Shown: in pieces, positions 1 to 64,000 of the stretch
How the letters are laid out: every line of letters starts with the position of its first letter
Position numbering within the stretch: position 1 is the stretch's first letter
DNA from: Halobaculum marinum
Lineage (GTDB): Archaea; Halobacteriota; Halobacteria; Halobacteriales; Haloferacaceae
Assembly: GCF_029338555.1 (NCBI RefSeq)
Contig: NZ_CP119989.1
Coordinates: forward strand, 2,356,001-2,420,000
Direction of reading: 5' to 3'
DNA length: 64,000 bases
Notes under the pieces: generated by a model
Told to the model about the DNA's origin: nothing
The model's input: only the letters and a program-made list of their open reading frames with translations
The model's database searches: none
Translations under genes and position numbers: made by a program

Positions 1-10
1 CGACCAACCG

Positions 11-60
11 GACTACAGCGGGCGATAGTCTGGCCGCATACAACGGGCGATAGTCGGGCC
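11..60. repeat. Two tandem copies of a 25-bp repeat
   Basis: Positions 11-35 and 36-60 are 25-bp units identical at 21 of 25 positions. They share the core CGGGCGATAGTC at 19-30 and 44-55. The array may start before the window. It lies beyond the 3' end of the leftward transporter gene, and its function is unknown. Confidence 0.6.
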
Positions 61-116
61 GAAGCTACAGACGGGAACGCCACCGGCGACGGACGACAAC
101 TGCGCGTCATCCGTCG

Positions 117-1034
117 TCAGACCCAAATCGACGGGCCGAGCGTCACCAGCGCCGTTCCCAGAACCACGAGCACGGCGCCGGCGACGATGCCACGGGTGAC
201 GCGCTCGATGTCGCGAAGGAAGACGTACACGAACACCGTGGTGAACAGCGGTGCCGTAGAGGCCAGCGACTCGACGATGGCGACGCGTCCCGCGGGCATC
301 GACAGCGCGCTGAACAACGCGATCAGGGCGAGGGCGGTGAGCCCGCCGCTGACCGCGAAGTAGCCGTACGAGCGGCGCTCGGCCGACCGAAACCCAGCGG
401 ATCCCCTGACGGCAGCGTACCCGAGGAAGACGGCCAGTGCACCGGCCTCGTTCAGCGCGACCGCCTGCAGTACGTCCGCACCACCGGTCCCGAGTCCGAA
501 CCGTCGGAGGACGTTCCCGAACGCGAACAGCGCTCCCGAGGCGAGGGGGTAGATCAGGTCACGGGTCGTCCACCCGGACACGTCACCGCCCTTGGAGAGG
601 CTGAGGACGACCAGTCCGGTCACGAGGACGACGACGCCGGCCCCAGTCGTCGCCGAGACGGGTTCGGCGAGGAGCCCGAAGCCGAACGCGGTCGCGAACA
701 GAGGTCGGGCGCTGACGACGGCGCTGTTGACGCTGGCACCGACACGGTCGACGCCGACGAAGATGGCCAACCGACCGACTGCGGTTCCGGTCGCACCCGC
801 GAACAGGAACAGTCCGGCGACGGCTGGGTCGATCTCCGCGAACGCGTCGGCCCCCCGAGAGGCGAGGAGCGCGACGAGGAATATCGTGAGGTCGACCACG
901 ACGACGACAAGCGACGCCTGGAGGGCGGTCCCGTCGAGCGCCATCCCCCGCTTGTCGAGGACGGGGGTGAGTCCCCAGATGACGGCGGGCACGAGCGCGA
1001 GCAGGTACACCGTTGCATCGGGAGACAGTTCCAT
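117..1034 (-). CDS. EamA/DMT-superfamily transporter
   Basis: This encodes an integral membrane protein of about 305 residues with roughly ten hydrophobic helices arranged as two similar halves, which is the layout of EamA drug/metabolite transporters. It begins with a hydrophobic helix containing the typical 'PAVIWG' stretch and ends in a hydrophobic helix. The family exports or imports small metabolites across the cytoplasmic membrane. The substrate cannot be told from the sequence. I prefer the ATG at 1034, but an in-frame GTG at 1058 would add eight residues. It is transcribed toward the window edge and shows no operon partner here. Confidence 0.85.
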   Translation of the reverse strand: MELSPDATVYLLALVPAVIWGLTPVLDKRGMALDGTALQASLVVVVVDLTIFLVALLASRGADAFAEIDPAVAGLFLFAGATGTAVGRLAIFVGVDRVGASVNSAVVSARPLFATAFGFGLLAEPVSATTGAGVVVLVTGLVVLSLSKGGDVSGWTTRDLIYPLASGALFAFGNVLRRFGLGTGGADVLQAVALNEAGALAVFLGYAAVRGSAGFRSAERRSYGYFAVSGGLTALALIALFSALSMPAGRVAIVESLASTAPLFTTVFVYVFLRDIERVTRGIVAGAVLVVLGTALVTLGPSIWV

Positions 1035-1116
1035 GGCACCAGTCACAGTCGCCGTCACATCAACGTGGTCGATCAGCCTGGTCGCGTGAGGCGGTCACCC
1101 ACTCCGTCCACCCGAC

Positions 1117-1608
1117 TTAGAACTCGCGGATCCCTTCGATCTCTCGGAGTCGCTTCGCGACCGCGGCCGGCGTCGCACCGTCGACCCCGCGCACGCGGTG
1201 GTCCGGGACGACGATCGGAATCGGGTTCGCGCGCAACGCTTGGCGAGCAGTCTGCAGATCCGACTCGTCCTCGTGGTCGAGTCCCGAGGTCATCCGGACG
1301 ATCAGCTCCAGGTCCGCTTCGTCGCCGTACGGGAGCGTCCGCACGGACTCTAACACCTCCCGCTGGACCGTCGGGACGGTGATCGCGACCGCCACGTCGG
1401 CGAAGTCGTCCTCGGCGCCGTCGAAGTAGTCGTGGAGTCGGTCCAACAGCGCGTGAACGCCGTCGGCGTCGTCCGAGAGCGTCTCCGGGAACGACACCGA
1501 GAGGAGACGACCGCTGGCGGTCCCAAGCTCCACCGGACTGTCGATCGCGGCGTAGTCGCGACCGAACACACCCGTCTCCGGAACGCCTGCGTCTGTGCCT
1601 GCGGGCAT
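1117..1608 (-). CDS. Alkyltransferase-like (MGMT-family) protein lacking the acceptor cysteine
   Basis: The 163-residue protein matches the C-terminal DNA-binding and active-site domain of O6-alkylguanine-DNA alkyltransferases, with 'TLPYG' near residue 91 and 'NPIPIVVPDHRV' near residues 128-139. In active enzymes the last motif is PCHRV and its Cys accepts the alkyl group. Here residue 136 is Asp, so the protein should not repair DNA by self-alkylation. Alkyltransferase-like (ATL) proteins, which usually have Trp at this position, bind lesions and signal to other repair systems. By analogy this may be a lesion-binding protein, or it may have drifted to another role. The ATG at 1608 gives the expected domain length. 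The reading frame stays open far upstream, but only as an antisense shadow of the trp genes. Confidence 0.75.
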   Translation of the reverse strand: MPAGTDAGVPETGVFGRDYAAIDSPVELGTASGRLLSVSFPETLSDDADGVHALLDRLHDYFDGAEDDFADVAVAITVPTVQREVLESVRTLPYGDEADLELIVRMTSGLDHEDESDLQTARQALRANPIPIVVPDHRVRGVDGATPAAVAKRLREIEGIREF

Positions 1609-1689
1609 GGCCCACCTTCGGTCGGGCACGCGTTTCAATCCTCGCCGACGAGTCGACCGCAGCCGTCGTTGGCGGGGAGGCGACGCAAC

Positions 1690-1698
1690 GCTTTTGAA
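1690..1698 (+). promoter_or_regulatory. Putative TATA box of the trpCBA operon
   Basis: GCTTTTGAA lies 26-34 bases before the trpC ATG. This is the usual place for a haloarchaeal TATA box on a leaderless or nearly leaderless transcript. Confidence 0.5.
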
Positions 1699-1723
1699 CG
1701 GAAGGGGCCATCGATGTACATAG

Positions 1724-2530
1724 ATGAACACTACTTCGGACGACCTCGCGCCGGCGGTGCGCTCCATCTTGGAGTCCGCAGCCGAGCGGCCCGGGGGCGA
1801 CGAGCGGGTGGCCGTCTCGGCGCGGTCGCTCTCCGAGGCGTTCGCCGCGGCGGAGGCCGACGGTCGCGTGCCGGTGATCGCCGAGGTCAAACCGACGAGT
1901 CCGACGACCGACGGCGCTCGCGAGGACGACCCCGTCGAGTTGGCCGAGGCGATGGTCGCGGGCGGTGCGGCGGCGCTGTCGGTGCTCACCGAACCGGACC
2001 ACTTCGGCGGCTCCGTCGAGAACCTCGAACGGATTCGTGAGGCCGTCGACGTGCCCGTGTTGCGCAAGGACTTCCTCGTCCGCGAGGACCAACTCGACGC
2101 CGTGGAGGCCGACGTGGTGCTCCTCATCGCGCGGTTCGTCGAAGACGACCTCGCGGACCTCGTCGCGGCGGCGCGCGACCGTGGGTTCCAGCCGCTCGTC
2201 GAGGTGCACACGCGTGAGGAACTCGCGGCGGCGTTGGCGGCGGGTGCCGACCTCGTCGGCGTGAACAACCGCGACCTCGGGCAGTTGGAGGTGGACCTCG
2301 CGACGTTCGAGCGCCTCGCGCCCGAAGCGCCCGACGACGTGACGCTGATCGCCGAGTCCGGCATCACGACGCCCGCGGACGCTCGCCGGATGCGCGAGGC
2401 GGGCGCCGACGGCCTGCTCATCGGGTCGGCGATTATGGACGCCGAGGGCGTCGACGACGCCGGCACCGGCGGCGACGTTTCTGCCAACACCCGGCGGTTT
2501 ACGTCCGCGGAGACGGAGGACGAGGTATGA
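1724..2530 (+). CDS. trpC: Indole-3-glycerol-phosphate synthase TrpC
   Basis: This 268-residue cytoplasmic TIM-barrel enzyme converts carboxyphenylamino-deoxyribulose phosphate to indole-3-glycerol phosphate in tryptophan synthesis. The family motifs are present in order: '[10 protein letters not shown]', 'VLRKDFLV' (catalytic Lys), 'GVNNRDL' and 'IAESGI'. It is the first gene of a trpC-trpB-trpA operon, and its stop codon overlaps the trpB start (ATGA). The start at 1724 is supported by an AT-rich box about 30 bases upstream. Anthranilate-branch genes (trpD, trpE, trpF, trpG) are not in this window, so the pathway is split over at least two loci. Confidence 0.96.
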
Positions 2531-3858
2531 GCAGCGAGGGCGAGCGAAGCGAGACCTCGGATCGAGCGGGGAGCGACGCGACCCGCGAGAACGGCGGTGG
2601 CGGCGGGGAGCGAGTCTCCGCCGGCGACGGGAAGTTCGGTCGCTACGGGGGGCAGTACGTCCCCGAGGCGCTGATGCCCGCCATCGAGGAGTTGACCGAC
2701 GCCTACGAGCGGTACGTCCTCAACAACGAGGACGGGTTCGTGGACGAGTTCCGCCGCCGACTCCGCGACTTCGGCGGCCGACCGACGCCGCTCCAGCGCG
2801 CGGACCGCCTCTCCGAGCGCTACGACACCGAGGTGTACCTCAAGCGCGAGGACCTGCTCCACGGCGGCGCGCACAAACTGAACAACGCCCTCGGGCAGGT
2901 GTTGCTCGCGAAGTACATGGGCAAAGAACGCATCATCGCCGAGACCGGCGCGGGCCAACACGGCACCGCGACGGCGATGGCCGCGGCCCACCTCGGGATG
3001 CCGTGTGAGGTGTACATGGGCGAGCGCGACATCAACCGCCAGCGCCCCAACGTGTTCCGGATGAAGATCAACGGCTCCGAGGTGACGCCGGTGACGACGG
3101 GCCGGGGGACGCTGAAGGAGGCCATCTCCGAGACGATGCGCGACTGGGCGACGAACGTCGAGGACACCCACTACGTCATCGGCTCGGTCGTCGGCCCGCA
3201 CCCGTTCCCGCAGATGGTGCGCGACTTCCAGGCGGTCATCTCCGAGGAGGCGCGCGAGCAGGTGATCGACCAGACGGGCGGCCTCCCGGACTCCGTGGTC
3301 GCGTGCGCAGGCGGCGGCTCGAACACCATGGGCGCGTTCCACAACTTCGTCGGCGACGACGGGGTCGACCTGCTGGCCGTCGAGGCCGGCGGCTCCTCGC
3401 TCGCCGTGGACGAGGAGACGGGCGTCGCGCCCAACTCCGCGTCGCTGTCGACGGGGAGCGAGGGCGTCCTCCACGGCGCGCGCACGAAGCTCCTCCAGGA
3501 CCACGACGGCCAGATCGTCGAGAGCCACTCCGTCTCGTCGGGGCTGGACTACGCCGGCGTCGGCCCGGAACTTGCGCACCTCGTCGACGAGGACCGCGTG
3601 ACGCCCGTGAACGTCGCCGACGACGCGGCAATCGAGGGGTTCCACCGCCTCTCCCAAGAGGAGGGGATCATCCCCGCGCTGGAGACGGCCCACGCGTTCG
3701 GCTACCTCCACGAGCACCACGACGAGGTGGGTGACGTGACGATTGTCAACGTCTCCGGGCGCGGCGACAAGGATCTGGACACGGCCATCGAGGAGACCGC
3801 CCAGCGCGACATCCCGAACGCGCCGGACATGTCGATGTTCGAGGGGGGCCTGCGATGA
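2527..3858 (+). CDS. trpB: Tryptophan synthase beta chain TrpB
   Basis: The 443-residue PLP enzyme condenses indole with serine to make tryptophan. The PLP-lysine motif '[12 protein letters not shown]' and the phosphate-binding loop 'GGGSNTMG' are both present, and '[12 protein letters not shown]' marks the start of the conserved fold. About 35 residues before this fold are Gly/Ser/Glu-rich and probably a disordered extension. It overlaps trpC by four bases at its start and trpA by four bases at its end, which points to translational coupling and to assembly with the alpha subunit. It is the classical TrpB1 type. Confidence 0.97.
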
Positions 3859-4715
3859 CCGGGCACCGCTCCAGCGAGGCCATCGCCGCGGCCTTCGCGG
3901 ACGGGCCCGCGTTCGTCCCGTACCTTGCGGTCGGCGACCCCGACTACGAGTCCTCGCAGGCGTACGTGGAGGCGCTCGCGGCGGGCGGCGCCGACGTGAT
4001 CGAACTCGGTCTCCCGTTCTCCGAGCCCATCGCCGAGGGGCCGACCATCCAAAACGCGGTCGTCCGCGCGCTGGAGGCGGGGATGACGCCGACGCGCTTC
4101 TTCGAGTTCGTCGCGGACCTCGACGTGGACGTGCCGCTGGTCTGTATGACGTACTACAACCTCATCTACCAGTACGGCGACGAGCAGGGGCCACGCCCGT
4201 TCGTCGAGCGTGCCGCCGAGGTGGGTATCTCCGGGTTCGTGGTGCCGGACCTGCCCGCAGAGGAGGCGGGGCCGCTGCGCGAGGCGTGCGACGAGTTCGG
4301 TCTCGACCTCGTCTCCATCGTCGCGCCGACGACCGGCGCAGAGCGCCTCAAGAAGCTCGTCGACGTGTCGTCGGGCTACCTGTACGTGCAGGCGCGCCTC
4401 GGCGTCACCGGCGCGTCGTCGTCGGTGTCCGACCAGACGGGCGAGTCGCTGGCGCGACTCGCCGACGTCGACCTCCCGAAGGCCGTCGGCTTCGGCATCT
4501 CCTCGGGCGAGCAAGCCGCGACGGTCGTCGAGGCGGGCGCCGACGGCGTCATCGTCGGCTCCGCGCTCGTCGACATCGTCGCCGAGGGACACGCGAACGA
4601 CGAACCGACCGAGGCGGTCGCCGACCGCCTCGAGACGAAGGCGCGCGAACTGAAGCAGGGAGCGCTGGAGGGATACGGGCGACGGACGCCGGCACCCGAA
4701 GGTACATCTGATTGA
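3855..4715 (+). CDS. trpA: Tryptophan synthase alpha chain TrpA
   Basis: The 286-residue TIM-barrel subunit cleaves indole-3-glycerol phosphate to indole and glyceraldehyde 3-phosphate and passes indole to TrpB. The catalytic Glu is visible in '[11 protein letters not shown]' (residue 50). The second catalytic acid, Asp60 in the E. coli enzyme, falls in '[10 protein letters not shown]', where residue 61 is Glu. The C-terminal '[10 protein letters not shown]' and '[10 protein letters not shown]' phosphate-binding loops are present. The Asp-to-Glu change keeps an acid and may be a lineage feature, but it is worth checking. It is the last gene of the coupled trp operon. Confidence 0.96.
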
Positions 4716-4728
4716 GTCGTTCGCAAGC

Positions 4729-4735
4729 CATATAC
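4729..4735 (+). promoter_or_regulatory. Putative TATA box for the ADTH synthase gene
   Basis: The AT-rich run CATATAC lies 25-31 bases before the ATG at 4760 and just after the trpA stop. It suggests that the downstream aromatic gene has its own promoter in addition to any read-through from trp. Confidence 0.45.
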
Positions 4736-4759
4736 ACCCGATCACGACACTACATACCA

Positions 4760-5557
4760 ATGGAACTCGCCGGACTCGCCGCACGACTGGATCGCATCTC
4801 CACAGACGACCGCATCCTCATGGTGCCGATGGACCACGGCATCACGCTCGGCGCCGTGAAGGGGCTGAAGGACATCGAGGGCACCATCGACGCCGTCACG
4901 CGCGGCGGCGCCGACGCCGTGCTCACCCAGCCCGGCATCGCCCCGCGCGTCCACGACAACAAGAACGGCGCGGGCTACGTCGTCCACCTCAACGCCTCGA
5001 CGGTCGTCGGCCCCGAGAGCAACGACAAACGCCAGACCGGGTCGGTGAAAAGCGCCATCCGCGCCGGCGCCGACGCCGTCTCGATGCACATCAACGTCGG
5101 CTCCGACTACGAGCCCGAGCAGATGACGTTCCTCTCGGAGCTGTGTGAGGAGGCCAACGAGTACGGCGTCCCCGTGCTCGCGATGGCGTACGCCCGCGGC
5201 GCGAACTTGGAGGGCGACGACCCCGAGCACGACGCCGAGTACCTCGGCCACGCCGTCCGCCTCGCCGAGGAGTGCGGCGCCGACCTCGTGAAGACCGCCT
5301 ACTCGGGCGACGCGGCCAGCTTCGAGCACGTCTGCGAGTCGACGCGCCTGCCGGTGATCATCGCCGGCGGCTCGCCCGTCAGCGACCTCGCGACACTGGA
5401 GAACGTCCGCGGCGCGATGGACGCCGGCGCCGCCGGCGTCTCGATGGGGCGCACCATCTTCCAGCACGACGACCCCGAAGCGATGACGCGCGCGGTGTCG
5501 GCGGTCGTCCACGACGACGCCGACGCGGAGGACGCACTGTCGGCGTCCGGGCTGTAA
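4760..5557 (+). CDS. aroA': 2-amino-3,7-dideoxy-D-threo-hept-6-ulosonate (ADTH) synthase
   Basis: This 265-residue class I aldolase-fold enzyme carries out the first step of the archaeal route to dehydroquinate. It condenses a 6-deoxy-5-ketofructose-type precursor with aspartate semialdehyde. Visible motifs are 'MVPMDHGITLG' near the N-terminus, the Schiff-base Lys in 'ADLVKTAYSGD', and the phosphate-binding 'IIAGGSP' and 'GVSMGRTIF' loops. An upstream in-frame start at 4712 would overlap trpA, but the ATG at 4760 matches the family N-terminus and has a TATA-like box. The family is related to class I fructose-bisphosphate aldolase. The nearby dehydroquinate synthase II favours the ADTH assignment. 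Confidence 0.9.
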   Translation: MELAGLAARLDRISTDDRILMVPMDHGITLGAVKGLKDIEGTIDAVTRGGADAVLTQPGIAPRVHDNKNGAGYVVHLNASTVVGPESNDKRQTGSVKSAIRAGADAVSMHINVGSDYEPEQMTFLSELCEEANEYGVPVLAMAYARGANLEGDDPEHDAEYLGHAVRLAEECGADLVKTAYSGDAASFEHVCESTRLPVIIAGGSPVSDLATLENVRGAMDAGAAGVSMGRTIFQHDDPEAMTRAVSAVVHDDADAEDALSASGL

Positions 5558-5603
5558 GCGCGAGTCGTCGACACCCGGTCTTCTGGGCGACCCCGACAGT
5601 CTG

Positions 5604-6149
5604 TTAGAGGTGGCGAAGCGTCTCTGCCGACGGATCTTTCACGCCGATGTGAGCACCCATCAGGAGAACTGTGGTCAGCATCACTGCCACCGGCAACACC
5701 AACAACGGCGGCGTCGACACGAACACCAACGTACCGAGGAACGCGAGGACGAAGCCGATAACACCGTGGAACAGTCTGATCGCGATCTGTCGGACGGAGA
5801 TGTACGTGTAGACGTTGATCGTCTCGAAGGGGCCCCAGGAGTGTCGGTTCGGATGCGCCCGGATGTCGGCGATCGGTGCCGTCAAGTGGACCACCGCGTA
5901 GGCGTACCAGATAACCGCGCCCGCGACCCAGCGAGCCACTACCCCCAGATACGAACCTGCTCCGACGGAACTCCCCGCGACCCACGTCACACCGAACGGG
6001 ATTTGCGCGAGTACCACGACGAATAGGGCACCGATCGTCGCCGTCCGCGAGTCGCGAATTCGCTTTGCGATCGATGAGACCGTCACGAAGCGGCGTACGT
6101 GTTCCCCCGTTCTAAATCCGCGTGACGTTCCCGAAGCGGGTCGTCCCAT
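5604..6149 (-). CDS. Membrane protein of unknown function
   Basis: This is a roughly 181-residue protein with about four hydrophobic segments (for example 'TIGALFVVVLAQIPFG' and 'VLPVAVMLTTVLLMGAHIG') and a central soluble stretch, 'HPNRHSWGPFETINVYTYIS'. I do not recognise the family. The ATG at 6149 is chosen because the open frame upstream of it is Arg-rich and overlaps the promoter of the divergent aroB' gene. It lies between two aromatic-pathway genes on the opposite strand, which gives no functional clue. Confidence 0.65.
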   Translation of the reverse strand: MGRPASGTSRGFRTGEHVRRFVTVSSIAKRIRDSRTATIGALFVVVLAQIPFGVTWVAGSSVGAGSYLGVVARWVAGAVIWYAYAVVHLTAPIADIRAHPNRHSWGPFETINVYTYISVRQIAIRLFHGVIGFVLAFLGTLVFVSTPPLLVLPVAVMLTTVLLMGAHIGVKDPSAETLRHL

Positions 6150-6164
6150 CGCCGTATTCGCCAC

Positions 6165-6171
6165 GTTAAAG
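6165..6171 (+). promoter_or_regulatory. Putative TATA box of aroB'
   Basis: GTTAAAG lies 25-31 bases before the aroB' ATG, in the short gap shared with the divergent membrane-protein gene. Confidence 0.45.
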
Positions 6172-6195
6172 CGGCGCCCCCGATAGCGACTGACA

Positions 6196-7398
6196 ATGAC
6201 ACGAACGCGATCCGTCTGGATCCGCGCCGACGGCGACGTCGGCGACTGGGACACGCGACGCGAGCGGATCACCGCCGGCCTCGAAGCCGGCGTCGACTGG
6301 GTGCTCGTCGACGAGCGCGACGTCTCGAAGGTGCGCGAGTTGGGCGACGTGAACGTCGCGGCGTTCCGCTCGGACGCCGACGTGGACGTGATCGACGACG
6401 TGGAATCCGGGGACGGTGACGAGTACGCCGTCGCCGACGCCTACATCGTCGGGAAGGACGGCGAGGGCGACGGCACCGTCTCGTTCCCCTCGGACTTCTC
6501 GGGGTCGGCTGACCTGTCGACGCTGCGCCGCGACGACAACCGCGCGCAGGGGGCGTTCGTCCGCATCTTCGACGAGGACTACGAGGCGTTCGCGGAGGCC
6601 GCCGCCCGCGACGCGGAGTTCGTCGTCGTCGCCAGCGAGAACTGGCAGATCATCCCGCTGGAGAACCTCATCGCGCGCATCGGCGACGAGACCACGCTCG
6701 TCGCAGGTGCGACCACCGCCGAGGAGGCGCGCACCGCCTTCGAGACGCTGGAACTCGGCGCCGAGGGCGTCCTGCTCGACACGGACGACCCCGACGAGAT
6801 CCGCAAGACGGTGGAGGTGCGCGACGAGGCAGACCGCGAGACGCTCGACCTCACCACCGCGACGGTCACCGCCGTCGAGCGAACCGGCTCCGCCGACCGC
6901 GTCTGCGTCGACACCGGGTCGATCATGGACCACGACGAAGGGATGCTCGTCGGGTCGATGAGCCGCGGGCTGTTCTTCGTCCACGCCGAGACCGCCGACT
7001 CACCGTACGTCGCCTCGCGCCCATTCCGCGTCAACGCCGGCGCGGTCCACGCGTACGTCCGCACGCCCGACGGAGGAACGAAGTACCTCTCGGAACTGCG
7101 CTCGGGCGACGAGGTGCAGGTGGTCGACACGAACGGGAAGACGCGCGAGGCGGTCGTCGGTCGCGTGAAGATCGAGAAGCGGCCCATGTTCCGCGTGCAA
7201 GCGGAGGTCGAGACCGACGACGGCGAGGTCGACCGTATCGAGACGCTCATCCAGAACGCCGAGACGGTGAAGGTCGCCACCACCGACGGCCGGAAGCCCG
7301 TCACCGACCTGGCCGAAGGTGACGAGGTTCGCGTCTTCTACGAGGACGTCGCTCGCCACTTCGGCGAAGCCGTCGAAGAGTCGATCATCGAACAGTAA
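6196..7398 (+). CDS. aroB': 3-dehydroquinate synthase II
   Basis: The 400-residue enzyme belongs to the archaeal dehydroquinate synthase II family, which oxidatively deaminates ADTH with NAD and cyclises it to 3-dehydroquinate. It is unrelated to bacterial AroB. The sequence is colinear with the family, from '[12 protein letters not shown]' at the start to a C-terminal beta-rich half containing '[18 protein letters not shown]' and '[14 protein letters not shown]'. It works directly after the ADTH synthase encoded about 0.6 kb upstream and before the dehydratase encoded downstream. The length is typical, and the start is supported by the TATA-like box at 6165. Confidence 0.95.
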
Positions 7399-7444
7399 CG
7401 GGGGACGTGAGGGGGGTACCCTCACGTCGTCCGGGTCCGCCGGG

Positions 7445-7831
7445 CTACCGCTCGCGGTGGACGTAGTCAAACTCTACGGCACAGTACCAACAGAACCCCA
7501 GCGAGAGGTCAACCTCTCGCCGGCACCGCGGACAAGTGATGACGGCCCGACGCGCCTCCCGCTGGGCGAGCACGTACGCGTCCAGCGACGACAGCGAGAG
7601 GACGACGAACAGCGGCACGCCGATGCGGAGCGCGGTGGTCACCGAGATGCCACCGATCTGGCTCGCCGCGATGGACTCCGCGCCGGCGACGCCGAACAGT
7701 CCCGCGAACACGAGCGCCGACCCCGCCAGCAGCGCCAGCCACGCGACGCCACGGCTCCACCGACGGAGGTAGGCGTGCCCGAGCGCCGGCACGACCGCCA
7801 GCGCCGCCGCGACCACGGGGCGTCGTTGCAT
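7445..7831 (-). CDS. Small membrane protein with a C-terminal zinc ribbon
   Basis: The 128-residue protein begins with about three hydrophobic segments ('VVAAALAVVPALGHAYL' onward) and ends with a cytoplasmic zinc ribbon made of 'CPRCRREV' and 'CWYC' (CxxC...CxxC). This layout is common in haloarchaeal proteins annotated as zinc-ribbon or DUF7575 proteins. No catalytic residues are seen. The ATG at 7831 removes a long Arg-rich upstream frame that is a shadow. Function is unknown. A sensor or protein-interaction role is possible but is not shown by the sequence. Confidence 0.75.
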   Translation of the reverse strand: MQRRPVVAAALAVVPALGHAYLRRWSRGVAWLALLAGSALVFAGLFGVAGAESIAASQIGGISVTTALRIGVPLFVVLSLSSLDAYVLAQREARRAVITCPRCRREVDLSLGFCWYCAVEFDYVHRER

Positions 7832-7955
7832 TACCCCCTCTGTACCCGAGGGACCGACATGAAGCTTCGTACGCGCCGTCAGACGCGCGTCCGCCCGGCG
7901 GCAGTCCCGCGTCCGCGGCGCCGTGCGCGAGTCGGACTCCGAACGGCTCGCCGCC

Positions 7956-8663
7956 TCACCGCGAGGAGAGGTCGTCGACGAGTCGCCGCAGCGTCGACAG
8001 GTCGTACTGCCCGGGGGCGGTGGCGTCGGTCGCATCCACCGGCGCGTAACCGAGTCGAGAGCCGTATACCGGCGCGACCGCGCGGGTGTGACGCCCCGCC
8101 TCGCCCATCGCCATCGTCGCCACGCGGTCGCCGCGGGCGGTCGCGCGCTGGGTCGCCGACAGCACGGCGAGCGCCTCCGCGCTGGTTCGGGCGGTGACCG
8201 CGAGTTTCCCAATGTCGCCGGCGGTCGCGGCGGCCCGCAAGAGTGCGTCTACTGTCCGCGAGTCGGGCGTGCCGTCGAAGTCGTGGACCGACGCGACCAC
8301 CGCGGCGTCGTGTTCGCGGGCGCGGGCGACCACCTCGGCGACGGTGACCTCGTTCGTCCCGGTCGCGCGCCCGCGTAGCGTCGCCAACTCCACGTCGACG
8401 GCGGCGACCGCCTCGTGCTCAACGGCAGTCGCCAGCGCGTCGAGTCGGCCGTACGGCGCCGTCTCGCCGCCCTCCCAGTGGGGACGGTTCGTCACGAGCA
8501 GAGGTAAGTCGCCGTCGTAGGCGGCCAGCGCGTCGAGTGGGTCGGCGGCGAGGTCCATGCGAAACTCCACGCAGTCGGCGTGCTCGCGGGCCGCCGGTTC
8601 CTCGTCGAGGTCGGCAGTGCTCGCACACAGGGTGAACGAGTCGAGGTCGAGGGCACTGGGCAT
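7956..8663 (-). CDS. aroD: 3-dehydroquinate dehydratase, type I
   Basis: The 235-residue TIM-barrel enzyme dehydrates 3-dehydroquinate to 3-dehydroshikimate through a Schiff base. Key motifs are 'VEFRMDL' (substrate-binding Glu and Arg), 'VVASVHDFDGTP' (catalytic His) and 'DIGKLAVTAR' (Schiff-base Lys). A conserved Arg and the 'GSRLGYAP' loop close the active site. The ATG at 8663 fits the family; an upstream start at 8690 would add nine unlikely residues. With aroA' and aroB' it completes three consecutive early steps within about 4 kb, although it is on the opposite strand and so is regulated separately. Confidence 0.95.
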   Translation of the reverse strand: MPSALDLDSFTLCASTADLDEEPAAREHADCVEFRMDLAADPLDALAAYDGDLPLLVTNRPHWEGGETAPYGRLDALATAVEHEAVAAVDVELATLRGRATGTNEVTVAEVVARAREHDAAVVASVHDFDGTPDSRTVDALLRAAATAGDIGKLAVTARTSAEALAVLSATQRATARGDRVATMAMGEAGRHTRAVAPVYGSRLGYAPVDATDATAPGQYDLSTLRRLVDDLSSR

Positions 8664-8755
8664 GGCTCGATGGAGTGGCGCGGGGAGCAAAAGCGCACCC
8701 GTGCGCGACGGTGGGTGAGCGACCGATAGGCTCGTTCGTCCGACTGACCGCCCCG

Positions 8756-9130
8756 TTACAGTTCCTCTGCCGACAGCACCGACGGTCGGCGTTGGATCGT
8801 CGCCACGCCGACGCCGAGGACGAACACGCCGGTGAGGACGATGGCCAGTCCGAACAGGTCACCGTCGCGCATCTGTCCGGTGCCGAGCACGCACATCCCG
8901 ACGCCGAGCGAACAGCCGGCGACCCCCCGGAGCGTGACGTGGTCGACGGCGTAGCCGGCGACGCGGCCCTCGATGCGGAGGCCCGCGGTGAACGCGAACG
9001 CGCCGCCGATGGCGAACAGCGCGAGGACCGTCACGAGCACCGGCGAGGCGGGGAGCCCGAAGAAGACGACGATAGCGGCGCTCAAGCCGAGCAAGAGCAC
9101 ACCCTGCAGCAGTTCATATCGGGGACGCAT
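8756..9130 (-). CDS. Four-helix membrane protein, hypothetical
   Basis: The 124-residue protein consists almost entirely of four hydrophobic helices, with short loops and a polar C-terminus ('RRPSVLSAEEL'). No charged or metal-binding motif stands out inside the helices. Similar small membrane proteins are common in haloarchaea and have no known role. It is transcribed away from the tfb gene on the same strand, 52 bases after it, so co-transcription with tfb is possible. Confidence 0.7.
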   Translation of the reverse strand: MRPRYELLQGVLLLGLSAAIVVFFGLPASPVLVTVLALFAIGGAFAFTAGLRIEGRVAGYAVDHVTLRGVAGCSLGVGMCVLGTGQMRDGDLFGLAIVLTGVFVLGVGVATIQRRPSVLSAEEL

Positions 9131-9182
9131 CGCTGGGTATCTGGCGTCCTCGGGTGAAAAGCGGTCGGGTCCGGCGGACGAG

Positions 9183-10187
9183 TTACGCGACGAGGCCGTC
9201 TTCGGCTTCCAGCAACTCGTGGTAGCGGTTGCGGATGGTGACCTCGGAGATGTCGGCGACCTCCGAGACGGCCGCCTGCGTCGTCTTCTCGTTGGTGAGG
9301 AGGGCGGCGGCGTACACCGCGGCGGCTGCGAGGCCGACGGGCGACTTGCCCGAGTGGACGCCCTTCTCCTTGGCGTTCTTCAGGAGCTGTTTGGCGCGCA
9401 TCTCCGACTCCTCCGACAGGTCCAGCGAGGAGGCGAAGCGGGGGACGTACTGCTCGGGGTCGGCGGGCTTCACTTCCAGCTTCAGTTCGCGGACGACGTA
9501 GCGGTACGTGCGGGCGACCTCGTCCTTGGAGACGCGGGAGACGTCGCTGATCTCGTCGAGGCTGCGCGGGACGCCGGCCATCCGAGCGGCGGCGTACACG
9601 CAGGCCGTCGAGACGCCCTCGATGGAGCGGCCCGGCAGGAGGTCCTCGTCGAGCGCGCGGCGGTAGATGACGGAGGCGGTCTCGCGGACGTTGTCCGGGA
9701 GGCCGAGTGCCGAGGCCATCCGGTCGATCTCACCGAGCGCCTGCTTCAGGTTGCGCTCTTTGGAGTCGCGCGTGCGGAACCGCTCGTTCCACTTGCGGAG
9801 GCGGCGCATCTTCTGGCGCTGGCGGGCGCCCAGCGAGCGGCCGTAGGCGTCCTGGTCGCGCCAGTCGATGTTGGTCGACAGCCCCTTGTCGTGCATCGTG
9901 TTCGTCGTGGGGGCGCCGACGCGGGACTTCTGGTCCTTCTCGGCGGCGTCGAACGCGCGCCACTCGGGACCGCGGTCGACGGAGTCCTCCTCGACGACGA
10001 GGCCGCACTCCTCGCAGACGGTCTCGCCGTGCTCTTCGTCCTGGATGACGTTCCCGCTACACTCGGGGCAGACGAGTTCGTCGCCGCCCTGTTGGGTCTC
10101 CTCTTCGGATTCGTCGCTGTGTCGTTCGTGTGCTGTTCGTCGGTCGCGCCCGGCGGGTCGGCGTCGGGTGTGGGTTTTCTCGCTCAT
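9183..10187 (-). CDS. tfb: Transcription initiation factor IIB (TFB)
   Basis: The 334-residue factor bridges TBP-bound promoter DNA and RNA polymerase. An N-terminal zinc ribbon ('CPECSGN' ... 'CEECGLV', near residues 38-65) is followed by the B-reader and linker region and two cyclin-like repeats. The second repeat ends in an HTH containing 'VTIRNRYHELL'. About 35 charged residues precede the ribbon. Haloarchaea usually carry several TFB paralogues with different promoter preferences, and which one this is cannot be told here. Its upstream region has two strong TATA-like runs. Confidence 0.96.
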   Translation of the reverse strand: MSEKTHTRRRPAGRDRRTAHERHSDESEEETQQGGDELVCPECSGNVIQDEEHGETVCEECGLVVEEDSVDRGPEWRAFDAAEKDQKSRVGAPTTNTMHDKGLSTNIDWRDQDAYGRSLGARQRQKMRRLRKWNERFRTRDSKERNLKQALGEIDRMASALGLPDNVRETASVIYRRALDEDLLPGRSIEGVSTACVYAAARMAGVPRSLDEISDVSRVSKDEVARTYRYVVRELKLEVKPADPEQYVPRFASSLDLSEESEMRAKQLLKNAKEKGVHSGKSPVGLAAAAVYAAALLTNEKTTQAAVSEVADISEVTIRNRYHELLEAEDGLVA

Positions 10188-10215
10188 TTCGGCAGGGGGC
10201 GTGAGCCCGGAAGGG

Positions 10216-10274
10216 GATATAAAAAACCCCGGGGTGACTCTGTGCCCAAACGACGGACGATCGGTATAAAAATC
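10216..10274 (-). promoter_or_regulatory. Two TATA-like elements upstream of tfb
   Basis: Read on the minus strand, runs of T followed by TATA occur at 10216-10226 (29-39 bases before the tfb start) and again at 10265-10274. The nearer one is well placed to be the main TATA box. The second could drive a longer transcript or contribute to the divergent gene at 10368. Confidence 0.5.
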
Positions 10275-10367
10275 AAACGATGTCGAGGACGGGTGTGCGC
10301 CGCCGTCACGCGATCGGAGAATCGCACGACGGGGACCTTATGTGCGAACAGCTCTCACGCCCCAACG

Positions 10368-11201
10368 ATGGTGACAGATCGGGTCGTGTCGCTCGCGCCG
10401 AGCGCGACGGCGACGGTGGGTGCGCTGGAGGCGGTAGACGTCCCCGACGCGGACGGAGTTGCTACCGCGCTCGTCGGCGTGACGAACGCGTGCGAAGCCC
10501 CGACCGGTGCCGGTGACCCGACGGTCGTTGGTGGCTGGCCGAACCCAGCGCTGGATGCCGTCGAGCGCCTCGACCCTGACGTCGTGTTGACCTGCGACGC
10601 GCTCCAGCGGGAGACGGTCGCGGCGCTGCGCGAGCGCGGCCTCACCGTCGCCAACGCCGAGCCGACCCGGCTGTCCGAAGTGTTCGAGTACGTCGCCGCC
10701 GTGGGCCGCGCCGTCGACGCCCCGGCGGCGGGCGAGCGACTCGCCGCGTCGCTCGGACAACGAGTGGCCCGCGTGGAGACCGCGGTGCCGGACGACCCGA
10801 GCGAGCGACCCGTCGTCTACGCCGAGGAGTGGGGCGACCCCCCGATGGCGGCGGGGAACTGGGTCCCGGACGCCGTCGCGGCCGCCGGCGGTCGCTGCCC
10901 GTTCGTCGCGCCCGGCGAGCGGTCGCGGGCGGTCGACGCCGCCGAGGTCGCCGACGCCGCACCCGACCACGCCGTCTTGCACTGGTGCGGCACCGACAGG
11001 GAGCCGTCGGCGACGGTCCTGGCCGACCGCGGGTGGCGCCTCGACGCGGAGGTCCACGTCGTCGACGACGCGCTGTTGAACCAGCCGAGTCCGCGGCTCG
11101 TCGACGGCATCGAGACGCTGGCGGCGCTGCTGCACGGCGTCGCGGTCGGCGGTGAGAACGAAGCAGGCGGTGGTGCGGGCGGTTACAGGTCCAGCGAGTA
11201 G
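10368..11201 (+). CDS. Cobalamin-binding-like (BtuF-type) helical-backbone receptor protein
   Basis: The 277-residue protein has the fold signature of helical-backbone metal receptors. 'RVVSLAPSATATVGAL' occurs at the N-terminus, 'VGGWPNPALDAVERLDPDVVLTCD' in the first lobe and 'NQPSPRLVDGIETLAALLH' at the end. This resembles vitamin B12-binding BtuF proteins. Unlike an ABC-transporter receptor, it starts directly with the domain: there is no signal peptide, lipobox or Tat motif, so it should be cytoplasmic. No permease or ATPase gene is adjacent. A role in intracellular cobamide handling is an inference. Its 3' end overlaps the opposing HTH gene by 19 bases. Confidence 0.8.
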   Translation: MVTDRVVSLAPSATATVGALEAVDVPDADGVATALVGVTNACEAPTGAGDPTVVGGWPNPALDAVERLDPDVVLTCDALQRETVAALRERGLTVANAEPTRLSEVFEYVAAVGRAVDAPAAGERLAASLGQRVARVETAVPDDPSERPVVYAEEWGDPPMAAGNWVPDAVAAAGGRCPFVAPGERSRAVDAAEVADAAPDHAVLHWCGTDREPSATVLADRGWRLDAEVHVVDDALLNQPSPRLVDGIETLAALLHGVAVGGENEAGGGAGGYRSSE

Positions 11202-11449
11202 AGCCGCTTGCGCGCGTCGGTGAACGAGAACCGCGACTCCACGACGTCGACTTCCTCCAGCCGCGAGAGTGCGTAGCGGACCGTCCGTGACGGCAGCAGC
11301 GTCTCCTCGGCCAACTCGCTTTGGCTCAACGTGTCCTCGTACTCCAGCACCTTCGCCACCAACTTCGCGCTCGGCGGGAGGTCCCGGACCGGTGCCCACT
11401 CGTCTGTCGCCCCGTCCTCGGCGACGGGTTCGGCGTCGGTCGCGCTCAT
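11183..11449 (-). CDS. Winged-helix (MarR-like) transcriptional regulator
   Basis: The 88-residue protein is essentially one winged HTH domain. The recognition region is 'SQSELAEETLLPSRTVRYALSRLEEVDVV' in character, and a wing ends in 'RKRLYSL'. It belongs to the small haloarchaeal single-domain regulators sometimes called Trh or MarR-like. I chose the ATG at 11449 because the longer frame to 11587 runs through the AT-rich promoter region of pan. It is divergent from pan with a short shared control region, so regulation of pan or autoregulation is plausible. Confidence 0.8.
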   Translation of the reverse strand: MSATDAEPVAEDGATDEWAPVRDLPPSAKLVAKVLEYEDTLSQSELAEETLLPSRTVRYALSRLEEVDVVESRFSFTDARKRLYSLDL

Positions 11450-11576
11450 CGTACCCGCATCGATGCGATGCCGATGGTTAATACTTGCTATCTTAGAAAT
11501 TACTGTTGGACATCGAATTATCACGGTCTTCACCCCGACCCGAAGTCTCTTATTAACGTCCGCCCTAGCATCGCCG

Positions 11577-12794
11577 ATGACTGACACCGTTGACGACGTG
11601 GATCTCCCCTACGAGGAGGAGGCCGCGTCGCAGCAGGAGAAGATCGAGGCCCTCCAGGAGCGCCTCGAGGTCCTCGAGGGGCAAAACGAGGAGATGCGCG
11701 ACAAGCTCCTGGACGCGAACGCGGAGAACAACAAGTACCAGCAGAAGCTCGAGCGCCTCACGCACGAGAACAAGAAGCTCAAGCAGTCGCCGCTGTTCGT
11801 CGCGACGGTCCAGGAACTGACGGAGGACGGCGTCGTGATCAAACAGCACGGCAACAACCAGGAGGCGCTGACCGAGGTCACCGACGAGATGCGCGAGGAG
11901 TTGGAGCCCGACGACCGCGTCGCGGTCAACAACTCGCTGTCGGTCGTGAAGAAGCTGGAGAAGGAGACGGACGTGCGCGCTCGCGTGATGCAGGTCGAGC
12001 ACTCCCCGGACGTCACCTACGAGGACATCGGCGGCCTCGACGAGCAGATGAACGAGGTGCGCGAGACGGTCGAGATGCCGCTCAAGAGCCCGGAGATGTT
12101 CACGAAGGTTGGCATCCAGCCGCCGAGCGGCGTCCTGCTCCACGGCCCGCCGGGGACGGGGAAGACGATGCTGGCGAAGGCCGTCGCGAACCAGACCGAC
12201 GCGACGTTCATCAAGATGGCCGGCTCCGAACTCGTCCACAAGTTCATCGGCGAGGGCGCCAAACTCGTCCGCGACCTGTTCGAGGTCGCTCGCGAGAACG
12301 AGCCCGCCGTCATCTTCATCGACGAAATCGACGCCATCGCCTCCAAGCGGACGGACTCGAAGACCTCCGGCGACGCCGAGGTCCAGCGCACGATGATGCA
12401 GTTGCTCGCCGAGATGGACGGCTTCGACGAGCGCGGCGAGATCCGCATCATCGCGGCGACGAACCGCTTCGACATGCTCGACCCGGCGATCCTCCGCCCG
12501 GGGCGGTTCGACCGCCTCATCGAGGTGCCCAAGCCCGAGATCGAGGGGCGCGAGCTCATCTTCAAGATCCACACGCGCGACATGAACGTCGCCGACGACG
12601 TGGACTTCGGCGAGTTGGCCGAACTCACCGAGGGCGCCTCCGGCGCGGACGTGAAGGCCGTCTGCACCGAGGCCGGCATGTTCGCCATCCGCGAGGACCG
12701 CACCGAGATCCGGATGGCCGACTTCGAGGCCGCCTGGGAGAAGACCTCCCAAGCCGAGGAACCCGACGCGGACGACTCGCTGGCGTTCGCGTAG
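11577..12794 (+). CDS. pan: Proteasome-activating nucleotidase (PAN)
   Basis: The 405-residue AAA+ ATPase forms a hexamer that unfolds proteins and feeds them into the 20S proteasome. A coiled coil occupies about residues 15-65, an OB domain follows, and then the AAA domain has Walker A 'GPPGTGKTMLAKA' and Walker B 'VIFIDEIDAI'. The C-terminus ends in 'LAFA', where related proteins have the HbYX proteasome-docking tail. Here Phe stands in for Tyr, so docking strength may differ. An AT-rich element (CTTATTAAC, 11549-11557) precedes the start. Proteasome core genes are not in this window. Confidence 0.95.
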   Translation: MTDTVDDVDLPYEEEAASQQEKIEALQERLEVLEGQNEEMRDKLLDANAENNKYQQKLERLTHENKKLKQSPLFVATVQELTEDGVVIKQHGNNQEALTEVTDEMREELEPDDRVAVNNSLSVVKKLEKETDVRARVMQVEHSPDVTYEDIGGLDEQMNEVRETVEMPLKSPEMFTKVGIQPPSGVLLHGPPGTGKTMLAKAVANQTDATFIKMAGSELVHKFIGEGAKLVRDLFEVARENEPAVIFIDEIDAIASKRTDSKTSGDAEVQRTMMQLLAEMDGFDERGEIRIIAATNRFDMLDPAILRPGRFDRLIEVPKPEIEGRELIFKIHTRDMNVADDVDFGELAELTEGASGADVKAVCTEAGMFAIREDRTEIRMADFEAAWEKTSQAEEPDADDSLAFA

Positions 12795-12927
12795 TCGTCC
12801 CCCGCTTCTCCTGTCGTCCGCTCCCGTGAGCGACTGCCGCGTCCAGCGGCGCACCCCGCCGCGAGCACCGTCCGCCTCGGCGCGCGAACCCCGAGCGGCT
12901 TTTGTGGACGCGCGAGCACCGACCGGT

Positions 12928-13437
12928 ATGACGCTGGAGGCCGCCGTCGCCGCCCCGTTCCGTGGCGCCGGCACCGACCGGATGGGCGAGGGGGAGTTCG
13001 TCGTCGCGCTCTCGCTCGACCGCGACTGGTTCTCCCCGGACCAGGCGAAACGCCTCGTCGACATCGCGACCGGCCGGGGGCTGTTGGCCGAGACCGACGG
13101 CGACCTCGTCACGCAGTTCGACCCCGCAGAGGTGCACGTCCCCGCCGACTTCGAGCCGGACGAGTCGATCCTCCGCGAGCAGTCCACCTTCGAGCAGGCG
13201 GTCGACGCCATCGTCGCCGGCGGTGTGGAGAAACGCGAGGCCGTCGCCGCGGCGAACCGCCGTCAGCGCGAGGCCGGCGTGACGCTGGAGACGGCGGCCG
13301 TGCTCGTCGCGCGCGAGCACGGTATCGACGTGGAAGCAATCGCCGCGGAGGTGCGTGCGGACCTCCTCGCGGGCGCGGACGAACCAGACGACGGCGACTC
13401 CGACGGAGCAGCCGACGACGCCGCGGGGGCCGAGTGA
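12928..13437 (+). CDS. DUF2240-family protein
   Basis: The 169-residue acidic protein starts 'MTLEAAVAAPFRGAG' and contains 'SLDRDWFSPDQAKRLVDIA', which I recognise from haloarchaeal proteins annotated as DUF2240. The middle looks like a small winged-helix domain, and the C-terminal 30 residues are Asp/Ala-rich and probably disordered. It is co-oriented with pan and its stop overlaps the start of the next gene (TGATG), so those two are likely co-translated. Function is unknown. A nucleic-acid role is possible from the predicted helices only. Confidence 0.8.
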   Translation: MTLEAAVAAPFRGAGTDRMGEGEFVVALSLDRDWFSPDQAKRLVDIATGRGLLAETDGDLVTQFDPAEVHVPADFEPDESILREQSTFEQAVDAIVAGGVEKREAVAAANRRQREAGVTLETAAVLVAREHGIDVEAIAAEVRADLLAGADEPDDGDSDGAADDAAGAE

Positions 13438-13868
13438 TGGTGGCCGACCAGACGACCGACGGCGTCCGGATCGCCCAACTGCTCGCCTCTGAGATCACGG
13501 GCGACGGCGACCGCCTCCGGGACGCGGTCGTGAGCGACGCCGACCCCGACGTGAAGCCGACGCCGGACGGGACGCTCGCGTACCGCGTTCGGCTTGCCGA
13601 CGGCGAGGGGGGCGAAGAAGGTGGTGACGACGGCGACGACGTGCTCGCCGAGGTGTTCGTCCACCCCGAGCGCGCGAGAGTCGAGTTCGTCGCCGACCCG
13701 GACGCCGCCGCGACCGCCGCCGAGGGGGCGGGACTCCGGGTGCGACCGAAGGCCGTGAGGCCCCCCCGGACGGTCGTGTTCGTCGAGGACGGCGCGCAGG
13801 TGAAGCACGTACTGCCGGCGTTCTACGCGGTCGTGAGCGGTGACTCCGGCGCAGACGGCGCTGCCTGA
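13437..13868 (+). CDS. Haloarchaeal hypothetical protein coupled to the DUF2240 gene
   Basis: This 143-residue acidic protein has an alpha/beta pattern: an N-terminal helix, then strands around 'RVRLADGE', 'LAEVFVHPERARVEFV' and 'PPRTVVFVEDGAQVKHVLPAFYAVV'. A Gly/Asp-rich loop (about residues 55-68) looks like an insertion. I do not recognise a family. The ATG at 13437 shares its A with the preceding stop codon, which is strong evidence for translational coupling. A GTG at 13434 is a possible alternative. Confidence 0.7.
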   Translation: MVADQTTDGVRIAQLLASEITGDGDRLRDAVVSDADPDVKPTPDGTLAYRVRLADGEGGEEGGDDGDDVLAEVFVHPERARVEFVADPDAAATAAEGAGLRVRPKAVRPPRTVVFVEDGAQVKHVLPAFYAVVSGDSGADGAA

Positions 13869-13888
13869 GCGGGCCACGGCGCCGCCGG

Positions 13889-14554
13889 TCAGAAGTCGTC
13901 GAGGATCCCCGGCAGGTCGCTGGCGAGGCGGTCGCGTGCGACCGTGGCATCAGCTTCGGGCGCTGGTTCGTCGCCCTCGCCGAGCACCTGTACGGTGTTG
14001 ATGCCGAGGGCGGCGGCCCCACGGATGTCCTCGACCGGGTGGTCGCCGACGAACGCCGTCTCGGCGGGTTCGGTGCCGAGCGCGTCCAGTAGCGCCTCGA
14101 AGGCGCGGCGATCCGGCTTGCCCGCCGGCAGGTCGCCGGAGATGTGGACCGTGTCGAAGTCGTCCCACCAGCCGAGGTGGTCGAGTTTCGCCGACTGCGC
14201 CCGCACGGGGCCGTTCGTCAGGACGCCGACGCGGTAGCGCTCCCTGAGTGACGCGACCAACTCGCGAGCGCCCGGCACCGGCACGAGCGCGCCGGTGACG
14301 GCCTCTCGGTAGGCGGTCGCGAGGGCCGCCGGGTCCGCCTCGACGTCGTGGGGGTCCAGTAGTTCAGCGAAGACGGGTTCGCGGCTGTCTGCCGTTCGAT
14401 GTTTCGCGTGGGCGTCGAGGTACGACTGACGGTCGACCGTCCCTGCGAGTTCGGCAGCGCCGCCGGCGTGCAGCGCGTCCGCGAGGAGGTCTGCCCGGGA
14501 GCGCTCCGGGACGGCGAGCGTGTAGTCGAGGTCGAAGCCGACCGACCGTATCAC
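13889..14554 (-). CDS. HAD-family hydrolase (phosphatase-like)
   Basis: The roughly 221-residue protein shows all four HAD motifs: the nucleophile 'FDLDYTL', 'VLTNGP', the Lys in 'GKPD', and the metal-binding 'VGDHPVEDI'. A helical cap lies between motifs I and II, which is typical of subfamily I enzymes that dephosphorylate small phosphorylated metabolites. The substrate is unknown. The start is a GTG at 14554, two residues before the conserved 'SVGFDLD' strand. No ATG fits, and the longer frame is an antisense shadow of nurA. It diverges from nurA with 138 bases between. Confidence 0.88.
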   Translation of the reverse strand: MIRSVGFDLDYTLAVPERSRADLLADALHAGGAAELAGTVDRQSYLDAHAKHRTADSREPVFAELLDPHDVEADPAALATAYREAVTGALVPVPGARELVASLRERYRVGVLTNGPVRAQSAKLDHLGWWDDFDTVHISGDLPAGKPDRRAFEALLDALGTEPAETAFVGDHPVEDIRGAAALGINTVQVLGEGDEPAPEADATVARDRLASDLPGILDDF

Positions 14555-14692
14555 GCTCGAATCGACGTGACCACCGGATATGAAGTCAGCGACCCGAGTT
14601 CGCACGCCGAGAATCGGCGGCCCCGGCTCCGCGGCCCGGTCGCCGTGGCGACGACCGCACCGTTTTTGCGCCGGGGGCGCCCGGGTTCGAGC

Positions 14693-15943
14693 GTGACGCT
14701 GGACCCCGTACACGTCGACACCATCGCGTACCTCGCCTCGGCGATCGCCGACGGGGTCGACGACGCCGACCACGACGACCTCGCGGGCACGGCGTGGGCG
14801 GAGTGGCTCGACCCACTGCACGACGACGGCCGGGTGGTGCTGGAGTCGCTCGGCGACCACGAACTCCGCGAGACGCCCGTCGAGGACGCCGCGCTCACCG
14901 AGCGCCCGTTCGAGTCGAGCCACGGCGTCGACTCGGGCACCCTCAACCCCACCTCGTTCAAGAACGGCCTCGTGCTCGACGTGGCACAGGCGGCGATGGG
15001 TGCCGAGCCGACCGACTTGGACCTGCACCGCGGTCGCTCTATCGTCGTCACGGTCCACGCCAACGACGCGACGGTGTTCTTCCCCGACGTGCCCGACGGC
15101 TGGATGCCGTACGACGAGGGCTCCTCCGAACGCCGGGTGCTGAAGGTGCCGCGCAGTCGCCGCTTCGCCGACGAGATGGTCCACGAGTTGGCGCTGTCGC
15201 TGGCGGAGTCCCACCACGCGCGCAAACACCTCGAACGCGGCGAAGTGGGCGACCTGCTCGTCCTCGACGGGCCGCTGTACCCCAAGCGCCTGCTCAACTG
15301 GGCGACGCGCGACCGCGAGTTGCGTGAGGTCGCCCACGGCGACACCGTGCAGGAGGCCGTCGAGACGTACGTCCGCGTCGTCGAGTCGGCCATCCAGCGC
15401 GACGTGCCGGTGATCGGCTTCGTGAAGAACCCCACCTCCGGGTACGTCACCCGCACGCTCGACCGCAAAGGGATCGAGGCGCCGTGGCCAGACGACGCGG
15501 CGCTGTTCACCAGACTGCTGGAGCGGCGCCCGGACGGCGAGCGCGACGACGACGCGATCACGTTCACCTCGTGGCTGCGCTCGCGTGGCGGCTCCGACCG
15601 CCCGCTCGCGACCGACGGCGACCTCCTCGGCGTCGAGCGCGAGTTGGAACCCGAGGCGTACGAAGTGACGTACATGCACGTGTACGAACCGCGCGAGGAC
15701 GTGCTGTTCAAGGTGGAGGCGCCGGCGGCGTTCACGAGCGATGCCGAGACGCGCGACCGCCTCACCCGGCAGGTGGTGTCTGAGGTCGCCGCCGAGGCGG
15801 GGCCGCCGAAGCCGGTCGCGAAGGCGGACGAACTCGCGCGCATCGGCGTCGGCGAGAAGGAAGCGCTGCGGCGGAAGTTCGAGGAGCGGTTCGGCGCGGA
15901 GTTCCTCCGGACGTACGACGACGTCCGGTGGTCCGAGGAGTAG
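14693..15943 (+). CDS. nurA: DNA double-strand-break repair nuclease NurA
   Basis: The 416-residue protein is a NurA-type 5'-3' nuclease that works with the HerA translocase in DNA end resection. The catalytic core begins near residue 80 with 'GVDSGTLNPTSFKNGLVLDVAQAAMGA', which contains the metal-binding Asp and RNase H-like strand. Further blocks are 'LLVLDGPLYP' and 'PVIGFVKNPTSGY'. The start is a GTG at 14693, just before 'TLDPVHVDTIAYLASAI'. A herA-like gene lies 1.3 kb downstream on the same strand, separated by two genes on the other strand, so the usual nurA-herA operon is broken up here. Confidence 0.88.
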   Translation: MTLDPVHVDTIAYLASAIADGVDDADHDDLAGTAWAEWLDPLHDDGRVVLESLGDHELRETPVEDAALTERPFESSHGVDSGTLNPTSFKNGLVLDVAQAAMGAEPTDLDLHRGRSIVVTVHANDATVFFPDVPDGWMPYDEGSSERRVLKVPRSRRFADEMVHELALSLAESHHARKHLERGEVGDLLVLDGPLYPKRLLNWATRDRELREVAHGDTVQEAVETYVRVVESAIQRDVPVIGFVKNPTSGYVTRTLDRKGIEAPWPDDAALFTRLLERRPDGERDDDAITFTSWLRSRGGSDRPLATDGDLLGVERELEPEAYEVTYMHVYEPREDVLFKVEAPAAFTSDAETRDRLTRQVVSEVAAEAGPPKPVAKADELARIGVGEKEALRRKFEERFGAEFLRTYDDVRWSEE

Positions 15944-15969
15944 CAGGTCGCCGCAGGCGTCGCGACGAC

Positions 15970-16719
15970 TCAGCCCGCGAGATCGGCGTGCGACACCGGC
16001 TCAGCCGGATCCGCGTCCGCGAGTTGCCGGTACGCGCTGACCAGCACGGCGATGCTGAACAGGCTCACGAAGCCGGTCACCGCCGCCGAGAGGATGTTGC
16101 CGACCACGGGCGAGACGATGCCGAGCAGGCCGAAGGCGCCGCCGACCACCGAACCGACGATCACGACCACAACGCCGAGGACGAACAGGCGGATGCGATT
16201 GCCCGCGGTGAGCGACCAACTGCGCTTCAGCGACGCGACCACGCCGCGGTCCTCGATGACGACGGCCAGTTGCGCGAAGATCAGACAGACCATGAGGAAG
16301 ATGCCCGGGAAGACCAAGAACACGAAGCCGACCGTGATGGCGACCGTCGTGATCACCGAGACGACGATCAACACCAGCGCCGTCCGCCCGAGGCGACGCG
16401 TGTGCTCGGCGGTCGGCACCTCGTCGATGTCGGCGTACACGGCGCGCATGGCGACGATGGTGACGACGAACGTCACCGCCAGCGCGAGGAGCGCGACGAC
16501 GCCGGAGACGCTCGCCGGGAGTGGGAGTGCGAGCGGGTACGCCGACGCCGCCTCGGGTGGGAGGCTCGGGGCGAGCAGGTCGTCGAAGAGGGAGTTGAGC
16601 GCGACCTGCATGACGACCTGCAGCGCAGCGATGACCAGCGCGAGGGTCAGCCCACCCCGCGTGTTCAGTCGGTCGATACCGTCAGTGAGCGCCGTTCCGA
16701 TACGGAGTGTCGGGGACAC
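15970..16719 (-). CDS. Six-helix membrane protein (DUF7847/DUF4013-like)
   Basis: The 249-residue protein has about six transmembrane helices and a cytoplasmic segment 'VVIEDRGVVASLKRSWSLTAGN', a pattern common in haloarchaeal membrane proteins of the DUF4013/DUF7847 kind. No transporter or enzyme motif is seen. It lies tail-to-tail with nurA, 26 bases from its end. It probably has no direct link with the recombination genes on either side. Confidence 0.75.
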   Translation of the reverse strand: MSPTLRIGTALTDGIDRLNTRGGLTLALVIAALQVVMQVALNSLFDDLLAPSLPPEAASAYPLALPLPASVSGVVALLALAVTFVVTIVAMRAVYADIDEVPTAEHTRRLGRTALVLIVVSVITTVAITVGFVFLVFPGIFLMVCLIFAQLAVVIEDRGVVASLKRSWSLTAGNRIRLFVLGVVVVIVGSVVGGAFGLLGIVSPVVGNILSAAVTGFVSLFSIAVLVSAYRQLADADPAEPVSHADLAG

Positions 16720-16828
16720 GCACCGGGGTTGACCGAGCGTTCAGGAAAACGCACCGATAGTGTTCGCTCGCCGATCAGATGCCAGCGGCGGGCGCCCGAA
16801 ACCGGACGGCCAGCGTCGGCACGCGCGC

Positions 16829-17164
16829 CTACGTCGGGTCCTCTTTCAGGACCTCGACTTCCACGTCCGCCTCGGGGACGCCGACCCGGGCGAACTGCGT
16901 ACGCACGTGCTCCTCCGCGGCGTCGACCGCCTGCTCACGCGTGTCGAACCCGCGCGGCGCGGGCGACTCGAAGGCGACGCGGATCGCTTCGCCGTCGACG
17001 ACCAACTCCGACCCGCCCGACTCGACCTCGTAGAACGCGTCGCACACCCAGACGTAGGGGGCGTCCTCGTCGGGTGCGCCCTTGAACGACGGGGGCTCCT
17101 CCCCGCGTTCGTAAACCGTGCCGGTGAGCGTCGTCCCGCCGCCGCTCCCGCGGACCAACAACAT
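16829..17164 (-). CDS. Small haloarchaeal protein of unknown function (DUF7113-like)
   Basis: The roughly 111-residue soluble protein starts 'MLLVRGSGGGTTLTGTVYERG' and contains 'VWVCDAFYEV' and a helix 'TREQAVDAAEEHVRTQFARVGV'. The pattern suggests a small beta-sheet domain followed by helices. I associate it with haloarchaeal DUF7113 proteins, without proof. The ATG at 17164 is preferred over 17203 because the latter would add an Arg-rich stretch. It is divergent from the herA-like gene with 107 bases between them. Confidence 0.7.
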   Translation of the reverse strand: MLLVRGSGGGTTLTGTVYERGEEPPSFKGAPDEDAPYVWVCDAFYEVESGGSELVVDGEAIRVAFESPAPRGFDTREQAVDAAEEHVRTQFARVGVPEADVEVEVLKEDPT

Positions 17165-17271
17165 GCAGTTACGTAGCCGGCGAGCGCGGATAAGCGGTCG
17201 CATCGAGTGACCGGACCGCGGTGCGCCGGGCGACGGATACGGTTTTCACCCCGCGCCCCACAGGGCGTGAC

Positions 17272-19191
17272 ATGACCGACGCCGGAGAGCCGAACCTCGG
17301 CGACTTCGAGGACCCAGGCCAGTTCGACGAGACCGGCGACGCCGACCAGACGGCCGGCGACGACCACGACAGCGCCGACGCCGCGGGCGCCCCCGACACC
17401 ACGAGTCGTCGAAGCGACGGCGCCGACACGGCCAGCGACGGCGACGCCGACGCGGACGAAGCGTCCGGTGAGGAGTCCGGCTTCGAGCGGTACGCGATGG
17501 AGGCGGCGGAGGCGACCGTCGCCGACGGCATCGGCACCGTCTCCGTCGCGCAGGGACTGCGCGTGGCCGAGGACAGCGACGAGACGAGCCTGAAGGCGTT
17601 CGTCACCGTCGGTAACCGCGAGGACGTTCGGATCGGGAAGTACCTCATGGTGCCGTACCCCGACGGCGAACAGTTGTTCTGCCGGATCACGGCGCTGGAG
17701 TACGCCCAGGAGTTCCGCACCGACGACGCGACGGAGTTGACCGCCCAGCGCCGGATGCGCACGAACCGCGGCGACTTCACCGAGGCCGACTACAAGTACA
17801 TCGCCGAGTTGTCGCCGGTCGCGGTGCTGTTCCACGACGGAGACGAACTGAAGCGGCGGATGGTCGACCGTGTCCCCAAACCTGGCGCGCTCGTCCAGCA
17901 GGCGACCGACGCCGAACAGATCAAGACCGGACTCGCCATCCCTGAGGAAGGCGTGTTCCTCGGCCACCTCTCGGTCGGCGGCGAGAAGGTGCGCACCGCC
18001 GCCGAACCGCCGACCGTCGACTACCGCCTCAAGGACGACTACACCGACGGCGACCCGCTCGTGTTCCGCCACACGCTCGTCGCCGGCGGCACCGGGTCCG
18101 GGAAGACCCACGGCGCGAAGAACGTCCTCCGACAGTACCTCGGACGCTCCTACGAGACGGACGACGGGCGCGACGCCCGCGCGGCGGTCGTGATGTTCGA
18201 CCCCCAAGACGAGTATGCCCAGATGCACGACGACAACCCCGAACTCGACGACGAGTGGGCCCGTCGGCTGGAGGGGGAGGGCATCGAACACGGCGGGCAC
18301 GACGACACCGTCGCGCTCGTCCCGAAGGAGGCGGGCGTCACCTACCCGGGGCGTGGCCACCGCGCCGAGCAGGTGGAGTTCACCGTCCCGTTCTCCATCG
18401 TCGACGACTACAACATGCCGTGGCTCGTCGCCGGCGCGTCGCTCAACGAGAACCAGTACCCGGCGCTGCGGACGCTCATCGACCGCTTCTTCCGCAACTA
18501 CCGCGGCGGGACGTACCAGGAGTTCCTCTCGTTCCTCGACGACCCCGCGCTGAAGGAGGAACTCCACGAGTCCGGGCGCGTCCACGAGGCGACGTACGAC
18601 GCGGTGAAGCGCCGCGTGCGCGGCGTCCCGTCGGGCGTGTTCGACCAGGACGCCAAGTCCATCACGGAGTTGGACACGACGCTGGTGCGCCCGGGTGGGC
18701 TGACGGTCGTGCCGACGTACCACCTCTCGTCGGCGCGGGCCAAGGAGATGTTCGTGCTCGCGCTGTCGGCGATGCTCGTCGACGACAAACTGTCGAACTC
18801 GCCGCGGAGCGACCGCATCGACGAGACGCCGCTCGTGCTCGGGATGGACGAGGCGCACAACTTCCTCGCGGGCGCCGACAACGTCCAGGCCCGGCAGGTC
18901 GTCGGGAAGTTCACCGAGGCGGCCAAGCAGGGGCGCAAGGAGCGACTGGGACTGTTCCTCGTGACGCAGGACCCGCAGGACATCGCCGACCCCGTGTTCA
19001 AGCAGGTGAACACGCGACTCGTGCTCAACCTCGGCGACGAGGACGCCATCTCGTCGGTGAACATCCCGCCGTCGCTGGCGAACAAGGTGCCGTACATGGA
19101 GAAGGGCCAGATGGTGGTGTACTCGCCGGACAACTCCGAACCCGTCGAGGTGACGGGGCTCCCGGTGTGCGTGACCCGTCACGGCGAGTGA
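17272..19191 (+). CDS. herA: HerA-like DNA translocase ATPase
   Basis: The 639-residue protein has an acidic, probably disordered N-terminal extension of about 75 residues, then a HAS-barrel-like beta domain, then a RecA-type ATPase. Walker A is 'VAGGTGSGKTHGAKN' and Walker B is 'LVLGMDEAHNFL'. The C-terminal 'NTRLVLNLGDEDAI' region matches HerA/DUF87 proteins. HerA forms hexamers that pump DNA and stimulate NurA. The nearby nurA supports this identity. Mre11 and Rad50 genes, often linked elsewhere, are absent from the window. Confidence 0.88.
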   Translation: MTDAGEPNLGDFEDPGQFDETGDADQTAGDDHDSADAAGAPDTTSRRSDGADTASDGDADADEASGEESGFERYAMEAAEATVADGIGTVSVAQGLRVAEDSDETSLKAFVTVGNREDVRIGKYLMVPYPDGEQLFCRITALEYAQEFRTDDATELTAQRRMRTNRGDFTEADYKYIAELSPVAVLFHDGDELKRRMVDRVPKPGALVQQATDAEQIKTGLAIPEEGVFLGHLSVGGEKVRTAAEPPTVDYRLKDDYTDGDPLVFRHTLVAGGTGSGKTHGAKNVLRQYLGRSYETDDGRDARAAVVMFDPQDEYAQMHDDNPELDDEWARRLEGEGIEHGGHDDTVALVPKEAGVTYPGRGHRAEQVEFTVPFSIVDDYNMPWLVAGASLNENQYPALRTLIDRFFRNYRGGTYQEFLSFLDDPALKEELHESGRVHEATYDAVKRRVRGVPSGVFDQDAKSITELDTTLVRPGGLTVVPTYHLSSARAKEMFVLALSAMLVDDKLSNSPRSDRIDETPLVLGMDEAHNFLAGADNVQARQVVGKFTEAAKQGRKERLGLFLVTQDPQDIADPVFKQVNTRLVLNLGDEDAISSVNIPPSLANKVPYMEKGQMVVYSPDNSEPVEVTGLPVCVTRHGE

Positions 19192-19217
19192 GTCGCGCCG
19201 GCGGCGGCCTTTTTGTC

Positions 19218-19227
19218 ACCACGTGGT
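19218..19227. promoter_or_regulatory. Perfect 10-bp palindrome before a universal stress gene
   Basis: ACCACGTGGT is a perfect inverted repeat ending 13 bases before the ATG at 19240 and just downstream of a T-rich TATA-like run. It could be an operator near the transcription start. A 10-mer of this type can also arise by chance. Confidence 0.35.
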
Positions 19228-19239
19228 AAACCCCCGGCC

Positions 19240-19665
19240 ATGAGCAAGCGGATCCTCGTCGGCGTCGACGACTCCGAGCAGGCCGCCGGCGCGCTGTCGT
19301 TCGTCGGCGACGAGTGGAGCGACGCCGACGTGACGCTGCTGTACGTCATCGACCCGGCCGAGTCGAAGTCCGCGCGGGGGGCGGGCGTGCCCAGTGGCGC
19401 CGAGGAGTGGTACGAACGCACCAAGCGCGAGGCGGAGGCAACGCTGGCTGCGGCGGTCGACTCGCTCGGCGTCGACGGCGCCGTCGAGACGACCACGGTC
19501 GTGGGAAAGCCCGCCGCCAGCATCGTGGAGTACGCGACCGAGCACGACGTCGACCACATCGTCGTCGGGAGCCACGGTCGGCGTGGAATCTCGCGGGTCG
19601 TCCTCGGGAGCGTCGCCGAAGCCGTCGTTCGGAACGCGCCGGTGCCGGTGACCGTCGTCCGATAG
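19240..19665 (+). CDS. Universal stress protein (UspA family)
   Basis: This 141-residue single-domain Usp starts 'SKRILVGVDDSEQA' and has the ATP-binding signature 'VVGSHGRRGISRVVLGSVAEAVV', which fits G-2X-G-9X-G(S/T), so it probably binds ATP. These proteins help cells survive stress by mechanisms that are largely unknown. It follows the herA-like gene by 48 bases but appears to have its own T-rich promoter element and palindrome. Confidence 0.93.
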   Translation: MSKRILVGVDDSEQAAGALSFVGDEWSDADVTLLYVIDPAESKSARGAGVPSGAEEWYERTKREAEATLAAAVDSLGVDGAVETTTVVGKPAASIVEYATEHDVDHIVVGSHGRRGISRVVLGSVAEAVVRNAPVPVTVVR

Positions 19666-19825
19666 GTTCGAGCGCATCCACACCGACGGGGCGCGAACGG
19701 GCCGAACACGTGGGCGGGTGACACTCACACGCACTTGCGGCGTGCGGTAGTAACGCACGCGTCACCGCCCGCAACGGCTTTATTCGCCGTCTCGGGCCAG
19801 TGATAACCTGCCGGGGTGGGGGAAG

Positions 19826-19863
19826 GAGCGACCGGGGGTGAGAGGGTCTTCCCTCGGTCGCTC
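19826..19863 (+). promoter_or_regulatory. Hairpin in the leader of the nitroreductase gene
   Basis: GAGCGACCG (19826-19834) pairs perfectly with CGGTCGCTC (19855-19863), and the inner sequence can extend with AGGG/CCCT. A TATA-like GGCTTTATTCG lies near 19777-19787, so transcription should start before the hairpin and leave it in the 5' leader. It ends 13 bases before the start codon and could affect translation. Confidence 0.45.
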
Positions 19864-19876
19864 GTACCCTGGGTCG

Positions 19877-20572
19877 ATGGAGTACGAGGAAGTCGTCACC
19901 ACGCGCCGTTCACTACACGAGTACAGCGACGAGGAGGTATCCGAGGAGACGCTGGAGGACATCGTCGAGCAGGCGACGTACGCCCCGTCGAGTTTCAACC
20001 TCCAGCCGTGGGAGTTCCTCGTCGTCCGCGACGACGACGCCCTCGCGACGCTCGCGGAGGTCGCCAACGGGCAAGAGCACATCGAGCAGGCGTCGGCGAC
20101 GCTCGTCGTCCTCGGCGACCTCGACCCGTCGCGCCACGCCGAGCCCGTGTTCCAAGACTGGCTCGACAAGGGGTACATCCCGGACGAGGAGACGAAGGGG
20201 TACCTCGTCGACACCGTCGACGGGATGGCGGACCTCCCCGAGGAGGAGCGCCGCGTGTGGACGAACCGTTCGACCGCGCTGGTCGCCCAGCAGTTCATGA
20301 CCGCCGCGTGGAACCAGGGCGTCGCGACGCTCCCGATGGAAGGGTTCGACGCGGACGCGCTCGTCGACGAGTTCGACATCGGCGCCGAGTACGAGCCGGT
20401 GATGCTCATCGCGGTCGGCTACCCCGCGGAGGACGCCGGCGAACTGCAGGCCGAGCGCAAGTACCGCCGCCCGGTCGACGAGGTGCTCCACTACGACTCG
20501 TTCGACCCCGTCTCGGAGACGGCACTCGCCGCCGACCAGTCCGGCGACGCGAGCGCCCCCGCCGACGACTGA
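19877..20572 (+). CDS. Nitroreductase-family flavoprotein
   Basis: The 231-residue protein has the FMN-binding signature of nitroreductases: 'TTRRSLHEYSDEEV' at the start and 'YAPSSFNLQPWEFLVV' near residues 36-51. The glycine-rich 'LIAVGYPAED' region comes near the end. Family members reduce nitroaromatics, quinones or other small electrophiles with NAD(P)H. The natural substrate is unknown. The ATG at 19877 begins right before the conserved N-terminal helix, and earlier in-frame starts lie in the hairpin region. Confidence 0.9.
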   Translation: MEYEEVVTTRRSLHEYSDEEVSEETLEDIVEQATYAPSSFNLQPWEFLVVRDDDALATLAEVANGQEHIEQASATLVVLGDLDPSRHAEPVFQDWLDKGYIPDEETKGYLVDTVDGMADLPEEERRVWTNRSTALVAQQFMTAAWNQGVATLPMEGFDADALVDEFDIGAEYEPVMLIAVGYPAEDAGELQAERKYRRPVDEVLHYDSFDPVSETALAADQSGDASAPADD

Positions 20573-20654
20573 GCCGTCCCGACCGACGAGCACAGTTTTC
20601 AGCTTCGATACCCGGAGACGAGGGTTTAGGTTCGACCCGACGGCTCCTCCGAGC

Positions 20655-21194
20655 ATGGGAGCGCGGAAGAACGTCCTCTGGGGACTCGTCGTACTGTTCA
20701 CAGCGGCGCTGATTGTCGGTCCGGCCGTGGGGGCGGCCGGGGCGCAGTCGTCGTCGTGTGCGGCCAACGGCGCACAGCAGGTGTGCCTCGTCGACGCCGG
20801 CGTCGACGCCGACACCATCGTCACCGGGCAGTCGACTGAACTGTCGGTGACCGTCGAGAACGTCGGCGACGAGCGCGCGACGGCGGTCGTCGTGCTCAAC
20901 GTCGCCAGCCCGGACAACGAGACGGACTCGTACGAACTGCGCACGCGGTCGCTCGCGCCGGGCGAGACGCTCACCGTGACGCAGTCCATCGACGCGACCA
21001 CGATCGGCACCCACGCGCTGCAGACGATCGTGTACAGCGACGGGTACGGACACCGGTACGACGCCACCGAGCCGATGACGGTCACCGTCGAGCCGCGGGG
21101 GCTGGGCGGTCCGATCGACGCGCCCGAGTACGCGCTGGGTGCGCTGGTCGGCTCACTCGGCGTCGCCGGCGCCATCGTGTACCGCCGTCGGTAG
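20655..21194 (+). CDS. Secreted, membrane-anchored CARDB-domain protein
   Basis: The 179-residue protein has an N-terminal Sec-type signal (hydrophobic 'VLWGLVVLFTAALIVGPAVGAAGA'). One CARDB/Ig-like beta domain follows ('STELSVTVENVGDERATAVVVLNV', 'LAPGETLTVTQSID'), then a C-terminal hydrophobic helix ending in 'YRRR'. This predicts a small domain displayed on the outside of the cell. Two Cys residues near residues 34 and 43 could form a disulphide. The family usually has an adhesive or structural role. It has no obvious operon partner. Confidence 0.82.
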   Translation: MGARKNVLWGLVVLFTAALIVGPAVGAAGAQSSSCAANGAQQVCLVDAGVDADTIVTGQSTELSVTVENVGDERATAVVVLNVASPDNETDSYELRTRSLAPGETLTVTQSIDATTIGTHALQTIVYSDGYGHRYDATEPMTVTVEPRGLGGPIDAPEYALGALVGSLGVAGAIVYRRR

Positions 21195-21231
21195 CCGACG
21201 GGTCGGTGGAGTAACGGACGGTCGGGCGAGA

Positions 21232-21735
21232 CTACTCGTTCTTCGAGGCCGGTGGGACCGACACCACGGGCATCGTCGTCGCATTCCGGACGTCGTTGGC
21301 GACGTTCGTCGGCGAGAGCAGTCGTCCGAGGCGACCCTTGTCGGGTTCGCCGACGACGACCATGTCTACGTCGTTCCCGTCCGCGTACAGGCCGATCTCT
21401 TCGGCGGGCGTCCCGTACCGGAGGTTCTTGTCGACCGGCACGTCGAGCAACTCACCCGCGTCGCCGACCGCGTCGAGCGCGGCCGCCGCCTCGTCTTCGC
21501 GGCGTTCGACGACCATGTCCCAGTGGTCGATAGACACGTCCATCGGAACGACCGACAGCGCGTCGACTGACGCCCCGTGGGTCGCCGCCAGCGAGAGCGC
21601 GACCTCACGCACTCGTTCGTCCGTGTCGCCTTCGACCGCGAGGAGGATCCGATCTACCCGCCCGAACGCTCCGCCGCCCGCGGCGCCAACCGCCTCTCCG
21701 GGACGGTCGCCGAGGTTCGAGACTTCAGTTGCCAT
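21232..21735 (-). CDS. Universal stress protein (UspA family), second copy
   Basis: The 167-residue Usp-like protein has the opening 'VDRILLAVEGDTDERVREVALSLAATHGA' and a final 'VVVGEPDKGRLGRLLSPTNVANDVRNATTMPVVSV'. In the latter the usual glycine-rich ATP loop is only partly kept, so ATP binding is less certain than for the copy at 19240. An N-terminal extension of about 25 residues is Gly/Ala-rich. It diverges from the gene at 21922 across an AT-rich control region. Confidence 0.85.
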   Translation of the reverse strand: MATEVSNLGDRPGEAVGAAGGGAFGRVDRILLAVEGDTDERVREVALSLAATHGASVDALSVVPMDVSIDHWDMVVERREDEAAAALDAVGDAGELLDVPVDKNLRYGTPAEEIGLYADGNDVDMVVVGEPDKGRLGRLLSPTNVANDVRNATTMPVVSVPPASKNE

Positions 21736-21921
21736 TACCGTGTACGATCAGCTCGCAGAACAAAAGATTGTCCATGTATTCGGCCCTGTAGACAATGTTT
21801 ATCGACTATTAACGTTCGATAGATTGTGTACGTCCATTACATTGTCGTCGACCGTGAACGACCGAACCTCCGGTCCCCCGGATCGACGGAGTAAGTATCG
21901 ATCGGTGGACACGTCGTTGCC
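21736..21921. promoter_or_regulatory. AT-rich divergent control region with repeated ATTGT elements
   Basis: This 186-base gap is much richer in A and T than its surroundings. ATTGTC occurs at 21767-21772 and 21841-21846, ATTGTG at 21823-21828, and the inverted form GACAAT at 21791-21796. The first and third of these in position form an inverted repeat across 18 bases. TATA-like AT runs are present in both directions. It probably contains the promoters of both flanking genes and binding sites for a regulator. Confidence 0.5.
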
Positions 21922-22623
21922 GTGGACGTGTACGTACGCGCCGGCGACGACGACCCGCAGTTCATCGACCAGTGGGACGACGGGTTCGGGTGGTTCGCCC
22001 ATCCCGACGAGGAGGGCGCCCGGGCGGGCCACGCGGTCCGCGGCGACGACGGCGTCTGGCTCGTCGACCCGCTCGACGCGCCCGGACTCGACGACCGGAT
22101 CACCGATCTCGGCGAGGTGGTGGGCGTCGTCGTCCTCAGCAGCTACCACGCCCGGGACGCCGGCGTGCTCGCCGAGCGCCACGGCGTCGCGGTCCACCTC
22201 CCAGCGTGGATGGACCGCGTCAGCGACCGGGTAGATGCACCCGTAGAACGCTTCACGGGGTCGTTCGGCGACCCACCCTTCCGCGTCCGACGGTTCGAGC
22301 CGCTGTCGATGTGGCGCGAGGCCGTCGCGTTTCGCGAGTCCGACGGTACCCTCGTCGTCCCCGACCTGCTCGGCACCGGTCCAGGGTACGCCGTCGGCGA
22401 CGAGCGCGTCGGCGTCGTGCTCTCTCACCGGCTGTGGCCGCCGCGGCGCCTCGCGGGACTCGACCCGGCCCGGATCCTGTTCGGCCACGGCGAGGGCGTG
22501 TTCGACGGCGCGAGCGCGGCGTTGACGGACGCGCTCGACGGTGCACGCCGTCGGTTCCCCCGTGCCCTTGCGCGCCACTTCCGGACGAACGTCCGCCTGA
22601 TGGCGGCGGCGACGCGCGAGTAG
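21922..22623 (+). CDS. Degenerate metallo-beta-lactamase-fold protein
   Basis: The roughly 233-residue protein has the strand order of MBL-fold hydrolases. 'VWLVDPLDAPGLDDRI' comes where the core starts, 'GVVVLSSYHARDAGVLAERHGVAVHLP' where HxHxDH should lie, and 'RILFGHGEGVFDGASAALTDAL' near the end. Most metal-binding residues of the HxHxDH motif are missing, which suggests a non-enzymatic or altered protein. The start is the GTG at 21922, 'DVYVRAGDDDPQFI'. Related haloarchaeal proteins exist to my knowledge but have no assigned function. Confidence 0.75.
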   Translation: MDVYVRAGDDDPQFIDQWDDGFGWFAHPDEEGARAGHAVRGDDGVWLVDPLDAPGLDDRITDLGEVVGVVVLSSYHARDAGVLAERHGVAVHLPAWMDRVSDRVDAPVERFTGSFGDPPFRVRRFEPLSMWREAVAFRESDGTLVVPDLLGTGPGYAVGDERVGVVLSHRLWPPRRLAGLDPARILFGHGEGVFDGASAALTDALDGARRRFPRALARHFRTNVRLMAAATRE

Positions 22624-22755
22624 CAGACGTCGAGCGGGACGGCTCACACCGGGGGCGAGGGAAGGCCCGGACCGTCGGCGGTTCGATCACCGACGGCTGT
22701 TGGCGGGTCGACGATGGGGAGAATCGAGCAGGGCCGCCTGGCCACCCGTGTGGGG

Positions 22756-24093
22756 TCAGAAGATGTTGGCCTGTCGGTACACCGATATCCCGTCGTTCGT
22801 GATCTCGTAGGGCTTCGTCTCCCGAGAGTGGTTGGCGTCGCGGATCTTCTGGATCTCCACCGCGAGGCGCGTCTCCCGGAAGTCCGAGGGGCGGACGTAC
22901 TGGAGGATGAACACGGCGTCGGTGAGGTACTCGACGATGCCGTGGCGCGAGGCGTAGGCGTTGTCCTCGTTGGCCTCGCTCGTGAGCATCGTCGTCACGC
23001 CCGCCTCCTTCAGCGAGCGAGCGAAGTCGAACACCTCAGAGCGGCGCTTGCTCGGGTGGTCGTACATCATCTCCAGCAGCGACACCGAGTCGAGCACGAG
23101 GCGGTCGGCCCCGAACTCCGTCACCAACCGGGAGATGTCGTCGCGGATGGAGTCCAGCGAGTTCGCCATCTCGATGGGGTCCATCGCGACGACCGCGAGT
23201 CGCCCCTCGTCGTTGTAGCGGCGGTACTCCCAGCCCTTCTCCTCGGCGGTCGAGAGGATCGCCTCCTCGGACTCTTCGAGCGTGATGTAGACGGCGTTGC
23301 CGCCGTCGGTCAACGCCTCGTTGAGGAACTGGAGTCCGAACGTCGTCTTCCCCGTGCCGGCGCTCCCGATGACCGCCAGCAGCGACCGCTCGGGGACGCC
23401 CCCGAGGATCATCTCGTCGAGACCCTCGATCCCGACGTCGATGCGGTCGATGTCGGAGTCGAACTCCTCCTCGTCGAACGAGGGGCCGCCGCCACCACCG
23501 CCGAACGCGCCACCGAACCCCCCGCCACCGAACTCCTCGTCGGGGCCGCCGGGTGCCGACCCCATCGCCGCGGCGAAGTCCTCGCCGAAGGGGTCGTCGC
23601 CGGCGTCGGTCTCGGACCCCGTCCCGGCGGGCGCGTCGCTCACCCCGCCGAACGGGTCGGCCTCCGCGCCCACGGCGTCGGCGTCGGCGGCGCCCGTCGC
23701 CGGGTCGCCGCCGCTGGTCGGCAGGTCGCCGTTGCCGTCGAGTCCGCCGAACCCGCCGCCGGTCGCGTCGGCGCCCTCGCCGAGGAGTTCGGAGAGTCCG
23801 TCGCCGTCGTCGCCCTCATCGGCTTCGTCACCCTCCTCGCTGACCCCACCGAACGGGTCCGTCTCGGGGTCGATGTCGTCGTCGAACCCGTCGTCTTCGA
23901 CCGGTTCGAGGTCGTCGTCGAACGACTCGTCGCTCGACGGCTCCTCGGCGGCCGTCTGTTCCGACTCGGCTCGCTCGTCGTCGCGGTCCGCGTCGGTCGC
24001 GTTCTCTTCGTCCACGTCGGAGGGTGACTCCTCGTCCTCATCGGGGGCAGACTCCTCCCGGAGCGCGCGTTCGAACCAGTCCTCGTCGCTCAC
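22756..24093 (-). CDS. KaiC-like RecA-family ATPase with a long disordered N-terminus
   Basis: The roughly 445-residue protein has a RecA/KaiC-type ATPase in its C-terminal half. Walker A is 'GSAGTGKTTFGLQFLNEAL', 'YITLEESEEAI' carries the catalytic Glu pair, and Walker B is 'RLVLDSVSLL'. The first roughly 220 residues are extremely Asp/Glu/Gly-rich and include repeated 'DPFGGVS' units, which suggests a flexible scaffold. Archaeal single-domain KaiC-like ATPases act in signalling and motility-linked circuits, and some are kinases. I chose the GTG at 24093 ('SDEDWFERAL'). The open frame continues upstream without conserved sequence. Confidence 0.8.
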   Translation of the reverse strand: MSDEDWFERALREESAPDEDEESPSDVDEENATDADRDDERAESEQTAAEEPSSDESFDDDLEPVEDDGFDDDIDPETDPFGGVSEEGDEADEGDDGDGLSELLGEGADATGGGFGGLDGNGDLPTSGGDPATGAADADAVGAEADPFGGVSDAPAGTGSETDAGDDPFGEDFAAAMGSAPGGPDEEFGGGGFGGAFGGGGGGPSFDEEEFDSDIDRIDVGIEGLDEMILGGVPERSLLAVIGSAGTGKTTFGLQFLNEALTDGGNAVYITLEESEEAILSTAEEKGWEYRRYNDEGRLAVVAMDPIEMANSLDSIRDDISRLVTEFGADRLVLDSVSLLEMMYDHPSKRRSEVFDFARSLKEAGVTTMLTSEANEDNAYASRHGIVEYLTDAVFILQYVRPSDFRETRLAVEIQKIRDANHSRETKPYEITNDGISVYRQANIF

Positions 24094-24339
24094 GGGCGCC
24101 ACCCCCCAGCGCGGCGCCCGCTCGAGTCGGCGGGCCACGGAGACGCCGCGGTCGAGGCGACGGCCCGCGAGGACGCCACGGTCCGAGCGGGCGCGGGGAA
24201 GGCGGCCCGGCCGGCCGTCGGTCGGTCGCTCATCGTCCCATCGGAGTGGACACGTCAGCATGAATGTTCCCCAGGTGTCGACGAGCGGTGTTCGGTCGGG
24301 GTCGGGTGGCTTTTTGCCAGCCGCCGGCGAGGTGCGGGT

Positions 24340-25161
24340 ATGGATGTCGGCATCGTCGCCCAGAAGGGCAACGCTCGCGCGGCCTACCTCGCCGACGACC
24401 TGCGCGACCGGCTCCACGAGGCCGGCGTCGACGTGGCGGTGGACGGAGCCACCGCCGACGCACTCGACGTGCCAGGCACGCCGGTCGCGGAGATGGACCG
24501 TACTGACCTCGTCGTCTCCATCGGCGGCGACGGTACGTTCCTGTTCGCCGCCCGTGGCGCCGGCGGGGTCCCCGTCCTCGGCGTCAACCTCGGTGAAGTC
24601 GGGTTCCTGAACGCCGTCTCCCCGAGCGAGGCCGTCGACGCCGTGCTCGCGGCGGTCGACGCCTACCGCGGCGAGGGGATGCGCGTGCGCGAGGCCCCCC
24701 GCCTCGCCGCCGAGTGCGGAGGGTGGACCTCCGAACCCGCCGCCAACGAGGTCGTCGTGCAGGGCGCCCGTCGCGGTCGCGGCGGCGGCGTGGGCTACGA
24801 GGTTCGCGTCGACGGCTCGCTGTACTCGAGCGGTCACGCCGACGGCGTGCTCGTCGCGACGCCGACGGGGTCGACCGCGTACAATCTCTCGGAGGGCGGC
24901 CCGCTCGTCCACCCGCACATCGACGGCCTCGTCGTCAACGAGATGTGCGCCGACGGCGGGATGCCGCCGCTCGTCGTCGCCCCCGACGCCGAGGTGACCG
25001 TCACGCTCACTGACGCCGACGAGGCCATCGTCATCACCGACGGTCGCGGGCAACGAACTATCGACGTGCCGACCGAGGTGGCCGTCACCACCACCGAGCC
25101 ACCGATGCGCGTCGCCGGCCCCTCCGCTGACTTCTTCGAAGCACTCGGCAAACTCTCCTGA
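24340..25161 (+). CDS. nadK: NAD kinase
   Basis: The 273-residue enzyme phosphorylates NAD to NADP. It has 'SIGGDGTFLFAAR' (catalytic GGDGT), 'NLGEVGFLNAVSPSEA' and the NAD-binding 'TPTGSTAYNLSEGGPLVHP'. The length and motif order are typical of archaeal PpnK. A T-rich box at 24309-24318 precedes the ATG by about 25 bases and may be the TATA element. It diverges from the KaiC-like gene. Confidence 0.95.
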   Translation: MDVGIVAQKGNARAAYLADDLRDRLHEAGVDVAVDGATADALDVPGTPVAEMDRTDLVVSIGGDGTFLFAARGAGGVPVLGVNLGEVGFLNAVSPSEAVDAVLAAVDAYRGEGMRVREAPRLAAECGGWTSEPAANEVVVQGARRGRGGGVGYEVRVDGSLYSSGHADGVLVATPTGSTAYNLSEGGPLVHPHIDGLVVNEMCADGGMPPLVVAPDAEVTVTLTDADEAIVITDGRGQRTIDVPTEVAVTTTEPPMRVAGPSADFFEALGKLS

Positions 25162-25216
25162 GCGTCCCGACGACAGCCGGTGTGTGGACGCGACGGCGCG
25201 CGCTCGCCCGGCCCGG

Positions 25217-27634
25217 TCAGTCGTCCGCGACCGCGGTGGCGTCGGGCGCGGACGCCGCCGCTGGCCGTGTGTCGACCTGTTCGGCTACCGGCGACCACTC
25301 CATGCCCGCCTCGTAGGTGAACGCGCGGTGCTCCTGTGTGGGATCGACGACCGTCAGCGAGAGCCAGTCGTTGTCGAGCAGTTGGGTCAACTCGTCGTGA
25401 GTGGCCAAGACGCCGGCGACGCGCTCGACCGGCGCGTGGACGACCACCGAGAGGCGCAACGGCTGGTGGTACGGCACATCGTCGGCAGCCATCAGCGACT
25501 GTAGCGGGAGCCCGGTCATCAGGTCGCCGCCGTTGCCTTGGTAGACGCCGACGTTGCCCACTGGATTGTGGGTCACCTTCGATCCGCTGCCGTACACGGC
25601 GTTGTCGACCGTCGAGAAGTAGTACTGGCTGTTGATCCACTGGGTGACAACCATCGGGCCCGCGAGGATCGACTCGAGTGCGTCGCCGTCGGGGTCCGTC
25701 GACCAGTCGTACGAGTGGAGGAACGCGCGACCGTCGAGGTCCGCGTCGCGCGTCAACTCGCGCGGCCCGATGACGAAGCCGGCGTTCCCCGCCAGTCCCC
25801 ACTCCGGGCGCGTCTCGGCCCAGTCGGCGGCACGGCGCTCCGTCTCTCTCACACCAGCGGCGCCGTCGGCGCCCATCGCCGCGGCGCGTTCGCCGGCTGC
25901 CCCCTCGCGTGCGGTCGCGAGGTCCGCCCGCAACTCCTCGATGTCGGCTGCGTGGCTCTCGGGGACGTCGGCGGCGTACAGGTCCACCTCGTCGGTCGTC
26001 GTGTTGTGTTCGCCGGCGACGAACACCGTGTCCTCGGGGATGTCGACCCCCCGGTCGCGGAGGGTCGCCTTGACGGCGTCGTCGTTGCAGATGGTCGCGA
26101 GGACGCGGGCGTTCGGGCCACCCGGGTTGCCGGCACAGGCGCCACAGTCTAAGCTCGCGTCGTACGGGTTGTTGGTCGTCTCGCTCGCGTGTCCCGTGAA
26201 GACGACGAGCCGACCGAACTCCTCCCACCCCATCAACTCGAAGGCGGTCGCGGCGTACTCGACGCGTTCCTCGTGCGTCAACCCAACCGGCAGGTCGCCG
26301 ACGTACGAGTGCTGGTGGTCGACGATCTGTTCGCAGAACTCGTGGCTATCGGCCACCGCGTCGTCGGCGGTGTCGAGCAGGTCGAACACCCGTCCCGGAA
26401 GCAGTGTCCGCGCCGCGAGCGCCAGTCCGTAGCCGCTCCCGGCAGTCTCGACGAAGCCGAACGCGGCGCCGGGGTTGCTCTTCAGCGTCTCGACGAGGTC
26501 GCTCGCGGCGGCGAGGAGGCCAGACCGACGGTCGTGGCTCGCCTGCGTCTCCCGGTCGGTCGGGAGTTCACAGACGTGGTGCTGTGGCTCGACGATCGGT
26601 GGGCACGCGTCGACGGACACCTCGGAGGCGTACCCCCGGTACTCCATCGGCACCCCGAAGAAGCCGGCGTACCCGTGCGTCTCGTAGTCGCCCGTCGCCT
26701 CGATGTGCCGGCGGATCACCTCCGACCGCGTGTCGATGCAGAACACCAACTGCGCGTCCGGCCGGCTGGTGGACTCGGCGTCGGCGAGTGCCTCGCTCTC
26801 GGTGGCGACGTGCTCGACGACCTCGTTCCGGTAGGTCGCCTCCCAAGCGCTCAAGAACGCCTCTGCCAGGTCGTCCGAGACCTCGGCGTCGGCGCTGTCC
26901 GGTCCGGTCGCCGGTTCGATGTCGACGCCGAAGCCGTCGAGGAGGGCGAGACGGATCGCGAGATACCCCTCCAGCGTGATCGGGTACGCGGACTGCCACT
27001 CGCCAGCGTCGGCGACCCGCTGTTTGATCAGGCCGACCCACCCGGGGAGTGCGGCGAACTGCGTCTCGAAGATGGGCACCCACTGACTCTTTGGGAACGG
27101 CTCGAGGACGGCCTCGATGGCCGCCGTCGGCGACGCTGGCAGGTCCGCGGCGATGCCGTCGTCCGGTATCCGGTCGTCGTAGGCGGCGACCGACCGGACG
27201 GCGGCGTAAAAGCCCGCCTCGCGGTTCGGCATCGACCACGTCGCCTGCCCCTCGTCGAGGAACGCCGACAGCCACTTCGTCAACACGGCGTCGACCTGCT
27301 CGACGTCGGAAGCTGCCGACTCCGACTCGACGTCGGTGTCCATCTGCTCCAGGAGTGCGTCGGGGTCGTCGGCTTCGTAGCCGCGCGCGGCCAGTTCGTC
27401 GGCGAGGATCTCCGGGTCGATCTGGCCGTCGTCGAGCGCCGCCCGGAACGTCTCCGGGGTGGGGTAGCCGCGACCGCCCAAGAGGTCCGCCGCCTGGGTG
27501 ACCGCCTGGCCGAACGGCACGTCTTCGAACCCAGAGAGCGGGTTGGCCGTCACGAACGAGTGGATCGGCCAGACCGACCCCACGGTGGTCGACGCCTTGT
27601 CGATGCTGTCTTGGATGCTGTGTTCAGTACTCAT
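25217..27634 (-). CDS. dabA: Inorganic carbon transporter subunit DabA (DUF2309)
   Basis: The 805-residue soluble subunit matches DabA, the zinc-dependent, carbonic-anhydrase-like partner of a proton-coupled CO2/bicarbonate uptake complex. Candidate zinc ligands are C299 and D301 in 'FCIDTRSE', H482 in 'TGHAS' and C497 in 'LDCGAC', the same Cys/Asp/His/Cys set known for DabA. Its start overlaps the end of dabB by 11 bases, so the two are co-translated and should form one complex at the membrane. No Rubisco or carbonic-anhydrase gene lies nearby, so the carbon probably serves anaplerotic or biosynthetic carboxylations. Family identity is firm; activity here is inferred. Confidence 0.9.
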   Translation of the reverse strand: MSTEHSIQDSIDKASTTVGSVWPIHSFVTANPLSGFEDVPFGQAVTQAADLLGGRGYPTPETFRAALDDGQIDPEILADELAARGYEADDPDALLEQMDTDVESESAASDVEQVDAVLTKWLSAFLDEGQATWSMPNREAGFYAAVRSVAAYDDRIPDDGIAADLPASPTAAIEAVLEPFPKSQWVPIFETQFAALPGWVGLIKQRVADAGEWQSAYPITLEGYLAIRLALLDGFGVDIEPATGPDSADAEVSDDLAEAFLSAWEATYRNEVVEHVATESEALADAESTSRPDAQLVFCIDTRSEVIRRHIEATGDYETHGYAGFFGVPMEYRGYASEVSVDACPPIVEPQHHVCELPTDRETQASHDRRSGLLAAASDLVETLKSNPGAAFGFVETAGSGYGLALAARTLLPGRVFDLLDTADDAVADSHEFCEQIVDHQHSYVGDLPVGLTHEERVEYAATAFELMGWEEFGRLVVFTGHASETTNNPYDASLDCGACAGNPGGPNARVLATICNDDAVKATLRDRGVDIPEDTVFVAGEHNTTTDEVDLYAADVPESHAADIEELRADLATAREGAAGERAAAMGADGAAGVRETERRAADWAETRPEWGLAGNAGFVIGPRELTRDADLDGRAFLHSYDWSTDPDGDALESILAGPMVVTQWINSQYYFSTVDNAVYGSGSKVTHNPVGNVGVYQGNGGDLMTGLPLQSLMAADDVPYHQPLRLSVVVHAPVERVAGVLATHDELTQLLDNDWLSLTVVDPTQEHRAFTYEAGMEWSPVAEQVDTRPAAASAPDATAVADD

Positions 27635-29120
27635 CGTAGTCCTCCGTAGCGGTCAGCAGGGTGTCGCGAGCAGGTTGGCTCGCGTTCAACAGCGCCACGT
27701 ACAGCCGCCCGCTGCGCTCGTGGGCGCCGGCCTCCGTCGCGACGTAGGCGGCGAGGAAGACGACCGCGACGACGACGTGGAGTGCGGTCAGTTCGGTCGG
27801 GGCCGCGACCACCGGCAGGCCAGCGAGCACGGTCGATATCACCTCGTAGACGAGCGCGTACACGGCGATGGCCGGGAGGAACACCGCGGGGACCGCACCG
27901 TAGCGCGTCGCCGCCGACAGCGAGGTGCGCCCGACGAGAGTCCGAGCCGCGTGGAGCGTCGTGAGCACGACGAACAGGACGAGCAACAGTCCGCTGTCGA
28001 CGCTCGTCCCCTTCCCCGTGAGCAGCGCGAACAGCACGCCGCCGGCGACGCCGGTCGCCACGACGACGGCGACGTCCGCCGAGGTCGTCTCGCGGCGACC
28101 GCGCTCGTCCGGAGCGGTGTGTTCGAGGCTGCCGCCCGCGCCGAGGAACTGGTACGCCTTGTAGAAGCCGTGTAACACGAGGTGGGTGATGGCGGCCCCG
28201 AAGAAGCCGAGGCCCGCCTGCATGATCATGAACCCCATCTGTCCGACCGTCGAACAGCCCAACTCGCTTTTCACGTCCGCACGGACGGACTTCATCAGCT
28301 TCCCGAGCAACGCGCTCGTCGCGCCGACCGCCACGATTGCGAGCATGAGGCCCGTGTCGACGGTGACGACGGGAGCAAACCGGAGCAGCAGGATGCCGCC
28401 GGCGTTGACGAACCCGGCGTGCATCAGCGCCGACGCGGGCGTCGGCGCGGTCATCGAGGAGAGCAGCCAGCCGTGGAACGGGACCAGCGCCGACTGGATC
28501 ATCGCCGCGAACACCAGCGCGACCGCGGCGAGGAGCCACACCGGCCCACCGAGGCCGTCGGCAGCCGCGGCGATTCCGGAGACCGTCGTCGCGCCGGTCG
28601 CCCACCACAGCGCCGTCACGGCGACGCCGACCAGCGCGGTACTGGCGAGGAAGTGCGTGCGCGCGACACGGGCGGCGGTCCGTGCCTGGGGCCACCCGTC
28701 GACGGTGCCGACGAGCTTCGCCATCACCAGCCCCATCGCCAGCCACAACCCGACGAACAGGACGACGTGGTCGGCGGCCACGAGCGCCATCACGACGAGC
28801 GTGAAGCCGAACGCGGCGAGGAAGAAGCCGTTCTCGGTCGCACTCCCGGCCATGTAGCGACGCGAGTAGCTGTGGACGACGCCGCTGAAGAAGGTGACCA
28901 CGACCCATAGCAGGACGGTCAGCCCGTCGACGGCGACCACACCCGGAACCGCCCACGAGCCGTCGGCCCAGAGTCGGGCGACCGTGACGCTGACGCTCGT
29001 GGCGAACAGCGACCACACGAACCACGTCAGTACAGCGGGCACGGTCGGTGAGTCCACCGTCGTGTCCGGGAACGCTCCGATCGTCGGTTTCGAGGTGCGG
29101 CCTGACATCGTTCGACCCAT
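27624..29120 (-). CDS. dabB: Inorganic carbon transporter membrane subunit DabB (NuoL-like)
   Basis: The 498-residue protein has about fourteen transmembrane helices and the antiporter-fold features of complex I subunit NuoL/MrpA. These include a Lys- and Glu-bearing core and 'HGFYKAYQFLGAG' in a late helix. In DAB systems it uses the cation gradient to drive DabA. The pairing with dabA and the absence of other nuo or mrp genes separate it from complex I. An ATG at 29108 is as good a start as 29120. Upstream lies an AT-rich promoter region and then an Lrp-type regulator on the same strand. Confidence 0.88.
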   Translation of the reverse strand: MGRTMSGRTSKPTIGAFPDTTVDSPTVPAVLTWFVWSLFATSVSVTVARLWADGSWAVPGVVAVDGLTVLLWVVVTFFSGVVHSYSRRYMAGSATENGFFLAAFGFTLVVMALVAADHVVLFVGLWLAMGLVMAKLVGTVDGWPQARTAARVARTHFLASTALVGVAVTALWWATGATTVSGIAAAADGLGGPVWLLAAVALVFAAMIQSALVPFHGWLLSSMTAPTPASALMHAGFVNAGGILLLRFAPVVTVDTGLMLAIVAVGATSALLGKLMKSVRADVKSELGCSTVGQMGFMIMQAGLGFFGAAITHLVLHGFYKAYQFLGAGGSLEHTAPDERGRRETTSADVAVVVATGVAGGVLFALLTGKGTSVDSGLLLVLFVVLTTLHAARTLVGRTSLSAATRYGAVPAVFLPAIAVYALVYEVISTVLAGLPVVAAPTELTALHVVVAVVFLAAYVATEAGAHERSGRLYVALLNASQPARDTLLTATEDYDEY

Positions 29121-29472
29121 CTGACGACCGCCACGGCCACCGGGACGATCCCGGCAGTCCGGAATTGGTCGCCGTTACTGCCTGTAGAGAACAGAATGCA
29201 TGTTAAATCTACCTGTATTCCCAAATCGTTCGTAGAAATCTAATTATAGAACGTTATGTTTCTATCGTGTCTCTCCGCCGTCGGGTCGGCACGCTCGAAT
29301 CGCCTCGTACCCGCTCGCGCGGGTTCGGTGGCTGTTACTCCAGGTCGGCGGGGCCAGTCCTGCGGGTACCGAGGTCGCTGTTACGGGTCGCCGTTTTGGT
29401 ACCGAACCGTTCGACTCGCCCGACAAGGTGGTCGCCGCCACGGTCGACGCGTCGCCACGAGCGCGTCGGTCG
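29121..29472. other. Gap between the Lrp-type regulator and dabB
   Basis: The part near dabB (about 29180-29260) is AT-rich. It contains a minus-strand TATA-like GATTTAACATGC, the palindrome ATGCAT at 29197-29202, and the short inverted pair CGTTC (29228-29232) / GAACG (29250-29254). It is likely the dabBA promoter. The rest (29270-29472) is GC-rich, and I see no convincing gene or terminator in it. Confidence 0.5.
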
Positions 29473-29958
29473 TCAGGCGTCGTCCGCCGTGCGTGACCCG
29501 GTGTCGAACTTGCCGAACGGGGTCGTCTCGTGGCTCCTGACGAGTACCTCGTCGGCGACCGTGAGTCCCATGTCGAGGAGTTGCTGTGCGACGGGGGTGA
29601 TGTCGTCGTCGGACTCACCGACGGCGGTCACGAGGAGGTTCTGTTCACCGGTGACCAACTCCTGGACGGAGACCACACCCTCGATGTCGAGGATGTCAGA
29701 GACGATTTCGCCGCGCCGGGGGATCGATGCGGTGCAGTAGAGCAACATCCGCAGCGGGTACCCGGACCGCTGGTAGTCGACACTGGCGCTGTAGCCTTTG
29801 ATCACGCCGTCGGTCTCGAGGCGCTGGATCCGCTTGCGGACGGTGCTGTCCGAGGTGCCGGTTCGCTCCGCTATGTCTCCGGACGACATGTTCCGGGCGT
29901 CCTCTTGGAGTGCGTGCAAGATCGCCCTGTCGACGTCGTCGATCTCGGCGTCGGTCAT
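29473..29958 (-). CDS. Lrp/AsnC-family transcriptional regulator
   Basis: The 161-residue protein has an N-terminal AsnC-type HTH ('DVDRAILHALQEDARNMSSGDIAERTG', recognition helix 'DSTVRKRIQRLETDGVIKGY') and a C-terminal RAM ligand-binding domain with 'VQELVTGEQNLLVTAVGES'. Such proteins sense amino acids or related metabolites and bind short palindromes. The ATG at 29958 gives the standard domain length. It lies upstream of dabBA on the same strand, so it is a candidate regulator of carbon uptake, which is an inference from position only. Confidence 0.92.
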   Translation of the reverse strand: MTDAEIDDVDRAILHALQEDARNMSSGDIAERTGTSDSTVRKRIQRLETDGVIKGYSASVDYQRSGYPLRMLLYCTASIPRRGEIVSDILDIEGVVSVQELVTGEQNLLVTAVGESDDDITPVAQQLLDMGLTVADEVLVRSHETTPFGKFDTGSRTADDA

Positions 29959-30046
29959 ACCGTTGTCTCCGCGACAAAGCCACTTGACGTTTGTACGTTC
30001 GGGGTACCCCAGAGCCCTCTCCACGGTCGTCTCTGTCGACCGGCTC

Positions 30047-30640
30047 TCAGACGCGTCGCAGGTCGTCGACGCCACCCCACCGGATCGCGGCGGCGGCGAC
30101 CTCGTCCGCGCGCTTGACGACCTCGGCCTCCAGCGTCGCCGGGTCGACCGTCGTCCGGGACGTGTGCGACAACACGACGTGCGACACCTCGACCGGGAGG
30201 CCCGCCGCCTCGCAGACGTACACGCCGACGTGCGGGTGGCCGAGCAGGTCGTAGTAGGGCGTCCCCGCGTCCGCGCCGGTCTCCCCGGGCGCGAACTCGT
30301 ACAGTTTGCTCACGTCGTGGAGCAGCGCGCCCGCGACGACGAGGTCGCGGTCGAGGTCGAGGTCCGGGCGTCTCGCGAGCAGGTCGTCCGTCATCCCGGT
30401 CGCCAGCGCGGTCACCTCGTTCACGTGGTCGACGTTCGACTCGTCGGGGAGGCCGAGGCGTGCCTGCTCGTCCGGGAGCCACGGCACCTCGCGGAGGCCC
30501 GTCCACTCGGTGTCGCCGAGCGCCACCGCGTACGCGTCGACGACGCCCTCGCGGAGGTCAGGGTCCGCGATGTCGTCGAGCGAGGGGAACACGTCGGCGA
30601 GGTCGGCCGGGAGCGCGTCGGGGGCGGCGTCGTCACTCAT
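30047..30640 (-). CDS. HD-domain phosphohydrolase
   Basis: The 197-residue protein contains the HD signature: 'VDHVNEVTALA', then 'VVAGALLHDVSKLYEF' with the His-Asp pair, and later 'HPHVGVYVCEAAGLPVEVSHVVLSHT' with further metal-binding His residues. HD proteins hydrolyse phosphomonoesters or phosphodiesters, often of nucleotides, using a metal centre. The exact substrate is unknown. The ATG at 30640 starts the conserved acidic N-terminus. It lies 106 bases downstream of carB on the same strand. Confidence 0.85.
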   Translation of the reverse strand: MSDDAAPDALPADLADVFPSLDDIADPDLREGVVDAYAVALGDTEWTGLREVPWLPDEQARLGLPDESNVDHVNEVTALATGMTDDLLARRPDLDLDRDLVVAGALLHDVSKLYEFAPGETGADAGTPYYDLLGHPHVGVYVCEAAGLPVEVSHVVLSHTSRTTVDPATLEAEVVKRADEVAAAAIRWGGVDDLRRV

Positions 30641-30746
30641 GGGAAGTGGTTCGCGGACGCGGGTCAAAAAGGCGAGTCGTGGTCGGAGTGCGGTCGCATC
30701 GGCCCGTCCCACGGTCAGTCGAGGCCCCGCTTCGCTCGGCCTCGCG

Positions 30747-33700
30747 TCAGTCGCTCCGGCCCCACGCCTTCGTCTGGCGCGGGCGCTCGGAGACGGCGAG
30801 CACGTCGAGGGCTTTCCCGGCCGCACGGGAGGCCAACGCCTCCAGCGACGCCTCGGCGGACTCCGCCGTCGAGAGGTACCCGACCTCCTCGCTGACCGCC
30901 GAGCGGAGCGCGTCCACCTCGTCGCTGATCAGGAGGTCCACTTCTCCGCGGCGCAGCGCATCCCCCACGTCGTCGACCGACTCGACGTCGTAGTACTCCC
31001 CGAAGCCATCCACGAGCGCGTCGTACGCGTCGGTTCCGGGCGCGGGCAGGGCGTCGCCGACCGTCTCGAAGACGACCGTGCCGCCGTCGGGCAGGCCGTG
31101 GCCCGCCGCGTCGAGCGCCTTCCCGTAGGCGACGCCGAAGTCGGCGGCGGTGCCCATCACCTCGCCCGTCGACTTCATCTCGGGGCCCAGGCGCGGGTCG
31201 GAGTTCGGCAGGCGGTCGAACGGCAGGACCACCTCCTTCACGGAGAAGTGCTCCGGCACGGACTCGTCGACGTCGATGTCGGCGAGCGACTCGCCGGCCA
31301 TGACGCGCGCGGCGAGTTTGGCGATGGGGACGCCCGTTGCCTTCGAGACGAACGGCACCGTGCGCGAGGAGCGCGGATTGGCTTCGAGGACGTACACCTC
31401 GCCGTCGCGCACCGCGAGTTGGACGTTCATCAGACCGACCGTGTCGAGCGCGTCGGCGATGTCCTCGACCACTTCGCGGACGCGCCCGAGCGTCTCGTCG
31501 TCGAGCGAGCGCGTCGGGATGACACAGGCGGAGTCGCCCGAGTGGACACCCGCCGCCTCGATGTGCTCCATGATGCCGCCGATGACGACGTCCTCGCCGT
31601 CGCTCACGGCGTCGACGTCGAGTTCGACCGCGTCGGCGAGGAACTCGTCGACGAGGATGGGCTTGTCCGGCGAGACGCGGACGGCCTCCTCGATGTACTC
31701 TTTCAGCTCCTCGTCGTCGTCGACGACGCGCATCGCGCGCCCGCCGAGGACGTAGCTCGGGCGGACCAACACCGGGTAGCCGAGTTCCTGCGCGAGGTCG
31801 AGCGCCTCTTCCTCACTGGTCGCGCTCCCACCCTCTGGCTGGGCGATGCCGCGCTCGTCCATGAGGCGGTTGAAGCGGTCGCGGTCCTCCGCGAGGTCCA
31901 TCGCCTCGACGGAGGTGCCCATGATCTCACACTCGACGCCACGGCGCTCCAGTTCGTCGCGGAGCGGTTCGCCGATGTCGACCGAGGTCTGCCCGCCGAA
32001 CTGGATCATCACGCCGTCGGCGGCGGTCGCCTCGATGACGTCGGCGACCTCCTCGGCGGTGATTGGCTCGAAGAACAGGCCGTCGGAGGTGTCGTAGTCC
32101 GTGGAGACGGTCTCGGGGTTGTTGTTCACCACGTGGGCTTCGATTCCCTGCTCGCGGAGCGCGCGCACCGCGTGCACCGAGCAGTAGTCGAACTCGACGC
32201 CCTGGCCGATACGGATGGGGCCGCCGCCCACGACGACGACAGACTCGGCGTCGCGGTCGACGCGGAGTTCGCCGCCCGCGGCTTCGCCCTCGTAGGGACC
32301 GGAGAACCACTCCGGCTTGCGCGAGGAGTAGTAGTACGGCGTCGACGCCTGGAACTCGCCGGCGCAAGTGTCGACCTGCTTGTACGTGCGCCCGGGCACC
32401 TGCGACTCGACCTCGCCGACGCCCGCGCGGGCCGCCGACACGGGCAGTTCCTCGCCGTCGGCGTGCGCGGCGGGCACCTCGGCGGCTTCGCGCCACGCGC
32501 CGCGCGTCTCGGGCAGCCACGTGAGGCTGGAGTCCTCGAACACGTTACCCGCGAGCGCGCTGATCTCGGCGTTGGTGAAGCCCGCCGTCGCGGCCTCGGT
32601 GAACTCGCCGTCGACGACCTCCTTGCTCGCCTCGACGATGCGGTGGAAGCGCTCGACGTACCACTCGTAGATGCCGGTCGCCTCGACGACGTCTTCCACA
32701 CTGAACCCGCGCTCGAACGCCTCGAACATCGCGTACGGGCGGTCGGGGCTCGGGCGTTCGAGGTACTGGGCGGTGAGTTCGTCGTCCTCCAGGTCGCCGA
32801 AGTCGACGGCGGGGTCGTACTCGGAGGAACGGAGCGCCTTCAGGAGGCTCTCCTCGAACGTGCGCCCGATGGCCATCGCCTCGCCGGTCGACTTCATCGC
32901 CGTCGAGAGCGTGAAGTCGGTGTCCTCGAACTTGTCGATGGGCCAGCGCGGCACCTTCGTGACGACGTAGTCGATGGCCGGCTCGAACGCGGCGGTCGTC
33001 TCGCCGGTGATCTCGTTGGTGATCTCGTGGAGGCGCTTGCCGAGCGCGACCTTCGCGGTGACGCGGGCGATGGGGTAGCCCGTCGCCTTCGAGGCGAGCG
33101 CGGAGGAGCGCGACACGCGGGGGTTCACCTCGACGACGCGGTACTCGCCGCCGGGGGTGCCGTCGTCGCGCCACGCGAACTGGATGTTACAGCCGCCCTG
33201 GATACCCAGGTCGCGGATGACCTCCAGCGCCGCGTCGCGCATCTCCTGGTGGCCGTCGTCGGGGATGACCTGCGACGGGGTGACGACGGTGGACTCGCCC
33301 GTGTGGATGCCCATCGGGTCGAGGTTCTCCATGTTGCAGATGATGACACAGGAGTTGTCCGCGTCGCGCATCACCTCGTACTCCAGTTCGACCCACCCGG
33401 AGATGGACTCGGTGATGAGCACCTCGGAGTTGCGCGAGAGGCGTAGCCCCGTGCGCACGCGGTCGATCAGTTCGTCCATCTCGTCGACGACGCCCGACCC
33501 GCTGCCGCCGAGGGTGTAAGTGGTGCGCGCGATGACGGGGAGGCCGCCGACGGCGTCGACGGCGTCCTCGACGCGGTCGACGAGTGCTTCCTCGGTCAAC
33601 TCCGCGACCTTCTCGCCCTCGTCGAGCGAGATGGTCGTCGACCGCGGGACTGGCTGTCCGAGGTTCTCCATGCGCTTGCGGAACAGGTCGCGGTCCTCCG

Positions 33701-34082
33701 TCGCGTAGATGGTGTCGAGCGGGGTGCCCATGATGTCGACGTCGAACTCGTCGAGGACGCCCTCCTCGGCCAACTCGGCGGTGACGTTCAGCCCGGTCTG
33801 GCCGCCCAGGCCGGCGATGACGCCGTCGGGGCGTTCCTGCTCGATGACCTCGCTGATGGCGTCGACGGTGATCGGTTCGATGTACACCTTGTCGGCCATC
33901 TCGGGGTCGGTCATGATCGTCGCCGGATTCGAGTTCACGAGGACGACTCGTGCACCCTCCTCTTGGAGCGCGCGACACGCCTGCGCGCCGGAGTAGTCGA
34001 ACTCGGCCGCCTGTCCGATCTGGATCGGGCCGCTGCCGATGAGGAGGATGGTGCGGTCCTCCTCCCCGGTGTCCTGACTCAT
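30747..34082 (-). CDS. carB: Carbamoyl-phosphate synthase large subunit CarB
   Basis: The 1,111-residue enzyme makes carbamoyl phosphate from ammonia, bicarbonate and two ATP for pyrimidine and arginine synthesis. It has two homologous ATP-grasp halves, with 'GSGPIQIGQAAEFDYSGAQA' at the start and 'GGGPIRIGQGVEFDYCSVHA' near the middle. A C-terminal MGS-like allosteric domain follows. The small subunit gene carA is not adjacent, so the two subunits are encoded apart. The upstream gap holds a TATA-like box and a perfect palindrome that may be an operator. Confidence 0.97.
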   Translation of the reverse strand: MSQDTGEEDRTILLIGSGPIQIGQAAEFDYSGAQACRALQEEGARVVLVNSNPATIMTDPEMADKVYIEPITVDAISEVIEQERPDGVIAGLGGQTGLNVTAELAEEGVLDEFDVDIMGTPLDTIYATEDRDLFRKRMENLGQPVPRSTTISLDEGEKVAELTEEALVDRVEDAVDAVGGLPVIARTTYTLGGSGSGVVDEMDELIDRVRTGLRLSRNSEVLITESISGWVELEYEVMRDADNSCVIICNMENLDPMGIHTGESTVVTPSQVIPDDGHQEMRDAALEVIRDLGIQGGCNIQFAWRDDGTPGGEYRVVEVNPRVSRSSALASKATGYPIARVTAKVALGKRLHEITNEITGETTAAFEPAIDYVVTKVPRWPIDKFEDTDFTLSTAMKSTGEAMAIGRTFEESLLKALRSSEYDPAVDFGDLEDDELTAQYLERPSPDRPYAMFEAFERGFSVEDVVEATGIYEWYVERFHRIVEASKEVVDGEFTEAATAGFTNAEISALAGNVFEDSSLTWLPETRGAWREAAEVPAAHADGEELPVSAARAGVGEVESQVPGRTYKQVDTCAGEFQASTPYYYSSRKPEWFSGPYEGEAAGGELRVDRDAESVVVVGGGPIRIGQGVEFDYCSVHAVRALREQGIEAHVVNNNPETVSTDYDTSDGLFFEPITAEEVADVIEATAADGVMIQFGGQTSVDIGEPLRDELERRGVECEIMGTSVEAMDLAEDRDRFNRLMDERGIAQPEGGSATSEEEALDLAQELGYPVLVRPSYVLGGRAMRVVDDDEELKEYIEEAVRVSPDKPILVDEFLADAVELDVDAVSDGEDVVIGGIMEHIEAAGVHSGDSACVIPTRSLDDETLGRVREVVEDIADALDTVGLMNVQLAVRDGEVYVLEANPRSSRTVPFVSKATGVPIAKLAARVMAGESLADIDVDESVPEHFSVKEVVLPFDRLPNSDPRLGPEMKSTGEVMGTAADFGVAYGKALDAAGHGLPDGGTVVFETVGDALPAPGTDAYDALVDGFGEYYDVESVDDVGDALRRGEVDLLISDEVDALRSAVSEEVGYLSTAESAEASLEALASRAAGKALDVLAVSERPRQTKAWGRSD

Positions 34083-34106
34083 TGTCGGTATCGAGTTCGG
34101 TCATCG

Positions 34107-34160
34107 TAATAAGGCCGACGAAATGTGCCGATTTTCGTAGCGGCTTTACGAAATTCGTAA
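34107..34160 (-). promoter_or_regulatory. carB promoter with palindromic operator-like sites
   Basis: Reading toward carB, CTTATTACG at about 34107-34115 fits a TATA box 25-33 bases before the start. Farther upstream is the perfect palindrome TTACGAAATTCGTAA (34146-34160). Between them, ACGAAA and TTTTCGT form a second, related inverted repeat (34118-34138). The shared ACGAAA/TTCGT half-sites suggest two binding sites for one dimeric regulator. Confidence 0.6.
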
Positions 34161-34246
34161 TGCTACGGTGTGTCACACGGCGTGATCGTGTCCGTCCGGG
34201 TCGGTGCCGCGGGATCCGGGTGGCTGGCGGCCGCCGTCGCAGTCCC

Positions 34247-34306
34247 CGTCGCGGCCTCGGTGGCGGCGGCGCTGGCCGTCGCGGCCTCGGCGGCGGCGGC
34301 GCTGGC
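34247..34306. repeat. Two tandem copies of a 30-bp GC-rich repeat
   Basis: Positions 34247-34276 and 34277-34306 are 30-bp units that differ at one base (34261 versus 34291). A shorter partial third copy follows. On the plus strand the repeat could encode an Ala/Val-rich peptide, but no convincing gene frame supports that. It lies in the 284-base gap between carB and the DUF5815 gene. Confidence 0.65.
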
Positions 34307-34366
34307 CGTCGCGGTCGCGGGGCGCTCGTCGCCGGCGACACCACCGGCGCAGAAACAGATCGACGG

Positions 34367-34897
34367 TCAGACGTACACGTCGTCGGCGTCGAGGTCGCGC
34401 TCGGCGCGGTACTGCTCGACGAACTCGCTCACGTCGAACTGGAGCATCTGCTCTTCGAACTGCGTCATCGCCGAGGAGTCCTCGGCGTGGCTGATGGCGT
34501 GCTCCATCAACTCGATCACGAGTTCGACGATGATCTCGTGGAGGCGACGCGAGTCGAACCCGGTGATCCACAGCATCGAGTAGCCCATGTCGGGGTTCTC
34601 GCTGGCGTCCTCGGCGACGACCTGCTCGGGGAACTCCTCCAGCACGATGCCCATGAGGTGCGGGGTGCCGAACTCCGGCATCTCCGCGCTCGTGGTCTCG
34701 ACGGCCTCGCGGAGGGTGCCCACGAGGAACTCCGGGAGGAAGCGCTCGGGCGGGTTCACGTCGGTGACGACCGCGTGGCGCTCGCCGCACGCGCAGTCGT
34801 ACTCGCGCATCCCGAGGTCGAACACCGACATCGATCGCGTCTCGCCGCAGGGCAACTCGACGGCGTCGTCCCCGCCGGGGACGCGCGGCTCGCTCAT
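34367..34897 (-). CDS. DUF5815-family haloarchaeal protein
   Basis: The 176-residue acidic soluble protein has 'YDCACGERHAVVTDVNPPERFLPEF' near residue 35, which may be a small Cys/His metal site. A helix-rich body follows, with 'FDSRRLHEIIVELVIELMEHAI'. I associate it with haloarchaeal DUF5815 proteins. No catalytic motif is evident. It is on the same strand as carB but separated by the repeat-containing gap, so it is probably transcribed independently. Confidence 0.78.
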   Translation of the reverse strand: MSEPRVPGGDDAVELPCGETRSMSVFDLGMREYDCACGERHAVVTDVNPPERFLPEFLVGTLREAVETTSAEMPEFGTPHLMGIVLEEFPEQVVAEDASENPDMGYSMLWITGFDSRRLHEIIVELVIELMEHAISHAEDSSAMTQFEEQMLQFDVSEFVEQYRAERDLDADDVYV

Positions 34898-34963
34898 ACC
34901 CGCCCGTCGGAACCGACGGGGTGTAAAAGGCGCGTTCGCGGGTCGCGGCCCGGTGGGGTGCGG

Positions 34964-35239
34964 CTACTCCTCGTCGTCGGCCGCGTCCGCGTCGTCGCCC
35001 TCGTCGAACTCCCCCCGCGGTTCCGGGTCGGCGTCGTCGTACTCGTCGTCGGTGTCCGCGCCGTACTCCTCGTCGGCGTCTCCATCGTCCACGCGTTCGA
35101 CCTCCGCTTCGATCTCTACCTCGACGCCCGGCGCCTCCAACTCCGCCTCGAACGCGTCGGCGTCGCCGACTTCGACCTCCAACTCGTCGCTGTCGATCTC
35201 TACCTCGACCTCCACCTCGACGGCGATGTCGTCGGACAT
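34964..35239 (-). CDS. Small, extremely acidic hypothetical protein
   Basis: This 91-residue frame starts 'MSDDIAVEVEVEVEIDSDEL' and is nearly half Asp and Glu, with alternating Val/Glu that would form acidic strands or stay disordered. The upstream part of the same open frame is an antisense shadow. It ends 66 bases before the DUF5815 gene on the same strand. The composition fits a haloarchaeal cytoplasmic protein, but with so little sequence complexity it could also be a chance frame. Confidence 0.5.
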   Translation of the reverse strand: MSDDIAVEVEVEVEIDSDELEVEVGDADAFEAELEAPGVEVEIEAEVERVDDGDADEEYGADTDDEYDDADPEPRGEFDEGDDADAADDEE

Positions 35240-35386
35240 ACCGTGGTGTTGGTGTGCGGACGGATGTATCGTCGGTGGCAGTCGCACGGTGTGGGAACGG
35301 TCGGACCCCCGCGACGGCGTCGACTGCTCGCAGACGAGGCGACGACATCCACAAGCGACTTGCCACGCGGTCGCCGACTCGTGGGT

Positions 35387-36703
35387 ATGATCGCTATCGT
35401 CGGCGGCGGGATCGCGGGCCTCGCCGCCGCCCGACGCCTGCGCGCGAGCGGGCGCGAGGTGACGGTGTACGAGGCCGGCGGCGACGACGCCCTCGGGGGG
35501 CTGGCGCGCACCTATCCGACCGCGGGCGACGACATCGAGCAGTTCTACCACCACCTCTCGAAGTCCGAAGAGGAGATCGTCGAGTTGGCCGAGGAGTTGG
35601 GCGTCGGCGACCGCCTGGAGTGGCTCGTCGGCAAGAACGCCTACTACGTCGACGGGGTCGTCCACCCGCTGGACACGCCGTGGCAGATCCTCGCGTACCC
35701 CCACATGAGCGTGTACGACAAGTTTCGCCTCGGGATGCTCACCCTCGAAATCGACGTACGCGGCGGCGTCCCCTCGTTCGACACGTACGACGACCTCGCG
35801 GACTTCGAGGACGTGCCGATCAAGCAGTTCCTGCTGGATCACACCTCCCGCGGCGTGTACGAGAACTTCTTCGAACCGCTCCTCGACGCGAAGTTCGGCT
35901 CCCGGAAAGACGACGTGAGCGCCGCGTGGCTGCTCGGGCGGGTCAAGTTCCGGGGCGAACGCGACCTGCTCCGCGGCGAGATCCTCGGCTACTTCGACGG
36001 CGGGTTCGCACCCCTGATCGACGCGCTCGTCGACGACGTAGGGCGCGAGCACATCGAGACGAACGCCCGCGTCACCGGCCTCGACACCGACGACGACACG
36101 GTGTCGTCGATCACGGTCGCGCAGGACGGCGAGGAGCGCACCGAGGCCGTCGACGGCGTCGTCGTCGCGACGATGCCGAACGTGTTGGAGGACCTGACGG
36201 GCTACGCCTGCGACATCGACTTCCAGGGTGCCGTCTGCGCGGTCGTGACGATGGACGAACCGCTCACCGACACCTACTGGCTCAACGTCGCCCACGACGC
36301 CCCGTTCGGCGCGCTCATCGAGCACACGAACTTCGTGCCGCCCGAGCGCTACGGCGGCGACCACCTGCTGTACGTCGCCAGCTACCTCCAGAGCGACGAC
36401 GAGTGGCTCGCCGACGCCGACGACAGCGAGGTGGAGGCGCGGTGGCTCGACCACGTCGCCGAGATGTTCCCCGACTTCGACCGCGACAGCGTCTCCGAGT
36501 TCAGGGTCGCCCGTGCCCCGCGCGCGGCGCCCATCTACGAACGCGGCTACCTCGACCTGGTCGTGCCGTACGACCTCGCCGACGAGGTCGCCGACGGCCT
36601 GTACTACGCCGGGATGGCCAGCGAGGCCCAGTACCCCGAGCGGAGCCTGAACGGCGGCGTCGTCGCCGGCTACGAGTGCGCCGACCGGATCCTGGGGAAC
36701 TGA
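35387..36703 (+). CDS. NAD(P)/FAD-dependent oxidoreductase (amine-oxidase-like)
   Basis: The 438-residue flavoprotein begins with the FAD-binding Rossmann motif 'MIAIVGGGIAGLAAARRLRA' and has the later 'VVVATMPNVLEDL' and a C-terminal 'GLYYAGMASEAQYPERSLNGGVVAG' typical of protoporphyrinogen-oxidase or amine-oxidase folds. 'EQFYHHLSKSEEEIVELAEELG' is characteristic of a subgroup related to sterol/carotenoid-type desaturases and sugar mutases. The substrate is not known. The ATG at 35387 is two residues before the glycine motif, as in the family. Confidence 0.88.
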   Translation: MIAIVGGGIAGLAAARRLRASGREVTVYEAGGDDALGGLARTYPTAGDDIEQFYHHLSKSEEEIVELAEELGVGDRLEWLVGKNAYYVDGVVHPLDTPWQILAYPHMSVYDKFRLGMLTLEIDVRGGVPSFDTYDDLADFEDVPIKQFLLDHTSRGVYENFFEPLLDAKFGSRKDDVSAAWLLGRVKFRGERDLLRGEILGYFDGGFAPLIDALVDDVGREHIETNARVTGLDTDDDTVSSITVAQDGEERTEAVDGVVVATMPNVLEDLTGYACDIDFQGAVCAVVTMDEPLTDTYWLNVAHDAPFGALIEHTNFVPPERYGGDHLLYVASYLQSDDEWLADADDSEVEARWLDHVAEMFPDFDRDSVSEFRVARAPRAAPIYERGYLDLVVPYDLADEVADGLYYAGMASEAQYPERSLNGGVVAGYECADRILGN

Positions 36704-36778
36704 GCCGCGAGCGCGCCGTCGCCGACAGTCCCGACTGCCCGCCCGCACGGATTTACGCTCGGCCCACGTAGTCGCCCT

Positions 36779-37504
36779 ATGGCTACCGACACCACGACCG
36801 TCGAGCACGCCGACCGTTCCGGCCTCCCCGACGGCCTGTGGCGCGTCGACGGGCGCGCCTCGAACACGTTCCTCGTCGCCGACGGCGACGGGGACGACGC
36901 CGCGCTGTACCTCGTCGACGCCGGCGTGCCGGGCGACGCGGGCGCCATCCGCGCCGCCGTCTCGAACGCCGGCTACGACCTCGGCGACGTGGACGGCGTC
37001 CTCCTGACCCACTACGACTACGACCACGTGGGCTCGCTCGCCGAACTCCCCGAACTCGACTGCCCGGTGTACGCCGCCGAACCAGACGCCTCGTTCCTCG
37101 ACGGCACCGAGAAGCCCGGGCTGTGGCCCCACAAGGCGCTGCTCCAGCGCGTCCTCGGGGCGTTCCTCGACGACCCCGCCCTGCCGGTCGAGCGCGTCGC
37201 CGACGGCGACGCCGTCGGGAGCTTCACCGCCTACCACACGCCCGGGCACGGGCCGGGTCACCTCGCGTGGGTGAGCGAGGCGCGCGGCGTCGCGTTCCTC
37301 GGCGACCTGGTGCGCGAGGACGACGGCGCGCTGACGGCCTCCCCGTGGTACATCAGCTACGACGGGAGCGAGGTCCGCGACAGCGTCCGCTCCCTCGACG
37401 ACCGCGCGCCCGACTTCACGACCGCCTGCGTCGGCCACGGCGACCCGATATCGTCGGACGGGCGCGAGGCGCTCGCGTCGCTTGCGGCGTCGCTCCGAGA
37501 GTAG
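36779..37504 (+). CDS. Metallo-beta-lactamase-fold hydrolase
   Basis: The 241-residue protein has the MBL core: 'LYLVDAGVPGDAG', then 'LLTHYDYDHVGSLAEL', 'YHTPGHGPGHLAWV', 'VAFLGDLVRED' and a final 'VGHGDP'. The main metal motif reads H-Y-D-Y-D-H, so the second His of HxHxDH is Asp. This variant occurs in some family members, and the other ligands are intact, so activity is likely. Family substrates include thioesters and lactones. The specific one is unknown. It follows the flavoprotein gene by 75 bases on the same strand. Confidence 0.88.
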   Translation: MATDTTTVEHADRSGLPDGLWRVDGRASNTFLVADGDGDDAALYLVDAGVPGDAGAIRAAVSNAGYDLGDVDGVLLTHYDYDHVGSLAELPELDCPVYAAEPDASFLDGTEKPGLWPHKALLQRVLGAFLDDPALPVERVADGDAVGSFTAYHTPGHGPGHLAWVSEARGVAFLGDLVREDDGALTASPWYISYDGSEVRDSVRSLDDRAPDFTTACVGHGDPISSDGREALASLAASLRE

Positions 37505-37640
37505 CCGTCCACTTCCGCCGCCGCTGTCTGCGGCCAGACTGTCGTTCATAGCCGTTAGACGCCCCAATAGCGCTGTTCTCTCCGTCGTTCGTCGACCACT
37601 TTCACCGCGCACCCGTGGCTCGCGACTAAGGCCCGAACGC

Positions 37641-37652
37641 CCGATCGATCGG
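37641..37652. promoter_or_regulatory. Perfect 12-bp palindrome directly before the PolB cassette
   Basis: CCGATCGATCGG is a perfect inverted repeat that ends one base before the ATG at 37654. With a weak TATA-like GACTAAGG about 28 bases before the start, the palindrome would overlap the transcription start of a leaderless transcript. That makes it a candidate repressor site for the cassette. Confidence 0.45.
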
Positions 37653-37653
37653 T

Positions 37654-38379
37654 ATGCGCCGCGCGACCGACGACCGACCGACGCCGACCGACCTCCCCGA
37701 CCCGCAGTCGGGCGTCACCGTCTTGCACAGCGACCGCCCCCACGGCGCCGCGCTCGCGCGCCTGGCGACCGACTGGCTCGCGCGCGACCCCGGCCCGGCG
37801 TACTGGGTCGACGCCGGCGGCGCCGCCGACACGCGACGGCTGTACGACGCCGCGCCGACCCGCCGCGCGCTCGCCGGCCTCCGCGTCGCCCGCGCGTTCA
37901 CGGCGTACCAGCACGCCGAACTCGTCCGACGACTCCCGCGCCGTGCGCGCCCCGGAACCCGACTCGTCGTCGTCGCGAACGCCGCGCTCCCGTACCGCGA
38001 GGGCGACGCCCCGACCGACGAGGCCGGTCGACTCCGCGCCGCCGGCACCGCACTCCTCGACGAACTCGCGACCGCGCTCGACTGTCCGGTGCTCGTCTCC
38101 GTCGCCGGCGACGGCGACCACGCGGCGGCGGTCGTCGACGCCGCCGACCGGGTCGTCGAGTGCGAGACGACGCCGTTCGGCGTCCGCTTCGACGCGCCCG
38201 ACCACACGCCACGCGGCTACCGCGTCGCCGGCGGGTGGCAGACCACCATCCCGTACTGGGTCGACCTGTTCGGCGCGGTGGCCGACGCCGACGCGGGGGT
38301 CGCGACCCCTGCGGCGACGGCCGCGGCGGCGACGCCGGCGCCGCTCGACGCGACCGCCGGCGGCGACGGGGGCGCCTGA
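37654..38379 (+). CDS. RecA-like protein with no intact P-loop, first gene of the PolB cassette
   Basis: The 241-residue protein has the strand-helix pattern of a RecA/RadA core: 'GVTVLHSDRPHGAALARLATDWLA' where the Walker A loop should be, and 'GTRLVVVANAAL' where Walker B should be. Neither keeps the key residues (no GKT/S and no Walker B Asp), so ATP hydrolysis is unlikely. Inactive RecA-like partners are known next to archaeal PolB2 (Dpo2) genes and, in bacteria, ImuA next to error-prone polymerases. Its stop codon overlaps the next gene (TGATG). The assignment to the RecA fold is by pattern and context and should be checked by structure prediction. Confidence 0.65.
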   Translation: MRRATDDRPTPTDLPDPQSGVTVLHSDRPHGAALARLATDWLARDPGPAYWVDAGGAADTRRLYDAAPTRRALAGLRVARAFTAYQHAELVRRLPRRARPGTRLVVVANAALPYREGDAPTDEAGRLRAAGTALLDELATALDCPVLVSVAGDGDHAAAVVDAADRVVECETTPFGVRFDAPDHTPRGYRVAGGWQTTIPYWVDLFGAVADADAGVATPAATAAAATPAPLDATAGGDGGA

Positions 38380-38642
38380 TGGGGCGCACGACGCCGACGT
38401 ACCGGCGGTTCCTCGACTCGTACGAGTCCGACTGGAGCGACTTCCGTCGCGCGCTCCGGCGCGAGCGTCGGGCGGACTTCGACCGCCTGTTCGAGGGGGC
38501 GGCCGCCCACGCGCACGCCGCGGGCGTCCAGAACCCGCCCGACCCGCTGGAGGCCGTCTACCTCTCGATGCTGGTCGCCCACCGGGCGGAGCTCCGTCGA
38601 CTCCGCGAGCGCGTCGCGGCGCTGGAAGCCGACGACGCGTGA
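38379..38642 (+). CDS. Small charged helical protein of the PolB cassette
   Basis: The 87-residue protein is highly charged and predicted to be almost all helix. It has an Arg-rich stretch, 'RRALRRERRADFDRLFEGAAAHAHAAG', and a C-terminal heptad-like helix, 'HRAELRRLRERVAALEADDA', that could form a coiled coil. I do not recognise the family. Its ATG shares bases with the stop of the RecA-like gene, and its stop overlaps the GTG start of the polymerase. Tight coupling on both sides points to a fixed stoichiometric partner, perhaps an adaptor between the two. Confidence 0.75.
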   Translation: MGRTTPTYRRFLDSYESDWSDFRRALRRERRADFDRLFEGAAAHAHAAGVQNPPDPLEAVYLSMLVAHRAELRRLRERVAALEADDA

Positions 38643-40957
38643 CCCTCGCGGTCGAGTTCGTCGACGGCGACCCGGTCGTCTGGGAGCGACCCGCGGACTG
38701 GGACGGCGACTCCGGCGACGGCCCGCGCGCCGTCGCCCGCCGCGACCCCGACTACGAACCGGCGTTCCTCGTCGCCGGGCCGTCGCGCGCGCGGGCACGA
38801 CTCGCGGACTGGCTCGCCGGCGACGACCGCGTCACCGGCACCGACACCGTCCGCCGCTACCGCTCGCTGGGCGACCGCGACGGCGAGCGGTTCCTTCGCG
38901 TGCGGGTCCACGCTCCGGACGCCGTGCGGCCGGTCGCGCGCCGCGTGCGCCGGGGGTTCGAGCGCGCCCACCTGTCGCCCGGCGCGCTCCGCCTGTACGA
39001 CGTCGACCTCGACCCGACGGTGCGCTACTGCCTCGACACCGGGACGCCGCCGGTGCCCGCCGACGCTCCCGCCGGACTGTCGACGCTCCGGGTCGACCTC
39101 CCCGAGGACGCGCTGGCTGCGGGAGACGTGAGTACACTCCGGGTCGGCGGCGAGCGCGCCGCGCCCGTGCCGGGCCGCGGGGAGGAGGCCGCCGCGCTGG
39201 AGACCCTGCGCGAGGCGCTCGGTCGCGTCGACCCCGACGTACTCGTCGTGTCGAGCGCGGCCCTGCTCCCACTCGTGGCCGACCGCGCCGCCGACCTCGG
39301 CGTCTCGTTCTGCTGGGGGCGTCACCCGAATCGCGGCGTTCAGCAGGTCGCGGGCGCGAACAGCTACGAGAGCTACGGGCGGGTCGGCTTCTCCCCGGCG
39401 CGCTACGTCGTCCCCGGCCGAGCCGTCGTCGACCGCGCCGGCAGTTTCCTGTGGGGCGACGGCCGCCTGGAGGGACTGGTGTACCTCGCGCGCCGCTCGT
39501 GTCGCCCGCTCCAGGCCGCCGCGCGCGCGAGCATCGGCGGGGTGCTCACGTCGATGCAGGTGTACCACGCCCGCGGTCGCGGCGTCCACGCGCCGTGGCG
39601 ACCGTGGGCGCCCGAGCAGTTCAAGCCGCTGTCCACACTGCACGACGCCGACCGCGGCGGCGTCACGCTCTCGCCGCAGGTGGGCGTCCACGAGGACGTG
39701 GTCGAGGTGGACTTCGCCTCGCTGTACCCCGCGATCATCCGCGCGCACAACGTGAGCGGCGAGACGGTGCGGTGTGACTGCTGTGGACCGGACGACCCCG
39801 GCGTCACCGAGGTACCGGGGCTCGGCTACCGGGTGTGCGCCCGCGAGGGGTTCCTCCCCGGCGTGCTCGCGCCGCTCCTCGACGACCGCGCCGACGCCAA
39901 GACCGTCGCCGCCGGCGGCGACCCGGGCGTCGTCGGCGACGGCGAGGTGACGCCGACGGGCGCCGAACGCATCGCCGACGCGATCAAGTGGGTGCTCGTG
40001 TCGTGTTTCGGCTACCAGGGGTACCGGAACGCGAAGTTCGGTCGCATCGAGTGTCACGAGGCGATCAACGCGTACGCCCGCGAGGCACTGCTCGACGCGA
40101 AAGACGCCTTCGAGGCTGGCGGCTGGCGCACCGTCCACGCCATCGTCGACAGCGTGTGGGTGACACCCACCGGCGCCGCCACCGACGACGCCGCGGACCC
40201 GGTCCCGGCGCGCGACCTCGCGGCGACGGTGAGCGACGCGGTGGGCGTCCCGCTGGAGTTCGAGGCGCGCTACGACTGGGTGTGCTTCGTCCCGAAGCGC
40301 GACTCCCGAGCGGGCGCGCTCACCAAGTACTTCGGGCGTCGGGCGGACGGCGGCTACCGGGTCCGGGGGATCGAGTGTCGCCAACGGAGCACGACGACGT
40401 TCGTCGCCGACGCCCAGCGGGCGATGATCCGCGCGCTGTGCGGCGACGAGGGGGACGACGAGAGGGACGACGAGAGGAACGACGAGGCGGACGGCGACGA
40501 CGGGGTGGGTGACGGTGCAGCGGCGACCGAGTGCACCGACGGCGCTCTCATCGACGACCCCCCGGCGGCCGCCTGTCGCGTACTCGCGGGGCGACTGCGC
40601 GACCTCCGGGCGGGTCGCGTCGACCCGGCGGACCTGGTGATCCGGACGCGCGCGTCGAAGGACCCGGCGGCGTACGACCGCGACACCCTGACGGCCGCGG
40701 CGCTGGCGCGCTACGACCGTGCCGGCGTCGAGCGGTCGGCGGGGCAGGGCGTCACGTACGTCGTCACCGACGACGACGCCCGCGGCGCCGGGCGGGTCCG
40801 CCTCGCGTTCGAGGACCCGGCCGACTACGACACCGGCGTCTACCGCGAGCGTCTGGTTCGTGCGGCGCTGAGCGTCGTCTCGCCGTTCGGCTGGGACCGC
40901 GAGGACGTGGAGGCGTTCCTCGGCGACGGGCGAGACGCGCGGCTCTCGACGTTCTGA
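38639..40957 (+). CDS. Family-B DNA polymerase of PolB2/Dpo2 type with altered catalytic motif C
   Basis: The roughly 772-residue protein has a divergent N-terminal region without clear exonuclease motifs and a recognisable family-B polymerase domain. Motif A is intact, 'DFASLYPAII' with D358. Motif B is 'KWVLVSCFGYQGY' (K450), where the usual Asn-Ser is Val-Ser. Motif C reads 'HAIVDSVW' instead of YGDTDS: the first metal-binding Asp is Ile502, while D504 remains. This matches the disrupted-site PolB2 group, whose crenarchaeal member Dpo2 is linked to damage-induced mutagenesis. A CxC-C cluster ('RCDCCG') follows motif A, and an acidic insert lies near residues 605-635. The start is a GTG overlapping the preceding stop. 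Confidence 0.85.
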   Translation: MTLAVEFVDGDPVVWERPADWDGDSGDGPRAVARRDPDYEPAFLVAGPSRARARLADWLAGDDRVTGTDTVRRYRSLGDRDGERFLRVRVHAPDAVRPVARRVRRGFERAHLSPGALRLYDVDLDPTVRYCLDTGTPPVPADAPAGLSTLRVDLPEDALAAGDVSTLRVGGERAAPVPGRGEEAAALETLREALGRVDPDVLVVSSAALLPLVADRAADLGVSFCWGRHPNRGVQQVAGANSYESYGRVGFSPARYVVPGRAVVDRAGSFLWGDGRLEGLVYLARRSCRPLQAAARASIGGVLTSMQVYHARGRGVHAPWRPWAPEQFKPLSTLHDADRGGVTLSPQVGVHEDVVEVDFASLYPAIIRAHNVSGETVRCDCCGPDDPGVTEVPGLGYRVCAREGFLPGVLAPLLDDRADAKTVAAGGDPGVVGDGEVTPTGAERIADAIKWVLVSCFGYQGYRNAKFGRIECHEAINAYAREALLDAKDAFEAGGWRTVHAIVDSVWVTPTGAATDDAADPVPARDLAATVSDAVGVPLEFEARYDWVCFVPKRDSRAGALTKYFGRRADGGYRVRGIECRQRSTTTFVADAQRAMIRALCGDEGDDERDDERNDEADGDDGVGDGAAATECTDGALIDDPPAAACRVLAGRLRDLRAGRVDPADLVIRTRASKDPAAYDRDTLTAAALARYDRAGVERSAGQGVTYVVTDDDARGAGRVRLAFEDPADYDTGVYRERLVRAALSVVSPFGWDREDVEAFLGDGRDARLSTF

Positions 40958-40992
40958 GCGGTCGGAGAGATGCTCGGCGAGTCGCCGCGCCG

Positions 40993-41283
40993 TTACGCGA
41001 TCTGGAAGCCGCGCTCGTCGAGGAACTCGCGCACACGGGACTCGTGGTCGCCCTGCACCTCGATGGTGCCGTCGTCGACGGTGCCGCCGGCGCCCATGGC
41101 CTGCTTGATCTCTTTGCCGAGCGCCTTCATGTCGACCGCGTCGGGGTCGAACCCCTCGATCACGGTGACGGGCTTGTTGTACGTCCGCCGCTCGACACGG
41201 ATGGAGAGGATCTGTTCGGCGCGGTCGAGGTCGGCGGTCAGGTCGTCCGGGATCCCCGCGAAGGGATCGTCGTTGTCGGTCAC
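40993..41283 (-). CDS. Translation initiation factor aIF1 (SUI1)
   Basis: This 96-residue SUI1/eIF1 homologue promotes accurate start-codon choice on the small ribosomal subunit. Signature parts are 'ILSIRVERRTYNKPVTVIEGFD', 'MKALGKEIKQAMGAGGTV' and 'EVQGDHESRVREFLDERGF'. A minus-strand TATA-like CCTTATCACC lies near 41308-41316, about 28 bases before the ATG. It is downstream and opposite to the polymerase cassette and is probably unrelated to it. Confidence 0.95.
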   Translation of the reverse strand: MTDNDDPFAGIPDDLTADLDRAEQILSIRVERRTYNKPVTVIEGFDPDAVDMKALGKEIKQAMGAGGTVDDGTIEVQGDHESRVREFLDERGFQIA

Positions 41284-41431
41284 GTTGATCGGTAGTTGTG
41301 TCGCGACGGTGATAAGGTAGCGGTCGCGTGCCAGCGCGTCCGGGTCGGGTGGCTCCGACCGGTCCGCAGCCGAACGCGTCGCTGTCGGCGTGCGGTCGCG
41401 GCGAAAGAACGGAGACGGAGTGCGTCGTCGC

Positions 41432-42694
41432 TTACGCGAGGTCGTGGATGCGCTCGACGATCTCGTCGGCGAACTCGGAGGTGGCCAGCTTCGTGGCGCC
41501 CTCGCGCTGCCGCTCGAGGTCGTACGTGACGCGGCCCTCGGAGATCTGCGCCTCGACGGCGTCGCGGACGAGGTCCGCGGCGTCGTTCCAGCCGAGGTAG
41601 TCGAGCATCTCGCGGCCCGAGAGGATCATCGCGGTCGGGTTGACCTTGTCCTCGCCGGCGTACTTGGGCGCCGAGCCGTGGACGGGCTCTGCGAGCGCCT
41701 TGCCCTCGCCGAAGTTGATGCCGGGCGCGATGCCGAGGCCACCGATCTGGGCGCCGGCGGCGTCGGACATGTAGTCGCCGTTGAGGTTCATCGTCGCGAT
41801 GACCGAGTAGTCGCTCGTGCGCGTCAGGAGCTGCTGGAGCATGTTGTCGGCGATGCGGTCCTTGACGACGACGGTGCCGTCGGGCTGCTCGCCGTCGTAC
41901 TCGTCCCACAGCTCGTCCTCGGTGATGACCTCGTCACCGTACTCCTCCTCGGCCAGCTCGTAGCCCCAGTCGCGGAAGGCGGCCTCGGTGAACTTCATGA
42001 TGTTCCCCTTGTGGACGAGGGTCACCGAGTCGCGGTCGTTGTTGATCGCGTAGTTGATCGCCTGGCGGATGAGGCGCTTGGAGCCGAACTCCGAGATGGG
42101 TTTGACGCCGATGCCGACCGGGCCGTCGTGGATGGTCGAGTCGAAGCCCATCTCGTCTTCGACGAACTCACGGACGCGCTCGACCTCGTCGGTGCCGGCC
42201 TCCCACTCGATGCCGGCGTACACGTCCTCGGTGTTCTCCCGGAACGTGATCATGTCCATCTCCTCGGGGTTCTTGACCGGCGACGGGACGCCGTCGAGGT
42301 GGTACGTGGGGCGGACGTTCGCGTACAGGTCGAGCGTCTTACGGAGCGCGACGTTGAGCGAGCGGAAGCCCGATCCGACGGGCGTCGTCAGCGGGCCCTT
42401 GATGCCGACGCGGAACTCGCGGAACGCCTCGACGGTCTCCTCGGGGAGGTTCTCGTCGTACTTCTCGCGGGCGGACTCGCCGGCGAACACGCGCATCCAC
42501 GCGATGGAGCGACCGGTGGCCTCGGCGGCGGCGTCGAGTACCTTCTGGGCCGCGGGACCGACGTCGGTGCCGATACCGTCGCCGTGGATGATCGGGATGA
42601 TCGGGTTCTCGGGAACGTCGAGTTCGCCCGTCTCCTCGTCGGCGAGGGTGATGGCCTCGCCCTCCTCGGGGCGTTCGGCGATGTCGTAGCTCAT
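41432..42694 (-). CDS. icd: Isocitrate dehydrogenase (NADP+)
   Basis: The 420-residue enzyme oxidises isocitrate to 2-oxoglutarate in the citric acid cycle. Motifs include 'PIIHGDGIGTDVGPA' at the N-terminus, the substrate loop 'SGFRSLNVALRKTLDLYANVRP', 'FRENTEDVYAGIEW' and 'MNLNGDYMSDAAGAQIGGLGIAPG'. The last of these carries the metal-binding Asp residues, and 'EPVHGSAPKYAG' marks the coenzyme site. The N-terminal acidic leader is a common halophilic feature. A T-rich box near 42722-42732 on the minus strand fits a promoter. Confidence 0.96.
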   Translation of the reverse strand: MSYDIAERPEEGEAITLADEETGELDVPENPIIPIIHGDGIGTDVGPAAQKVLDAAAEATGRSIAWMRVFAGESAREKYDENLPEETVEAFREFRVGIKGPLTTPVGSGFRSLNVALRKTLDLYANVRPTYHLDGVPSPVKNPEEMDMITFRENTEDVYAGIEWEAGTDEVERVREFVEDEMGFDSTIHDGPVGIGVKPISEFGSKRLIRQAINYAINNDRDSVTLVHKGNIMKFTEAAFRDWGYELAEEEYGDEVITEDELWDEYDGEQPDGTVVVKDRIADNMLQQLLTRTSDYSVIATMNLNGDYMSDAAGAQIGGLGIAPGINFGEGKALAEPVHGSAPKYAGEDKVNPTAMILSGREMLDYLGWNDAADLVRDAVEAQISEGRVTYDLERQREGATKLATSEFADEIVERIHDLA

Positions 42695-42808
42695 AGGCTA
42701 CCACCGGCTTCCAACGGCGAGCGAAAAAGCCTGCCGTTCTCCGTCTCCGCCGCCGCTACCGTGCGACAGGAGCGGCACAGGTTCGCACGTGATCCTGCCG
42801 CGCGGGCG

Positions 42809-42852
42809 GCCCGACGGCGGCCCGACGGCGACCTGACGGCGGCCCGACGGCG
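42809..42852. repeat. Four tandem copies of an 11-bp repeat
   Basis: The unit GCCCGACGGCG occurs at 42809-42819, 42820-42830, 42831-42841 (as ACCTGACGGCG) and 42842-42852. The 11-bp spacing puts every copy on roughly the same face of the DNA helix. It lies between the promoters of icd (leftward) and the fused dehydrogenase gene (rightward). Confidence 0.75.
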
Positions 42853-42910
42853 GGCGCACGACCCCCTCGCCGCCCTCCGGCTATTTACCGGTCCGGCGTG
42901 TGTCGCCCGT

Positions 42911-44947
42911 GTGTACTGTCTCCTCGTCGGCGCGGGCGCGGTCGCACACCAGTACGTCGCCGACCTCGCCGACTCGGCCCTCACGCTCGCGGCCGTCTGC
43001 GACCGCGAGCGCGACCGGGCGGTCGCCGTCGCCGACGCGGTCGCGAGCGACGGACCCGATGCGACAGACGCCACCGACGCCGCCGACGCCACGGGCGCGC
43101 CGACCGTCTACGCCGACCTCGACGCGATGCTCGCCGCCGAGGACGCTCCGCTCGTCGTCAACCTCACGAGCCACGCCGCCCACGCCGGCGTGACGCGGAC
43201 GTGCCTCGACGCCGGGCGACACGTCTTCTCGGAGAAGCCGCTCGCGCTCGACCCCGACGAGGCGACCGCGCTCCTCGACCTCGCACGCGACCGCGACCTC
43301 GCCCTCGGCTGTGCCCCCATCGCGCCCGACTGCGACGCGCAACTCCACGCGCGCACCCTCCTCTCGGACGGTCGCCTCGGCGACGTGCAGGTGGTGTACG
43401 CGACCGCGCACGTCGGCAGGGTGACCGAGTGGCACGAGCGCCCCGACTCGTTCCTCAAGGTCGGCCCGCTGTTCGACGGTGCGGTGTACCCCCTCTCGGT
43501 GCTCGTCGACTGGTTCGGCCCGGTCGAACGCGTCCGCTCGGCCGACGCCGTCGACGCGTGGCCCGACCGCGAGACGCGGCGACCCGAGGCGCCCGCGCAC
43601 GTCGAGGCGACGCTCCAGTTCGCCACCGGGCCGGTCGTCTCGCTCCGTGCGAGTCTGTACGCCGACCACCGGAGCCGCGAGTTCTACGGCGTCGAGTGCC
43701 ACGGCGACGACGGCACCCTCTACCTGCGAGACGCGGGCGCGATGGCCGCCGACCGCGACGCGGTGCTCGTGCGAGGCGGCGACCGCGAGTCCGTCCCCGC
43801 GCCCCACTCTCGTCCGCGACGCGAGCGCGGCCACCTCGACGGCCCCGACCGACTCGCCCGCGCGGTCGCCGCGGGCGACCGGCCACGGGACACCGCCCGC
43901 CGCGCCGCCCACGTCGCCGCAGTGTGTGCGGCAGTCGAGGCGGCGGCGACCGACCCCGAGAACGCCGGGCGGGCCGTCGGCGGAGTCGACACCGACCGGC
44001 TGACCGCCGGCGTGGGCACCCACTCGGCGCCGACCGTCCGTCCGTCGCAGTCCGGTCGCGCCGCCGGCGCTGCACTCCGCCTCCCACCCGTCGGCTTCGG
44101 CTGTTCGCGCTACCGCGACGGCGAGTACGTCGACCGAGTCGACTCGGTCGGGACGGCGCTCGACGCCGGCTACCGCCTGCTCGACTCCGCGGAGTTGTAC
44201 GGCAACGAGTCGCGCATCGGCGATTTGCTCGCGGCGCCGGGATCCCCCGACCGCGACGGCGTGTTCCTGCTGGGGAAGGCGTGGAACACGAACCACGGCC
44301 ACCTCCGGGAGGCGTGCGAGGGGTCGCTGTGCGAGTTGGGCGTCGACTCGTTCGACTGCTACGCCTTGCACTGGCCCGACGCGTGGGCGTACACCGAACC
44401 GCTCCGTCGACTCGCCGACCGGCCAGTCGAGGAACAGGAGCGACTGACGTTCCCCGAGACCGACACGGGCGACCGCGCGACCGCCGACCGCGACCTCGCG
44501 GACACGTGGCGCGACCTCGCGGCCCTCCGCGACGACGGGCTGACGCGAACGATCGGCATCTGCAACGTCGGCCTCGACCGCCTCCGCGGGTTGGTCGCCG
44601 AGACGGGGATCGAACCGGCGCTCGTGCAGGTGGAGCGCCACCCGTACACCCCACGAGCCGACCTCGTCGAGTGGTGTCACGAGCGCGGCATCCGCGTCGT
44701 CGCCCACTCGCCGCTGTCGGCGCCGGGACTGCTCGACGACCCGGTCATCTGCGAGGTGTCCGCGGAACTCGGTCGGTCTCCGGCGGCGACGGTGCTCGCG
44801 TGGAACGTGGGCGACGGGGTGGTCCCCATCCCGTCGAGCGTCGACCCCGAGCACGTCGTCGACAACCTCGCCGCCGCACGGACCGACCTGACCGCCGACC
44901 AGCGGGCGCGACTCGACGCGCTCGCGGATCCGGAGTTCGAGCGATGA
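42911..44947 (+). CDS. Fused Gfo/Idh/MocA dehydrogenase and aldo/keto reductase
   Basis: The 678-residue protein joins two oxidoreductases in one frame. Residues 1 to about 370 form a Gfo/Idh/MocA enzyme with the nucleotide-binding 'LLVGAGAVAHQYVADL' and the catalytic 'FSEKPLALD'. Residues from about 390 form an aldo/keto reductase with its tetrad visible: Asp and Tyr in 'LLDSAELYGNE', Lys in 'LLGKAWNTN' and His in 'YALHWPD'. Together they could interconvert polyols, ketoses or inositols. The GTG at 42911 directly precedes the Rossmann strand, and a TATA-like CTATTTACC lies about 25 bases before it. The end overlaps the next gene by four bases. Confidence 0.85.
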   Translation: MYCLLVGAGAVAHQYVADLADSALTLAAVCDRERDRAVAVADAVASDGPDATDATDAADATGAPTVYADLDAMLAAEDAPLVVNLTSHAAHAGVTRTCLDAGRHVFSEKPLALDPDEATALLDLARDRDLALGCAPIAPDCDAQLHARTLLSDGRLGDVQVVYATAHVGRVTEWHERPDSFLKVGPLFDGAVYPLSVLVDWFGPVERVRSADAVDAWPDRETRRPEAPAHVEATLQFATGPVVSLRASLYADHRSREFYGVECHGDDGTLYLRDAGAMAADRDAVLVRGGDRESVPAPHSRPRRERGHLDGPDRLARAVAAGDRPRDTARRAAHVAAVCAAVEAAATDPENAGRAVGGVDTDRLTAGVGTHSAPTVRPSQSGRAAGAALRLPPVGFGCSRYRDGEYVDRVDSVGTALDAGYRLLDSAELYGNESRIGDLLAAPGSPDRDGVFLLGKAWNTNHGHLREACEGSLCELGVDSFDCYALHWPDAWAYTEPLRRLADRPVEEQERLTFPETDTGDRATADRDLADTWRDLAALRDDGLTRTIGICNVGLDRLRGLVAETGIEPALVQVERHPYTPRADLVEWCHERGIRVVAHSPLSAPGLLDDPVICEVSAELGRSPAATVLAWNVGDGVVPIPSSVDPEHVVDNLAAARTDLTADQRARLDALADPEFER

Positions 44948-45792
44948 GCGGCGCGCGCTCGCTCGCCAAGCGCGACACACCGGGGACGGCGGTCGTCTGG
45001 GCCGGCGTCGCCCTCGTCGCGGTCGCCGTCGGCGCGGGGGCGCTCACCGCAGGCGTCGGTCCGGGAGTCGCCGGGCCGTGGCTCCTCCCGACGGCGGTCG
45101 TCGTCGCGTGGGAGTGCGTGTTCCTCGCTCGGCGGACGGGGCTGAATCGCGCCCCCGAGGCGGACCCGGCGGCGTCGACACCTCGACGGACGGGTCTCGG
45201 CGTCGCCAACGCGGTGACGCTGTTCCGTGGACTGCTGTACGCCGCGGTCGCGGGGTTCCTGCTCACGGGGCGCCTCCCCGGCCCGTGGGCGTGGGCGCCG
45301 GCGCTGCTGTACGGTGCGGGGGCCGCGCTCGACGCCGTCGACGGCGCGGTCGCGCGTGGTCCCGGGCGACGCACCGTGCTCGGCGAGAAACTCGACATGG
45401 GGGTCGACACGCTCGGGTTCCTCGTCGCGCCGCTCGTCGGCGTCGCGTGGGGGCGCATCCCCGTCTGGTACCTCGCGCTGTCTGCCGCGCGCTACCTGTT
45501 CAAACTCGGTCGCTGGCGGCGCGAGCGGCGCGGCCTCCCCGTGCACGACCTCCCGGAGAGCCGAGTCCGTCGGCCCCTCGCGGGCCTCCAGATGGCGTTC
45601 ATCGCCGTCGCGCTCGCGCCGGTGCTCCCGTCGTTCGTCGTTGCCGTCCTCGCGGCGGTCGTCGTCACGCCGTCGTTGGTGGTGTTCGTGCGCGACTACC
45701 TCGTCGTCGCGGGGCACCTCGGCGGCGAGGAGGACGCCGACGTGCCGCCGGCGACGACCACAAACGACGCCGGCCCGTCGGGCGGCGAGTGA
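44944..45792 (+). CDS. CDP-alcohol phosphatidyltransferase family enzyme
   Basis: The 282-residue membrane protein has about six helices and the CDP-alcohol phosphotransferase signature in 'DAVDGAVARGPGRRTVLGEKLDMGVD', which satisfies DG-AR-G-D-D. Such enzymes attach an alcohol head group to CDP-archaeol or make related phosphodiesters at the membrane. The N-terminal extension of about 80 residues contains two extra hydrophobic stretches. Its ATG overlaps the stop of the fused dehydrogenase/reductase gene, so both are co-translated. The head-group alcohol could therefore be a product of that enzyme, which is an inference. Confidence 0.88.
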   Translation: MSGARSLAKRDTPGTAVVWAGVALVAVAVGAGALTAGVGPGVAGPWLLPTAVVVAWECVFLARRTGLNRAPEADPAASTPRRTGLGVANAVTLFRGLLYAAVAGFLLTGRLPGPWAWAPALLYGAGAALDAVDGAVARGPGRRTVLGEKLDMGVDTLGFLVAPLVGVAWGRIPVWYLALSAARYLFKLGRWRRERRGLPVHDLPESRVRRPLAGLQMAFIAVALAPVLPSFVVAVLAAVVVTPSLVVFVRDYLVVAGHLGGEEDADVPPATTTNDAGPSGGE

Positions 45793-45850
45793 CCCCGGCG
45801 CCTCGACCGCTTCCCGTGGATTGATGCCCGGCGCCGCCGCGCGTTCGCCC

Positions 45851-46708
45851 ATGCGAGTCATCTGTCACGGCGGTGCCGGCGGCGTCCCCGACGAACCGGA
45901 GCCCCGACAGGCGGTGCTGGACGAGGCCGCCGACACCGGCGCGAGCGAGTCGACCGCGGTCGACGCGGTCGTCTCGGCGGTCGAGGTGCTGGAGGAGTCC
46001 CCCCGGTTCAACGCCGGGGTCGGTGGCGCCGTCCAGTCGGACGGCATCGTCCGCACGGACGCGGGGATCATGACCGACGAGCGCGAGGCGGGCGCGGTCG
46101 CGTCGATGCCCGGCGTCGCCAACGCCGCCGCGGTCGCGCGAGTCGTCATGGAGGAGACGCCGCACGTGTTCGTCTCGGGCGTCCACGCCGTCGACCTCGC
46201 CGAGGACGTCGGGATCGAGGTGGAGCGCGACCTGCTCACCGACGGCGAACGCGAGCGATTCGAGGAAGCGAACCCGCCGAGCGGGAGTCCCACCGACCAC
46301 CTCGCGTGGCTCGCGGAGAAGTGGGGCGGCCACGACACCGTCGGCGCGGTCGCACACGACCCCGAGACGGACGCGTTCGCCGCCTGCACCTCGACGGGCG
46401 GGCGCCGCTTCGCGCTGGCGGGCCGCGTCGGCGACGTTCCTCAGATCGGGTCGGGCTTCTTCTGTGCGCCCGCGGGCGGCGCCAGCGCTACCGGCGCCGG
46501 CGAGGACATCGCGAAGGCGACACTGACGCGGCGCGCCGTCCGCTACTTGGAAGAGGGGCTGGACGCGCAAGCCGCCGCCGACCGCGCCATCGCGGAGTTC
46601 GGCGAACTCACGGGGTCGTCGGCGGGCGTCATCGTCCTCGACGAGTCGGGCGCGGGGTCGGCGTTCAACTCCGAGGGGATGCAGACGAGTATCGCGACGT
46701 CGGAGTAG
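45851..46708 (+). CDS. Isoaspartyl peptidase / L-asparaginase (Ntn hydrolase)
   Basis: The 285-residue protein belongs to the plant-type asparaginase family, which matures by self-cleavage before a catalytic Thr. The start 'MRVICHGGAGG' and the nucleophile region 'GGHDTVGAVAHD' (Thr near residue 162) are present, as is the later 'GSGFFCAPAGGASATGAGEDIAK'. It should hydrolyse isoaspartyl dipeptides and perhaps asparagine. The length is normal for a precursor. It follows the phosphatidyltransferase gene by 58 bases on the same strand and may have its own promoter. Confidence 0.92.
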   Translation: MRVICHGGAGGVPDEPEPRQAVLDEAADTGASESTAVDAVVSAVEVLEESPRFNAGVGGAVQSDGIVRTDAGIMTDEREAGAVASMPGVANAAAVARVVMEETPHVFVSGVHAVDLAEDVGIEVERDLLTDGERERFEEANPPSGSPTDHLAWLAEKWGGHDTVGAVAHDPETDAFAACTSTGGRRFALAGRVGDVPQIGSGFFCAPAGGASATGAGEDIAKATLTRRAVRYLEEGLDAQAAADRAIAEFGELTGSSAGVIVLDESGAGSAFNSEGMQTSIATSE

Positions 46709-46733
46709 GCACCCGAGCAGTCGCGTTGACCGC

Positions 46734-47576
46734 TCACACCGACGTCACGGCGAACAACAGCGCGTTGTGGACGCCCGGACCGAGGCCGACCGCCGTCACG
46801 ACCGCCAGCAACGCGTAGCCGTAGCGCGGTTCCTCGCGGACGGTCGGCGCGACCGCGGCGACGACGACGCAGGCGACGCCGAGTTTCACGAGGACGAACA
46901 GCCACCCGGCGCCGAGCGTCGCCGCTGTCGGGAGGTCGGCGGCGAACTCGAGGATCAGTCGAGAGGCGGGGGTGCGCTCGCCGAAGCCGAGCAGGTCGAC
47001 GCCGACGGCGGTCGTCACCCCGTCGACGCCGTGGGCGACGACCGCGAGCAGGCCCGCGGCGCCGGCGACGGCGACGTCGTCGCCGAGGCGGTACAGGAGG
47101 AGGCCGGTCACGAGGCCGAGGAGCGCGCCAGCGACGAGTCCCACGCCCGGAAGCACCGGCGAGAGCGTCCCGTTCGCGACGCCGTAGCCGAGGACGCCGC
47201 CGACGGTCGGCACGAGCGCGACGACGCCGACGCCCGCCAGGAGGGCCGAGTCGTCACGGTCGGTCGACAGCGCCGCGAGCCACGTCGCGCCGGCGACAGC
47301 GCCGGTGGTGAGGTAGGCGGCAGGCGCGCCGAACAGGGGGACCAGTACGCTCGGCAAGGCGCCGGTGGCGTACAGGACGTGGCCGGCGGCGCCGACGCAC
47401 ATCCACGGGACGAGCGCGAGCACGTGTCGGCCGTCGAAGGCGGGGTCGCGGCGCCAGAGCCCGAGCGCGACGCCCGCCAGTGCGAGCGCGAGCGCCAGCA
47501 GGTACGGCAGCGGCGGCAGCGCGAACCCCGCCGGGAGCACGAGCGGCGCCGGGAACGCGGAGGCGAGGGGATGCAT
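46734..47576 (-). CDS. DUF63-family membrane protein
   Basis: The 280-residue protein has about eight transmembrane helices. Features are 'LLALALALAGVALGLWRRDPAFDGRH' and a periplasm-facing or buried 'VVAHGVDGVTTAVGVDLLGFGERTP', which I recognise from archaeal DUF63 proteins. The ATG at 47576 removes an Arg-rich upstream frame. Function is unknown. Conserved His and Asp residues in the helices ('AHGVDG') could be functional. Confidence 0.82.
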   Translation of the reverse strand: MHPLASAFPAPLVLPAGFALPPLPYLLALALALAGVALGLWRRDPAFDGRHVLALVPWMCVGAAGHVLYATGALPSVLVPLFGAPAAYLTTGAVAGATWLAALSTDRDDSALLAGVGVVALVPTVGGVLGYGVANGTLSPVLPGVGLVAGALLGLVTGLLLYRLGDDVAVAGAAGLLAVVAHGVDGVTTAVGVDLLGFGERTPASRLILEFAADLPTAATLGAGWLFVLVKLGVACVVVAAVAPTVREEPRYGYALLAVVTAVGLGPGVHNALLFAVTSV

Positions 47577-47649
47577 GCTCGTGCGGGCGGTCCGGCGGGT
47601 GAAAGCGTTGGGGGAATCGACCCGTCGGCGGTCGACCACCGAAAGTTGC

Positions 47650-47850
47650 ATGTGGTTCGGTCGGTCGGGTGGAGATGTGCACCCGCTGGTTCGCGTCCTC
47701 CTCGCACTCGCCGTGGCGCCGGTGGTGTTGACCCTCTCGGTCGTCCTCGTCCCGGACCCGACCGGAGCACTGCCGGTCCTGGTCGGTCTGGGAGGGTCGG
47801 TCGTCGCCGTCCCGGTCGCGTACCGTGCGATCGCTCGTGCAGAGGCGTAG
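47650..47850 (+). CDS. Small two-helix membrane protein, hypothetical
   Basis: This 66-residue frame predicts two transmembrane helices ('VLLALAVAPVVLTLSVVLVP' and 'LPVLVGLGGSVVAVPVAY') joined by a short loop, with a positively charged start. The start is the ATG at 47650, which falls in a relatively AT-rich spot. I do not recognise the family, and such frames can be accidental in GC-rich DNA. The clean membrane pattern supports a real gene moderately. Confidence 0.45.
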   Translation: MWFGRSGGDVHPLVRVLLALAVAPVVLTLSVVLVPDPTGALPVLVGLGGSVVAVPVAYRAIARAEA

Positions 47851-47871
47851 TCGTCGCGACGACGCCGCGGT

Positions 47872-47905
47872 CACTCGGTAGCTTTTCCGCGCACCCCACC
47901 GAGTG
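47872..47905. promoter_or_regulatory. Inverted repeat around the deoC promoter
   Basis: CACTCGGT (47872-47879) and ACCGAGTG (47898-47905) are perfect complements. Between them lies the TATA-like GCTTTTCC (47881-47888), 24-31 bases before the deoC ATG. The arrangement suits an operator that blocks the TATA box when bound. Confidence 0.5.
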
Positions 47906-47911
47906 GCAGAT

Positions 47912-48595
47912 ATGAGCGAAGACGTACACGCAGACGCCATCGACGACCCCGCATCGTTGTCGCCCGCGGAGTTCGCCGCGACCATCGACCACACCGTCCT
48001 CGGCCCGGAGACGACGGTCGCCGACGTGGAGACGGTGCTCGACGCCGCCGACGAGCACGGGATGAACGCCTGCATCCCGCCGTGTTACGTGAGCGAGGCC
48101 GCCGAGTACGCGCCCGACGTGCCGCTCGCGACCGTGGTCGGGTTCCCCCACGGCCAACACACCGCCGCGGCGAAGCGCGACGAGGGCGAGGACGCGTGGC
48201 GCACGGGCGCCGACGAACTCGACCTCGTGATCAACGTCGGGCGCCTGAAGGCCGGCGAGGACGAGGCCGTGGTCGCGGAGATCGCGGAGGTCGTCGCCGC
48301 CGTCCCCGTCCCGGTGAAGGTGATCATCGAGACGGCGCTGCTCACCGACGAGGAGAAGCACCGCGCGTGTGCGGCGGCCCGCGACGCCGACGCCGCGATG
48401 GTGAAGACGTCGACGGGGTTCGCCGACGGCGGCGCCACCGTCGCCGACGTGGAACTGATGAGCGAGTACCTCCCGGTGAAAGCCAGCGGCGGCGTCGGGA
48501 GCTACGAGGAGGCCGTCGAGATGCTGGAGGCCGGTGCGGTGCGCATCGGCGCCTCCTCGGGCGTCGACATCGTCGAGGGACACCCGGACGCCTGA
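47912..48595 (+). CDS. deoC: Deoxyribose-phosphate aldolase DeoC
   Basis: The 227-residue class I aldolase splits 2-deoxyribose 5-phosphate into acetaldehyde and glyceraldehyde 3-phosphate. Visible signatures are '[12 protein letters not shown]', '[13 protein letters not shown]', the Schiff-base Lys in '[16 protein letters not shown]' and the second conserved Lys in '[12 protein letters not shown]'. It serves deoxynucleoside breakdown. I chose the ATG at 47912, though a GTG at 47903 is in frame. The promoter is flanked by an inverted repeat, so it is probably regulated. Confidence 0.95.
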
Positions 48596-48625
48596 TTGGC
48601 GACCGATCCCGCAGAAACTGACCGG

Positions 48626-49810
48626 TCACTCAAGGACGACGACGCCCGACGCGCCGTCGAGGTCGTCGGAGGTGACGACGAGTGCGCCGTCGGCGATGGC
48701 GATGCCGCGGACCGGGATCGGCCGCCGCCAGCGCTCGGCGTCCATGCGGTAGGGGCCGACGCCGACACCGCCGCCGAGGCCGTACGCCCGTAATTCGTTG
48801 GCGACGCCCGCGTACAGCGTGTCGCCCGCGGCGACCGACGGCGACGCGGGGGCCGCCCGGTCGGACTCGTCGACCCACCGACTGCCCCCGTCGCGCGCAC
48901 CGAAGGCGGCGACGCCGTCCGGGCCGGCCCCGAGGACGAGGTCGCCGGCGTGGACCAACGCGTCCGTCACGGTCGGCGCGTTTGCGGCGTGCCATTCCGT
49001 CCGGCCGGCAGACGCGCCCGTCGCAAGCCGGAGGAACCCGCCGTCGAACGTCGCCGCGTACACCGCCCGCCGGCTCGCGCTCAGTGCCCGCACCGTGCCG
49101 GGGAGTTTGCGCCGCCACAGCGGGACCGCCTGTACACCCTCGTCGTCTGGCTCGACGACGTGGAGTTCGTACGTCTCGCCGCCGGTCGTGCCGACGTACA
49201 CGCGGTCCTCGCGAGCGGCCAGCGAGTACACTCCGGTGAACGCTCGGAACGACCAGATCACCTCGCCCGTCCGCGGTCGAAGCGCCGCCACGCGCCCGTC
49301 GGTGTCACCGACGACGACGCCGTCTCCGCTCGGCAGCGGTAACGGCGCGGCGGCGAAGTCGCCCGCCGTCTCGACGCGCCAGCGCTCCTTCCCCGTGTCT
49401 GCCTCGAACGCGTACACCAGCGGGTCGTCGCGCGCGGAGACGTACGCGACGCCGTCGGCGACCGCGACCCCGTACGGGGCGACGGACGCCCGCCAGCGTT
49501 CGTCGCCGTCTCGCATCCGCAGCGCGTACACGCCGTCTTCGGCGGGGACGAACGCCCGCCCGTCGGCGACGACCGGGCGACCGACCGCCTGGCCCGTCTC
49601 CGCGCGCCACCGCTCGGTCGGCGGCGTCCGCGGCGCGACCGCCTCGGCGACGTAGTTCGTCGCGCGCGCGCCGTGACCGGGGAGCGGCCACTCGGTGTCG
49701 GACTCGCGACCGGGCGAGAAGTTCGCGGATCCGCGACCGCCGAGACAGCCCGCTAATCCGCCGACTCCGGCGGCGGACAGGCCCGCAAGCAGTCGGCGTC
49801 GAGAGGGCAT
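48626..49810 (-). CDS. Tat-exported beta-propeller lipoprotein (PQQ-like repeats), copy 1
   Basis: The 394-residue protein has a Tat signal 'SRRRLLAGLSAAGVGGLAGC' with a lipobox Cys at residue 22, so it should be exported folded and anchored to the membrane. The rest is a set of PQQ/BamB-like blades with repeated 'W..' and 'VYALRMRDGDERW' or 'ALRPRTGEVIW' patterns. No enzymatic residues are evident, and binding or scaffolding is the likely role. A related gene lies immediately upstream on the same strand, which points to tandem duplication. Confidence 0.85.
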   Translation of the reverse strand: MPSRRRLLAGLSAAGVGGLAGCLGGRGSANFSPGRESDTEWPLPGHGARATNYVAEAVAPRTPPTERWRAETGQAVGRPVVADGRAFVPAEDGVYALRMRDGDERWRASVAPYGVAVADGVAYVSARDDPLVYAFEADTGKERWRVETAGDFAAAPLPLPSGDGVVVGDTDGRVAALRPRTGEVIWSFRAFTGVYSLAAREDRVYVGTTGGETYELHVVEPDDEGVQAVPLWRRKLPGTVRALSASRRAVYAATFDGGFLRLATGASAGRTEWHAANAPTVTDALVHAGDLVLGAGPDGVAAFGARDGGSRWVDESDRAAPASPSVAAGDTLYAGVANELRAYGLGGGVGVGPYRMDAERWRRPIPVRGIAIADGALVVTSDDLDGASGVVVLE

Positions 49811-49867
49811 CGATTCGGTAGAGGCTTGGCCGGACCTGCCTAAGCCCTTTCCCCTTTCTCGTGTCAG

Positions 49868-51070
49868 TCAGTTCTCGTCTGTCGATCCGGTGTCGGCCGG
49901 GTCGAGGGCGACGACCTCGTAGCCGTGATCCCGCGTGACAGTCGCCACGAGCGAGCCGGCGCCGACGGCGAGGCCGCGGACCGCCCCGATCGGCTTCGAC
50001 CACCGCTTCGCGCCGAAGCGGTACCCTCCAACTCCGACGCCGCCGGCGAGCGCGAACGCGTGGACCCCGTCGGCGTCGCCGACGTACAGGGTGTCGCCGG
50101 CGGCGACGGGGGCACACCGGTCGAACCGCCCGTTCAGTCGCCACCCCCGGCGACCGTCGTAGCTCCGGGTCGTCGAGATGGCGTCGTAGCCGGCTGACAC
50201 GACCCACGATCCGACGACCACGGGACGACTCGCCGCCCGGTCGCCGTCGACCGTCCGAAACACCTCACCGGTGCCCGCGCCGTCGGTGAGGATCGACGTG
50301 GGCCCGCCGAAGACGCTCACTGTAGGGCCGTTGTCGTGGGCGACGACGCCCTCGACCGGCCCGCCGAGGCGGAGTCGCCACGCCTCCGTCGGGTCGAACC
50401 GACCGTCGAAGGCGTACACCTCGCCGCCGCGGGTGCCGGCGAACACGTCGATCTTCGCCGCGAGCGTCGTGATCCGGCCGAACAGGTCGGTCTCCCAGGT
50501 CACCTCCCCCGTGGCCGGGTCGAGTTGGTACAGGTGGCCGTCGCCACCACCGCCGAACAAGGTCCGCCCCTCGTCGGCGACGATGGGGGCCGCCTCGGGA
50601 GTCCCCGGCGGCCCGCGCCACAGTTCGGTTCCCGACGTGAGATCCAGCGCCGCCATCCCGTCGGTCGACGGCGCGTACACGACCCCGTCGGCGACGGTGG
50701 GAGCCCCGAACGCCGGGTACTCTCCCGGGCCGTAGCGCCAGCGTCGCTCCCCGGAGTCAGCGTCGAGCGCGACGACACCCGTCGGGTAGCTCGACACGAC
50801 GACGGTGCCGTCCGCGATCACCGGCGGTCGGGGGTGGTCGACGTCAACTCGCCAGGAGACGGTCGCCCCCTCGCGCGGTGCGACCGCGTCGGGACTGTAG
50901 GCGGTTCGGCGGGTGTCGTACCGCGGCGTCGGCCAGTCGGCCTCCGCGTTAGTGCCGGCTGTCGCGCCCGCGAGCGACCCGTCGACGACGCCGAGACAGC
51001 CTGCGGTCGCGGCGACGCCACCGGCGCCGAGTGCACCGAGGCCACGGAGCGTATCACGTCTGGAGGGCAT
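49868..51070 (-). CDS. Tat-exported beta-propeller lipoprotein (PQQ-like repeats), copy 2
   Basis: The 400-residue protein has the Tat motif 'SRRDTLRGLGALGAGG' and a lipobox 'ATAGC', followed by PQQ-like blades with 'VVALDADSGERRWRYG', 'MAALDLTSGTELWRG' and 'YQLDPATGEVTWETD'. Its last blade, 'GGVGVGGYRFGAKRWSKPI', closely resembles the end of the neighbouring copy. The ATG at 51070 starts the signal peptide. The two genes are 57 bases apart and probably form a transcription unit of surface lipoproteins. Confidence 0.85.
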   Translation of the reverse strand: MPSRRDTLRGLGALGAGGVAATAGCLGVVDGSLAGATAGTNAEADWPTPRYDTRRTAYSPDAVAPREGATVSWRVDVDHPRPPVIADGTVVVSSYPTGVVALDADSGERRWRYGPGEYPAFGAPTVADGVVYAPSTDGMAALDLTSGTELWRGPPGTPEAAPIVADEGRTLFGGGGDGHLYQLDPATGEVTWETDLFGRITTLAAKIDVFAGTRGGEVYAFDGRFDPTEAWRLRLGGPVEGVVAHDNGPTVSVFGGPTSILTDGAGTGEVFRTVDGDRAASRPVVVGSWVVSAGYDAISTTRSYDGRRGWRLNGRFDRCAPVAAGDTLYVGDADGVHAFALAGGVGVGGYRFGAKRWSKPIGAVRGLAVGAGSLVATVTRDHGYEVVALDPADTGSTDEN

Positions 51071-51202
51071 CACGTTCGCCGTCCCTGCCGGCGGGCAAAA
51101 CGGTTCCCCATCTCGTCGGAAGCCACGTTCGGGCGGCTGGCGTGGGGGCTCGCCCCGGACCGCACCCCTTAACCTCGCGGACGGGTACGTTCGGACAAGC
51201 GA

Positions 51203-52453
51203 ATGGCGACGTACCACATCGAGACCTACGGCTGTACGTCCAACCGGGGTGAGAGCCGCGAGATCGAGCGTCGGCTCCGGGACGGCGGCCACCGCCCCGT
51301 CGACGGACCCGCCGAGGCGGACGTGGCCATCCTCAACACCTGCACGGTCGTCGAGAAGACCGAGCGGAACATGCTGCGCCGCGCCGAGGAGCTGAGCGAG
51401 GAGACGGCCGACCTCATCGTCACGGGCTGTATGGCGCTCGCGCAGGGCGAGCAGTTCGCCGAGTCGGACGTCGACGCGCAGGTGCTCCACTGGGAGGACG
51501 TGCCGACGGCGGTGATGAACGGCGAGTGCCCCACGCCCACCGAGGGGACCGCCCCCGTCCTCGACGGGCAGGTCGGCATCCTCCCCATCGCCCGCGGCTG
51601 CATGAGCAACTGCTCGTACTGCATCACGAAGTTCGCGACCGGGCGCATCGACTCGCCGCCGGTCGCCGAGAACGTCGAGAAGGCCCGCGCGCTCGTCCAC
51701 GCGGGGGCGAAGGAGATCCGTGTGACGGGGCAGGATACGGGCGTCTACGGCTGGGACGAAGGTGAGCGGAAGCTCCCCGAACTGCTCGACCGTATCTGCG
51801 ACATCGACGGCGAGTTCCGCGTCCGTGTCGGGATGGCCAACCCCGGCGGCATCCACGGCATCCGTGAGGAGTTGGCCGACGTGTTCGCCCGCAACGAGAA
51901 GCTGTACGACTTCATCCACCTCCCGGTGCAGTCCGGAAGCGACGAGGTGCTCGAGGAGATGCGCCGCCAGCACCGCGTCGACGGCTTCCTCGACATCGTC
52001 GAGACGTTCGACGAGCGCCTCGACGAGTGGACGCTCTCGACGGACTTCATCGTCGGCTTCCCGACCGAGACGGACCACGACCACGAGCAGTCGATGGCGC
52101 TCCTCCGGGAGGTCCGTCCGGAGAAGGTGAACGTCACGCGCTTCTCGAAGCGCCCCGGCACCGAGGCCGCCGAGATGAAGGGGCTGGGTGGGCAGACGAA
52201 GAAGGACCGCTCGAAGGAGATGAGCGCCGCCAAGCGAGAGATCGTCGGCGAAGCGTACGAGGCGATGGTCGGCACCGAGCGCCACGTCCTCGTCGTCGAG
52301 GAGGGAACCGGCGACTCCGTGAAGTGCCGCGACGGCGCCTACCGGCAGGTGATCGTCCAACACGCCGACGACCACGGCGTCGAACCCGGCGATTTCCTCG
52401 ACGTGGAGATCACCGGCCAGAACACGATGTACGCGTTCGGCGAGCCGATCTGA
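51203..52453 (+). CDS. tRNA threonylcarbamoyladenosine methylthiotransferase (MtaB/e-MtaB type)
   Basis: The 416-residue radical-SAM enzyme adds a methylthio group to t6A37 of tRNAs that read ANN codons. The N-terminal UPF0004 domain has its three cluster Cys residues ('YGCTSNRGE', 'LNTCTVVEKTE', 'VTGCMALAQGE'), and the radical-SAM cluster is 'RGCMSNCSYCITKFATG'. The C-terminus ('TGDSVKCRDGAYRQVIVQ') is a TRAM RNA-binding domain. Domain order and length are typical of the archaeal/eukaryotic branch. Confidence 0.93.
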   Translation: MATYHIETYGCTSNRGESREIERRLRDGGHRPVDGPAEADVAILNTCTVVEKTERNMLRRAEELSEETADLIVTGCMALAQGEQFAESDVDAQVLHWEDVPTAVMNGECPTPTEGTAPVLDGQVGILPIARGCMSNCSYCITKFATGRIDSPPVAENVEKARALVHAGAKEIRVTGQDTGVYGWDEGERKLPELLDRICDIDGEFRVRVGMANPGGIHGIREELADVFARNEKLYDFIHLPVQSGSDEVLEEMRRQHRVDGFLDIVETFDERLDEWTLSTDFIVGFPTETDHDHEQSMALLREVRPEKVNVTRFSKRPGTEAAEMKGLGGQTKKDRSKEMSAAKREIVGEAYEAMVGTERHVLVVEEGTGDSVKCRDGAYRQVIVQHADDHGVEPGDFLDVEITGQNTMYAFGEPI

Positions 52454-52516
52454 GGGATCTGCGGCGACGACGCGACCACGCGCCGCGACCGTTTCTCGTG
52501 TCCGGGTACGTACCAG

Positions 52517-53134
52517 GTGCTCCACAAGAGCTATCCGCTCGTACTCGCAGGGTCTGGCGTGCACGACGCCCTCCAACAGACGGTCCGCGACGCCGCGAGC
52601 GTCGGGCTCGGCGTCCTCCTCGTCTCGTCGCTGTTGTTCGGGGTTACGGGGGTGTGGCCACCGATGGTCGCCGTCGAGTCCGGGAGCATGGAACCGCACA
52701 TGACGCGCGGCGACCTGATCGTCGTCGCGGACCCGACCCGCGACGGTGCGGGCACGGCGGCGGGGGTGGTGCCAGCCGCAGACGCCCCCGAAGCGACGCA
52801 GACCTTCGGTGCGGCGGGCGACGTGATCGTGTTCGACTCGCCGACGAAGCCGGGGTCGCCGATCATCCACCGCGCCCGCCTGTACGTCGAGCGAGGAGAG
52901 AACTGGTACGACGAGGCCGACCCGGCGGCACTCCCGCCGGGCGTCGACTCCTGTCGCGAACTCGCGGACTGCCCGGCGCCGTACGCGGGCTTCGTCACGA
53001 AAGGCGACGCGAACGAGCAGTACGACCAGGTGAACGGCAACTCACCGATCGTCCGCCCCAACCGGATCCGCGCGGAGGCGCACGCCCGGATCCCGCTGCT
53101 GGGCCACCTCAGACTGACCCTCACCGGCGCGTAG
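52517..53134 (+). CDS. Signal peptidase I (S26 family, archaeal type)
   Basis: The roughly 205-residue membrane protease removes Sec signal peptides outside the membrane. One hydrophobic helix ('VGLGVLLVSSLLFGVTG') is followed by 'VESGSMEPHMTRGDLIVV' with the catalytic Ser, and then 'PIIHRARLYVERGENWY', where archaeal and ER enzymes use His in place of the bacterial Lys. A late 'GFVTKGDANEQYDQ' carries a conserved Asp. The start is a GTG at 52517. An insert with Ala/Pro follows the first box. Confidence 0.9.
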   Translation: MLHKSYPLVLAGSGVHDALQQTVRDAASVGLGVLLVSSLLFGVTGVWPPMVAVESGSMEPHMTRGDLIVVADPTRDGAGTAAGVVPAADAPEATQTFGAAGDVIVFDSPTKPGSPIIHRARLYVERGENWYDEADPAALPPGVDSCRELADCPAPYAGFVTKGDANEQYDQVNGNSPIVRPNRIRAEAHARIPLLGHLRLTLTGA

Positions 53135-53183
53135 GCGGAGGGCGGCCACGGGATTCATGTTGGTTCGATACCAATAGTGGTCC

Positions 53184-53654
53184 ATGTCTCGGCCCCCCGC
53201 CGAGGGTAGACGGACGGACCTGGGATCGACGCGAACCGAGCGCACGCTGCGCGACGTCCTCCACGAACTCCCGGTCGACGCGCTCGTCCCAGACGGGTGG
53301 CTCGTCGGCACCGAGGTCGTCCAGTTCGAAGACCGTCTCCCCGCCGACGGCGTCACCCTCCGCCACGACGACTACGCCCGCGACCTCGTGATCACCAGCG
53401 CCGGCGCCGCCGCGGGGGAGGCGCTCGCGGTCCACGAGCGCGACCGGACGGCGGGAGACCGGACGGTCGTCGCGGGGGTAGCGACCGCCGGCGACGACGC
53501 CACCACGCTCCGCGATGGGCTTCGCGCGGCGGCGCGGGCGGCCGCTCGCATCGAGGGTGGCGAGACTGCGGACGGCGCCCCCCTCGGAGACGAGCCGTCG
53601 GCGACGCTCACCGAAGGATCCGGCGACGATGAACGACGACTCCACTTCTACTGA
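53184..53654 (+). CDS. Haloarchaeal hypothetical protein
   Basis: This 156-residue soluble protein has 'ERTLRDVLHELPVDALVPDGWLVGTEVVQFEDRLP' in its first third. A small alpha/beta region follows ('YARDLVITSAGAAAGEALAVHERD'), and then an Ala/Glu-rich tail. No family or catalytic motif is recognised. It lies 49 bases after the signal peptidase gene and ends tail-to-tail with the SDR gene. Confidence 0.68.
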   Translation: MSRPPAEGRRTDLGSTRTERTLRDVLHELPVDALVPDGWLVGTEVVQFEDRLPADGVTLRHDDYARDLVITSAGAAAGEALAVHERDRTAGDRTVVAGVATAGDDATTLRDGLRAAARAAARIEGGETADGAPLGDEPSATLTEGSGDDERRLHFY

Positions 53655-53682
53655 CCGACACCGGTGCTATGCTCGCGGTCGC

Positions 53683-54477
53683 TCAGGTGCTCGTCATGCC
53701 GCCGTCGACGACGAGCGACTCGCCCGTGACGTAGCTGGCCATGTCGCTGGCGAGGTACACCGCCGCGTCGGCCACCTCCTCCGGCTGGCCGAACCGACCG
53801 CTCGGGATGGTCGCGGCCATGCGCTGCTCCGTCTCGGTGCCCACGAGTTCCACGTCTTGCGTCGTCATCGCCGTCTCGACGAACCCGGGATGGATCGCGT
53901 TCACGCGGATCCCGGCGTCGCCGAGCGCGTCGGCGAGCGCGTAGGTGAACAGGCGCACCGCGCCCTTCGACATCGAGTAGGTGACGAGTCGTCCCTCGCC
54001 GCGGATGCCGGCGGCGCTGGACATGTTGATGATCACGGGGTGGGGGTCGTCGTCGTCGCGGTCCTCGCTGGCTGCGACCATCCGTTTCGCCGCCGCCTGC
54101 GCGCCGAAGTAGACGCCCTTCGCGTTCACGCCCATCAACTGGTCGAACTCGTCTTCGGTCGTCTCCAGGAAGTTCTCCGGGCGGTAGATGCCGGCGTTGT
54201 TCACCATCACGTCGACGCCGCCGAACTCGTCGGCCGCCGCGACGGCCGCCTCCAGGTCCGCTGGGTCGCGCACGTCGCACTCGACGAACGTCGCCTCGGC
54301 GTCGGTCTCGGCGGCGATCACCTCGTGGGTCGGCTCACCCCCCTCGCGGGGTTCCTCACGGACGTCCGCCACGACCACGTCCGCCCCCTCTTCGGCGTAG
54401 CGCCGGGCGATCGATCTGCCGTTCCCGCTCGCCGCACCCGTCACGACCGCCGTCCGTCCCGCGAGTAACGCTGTCAC
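53683..54477 (-). CDS. SDR-family oxidoreductase
   Basis: This 264-residue short-chain dehydrogenase has the cofactor motif 'TGAASGNGRSIA', 'MVNNAGIYRPEN' and the catalytic Ser...Tyr-x3-Lys in 'INMSSAAGIRG' and 'YSMSKGAVR'. The acidic 'VADVREE' after the second strand favours NAD(H). The C-terminal 'VYLASDMASYVTGESLVVDGG' is typical of classical SDRs such as 3-oxoacyl-ACP reductases or sugar dehydrogenases. The substrate is unknown. The start is the GTG at 54477. Confidence 0.93.
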   Translation of the reverse strand: MTALLAGRTAVVTGAASGNGRSIARRYAEEGADVVVADVREEPREGGEPTHEVIAAETDAEATFVECDVRDPADLEAAVAAADEFGGVDVMVNNAGIYRPENFLETTEDEFDQLMGVNAKGVYFGAQAAAKRMVAASEDRDDDDPHPVIINMSSAAGIRGEGRLVTYSMSKGAVRLFTYALADALGDAGIRVNAIHPGFVETAMTTQDVELVGTETEQRMAATIPSGRFGQPEEVADAAVYLASDMASYVTGESLVVDGGMTST

Positions 54478-54558
54478 AGTCGAGGGTGCGGTGGTCTGGT
54501 GAAAAGCGTTACCCGCAGTCGGGGTGGGTGGCGGCGCGTGCAGTCTGTCCGCGGCCCG

Positions 54559-55527
54559 TCAGCGGTCGGAGTCGGTGCCGTCCCGGAGCGGCTTCCCCTC
54601 GGCTCCGCCGGGTTCTCCGGCGGCGATCCGGGCGTCGTCGGCCTCCTTCCACTCGCCCAACTCCTTGGGGTCGACGTGGACGAACACGTCGTCGACGGCG
54701 GGGATCGCACGGACCGACTCGACGACCGCCGTCTCGATGTCGTGGGCCTCGAACAGCGAGCGCTCCCCTTCCACCTCGATGTGGAGGCTCACGTCGACCT
54801 CGGGGCCGACGTAGTGAGCGACCACGTCGTGTGCGCCGCGCACCTCCGGGTGCGACAGCGCGCGGTCGAGAATCTCCTCGCGGAGGTCCTCCGGCGGGGC
54901 TGCGCCGACGAGGTAGCCCACGTTGTCGCGTACGATCTCGTACCCCGTGTACAGGATCCCGACCGAGACGGCCAGCGCCGCGAGGGCGTCGAGCGCTGGA
55001 TAGCCGGCCACCGCGCCGGCCACCCCCACCAGCGCCGCGGTCGCGGTGAGCGTGTCGTTGCGATTGTCCAGCGCCGTCGCGACGAGCGCCGGCGAGTCGT
55101 GCTCGTCGCCGACGCTGAGGCAGTAGCGGTAGAGGAGGAGCTTCACGACGCCACTGGCGACGAGCACGCCCACCGCGAGCGGCCCGCCAGTGAACGCCCG
55201 AGGCGGACCGGGGAACAACAACGCGGTCGCGCCCGAGTAAGCGACGCCGATGCCGGCGACCAGCACGCCGGCGGCGACGAACAGCGAGACGAACGGCTCG
55301 ATGCGCTCGTGGCCGTGCGGGTGCTCGAAGTCCGGCGGCTGGGTCGTGAGGTACAGGCCCGCGAGCACGACCGCCGAGTACGCCACGTCGGCGATGGAGT
55401 TGACCGCCTCCGACCCGACCGCGAGGCTGCCCGTCGCGTACCAGACGCTCGCCTTCGCGACCGCGAGGACGAGGTTGGCGACGAGTATCACGACGCCGAC
55501 GCGGCGGACGGCGGCCTTGCGGCTCAT
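54559..55527 (-). CDS. Cation diffusion facilitator transporter, Mn-type motif
   Basis: The 322-residue CDF protein has about six transmembrane helices and a C-terminal metallochaperone-like domain ('GAHDVVAHYVGPEVDVSLHIEVEGE'). The transport site is read from two boxes: N43-x3-D47 in helix 2 ('AVNSIADVAY') and D154-x3-D158 in helix 5 ('TALDNRNDTL'). The N-D/D-D set is the pattern described for manganese exporters, while zinc members usually have His in the helix-5 box. A short His-rich loop ('EHPHGH') is present. It exports divalent cations in exchange for protons. The Mn preference is an inference. Confidence 0.9.
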   Translation of the reverse strand: MSRKAAVRRVGVVILVANLVLAVAKASVWYATGSLAVGSEAVNSIADVAYSAVVLAGLYLTTQPPDFEHPHGHERIEPFVSLFVAAGVLVAGIGVAYSGATALLFPGPPRAFTGGPLAVGVLVASGVVKLLLYRYCLSVGDEHDSPALVATALDNRNDTLTATAALVGVAGAVAGYPALDALAALAVSVGILYTGYEIVRDNVGYLVGAAPPEDLREEILDRALSHPEVRGAHDVVAHYVGPEVDVSLHIEVEGERSLFEAHDIETAVVESVRAIPAVDDVFVHVDPKELGEWKEADDARIAAGEPGGAEGKPLRDGTDSDR

Positions 55528-55576
55528 GGGTGGTGTGGAACCGCGGGGACCAAAAGCGACCCCTTCCGTCGCGGCG

Positions 55577-55840
55577 TTACGCGGGCGACGTCGAGTCGCG
55601 CACCTGGCGCAGCGCCGGGATCAGCACCCAGAACGTGAGGGCGCCGATGATCGCCGTCCAGAAGAACACGTCGTTGAGGAAGATGCCGATGGCGTCGAAC
55701 ACCGTGTTCGGCTCCGGCGGCGCCGCGATGAGCTGTTTGGGGCTCTCGAACCCCGGCGTCCGGTACCAACCCGCGAGCACCATCCACGCGAGGCCCGCGC
55801 CACAGAAGAGGGCCATGCCCTTGATGAACTCGTCTGCCAT
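55577..55840 (-). CDS. Two-helix membrane subunit of the cytochrome b cluster (DUF7314-like)
   Basis: The 87-residue protein has two transmembrane helices ('GMALFCGAGLAWMVLAGWY' and 'FFWTAIIGALTFWVLIPAL') separated by a polar loop. It starts four bases after the upstream gene ends. Small proteins of this kind accompany the split cytochrome b genes in haloarchaea and probably stabilise the complex, but no cofactor motif is visible. I do not know a confirmed function. Confidence 0.75.
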   Translation of the reverse strand: MADEFIKGMALFCGAGLAWMVLAGWYRTPGFESPKQLIAAPPEPNTVFDAIGIFLNDVFFWTAIIGALTFWVLIPALRQVRDSTSPA

Positions 55841-55844
55841 TGTG

Positions 55845-56315
55845 CTACTGTTCGGCGTCGTCGTCTTGAGAGTTTCCGTTCCCGCCGGTCATGCCCGCCG
55901 CACGGAACCGCGATCCGAGTACGTACACACCCGCGCCGAACGCGATCAGACCGAGGCCGAGCACGGAGAACAGCGCGGTCAGGAACGTCTCGGGCGGGAC
56001 GAACCCCACCGCGCCGAACACACCGACGACGAACCGACGGGTGAGCGACACCTGCAGCGTCGCCGCGTCGAGCATCACGAACCCGAGTACGACCGACACG
56101 ACCGCCGTCAGCGTGGAGTACGCCGTGATCCGCTTGTACAGCGCGATGGGAACGACCACGTCGCGGGCGCGACCCTCGCCGCTGGCGACCGGGCGGTCCG
56201 GCTCCGTCGGCGAGTCGCTCGACTCCGCCGCGCCCCCGCCGTCTGCCGCCGCGGTCGTCGCGGAGTCGTCGTCGACCGGCGTCGCGGACCCGCGGTCGCT
56301 CGGCATCTCGCTCAT
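55845..56315 (-). CDS. Membrane subunit of the cytochrome b cluster (DUF7315-like)
   Basis: The 156-residue protein has an acidic, disordered N-terminus of about 50 residues, followed by two to three transmembrane helices ('AYSTLTAVVSVVLGFVMLDAATL', 'FLTALFSVLGLGLIAFGAGVYVLG') and a polar tail. No heme or metal ligands stand out. It is on the same strand as the cytochrome genes but separated from them by 197 bases that contain a tandem repeat. It is therefore either a second unit or the distal part of the operon. Confidence 0.75.
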   Translation of the reverse strand: MSEMPSDRGSATPVDDDSATTAAADGGGAAESSDSPTEPDRPVASGEGRARDVVVPIALYKRITAYSTLTAVVSVVLGFVMLDAATLQVSLTRRFVVGVFGAVGFVPPETFLTALFSVLGLGLIAFGAGVYVLGSRFRAAGMTGGNGNSQDDDAEQ

Positions 56316-56365
56316 GGTCGAACGGAGGGGCCGGACCGTACTATGTCCTGCGGCATCGCGTCGTC

Positions 56366-56433
56366 GCCGAAGTGAGGCCATCGCCTGAGCGGGGCCGTCG
56401 CCGGAGCGGGGCCGTCGCCGAAGCTGGGCCGTC
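56366..56433. repeat. Four tandem copies of a 17-bp repeat
   Basis: Units at 56366-56382, 56383-56399, 56400-56416 and 56417-56433 follow the pattern GCCGRAGCGGGGCCGTC with a few changes. The array fills most of the non-coding gap between the cytochrome b C-terminal gene and the DUF7315-like gene. It could form structured RNA in a shared transcript. Confidence 0.72.
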
Positions 56434-56512
56434 GCTGGCGGCGAGTTCGCGGTCGGCGAGAGAACGAATTGACGGTCGAAACGAAGAGTCGGGACCGGAC
56501 GACCGGGGGCGC

Positions 56513-57277
56513 TTACTTCGGGGGGCGCAGCCGGTAGTACCGGCGGTTGAGGTCGTACATGTACCCCTCGCGCATCGTCTTGAGCACCGCGTACGTGACG
56601 ATGCCCATGATGGGCGGCACGAAGAACGTCAGGTCGAACAGCAGGTCGACGTTCATCGGCATGAGGTTCTTGACGGACAGCATCGACAGCGTGAACGCGA
56701 GGCCGATGCCGAACACGCCGACGGCCGCCCAGAACGGCTGCTCGACGGGCCGGCGCGCCGACCCCTTGTTGATGAAGGGGACGACGGCGATGGCGCCGAC
56801 GACGATACCGTTCGCGAGCACGCCGTACGTGCGGTCGGCCATCAGCTTCTGCCCGCCGAGGATGGCGAGCTCGGGGTTGAGCGGGCCGAGCTTGAGCAGG
56901 CCGAACGACCAGTAGAGGTACCAGTCGGGCAGGATGATCGCCGGCGTCGAGTTCGGGTTCGCCGGGTCGCCGATGTGCGGCGGCAGCGTCGCCGACAGGA
57001 AGATGATCATGCCGACGAAGAAGCTCGTCAACGCGAGGTTGCGAACCGTCTCGTGGGGCCACGTCGGGAACGCGAGCACGTCGCGCTCGACGTAGTCGGA
57101 CTCACGACGCAGCGACTCGTCTTCGCTGCGAGCGCGCTCGAAGTACTCGTACGTCAGCCGGGAGAGCCCCTCCGTGCGCTCCTTGCGCTCGCGCCACGTC
57201 GGGGTCTCGTCGTCCGGCGCGACGATGCCCGTTCCGCCGTCCGTTTCCACGTCTTGGGTGTCGTTGTCTTCGCTCAT
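56513..57277 (-). CDS. petD: Cytochrome b C-terminal subunit (subunit IV/PetD-like)
   Basis: The 254-residue protein matches the C-terminal part of cytochrome b, with about five to six hydrophobic helices (three to four in the classical subunit IV). The quinol-oxidation motif reads 'ILPDWYLYWSFGLLKLGP', that is PDWY in place of PEWY, a form found in menaquinol-using complexes. A cytoplasmic N-terminal region of about 85 charged residues precedes the helices, which is longer than in cyanobacteria. It starts seven bases after the cytochrome b6-like gene. The two make a split cytochrome b, as known for one of the haloarchaeal complexes. Confidence 0.9.
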   Translation of the reverse strand: MSEDNDTQDVETDGGTGIVAPDDETPTWRERKERTEGLSRLTYEYFERARSEDESLRRESDYVERDVLAFPTWPHETVRNLALTSFFVGMIIFLSATLPPHIGDPANPNSTPAIILPDWYLYWSFGLLKLGPLNPELAILGGQKLMADRTYGVLANGIVVGAIAVVPFINKGSARRPVEQPFWAAVGVFGIGLAFTLSMLSVKNLMPMNVDLLFDLTFFVPPIMGIVTYAVLKTMREGYMYDLNRRYYRLRPPK

Positions 57278-57284
57278 TGTTGGA

Positions 57285-58091
57285 TCAGTGCGGCTCCGCG
57301 ATGCCCTGCACCCACACGATGCCGATGTGGATCGCGATGAGGGTGGTCACCACGAACGGGAGCAGGAACACGTGGAGGATGTACATTCGCTGGAGCGTCG
57401 CCTGGCTCAGCGAGAAGCCGCCGAACAGCAGTTGGGCGACCCACTCGCCGATGAGGGGGATCGAGAGGCTCATCTCGACGCCGATCTGGCCGGCCCAGAA
57501 CGCCAGCTGGTCCCACGGCAGGAGGTATCCGGAGTACCCGAACACCATCGTCAGCGAGATGAGCACGATGCCGAGCAGCCAGTTCAGTTCGCGCGGCTCC
57601 TTGTACGCGCCCGTGAAGTACACACGGAGCATGTGCAGGAACACCGCAGCGGTCATCACCTGCGCGGACCACCGGTGGATGGAGCGCAGCATGAAACCGA
57701 ACTGGAGGTCGCGCATGATGAACGCGATCTGGCTGTAGGCGATGGACGCCTCACCCGGCCCCGCCGACCCGACCGCGGGCACGTAGTAGAACCCGAGTAA
57801 GGCGCCGGAGATGGCCGCCACGACGTACGCGAGGGTACTGAAGAACCCGAGCGTGTACAGGGCGTACCAGTACCAGAACTTGTTGTCGAGGTCGTACTGT
57901 TCGGTGTGGGACTTCGGCATCTGGAGGTTCGACCGGTAGTACAGCGACTCCAGCAGTTCGAGGTAGTCGACGATGCGGAGACGCTTGTCGACCCAGATGA
58001 GCGCGGTGAGGAACGTCGCCTCCACCGGCGTGAGGTCCTTGCTATCCAGCCAGTTCTTGTGGTCGTACTCGTCTTTCTTTTCCAGACTCAT
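57285..58091 (-). CDS. petB: Cytochrome b N-terminal subunit (cytochrome b6-like, PetB)
   Basis: The 268-residue protein has four main transmembrane helices carrying two heme-b sites. The paired His residues are in 'SIHRWSAQVMTAAVFLHMLRVY' (helix B) and in 'YILHVFLLPFVVTTLIAIHIG' (helix D). 'GYSGYLLPWDQLAFWAG' is the conserved quinone-site loop. It oxidises quinol and passes electrons across the membrane in a Rieske/cytochrome b-type complex. It sits between a small membrane subunit and the C-terminal half, with gaps of only four and seven bases. Confidence 0.94.
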   Translation of the reverse strand: MSLEKKDEYDHKNWLDSKDLTPVEATFLTALIWVDKRLRIVDYLELLESLYYRSNLQMPKSHTEQYDLDNKFWYWYALYTLGFFSTLAYVVAAISGALLGFYYVPAVGSAGPGEASIAYSQIAFIMRDLQFGFMLRSIHRWSAQVMTAAVFLHMLRVYFTGAYKEPRELNWLLGIVLISLTMVFGYSGYLLPWDQLAFWAGQIGVEMSLSIPLIGEWVAQLLFGGFSLSQATLQRMYILHVFLLPFVVTTLIAIHIGIVWVQGIAEPH

Positions 58092-58095
58092 CCTT

Positions 58096-58482
58096 TCACC
58101 GTTTGTAGTAGGGGTAGACCGCGCGCTTGACCTGCTCCCACGCGTCGGTGCCGAGGGTCTCCCCGTCGACGTCCTCCTCGCGGATGTAGAGGTCTTCCCA
58201 CTTGCGACGTCGCTTCTTCACGATCATGACGTCCGGGAGGAACTCCTTGCGGTACAGCGCGAGGATGAACGCGAGGTCAATGAATATCACAGCGAGGATG
58301 CCGCCGAGGAACATGTTCCCCGTGTCCGAGAGGCCCCACCCGTTGACGAGGCCGTAGGTGAACATGAACACGAAGACGATCTCGACGACCGTCAGCAAGA
58401 CGATCGCGATCGCCGCGGCGGTGCTCTCGCGCGCCGGTTCGTAGCGGTGGATGTCGCCGTAGGTGGATCCGGTACTGGACAT
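58096..58482 (-). CDS. Small membrane subunit of the cytochrome b cluster (DUF7318-like)
   Basis: The 128-residue protein has two transmembrane helices ('AAAIAIVLLTVVEIVFVFMFTYG' and 'MFLGGILAVIFIDLAFILALY') and a positively charged cytoplasmic tail rich in Lys/Arg ('VIVKKRRRKWEDLYI'). No Cys or His pair suitable for a cofactor is present. It lies three bases after the blue-copper gene and four before cytochrome b, so it is surely part of the same operon. Confidence 0.8.
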   Translation of the reverse strand: MSSTGSTYGDIHRYEPARESTAAAIAIVLLTVVEIVFVFMFTYGLVNGWGLSDTGNMFLGGILAVIFIDLAFILALYRKEFLPDVMIVKKRRRKWEDLYIREEDVDGETLGTDAWEQVKRAVYPYYKR

Positions 58483-58485
58483 GGA

Positions 58486-59121
58486 TTACCTCCCCGTCCC
58501 CGTGTGTGCAGACTCCCCGTACTTCACCAGGTAGAACGTGAAGATCACGCTCATGATGATGCCGAGGATGGTCGCGGCGCCGACCCAGTGAGCCTGGATC
58601 GCGACGCCGAGTTCGTGCAGTTCTTTCGGACCGCCACCGCCGCCGGCAGACACCGTGGGCACCTCCTCGCCGACCGCGATGGCGCCGAGCATCCCGAGCG
58701 AGCGGTGCGGGTCACAGTAGTACGTGTAGATCCCGCCGGACTCGAACGTCACCTCGAACGAGAACCCGGAGCCCTCCAGCGGCTCGTGGCCGGAGACGCT
58801 CCCGGGGTTGTCGTCGAAGATCACGTTGTGTCCGTCGGAGGACCACTCGAACACGACGGTCGTGCCGGTGTCGATCCACAGTTCCGTCGGCAGGAACGCG
58901 AGGCCCCCGCCGCCGCCGACGTCCACGGTCACTTCCGACTCGCCGCGGGCGTCGAGATACTCGCCACCCTCGGCGCCGTCGGTGTAGCCGCCGAAGTCGG
59001 GCTTCTGGCCGCCGCCACCGCCCTCTTCCTGGGCCGTCGCGGTGCCGGCCGTCGCGGTCGCGCCCGCCCCGAGGGCGGCCGTCGCACCACCGGCCTGTCG
59101 CATAAAGTCCCGCCTCTTCAT
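58486..59121 (-). CDS. Membrane-anchored halocyanin-like blue copper protein
   Basis: The 211-residue protein has a Tat signal ('MKRRDFMRQAGGATAALGAG'), then a plastocyanin-type domain with the type-1 copper ligands His in 'SDGHNVIFDD' and Cys, His and Met in 'YYCDPHRSLGM'. A C-terminal transmembrane helix follows ('VGAATILGIIMSVIFTFYLV'). It should be folded in the cytoplasm, exported and anchored on the outer face. It is the first gene of the cytochrome b operon and is the likely electron acceptor, sitting where other operons encode a Rieske protein. The ATG at 59121 begins the twin-arginine motif. Confidence 0.92.
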   Translation of the reverse strand: MKRRDFMRQAGGATAALGAGATATAGTATAQEEGGGGGQKPDFGGYTDGAEGGEYLDARGESEVTVDVGGGGGLAFLPTELWIDTGTTVVFEWSSDGHNVIFDDNPGSVSGHEPLEGSGFSFEVTFESGGIYTYYCDPHRSLGMLGAIAVGEEVPTVSAGGGGGPKELHELGVAIQAHWVGAATILGIIMSVIFTFYLVKYGESAHTGTGR

Positions 59122-59150
59122 CGGTAGTGAACGGTCGGGGTTGGTCGCGC

Positions 59151-59155
59151 ATAAA
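59151..59155 (-). promoter_or_regulatory. Putative TATA box of the blue-copper/cytochrome b operon
   Basis: On the minus strand GGGTTTATGCG covers 59148-59158, with the TTTAT core 30-34 bases before the start at 59121. It is the only AT-rich spot in the 77-base gap. Confidence 0.5.
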
Positions 59156-59198
59156 CCCACCGACCTCACGCCCGCGCCGTACGCCGCACAACGCCCCG

Positions 59199-60158
59199 CT
59201 ATCCGTCGGTTTCGTCGGCAGCGCCCCGCACGCGTTCCGGGGCCTCACGACCGCCTGAGTCGCCCGTCGACGGTACTGTCGCGTCCGGCGGTTCCGGCTC
59301 CTCGCCGCGGGCTTCCGCGAGGGCCCGCTCGGCCACGTCCTCGAACGGCACGAACTCTGCTCCCTCACCCCGTTCGGCGATGCCGGCGGCGCGGAGGCGG
59401 TCGCGGTACTCCTCGGCACGGAAGCGGTCCGACAGACGAGCGTTCGCGACGATGGCGAACAGGAACACCCCGACGAGCAGGAAGAACCCGGCGGCGACCG
59501 GCGCGGCGATGGTCGTCACAGAGAAGTCCGGGAAGAACGGCACCCACGTCACCGGCCCGCGGGAGAACACGCTCAACAGCCAGACGACGCCCAAGATGAG
59601 GCCACCGAGGATCTGCATCCCGGCGACCGCCTGGATCATCAGGTTCCCGAACTCGCCGGTGCCGCCCTGCACCTCCTCGGGCGTCGGCAGTTCGTACTCC
59701 TCGGGCGGTTCGCGCACCTCGTAGGAGTCCATCGAGCACAGCGCCACGGTCGGCTTCACGTCGCGTAGCACGGTTCCCTCGCCCTCGACGCTCCCGTCGG
59801 CGTACACGATGGCGAACCCCTCGTCCGAGTACGCGACGACAGACGGCGGGTCACTGCGGCGGTCCAACACCGCGAACACCTCCCGGGAGGCGATGCGGTT
59901 GCGGAGGTCCTTCTCGACGCGGTCGAGCAGGTCCCGACCGGTGATCCACGTGTCCGGGTCGAACGCGGCCTCCCACTCCGCCATCGTCATCTCGGCCATG
60001 TCGGCGGGGCGGAAGTTGTCGAAGTCGTACTTCTCCTCGACCTCGGCGCGGAGCGCCTCGATGGACACGTCGTCGTCGTCGACGGCGTCGTGACCGTCGG
60101 TGTCGGGTGCCGGCGTGTCGGCGGCGTCCGGCGCCGACTCGTCCGAGGCGTCGGTCAT
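59199..60158 (-). CDS. Membrane protein of the cytochrome b region (DUF7319-like)
   Basis: The 319-residue protein has an acidic N-terminal soluble part of about 170 residues ('EKYDFDNFRPADMAEMTMAEWEAAFDPDTWITGRDLLDRVEK'). Two to three transmembrane helices follow ('MIQAVAGMQILGGLILGVVWLLSVF', 'APVAAGFFLLVGVFLFAIVANA'), with a charged tail. No heme, copper or iron-sulfur motif is seen. It is encoded just upstream of the blue-copper gene on the same strand. I associate it with haloarchaeal DUF7319, a conserved neighbour of this complex. An assembly or accessory role is inferred. Confidence 0.78.
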   Translation of the reverse strand: MTDASDESAPDAADTPAPDTDGHDAVDDDDVSIEALRAEVEEKYDFDNFRPADMAEMTMAEWEAAFDPDTWITGRDLLDRVEKDLRNRIASREVFAVLDRRSDPPSVVAYSDEGFAIVYADGSVEGEGTVLRDVKPTVALCSMDSYEVREPPEEYELPTPEEVQGGTGEFGNLMIQAVAGMQILGGLILGVVWLLSVFSRGPVTWVPFFPDFSVTTIAAPVAAGFFLLVGVFLFAIVANARLSDRFRAEEYRDRLRAAGIAERGEGAEFVPFEDVAERALAEARGEEPEPPDATVPSTGDSGGREAPERVRGAADETDG

Positions 60159-60313
60159 TCGTCTCGAACTGGGGGCCGTAGCCGCATAAGCGCCGCGACA
60201 CCGACGGGCGACGGCGGGTGCGACGGCGCCGTCCCGACGACCGTACCACCGACGCTCGGCGAGTAAGTCCCCGTTTCGTGACACTGACGGGTTCGACGCC
60301 GGCCCCAGGTTCA

Positions 60314-60354
60314 GCTGTCCCGACGTGTCGAATCTCGGGATGGTCTGAGACAGC
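60314..60354. repeat. Nested inverted repeats between divergent genes
   Basis: GCTGTC (60314-60319) pairs with GACAGC (60349-60354), and inside it CCCGA (60319-60323) pairs with TCGGG (60335-60339). The element lies between the promoters of the DUF7319-like gene and the copper protein at 60448 and could be a protein-binding site. Confidence 0.35.
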
Positions 60355-60447
60355 GGTACGGGGCGCTCCAGGGGCGAGAGCGATCGATCTCGGTCGCTCT
60401 TGTCGCACAGCGCGCATAACGAACCGGCGGAGCGACGACACGGGAGT

Positions 60448-61344
60448 ATGGGTCACAGCCAACACCCACAGACCGGAGAGTCACGGATCGGGCAGTCACG
60501 CCGCGACGTACTGAAGGCGCTCGGCGTCGGGACGGGCCTCGCCGCGGTCGGCGGCACCGCGGCGGCGCGCCCGCCCGACCGGAACGTCGCCGCACAGCAG
60601 GAGGGAGACGAAGACGGGGAGGGTGAGGGAACGGGCGTCGTCCACGACGTGTTGACGCGGATCGTCGGCCCACCCACCGCCCCCGGTCGCCCCGCCGACT
60701 TCTTCTACGAACCGACCGGCCTGCACGTCGAACCGGGTGACGTGCTCAGGTACGTGTTCACGACGCCCGACCACAACGTCGTCGCGATGCACCCGGCGTA
60801 CGGGATGCAGCGACGCGTCCCCATCGGCGTCGCGGCGTTCTCCTCGCCGCTGTTGGGGTGGCGACCCGACTCCATCCCCGGCGACATGGTCGACCCGCCC
60901 GTCGAGGGCGAGGAGTCGGACGCCGACTCGGAGGAGGGTGAGGGACCGGTGCCCGACGAGTGGACGGTCACCCTCGACACGCCCGGCGTGTACGACCTCG
61001 TCTGCTCGCCCCACGAGGGGTTCGGAATGGCGATGCGCGTCGTCGTTGGCGACGTGACCGAGACGGCGTTCGAGACGACGGACCCAGACGCCCTCCCGGA
61101 ACCCCGCGCCGGCCCGGTCGGCCTCGCGCGCGTGACGCTCACCGACCCCGCACTCCAACCGGAGGCGATCGTCGAAGCCGGTCGCGTCGAGTGGAGCGAC
61201 CTCGCCGCCGTGCAGTCCAGCGGTGGCGACGGTGGCGAGAGTGAGAACGGGGAGGACGGCGGGAACGGTGGTGAGAGTGGAGACGAGGACGGCGGCGGCG
61301 ACACGGGCGACGACGGAGCAGCGGGCGACGACGAGGAGAACTGA
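60448..61344 (+). CDS. Exported halocyanin-like copper protein
   Basis: The 298-residue protein has a Tat signal ('GQSRRDVLKALGVGTGLAAVGG') and a cupredoxin domain whose copper ligands are His in 'TTPDHNVVAMHP' and Cys, His and Met in 'LVCSPHEGFGM'. A loop of about 30 acidic residues is inserted before the final strand, and the last 50 residues are Gly/Glu/Asp-rich without a membrane helix, so the protein may be free or loosely held outside the cell. It is divergent from the cytochrome b cluster and could supply a second electron carrier. Confidence 0.88.
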   Translation: MGHSQHPQTGESRIGQSRRDVLKALGVGTGLAAVGGTAAARPPDRNVAAQQEGDEDGEGEGTGVVHDVLTRIVGPPTAPGRPADFFYEPTGLHVEPGDVLRYVFTTPDHNVVAMHPAYGMQRRVPIGVAAFSSPLLGWRPDSIPGDMVDPPVEGEESDADSEEGEGPVPDEWTVTLDTPGVYDLVCSPHEGFGMAMRVVVGDVTETAFETTDPDALPEPRAGPVGLARVTLTDPALQPEAIVEAGRVEWSDLAAVQSSGGDGGESENGEDGGNGGESGDEDGGGDTGDDGAAGDDEEN

Positions 61345-61418
61345 CGCGAACGGTGGGACCCTCGGTCGCGCCACGACGCCGGAGGGCTTAGGGGTCAGCC
61401 ACTCCGAGTGGCGACTGG

Positions 61419-61904
61419 ATGGTTTCGGAGGGGACGACGGCGACAGTGGCAGGGGCGATGGTGACGGCGAGCCTGCCGTTCTACCTGTACGGGGCGTGGA
61501 TCATGGTCGGGCGCGATCAGGATCACGTCACGTGGGACCGCCTCATGCGCCACCTGCGGGTGATCCTCCCGGGACTCGTGCTCAACACGGTCCCGGTCGT
61601 GTTCTGGATGGCCCCGCGACTGCTCGGTCAGTTCGGCGGCGTCGCGGCGCTCCACGCGTTCCTCGGCCTCCAGGCGTACGCCCTCCTGGCGTTCGGGCTC
61701 ACCGGGATCGTCCGGATCTTCCAGGTGAAGCGCGAGAACGACCTCTACGACCTCGACGACCCCGAGACGAACCTGAACGACCTCCACGAGCACATGGCCG
61801 CGTGGCGTGGTCGCCTCCGGATCGGCGTGTTCGGCTACGTGCTGTTCTGGTTCCTCGCGTACGCCGTCGGTCTGTACCGGTACTACGGGCTGTACATCGC
61901 CTGA
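61419..61904 (+). CDS. Four-helix membrane protein next to the copper protein (DUF7321-like)
   Basis: The 161-residue protein has four transmembrane helices, with polar loops that include 'DQDHVTWDRLMRHLRV' and 'KRENDLYDLDDPETNLNDLHEHMAAWRGRLR'. The overall look is of a small redox- or transport-complex subunit, but no paired heme ligands are certain; His residues in the loops are possible. A TATA-like CTTAGGG lies about 28 bases before the start. It follows the copper-protein gene by 74 bases and may belong to the same functional group. Confidence 0.75.
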   Translation: MVSEGTTATVAGAMVTASLPFYLYGAWIMVGRDQDHVTWDRLMRHLRVILPGLVLNTVPVVFWMAPRLLGQFGGVAALHAFLGLQAYALLAFGLTGIVRIFQVKRENDLYDLDDPETNLNDLHEHMAAWRGRLRIGVFGYVLFWFLAYAVGLYRYYGLYIA

Positions 61905-61938
61905 AACAGAACTGCGAAAACGGCTCGACTCCCCGCCG

Positions 61939-62163
61939 TCAGGATTGGTACGGCTCTTCGTCGCGGTTCGCGTCGGGGTTCTCCTGCTCGGCGGCGGCCT
62001 CCTCGCGCGCCTCACCGTCGGTGTCGTCGCGGCCCGGGTCTTGGTCCGGCATCGCCTCGTCCGGCACCGCCTCGGGGTCGTCCTTCGAGGACGTGGCGTC
62101 CTCGGCCGTCTCGAGTTCGGTGTCCTCCTCGACGTCGACGCCGTGCCCGTTGGAGTCGGACAT
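61939..62163 (-). CDS. Small acidic disordered protein
   Basis: The 74-residue frame starts 'MSDSNGHGVDVEEDTELE' and consists mostly of Asp, Glu, Ala and Pro with no hydrophobic core, so it is predicted to be disordered. Similar short acidic proteins are common in haloarchaea. It lies between a plus-strand membrane gene and nth. Function is unknown, and its reality as a gene is supported only by composition and a clean ATG. Confidence 0.55.
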   Translation of the reverse strand: MSDSNGHGVDVEEDTELETAEDATSSKDDPEAVPDEAMPDQDPGRDDTDGEAREEAAAEQENPDANRDEEPYQS

Positions 62164-62237
62164 GGATCTCGATTGACGATTCGGACGGGTAAACGCGGTG
62201 GCCGCTCCGGTGGGTCGTCCGGTCGGACGCCGACGCC

Positions 62238-62921
62238 TCACCACTCCTCGCCGCTGGCGAGGTCCACCGCCGCGTCGCCCTGCTCGGACGGGCAGAGGTC
62301 CGCCAACACGCAGTCGCCGCAGTCGGGACTGCGAGCGGTGCACGTCGCCCGCCCGTGACTGATGAAGAGGTGGGTGAACATCCGCCAGTCGTCCTCGGGG
62401 ACGACGCCCATCAGGTCCGCCTCGATGGCCTCGGGGCGCTCCTCCTCGGTCAGCCCGAGTCGGCGCGAGATGCGCTGGACGTGCGTGTCGACGACGATGC
62501 CCTCGGTCACGTCGTGGGCGTGCTGGAGGACGACGTTCGCCGTCTTCCGCCCGACGCCCGGGAGGTCGGTCAACGCCGACATCGTGTCGGGCACCTCGCC
62601 GTCGTGCTCGGTGACGAGAATCTCGCCGATCCCCTTGAGGTAGCCCCCCTTGTTGTTGTGGAAGGTGATGCCGTAGATGTCCTCCGCGAGTTGCTCCTCG
62701 CTCGCGTTCGCGTAGTCCTCCGCCGTCTGGTACTTCTCGAACAGGTCCTCACAGACCTGGTTGACGCGCTCGTCGGTACACTGTGCCGAGAGGACGACCG
62801 CGACGAGCAGTTCGAGCCGAGTGGAGAAGTTCAGCGAGATGTCGGTGTCGGGGTACTCCTCGTACAGTCGGTCGAGGACCTCCACGACCTGCGCCTCGCG
62901 CGAGTCGAGCGGCGTTCCCAT
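62238..62921 (-). CDS. nth: Endonuclease III (DNA glycosylase/AP lyase)
   Basis: The 227-residue base-excision-repair enzyme removes oxidised pyrimidines and cuts at abasic sites. The helix-hairpin-helix 'LTDLPGVGRKTANVVL' holds the catalytic Lys, 'IVVDTHVQRISRRLGL' the catalytic Asp, and the iron-sulfur cluster is 'CTARSPDCGDCVLADLC' (C-x6-C-x2-C-x5-C). All key residues are intact. The ATG at 62921 is the natural start. The frame upstream of it is Ser/Arg-rich and not conserved. Confidence 0.96.
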   Translation of the reverse strand: MGTPLDSREAQVVEVLDRLYEEYPDTDISLNFSTRLELLVAVVLSAQCTDERVNQVCEDLFEKYQTAEDYANASEEQLAEDIYGITFHNNKGGYLKGIGEILVTEHDGEVPDTMSALTDLPGVGRKTANVVLQHAHDVTEGIVVDTHVQRISRRLGLTEEERPEAIEADLMGVVPEDDWRMFTHLFISHGRATCTARSPDCGDCVLADLCPSEQGDAAVDLASGEEW

Positions 62922-63015
62922 ACGCGCCCCACCGGTCGCGTCGGCTTCAACGGTTCGGACCGACCCGACGGCGTGCGAGGGGAACGGTTTTGACGCCGCC
63001 GCCGAAGCGACTCGT

Positions 63016-63144
63016 ATGGACTTCGGCCCCCTCGACCACGAGTCGTTCCGCGCGGCCGCCGGCACGGTCGCCGCCTACGGCGCGATCCTCGCCGCGATGA
63101 CGCTGCTGCTATTCGGCGTCCCGTACCTCCTGTTCAGCCTGTGA
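63016..63144 (+). CDS. 42-residue single-helix membrane protein
   Basis: The frame encodes 'MDFGPLDHESFRAAAG' followed by one long hydrophobic helix ('AYGAILAAMTLLLFGVPYLLFSL'). Its ATG at 63016 is divergent from nth with 94 bases between. Such tiny membrane proteins are frequently real in haloarchaea, often as subunits or regulators of larger complexes, but nothing here identifies a partner. Confidence 0.6.
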   Translation: MDFGPLDHESFRAAAGTVAAYGAILAAMTLLLFGVPYLLFSL

Positions 63145-63188
63145 CCGACGACGCGGGGGATTTTGTCCCCGCGGGCGATACCGGGAGT

Positions 63189-63272
63189 ATGGATAGACAG
63201 CAGGTGCTCGCGCTCGTGCTCGTTGGGCTGATGATGTTCTCGTCGCTGGCGTACGCGGTGTCGTTCCTGTAG
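63189..63272 (+). CDS. 27-residue membrane peptide
   Basis: The short frame reads 'MDRQQVLALVLVGLMMFSSL' and then seven more hydrophobic residues, so it is a single transmembrane helix with a charged N-terminus. It has a clean ATG, lies 44 bases after the 42-residue gene in the same direction, and is preceded by an A/T-containing stretch (GGGGATTTTGTCC) that could be a TATA box. The two small genes look like a pair. The frame is too short for statistics to confirm it. Confidence 0.55.
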   Translation: MDRQQVLALVLVGLMMFSSLAYAVSFL

Positions 63273-63278
63273 CCCGGG

Positions 63279-63581
63279 TCAGTACAGTGGCTCGGGTTCG
63301 TCGCCCTCGACCGGTTCGACGCCGAGGGCGTCGGCAATCGCCTCCAGTTCCGGTCGTGAGAAGGACCCCGTCTCAGCGTCCTCGACCGTCTCCGCTACCC
63401 CGACCACCACTCTGATCCCGGCACGCGTCGTCTCGTTCGACGAGCGCTGCTCGGTGGGCACGTCGAGTGCGTCAGCGAGGTCGGCCAACTCTTCTTTGGT
63501 GAACGCCGCGGTCACCTCGCGCTTGAACCGGCCGACCCCGCCCCGGATGCCGTTGCGGATGTCGTGGACGGTGAGCGTCAT
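63279..63581 (-). CDS. Small protein with two similar helical motifs
   Basis: The 100-residue protein holds two related segments, 'FTKEELADLADALDV' and 'FSRPELEAIADALGV', about 45 residues apart. This suggests an internal duplication of a helix pair. It starts 'MTLTVHDIRNGIRGGVGRFKREV'. I do not recognise a family. The ATG at 63581 is 98 bases downstream of tRNA-Gln on the same strand, so it may be read from its own promoter or after the tRNA. Confidence 0.7.
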   Translation of the reverse strand: MTLTVHDIRNGIRGGVGRFKREVTAAFTKEELADLADALDVPTEQRSSNETTRAGIRVVVGVAETVEDAETGSFSRPELEAIADALGVEPVEGDEPEPLY

Positions 63582-63679
63582 CGGGTAGTCGGAAGGCGTC
63601 CGGGAGGAAAGGGGCACCGACCGGCGACCGACCGTGACCGCGCAGGTGGTGGTCCACTCGGTCGCGACAGGCGTTTGAT

Positions 63680-63751
63680 AGTCCCGGGCGGATTCGAACC
63701 GCCGTCGAAGGCTCCAAAGGCCCTCATGATTGGCCACTACACCACGGGACT
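63680..63751 (-). tRNA. tRNA-Gln (anticodon TTG)
   Basis: The minus strand folds into a full cloverleaf of 72 bases. The 7-bp acceptor stem pairs AGTCCCG with CGGGACT. The anticodon arm pairs AGGGC with GCCTT around the loop CTTTGGA, so the anticodon is TTG (reads CAA and CAG). The T arm pairs GGCGG with CCGCC around TTCGAAT. CCA is not encoded and no intron is present. It reads glutamine codons. In archaea it is usually first charged with glutamate and then amidated. Confidence 0.95.
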
Positions 63752-63833
63752 TCGCGTTCGTCGCTACTGGGTGGACGTACAATAGGATTGCTTTCTCCGC
63801 TCGCCGTCTTTGGCGGGTGGCGACCGACCGGTC

Positions 63834-63983
63834 TCACGCCCGTCGGATGTCGAACCCGCCGCACGCGGGGCACTGCTGCCGGTTTGCATCGAACCCTCGC
63901 TCACAAGCGACGCACTCGAAGTCGTGTCGGCTCTCCCCGCGCCCCACAATCGACAGCAGTCGATCAGTAACACTCGCCCCCAT
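63834..63983 (-). CDS. 49-residue zinc-ribbon protein
   Basis: The short frame encodes 'MGASVTDRLLSIVGRG', then 'FECVACERGF' and 'CPACGGFDIRRA', giving two CxxC pairs that should bind one zinc ion. Small one-domain zinc-finger proteins with a CPxCG box are abundant in haloarchaea and several affect growth or stress responses. This one has CPAC-G in its second knuckle. It lies upstream of tRNA-Gln on the same strand. Confidence 0.75.
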   Translation of the reverse strand: MGASVTDRLLSIVGRGESRHDFECVACERGFDANRQQCPACGGFDIRRA

Positions 63984-64000
63984 CCTGCAACAAAGTTGCC

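Follow-up and report, generated by a model that had tools for sequence, protein, structure and literature searches.

A probable damage-induced PolB2 mutasome operon on the chromosome of Halobaculum marinum

The assembly of an inactive RadA-like protein (iRadA), the small protein PPB2 and the family-B DNA polymerase PolB2 has already been described by Makarova 2014 (PMC4104785) and Timinskas 2025 (PMC11791011). PPB2 (arCOG07300) accompanies PolB2 in archaea as well as bacteria (PMC4104785, PMC11791011) and bears an N-terminal MGRT signature with Arg3 and Arg9 (PMC11791011); its fold has been likened to the N-terminal domain of sigma factors in a published comparison, and published models depict a heteropentamer with a PPB2 trimer (PMC11791011). 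PolB2-type enzymes, formerly regarded as dead, have proved to be active and mutagenic in Sulfolobus islandicus (PMC11791011, PMC7390963, PMC8764526), and a clamp-binding motif is present in PolB2 or iRadA of some systems only (PMC11791011). Both Escherichia coli Pol V (UmuD'2C-RecA) and the bacterial ImuA-ImuB-DnaE2 system similarly join a polymerase to a RecA-fold partner and a small partner and function in induced mutagenesis; the PolB2 cassette is likened to them by analogy, as their polymerases and small subunits are non-homologous to those of the PolB2 cassette. In addition, UV-B arrays of Halobacterium NRC-1 placed the element TTTCACTTTCA approximately 50 nt before radA1 and other UV-induced genes (PMC2556686).

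We analysed a 64,000-nucleotide stretch of the H. marinum genome (the window), in which a sequence-only reading had noted three collinear, overlapping genes at 37654-40957, made as a unit and interpreted as a haloarchaeal mutasome. The genes were borne out with the coordinates as first noted (Table 1) and, as judged from the encoded proteins, the cassette is the PolB2 mutasome, i.e. a system that is already well described. We consider it highly probable that this chromosomal operon specifies a damage-induced, mutagenic translesion complex. The mutasome interpretation held with regard to a PolB2 with an iRadA partner in a shared gene order, but not with regard to the 87-residue protein, which had been put forward as a lineage-specific adaptor.

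Table 1. Features of the cassette in the window and of related loci
Feature	Position	Strand	Remarks
iRadA gene	37654..38379	+	241 aa, ATG start
PPB2 gene	38379..38642	+	87 aa, ATG start, N-terminus MGRTTPTYR
PolB2 gene	38639..40957	+	772 aa, GTG start
iRadA/PPB2 junction	38377-38381		TGATG stop/start overlap
PPB2/PolB2 junction	38639-38642		GTGA stop/start overlap
GACCACTTTCA, shortened TTTCACTTTCA (8/11 bases)	37594..37604	+	50-60 nt before iRadA ATG
GACTAAG, conserved TATA-like box	37624..37630	+	~25-30 nt before iRadA ATG
Candidate D(K/R) motif, Asp265-Arg266	39431..39436	+	D265 at least 90% conserved
Motif A catalytic Asp358 (DFASLYP), intact	39710..39712	+	invariant in 48 aligned sequences
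Motif C I502-V503-D504 replacing DxD	40142..40150	+	IVDS in nearly all relatives
DEDDh exonuclease genes of relatives	L043:2681-3325, L052:3450-4097, L048:8942-9598, L090:5732-6385, L039:10797-11441		overlap PPB2 stop in plasmid-type cassettes
UV-B motif sites upstream of iRadA in relatives	L080, L079, L098 and L120 promoters; L203:254-264

The first gene encodes iRadA, an inactive RadA/Rad51-core protein according to both profile comparison and structural modelling. A single-sequence search found no Pfam domain in the window iRadA, and just 38 of 54 relatives gave a Rad51 Pfam match; as Pfam alone missed this protein, profile and structural methods were needed. A profile of 54 homologues matched RAD51/RadA chains with an E-value of 5e-12, and the AlphaFold2 model (mean pLDDT 86) matched the ATPase cores of RadA, Dmc1 and Rad51 by Foldseek with an E-value of 6e-10, a probability of 1.00 and a TM-score of ~0.55. 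The homology of this 241-residue protein is limited to the RadA core, without the N-terminal domain. The Walker A motif was found in 0 of 120 iRadA homologues and the Walker B Asp position is Ala in the window protein (LVVVANAALPYR versus LLIVDS in RadA, as read from the profile alignment). The RecA-like core that had originally been suspected was upheld by profile and predicted fold alike.

The second gene product is, by its sequence, PPB2 of the arCOG07300 type, the usual small subunit of the PolB2 system. Residues Met1, Gly2, Arg3, Thr7 and Arg9 were invariant in 55 PPB2 homologues, and the protein was predicted to be all-helical (pLDDT 92), in keeping with the small helical protein expected. 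A Foldseek search with this model returned nothing significant, and the best VIA-align chain was a sigma-factor domain of sigma H, with a Z-score of 4.5 that lay barely above unrelated rows, a weak result that agrees with the published likeness without proving it. Given that gene 2 carries the MGRT/Arg9 signature and that arCOG07300 is spread through archaea and bacteria, a lineage-specific adaptor was ruled out.

The third gene encodes a PolB2 (Dpo2-type) family-B DNA polymerase, to judge from its matches to NCBIfam NF004418 (type B DNA-directed DNA polymerase; 729.8 bits, cut-off 692) and Pfam PF00136 (DNA_pol_B; E-value 9e-17). Pfam searching at E-values up to 1 found the polymerase domain alone and no exonuclease domain, and the exonuclease region appears to be dead, without an active site. 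Motif C reads IVDS in nearly all of the 142 haloarchaeal relatives, and thus the first catalytic Asp is now Ile and the second is kept; the PolB2 alignment shows no variation at the latter, at the motif A Asp or at the fingers Lys. The earlier description of a damaged active site is therefore literally correct for the change of DxD into IVD, but the same substitution occurs in Sulfolobus PolB2, which is an active polymerase (PMC11791011, PMC8764526). The D(K/R) motif, which is DK in S. islandicus, contacts PPB2 in published models (PMC11791011). The PolB2 C-termini mostly read LxxF/Y, with RLSTF in the window, a candidate for the clamp-binding motif.

The loss of both the catalytic DxD and the ATPase residues might also be accounted for by a regulatory or replication-initiation factor, in which an inactivated polymerase and an inactivated RadA would bind forks or origins, an idea raised by Makarova 2014 from the arORC2/Cdc6 neighbourhood (PMC4104785) and favoured also by the orc1/cdc6 genes that adjoin plasmid-type copies. 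We regard this as improbable, given that the Dpo2 of Sulfolobus shares this motif C and is an active, mutagenic enzyme (PMC7390963, PMC8764526), that three polymerase residues (motif A Asp, the second Asp of motif C and fingers Lys) have stayed invariant and that there was no orc gene among the immediate window neighbours examined.

Non-redundant haloarchaeal loci were pooled from two collections (L-numbers label loci and G-numbers genomes), and 115 of the 142 have the order iRadA-PPB2-PolB2 on the same strand. This survey of gene order around PolB2 agrees with the earlier statement that PolB2 lies beside inactive RecA-like genes elsewhere and, together with the overlaps, fits the single operon that had been suggested. 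The overlap between the iRadA stop and the PPB2 start was 1 nt in 33 loci and 14 nt in 43. Comparison with the nearest relatives gave dN/dS values of ~0.27-0.30 for each of the three genes (NG86), which are approximate because the method was applied to high-GC codons, and iRadA, PPB2 and PolB2 are thus under purifying selection of similar strength; from the conserved order in 115/142 relatives and these values we conclude that the three ORFs are real genes. PolB2, PPB2 and iRadA are each single-copy in the H. marinum genome (three contigs), which also encodes RadA and RadB-like proteins and contains one Y-family polymerase match, outside the operon; the replicative PolB is ~32 kb distant from the cassette. 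In a family sample of 99 genomes, PolB2 was present in 72, PPB2 in 66 and iRadA in 67. A metallo-beta-lactamase-fold gene lies at 36779-37504, between an upstream FAD-type gene and the cassette, and no counterpart of it was found at the equivalent place in L073 and L074.

A quick tree grouped the window copy with mainly chromosomal cassettes, in a clade that tracks host families, and a second clade of 32, with short branches across families, was mostly plasmid-borne. The chromosomal slot of the window cassette is the same in relatives of its own genus and in relatives of genus g16. As plasmids commonly carry related cassettes and one clade moves between families, the window copy could in principle be the relic of an integrated plasmid or mobile element without host function, an already disfavoured reading to which we attach a very low probability, since its own clade follows host families, its slot is also that of relatives from another genus, its three genes are intact and constrained and its promoter block is conserved.

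Solo PolB2 genes on plasmids were considered and rejected as a general class, because many proved to be split, with iRadA-PPB2 1.5-7 kb upstream or across a contig end; only some plasmid copies, e.g. that of NRC-1 pNRC200, appear without adjacent iRadA/PPB2. In the mobile cassettes L039, L043, L048, L052, L170 and L046, PPB2 and PolB2 are separated by 1.5-4 kb containing winged-helix-like small genes and possible transposon genes, and orc1/cdc6 often adjoins PolB2 in mobile cassettes. Several haloarchaeal genomes (G042, G067, G078, G093 and G098) contain 3-8 PolB2 matches, of which many, on secondary replicons, are fragmentary or interrupted by stop codons, suggesting turnover of mobile copies. 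The PolB2 of L151, labelled Clostridia, nests among haloarchaea and probably comes from a mis-binned contig, and L144, from a Nanohaloarchaeota MAG, is a diverged cassette with iRadA and PolB2 in which no PPB2 was detected. A viral or phage origin was also rejected, no PPB2 match being found in phages, nor in viral contigs by a search with one exact N-terminal pattern, which is insensitive.

Compared with the published PolB2 mutasome (PMC4104785, PMC11791011), the window cassette has the same three families, gene order and MGRT arm, and in addition the IxD motif C, the lost Walker residues and the dead exonuclease region. It is unlike the published system in that the haloarchaeal proteins have diverged and many of their promoters contain a radA-type UV-B element, in that some haloarchaeal relatives have a DEDDh exonuclease gene and in that the window iRadA ends in a low-complexity tail with no clear PCNA motif in its sequence. 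A PIP-like DPLxxWL is present in some iRadA tails (L078, L080 and the mobile clade), and this motif seems, from the sequence, to have been lost in the window iRadA. The S. islandicus Dpo2 operon (PMC7390963) has the same protein set, with motif C reading IID there and IVD here, and the link to Sulfolobus Dpo2 drawn at the outset held for the proteins and for the pattern of substitution; the work on damage-induced mutagenesis comes from Sulfolobus. The comparison with ImuA-ImuB-DnaE2 stood as a functional analogy only, not as homology, because the polymerase families differ. Equivalence to that system by descent, which the shared three-part layout of a RecA-like protein, a small or adaptor protein and an error-prone polymerase might suggest, has a negligible probability, as the polymerase is of family B and not C, the operon contains no Y-family domain or ImuB homologue and PPB2 is small and helical.

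Returning to the PolB2 mutasome as a damage-induced operon, the UV-B motif provides indirect, promoter-level support for such expression. The window promoter stretch 37500-37660 contains CACTTTCAC, and its form of the radA UV-B motif is CCACTTTCACC, 50-60 nt 5′ of the iRadA ATG; the window reads GACCACTTTCACCGCGCACCCGTGGCTCGCG (motif region noted at 37594-37621), and the L080 promoter reads GACCACTTTCACTTTCACCGCGCACCCATGGCTCGCG, i.e. the window block plus one extra CACTTT unit. The radA promoter of H. marinum has TTTCACTTCCA 52-62 nt before the radA ATG, where the first 11 bases of the stretch TTTCACTTCCACC lie. GACTAAG sits within an invariant block, GGCTCGCGACTAAG, common to the window, L073 and L074, and from its position would be a TATA box. 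Upstream of iRadA, TTTCACTTTCA was present at ≤1 mismatch in 22 of 118 cassettes, with a background of 0.11% of windows (250-nt windows taken from the same loci), a 177-fold enrichment, and at ≤2 mismatches in 35/118 (background 1.35%). It stands at a near-constant distance from the iRadA start, and downstream of it come a conserved TGGCTC block and the TATA-like box. By clade, the motif was found in 18/18 members of the Halorubrum/Halobaculum clade, 15/31 of the window's superclade and 0/17 of the mobile clade; the motif-bearing sequences are related, and the independent cases are therefore fewer, amounting to no less than two deep clades plus two single lineages. A reversed-motif control also scored high upstream of iRadA, owing to the repetitive make-up of the element (CACTTTCACTTTCAC), and permuted-motif and genomic-window controls gave no high scores. 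The cassettes resemble the UV-B regulon (PMC2556686) in motif, in its distance of ~50-60 nt and in the TATA-like box downstream, and differ in that PolB2 cassettes are unlisted there and the window copy is shortened. We found no report in the open-access literature linking the UV-B element to PolB2.

Related loci, not the window itself, and among them many cassettes of the plasmid type, encode a 215-residue RNase_H_2 protein (PF13482 match in 10/10 aligned members), in which D10, E12, D102, H181 and D185 are invariant and make up a complete DEDDh set. In six of the cassettes, the start of this exonuclease gene falls 4 nt inside the stop of PPB2. Among the 99 genomes, all 18 exonuclease proteins scoring >340 bits were within 3.4 kb of PPB2, the majority at a distance of 13-57 nt from its match, and 0 of 22 lower-scoring paralogues were near PPB2, a split that arises partly by construction because it was members adjacent to cassettes that went into the profile. 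In a tree, 14 cassette exonucleases formed one clade (support 100/99) that has so far been found only in cassettes, and the main text of PMC11791011 does not mention the exonuclease. We give an even chance to the wider proposal that the PolB2 mutasome belongs to the UV regulon of radA via TTTCACTTTCA and that its plasmid versions have a fourth part, a DEDDh 3′-5′ exonuclease translated in the PPB2 overlap, which would trim or proofread in trans for the exonuclease-dead polymerase.

Judged from Sulfolobus, the operon most likely serves translesion extension synthesis, inducible by UV and carried out by a complex of PolB2, iRadA and PPB2. The present analysis establishes the parts, their homology, arrangement and constraint and, in relatives, the promoter element; the formation of a complex is drawn from published modelling, and extension activity and mutagenesis are drawn from the Sulfolobus work. 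UV or other damage would turn the operon on, probably together with radA via the common promoter element, and iRadA, PPB2 and PolB2 would be co-translated into one complex, in which PolB2 may hold iRadA the way RadA protomers hold one another and the MGRT arm of PPB2 would occupy the PolB2-iRadA cleft, next to the DNA. PPB2 and iRadA would keep PolB2 on distorted primer ends, and PolB2 would extend these past lesions without proofreading, with mutations as the cost. Several points count against this explanation. H. volcanii polB2 is reported to be deletable (an unpublished remark, PMC7776575), and single loss of polB2 in Sulfolobus acidocaldarius had little UV phenotype (PMC7785828), so that the effect may differ in magnitude. 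In addition, the window motif matches just 8 of the 11 bases of TTTCACTTTCA, and the main text of the NRC-1 UV-B paper (PMC2556686) does not mention polB, yet the copy on pNRC200 is one without adjacent iRadA/PPB2.

The radA UV-B promoter link and the exonuclease-bearing variants go beyond the published main text, and the added value is modest. The cassettes place a system of damage-induced mutagenesis, studied until now in Sulfolobus, in haloarchaea that are amenable to genetics, on their chromosomes as well as their plasmids, and the promoter element in common ties the PolB2 system to radA. Two questions thereby become testable in Haloferax or Halobacterium, namely whether a genuine SOS-like mutagenic response exists in haloarchaea and which transcription factor reads TTTCACTTTCA. 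The exonuclease-linked variants pose the further question of how an error-prone, proofreading-less polymerase is restrained.
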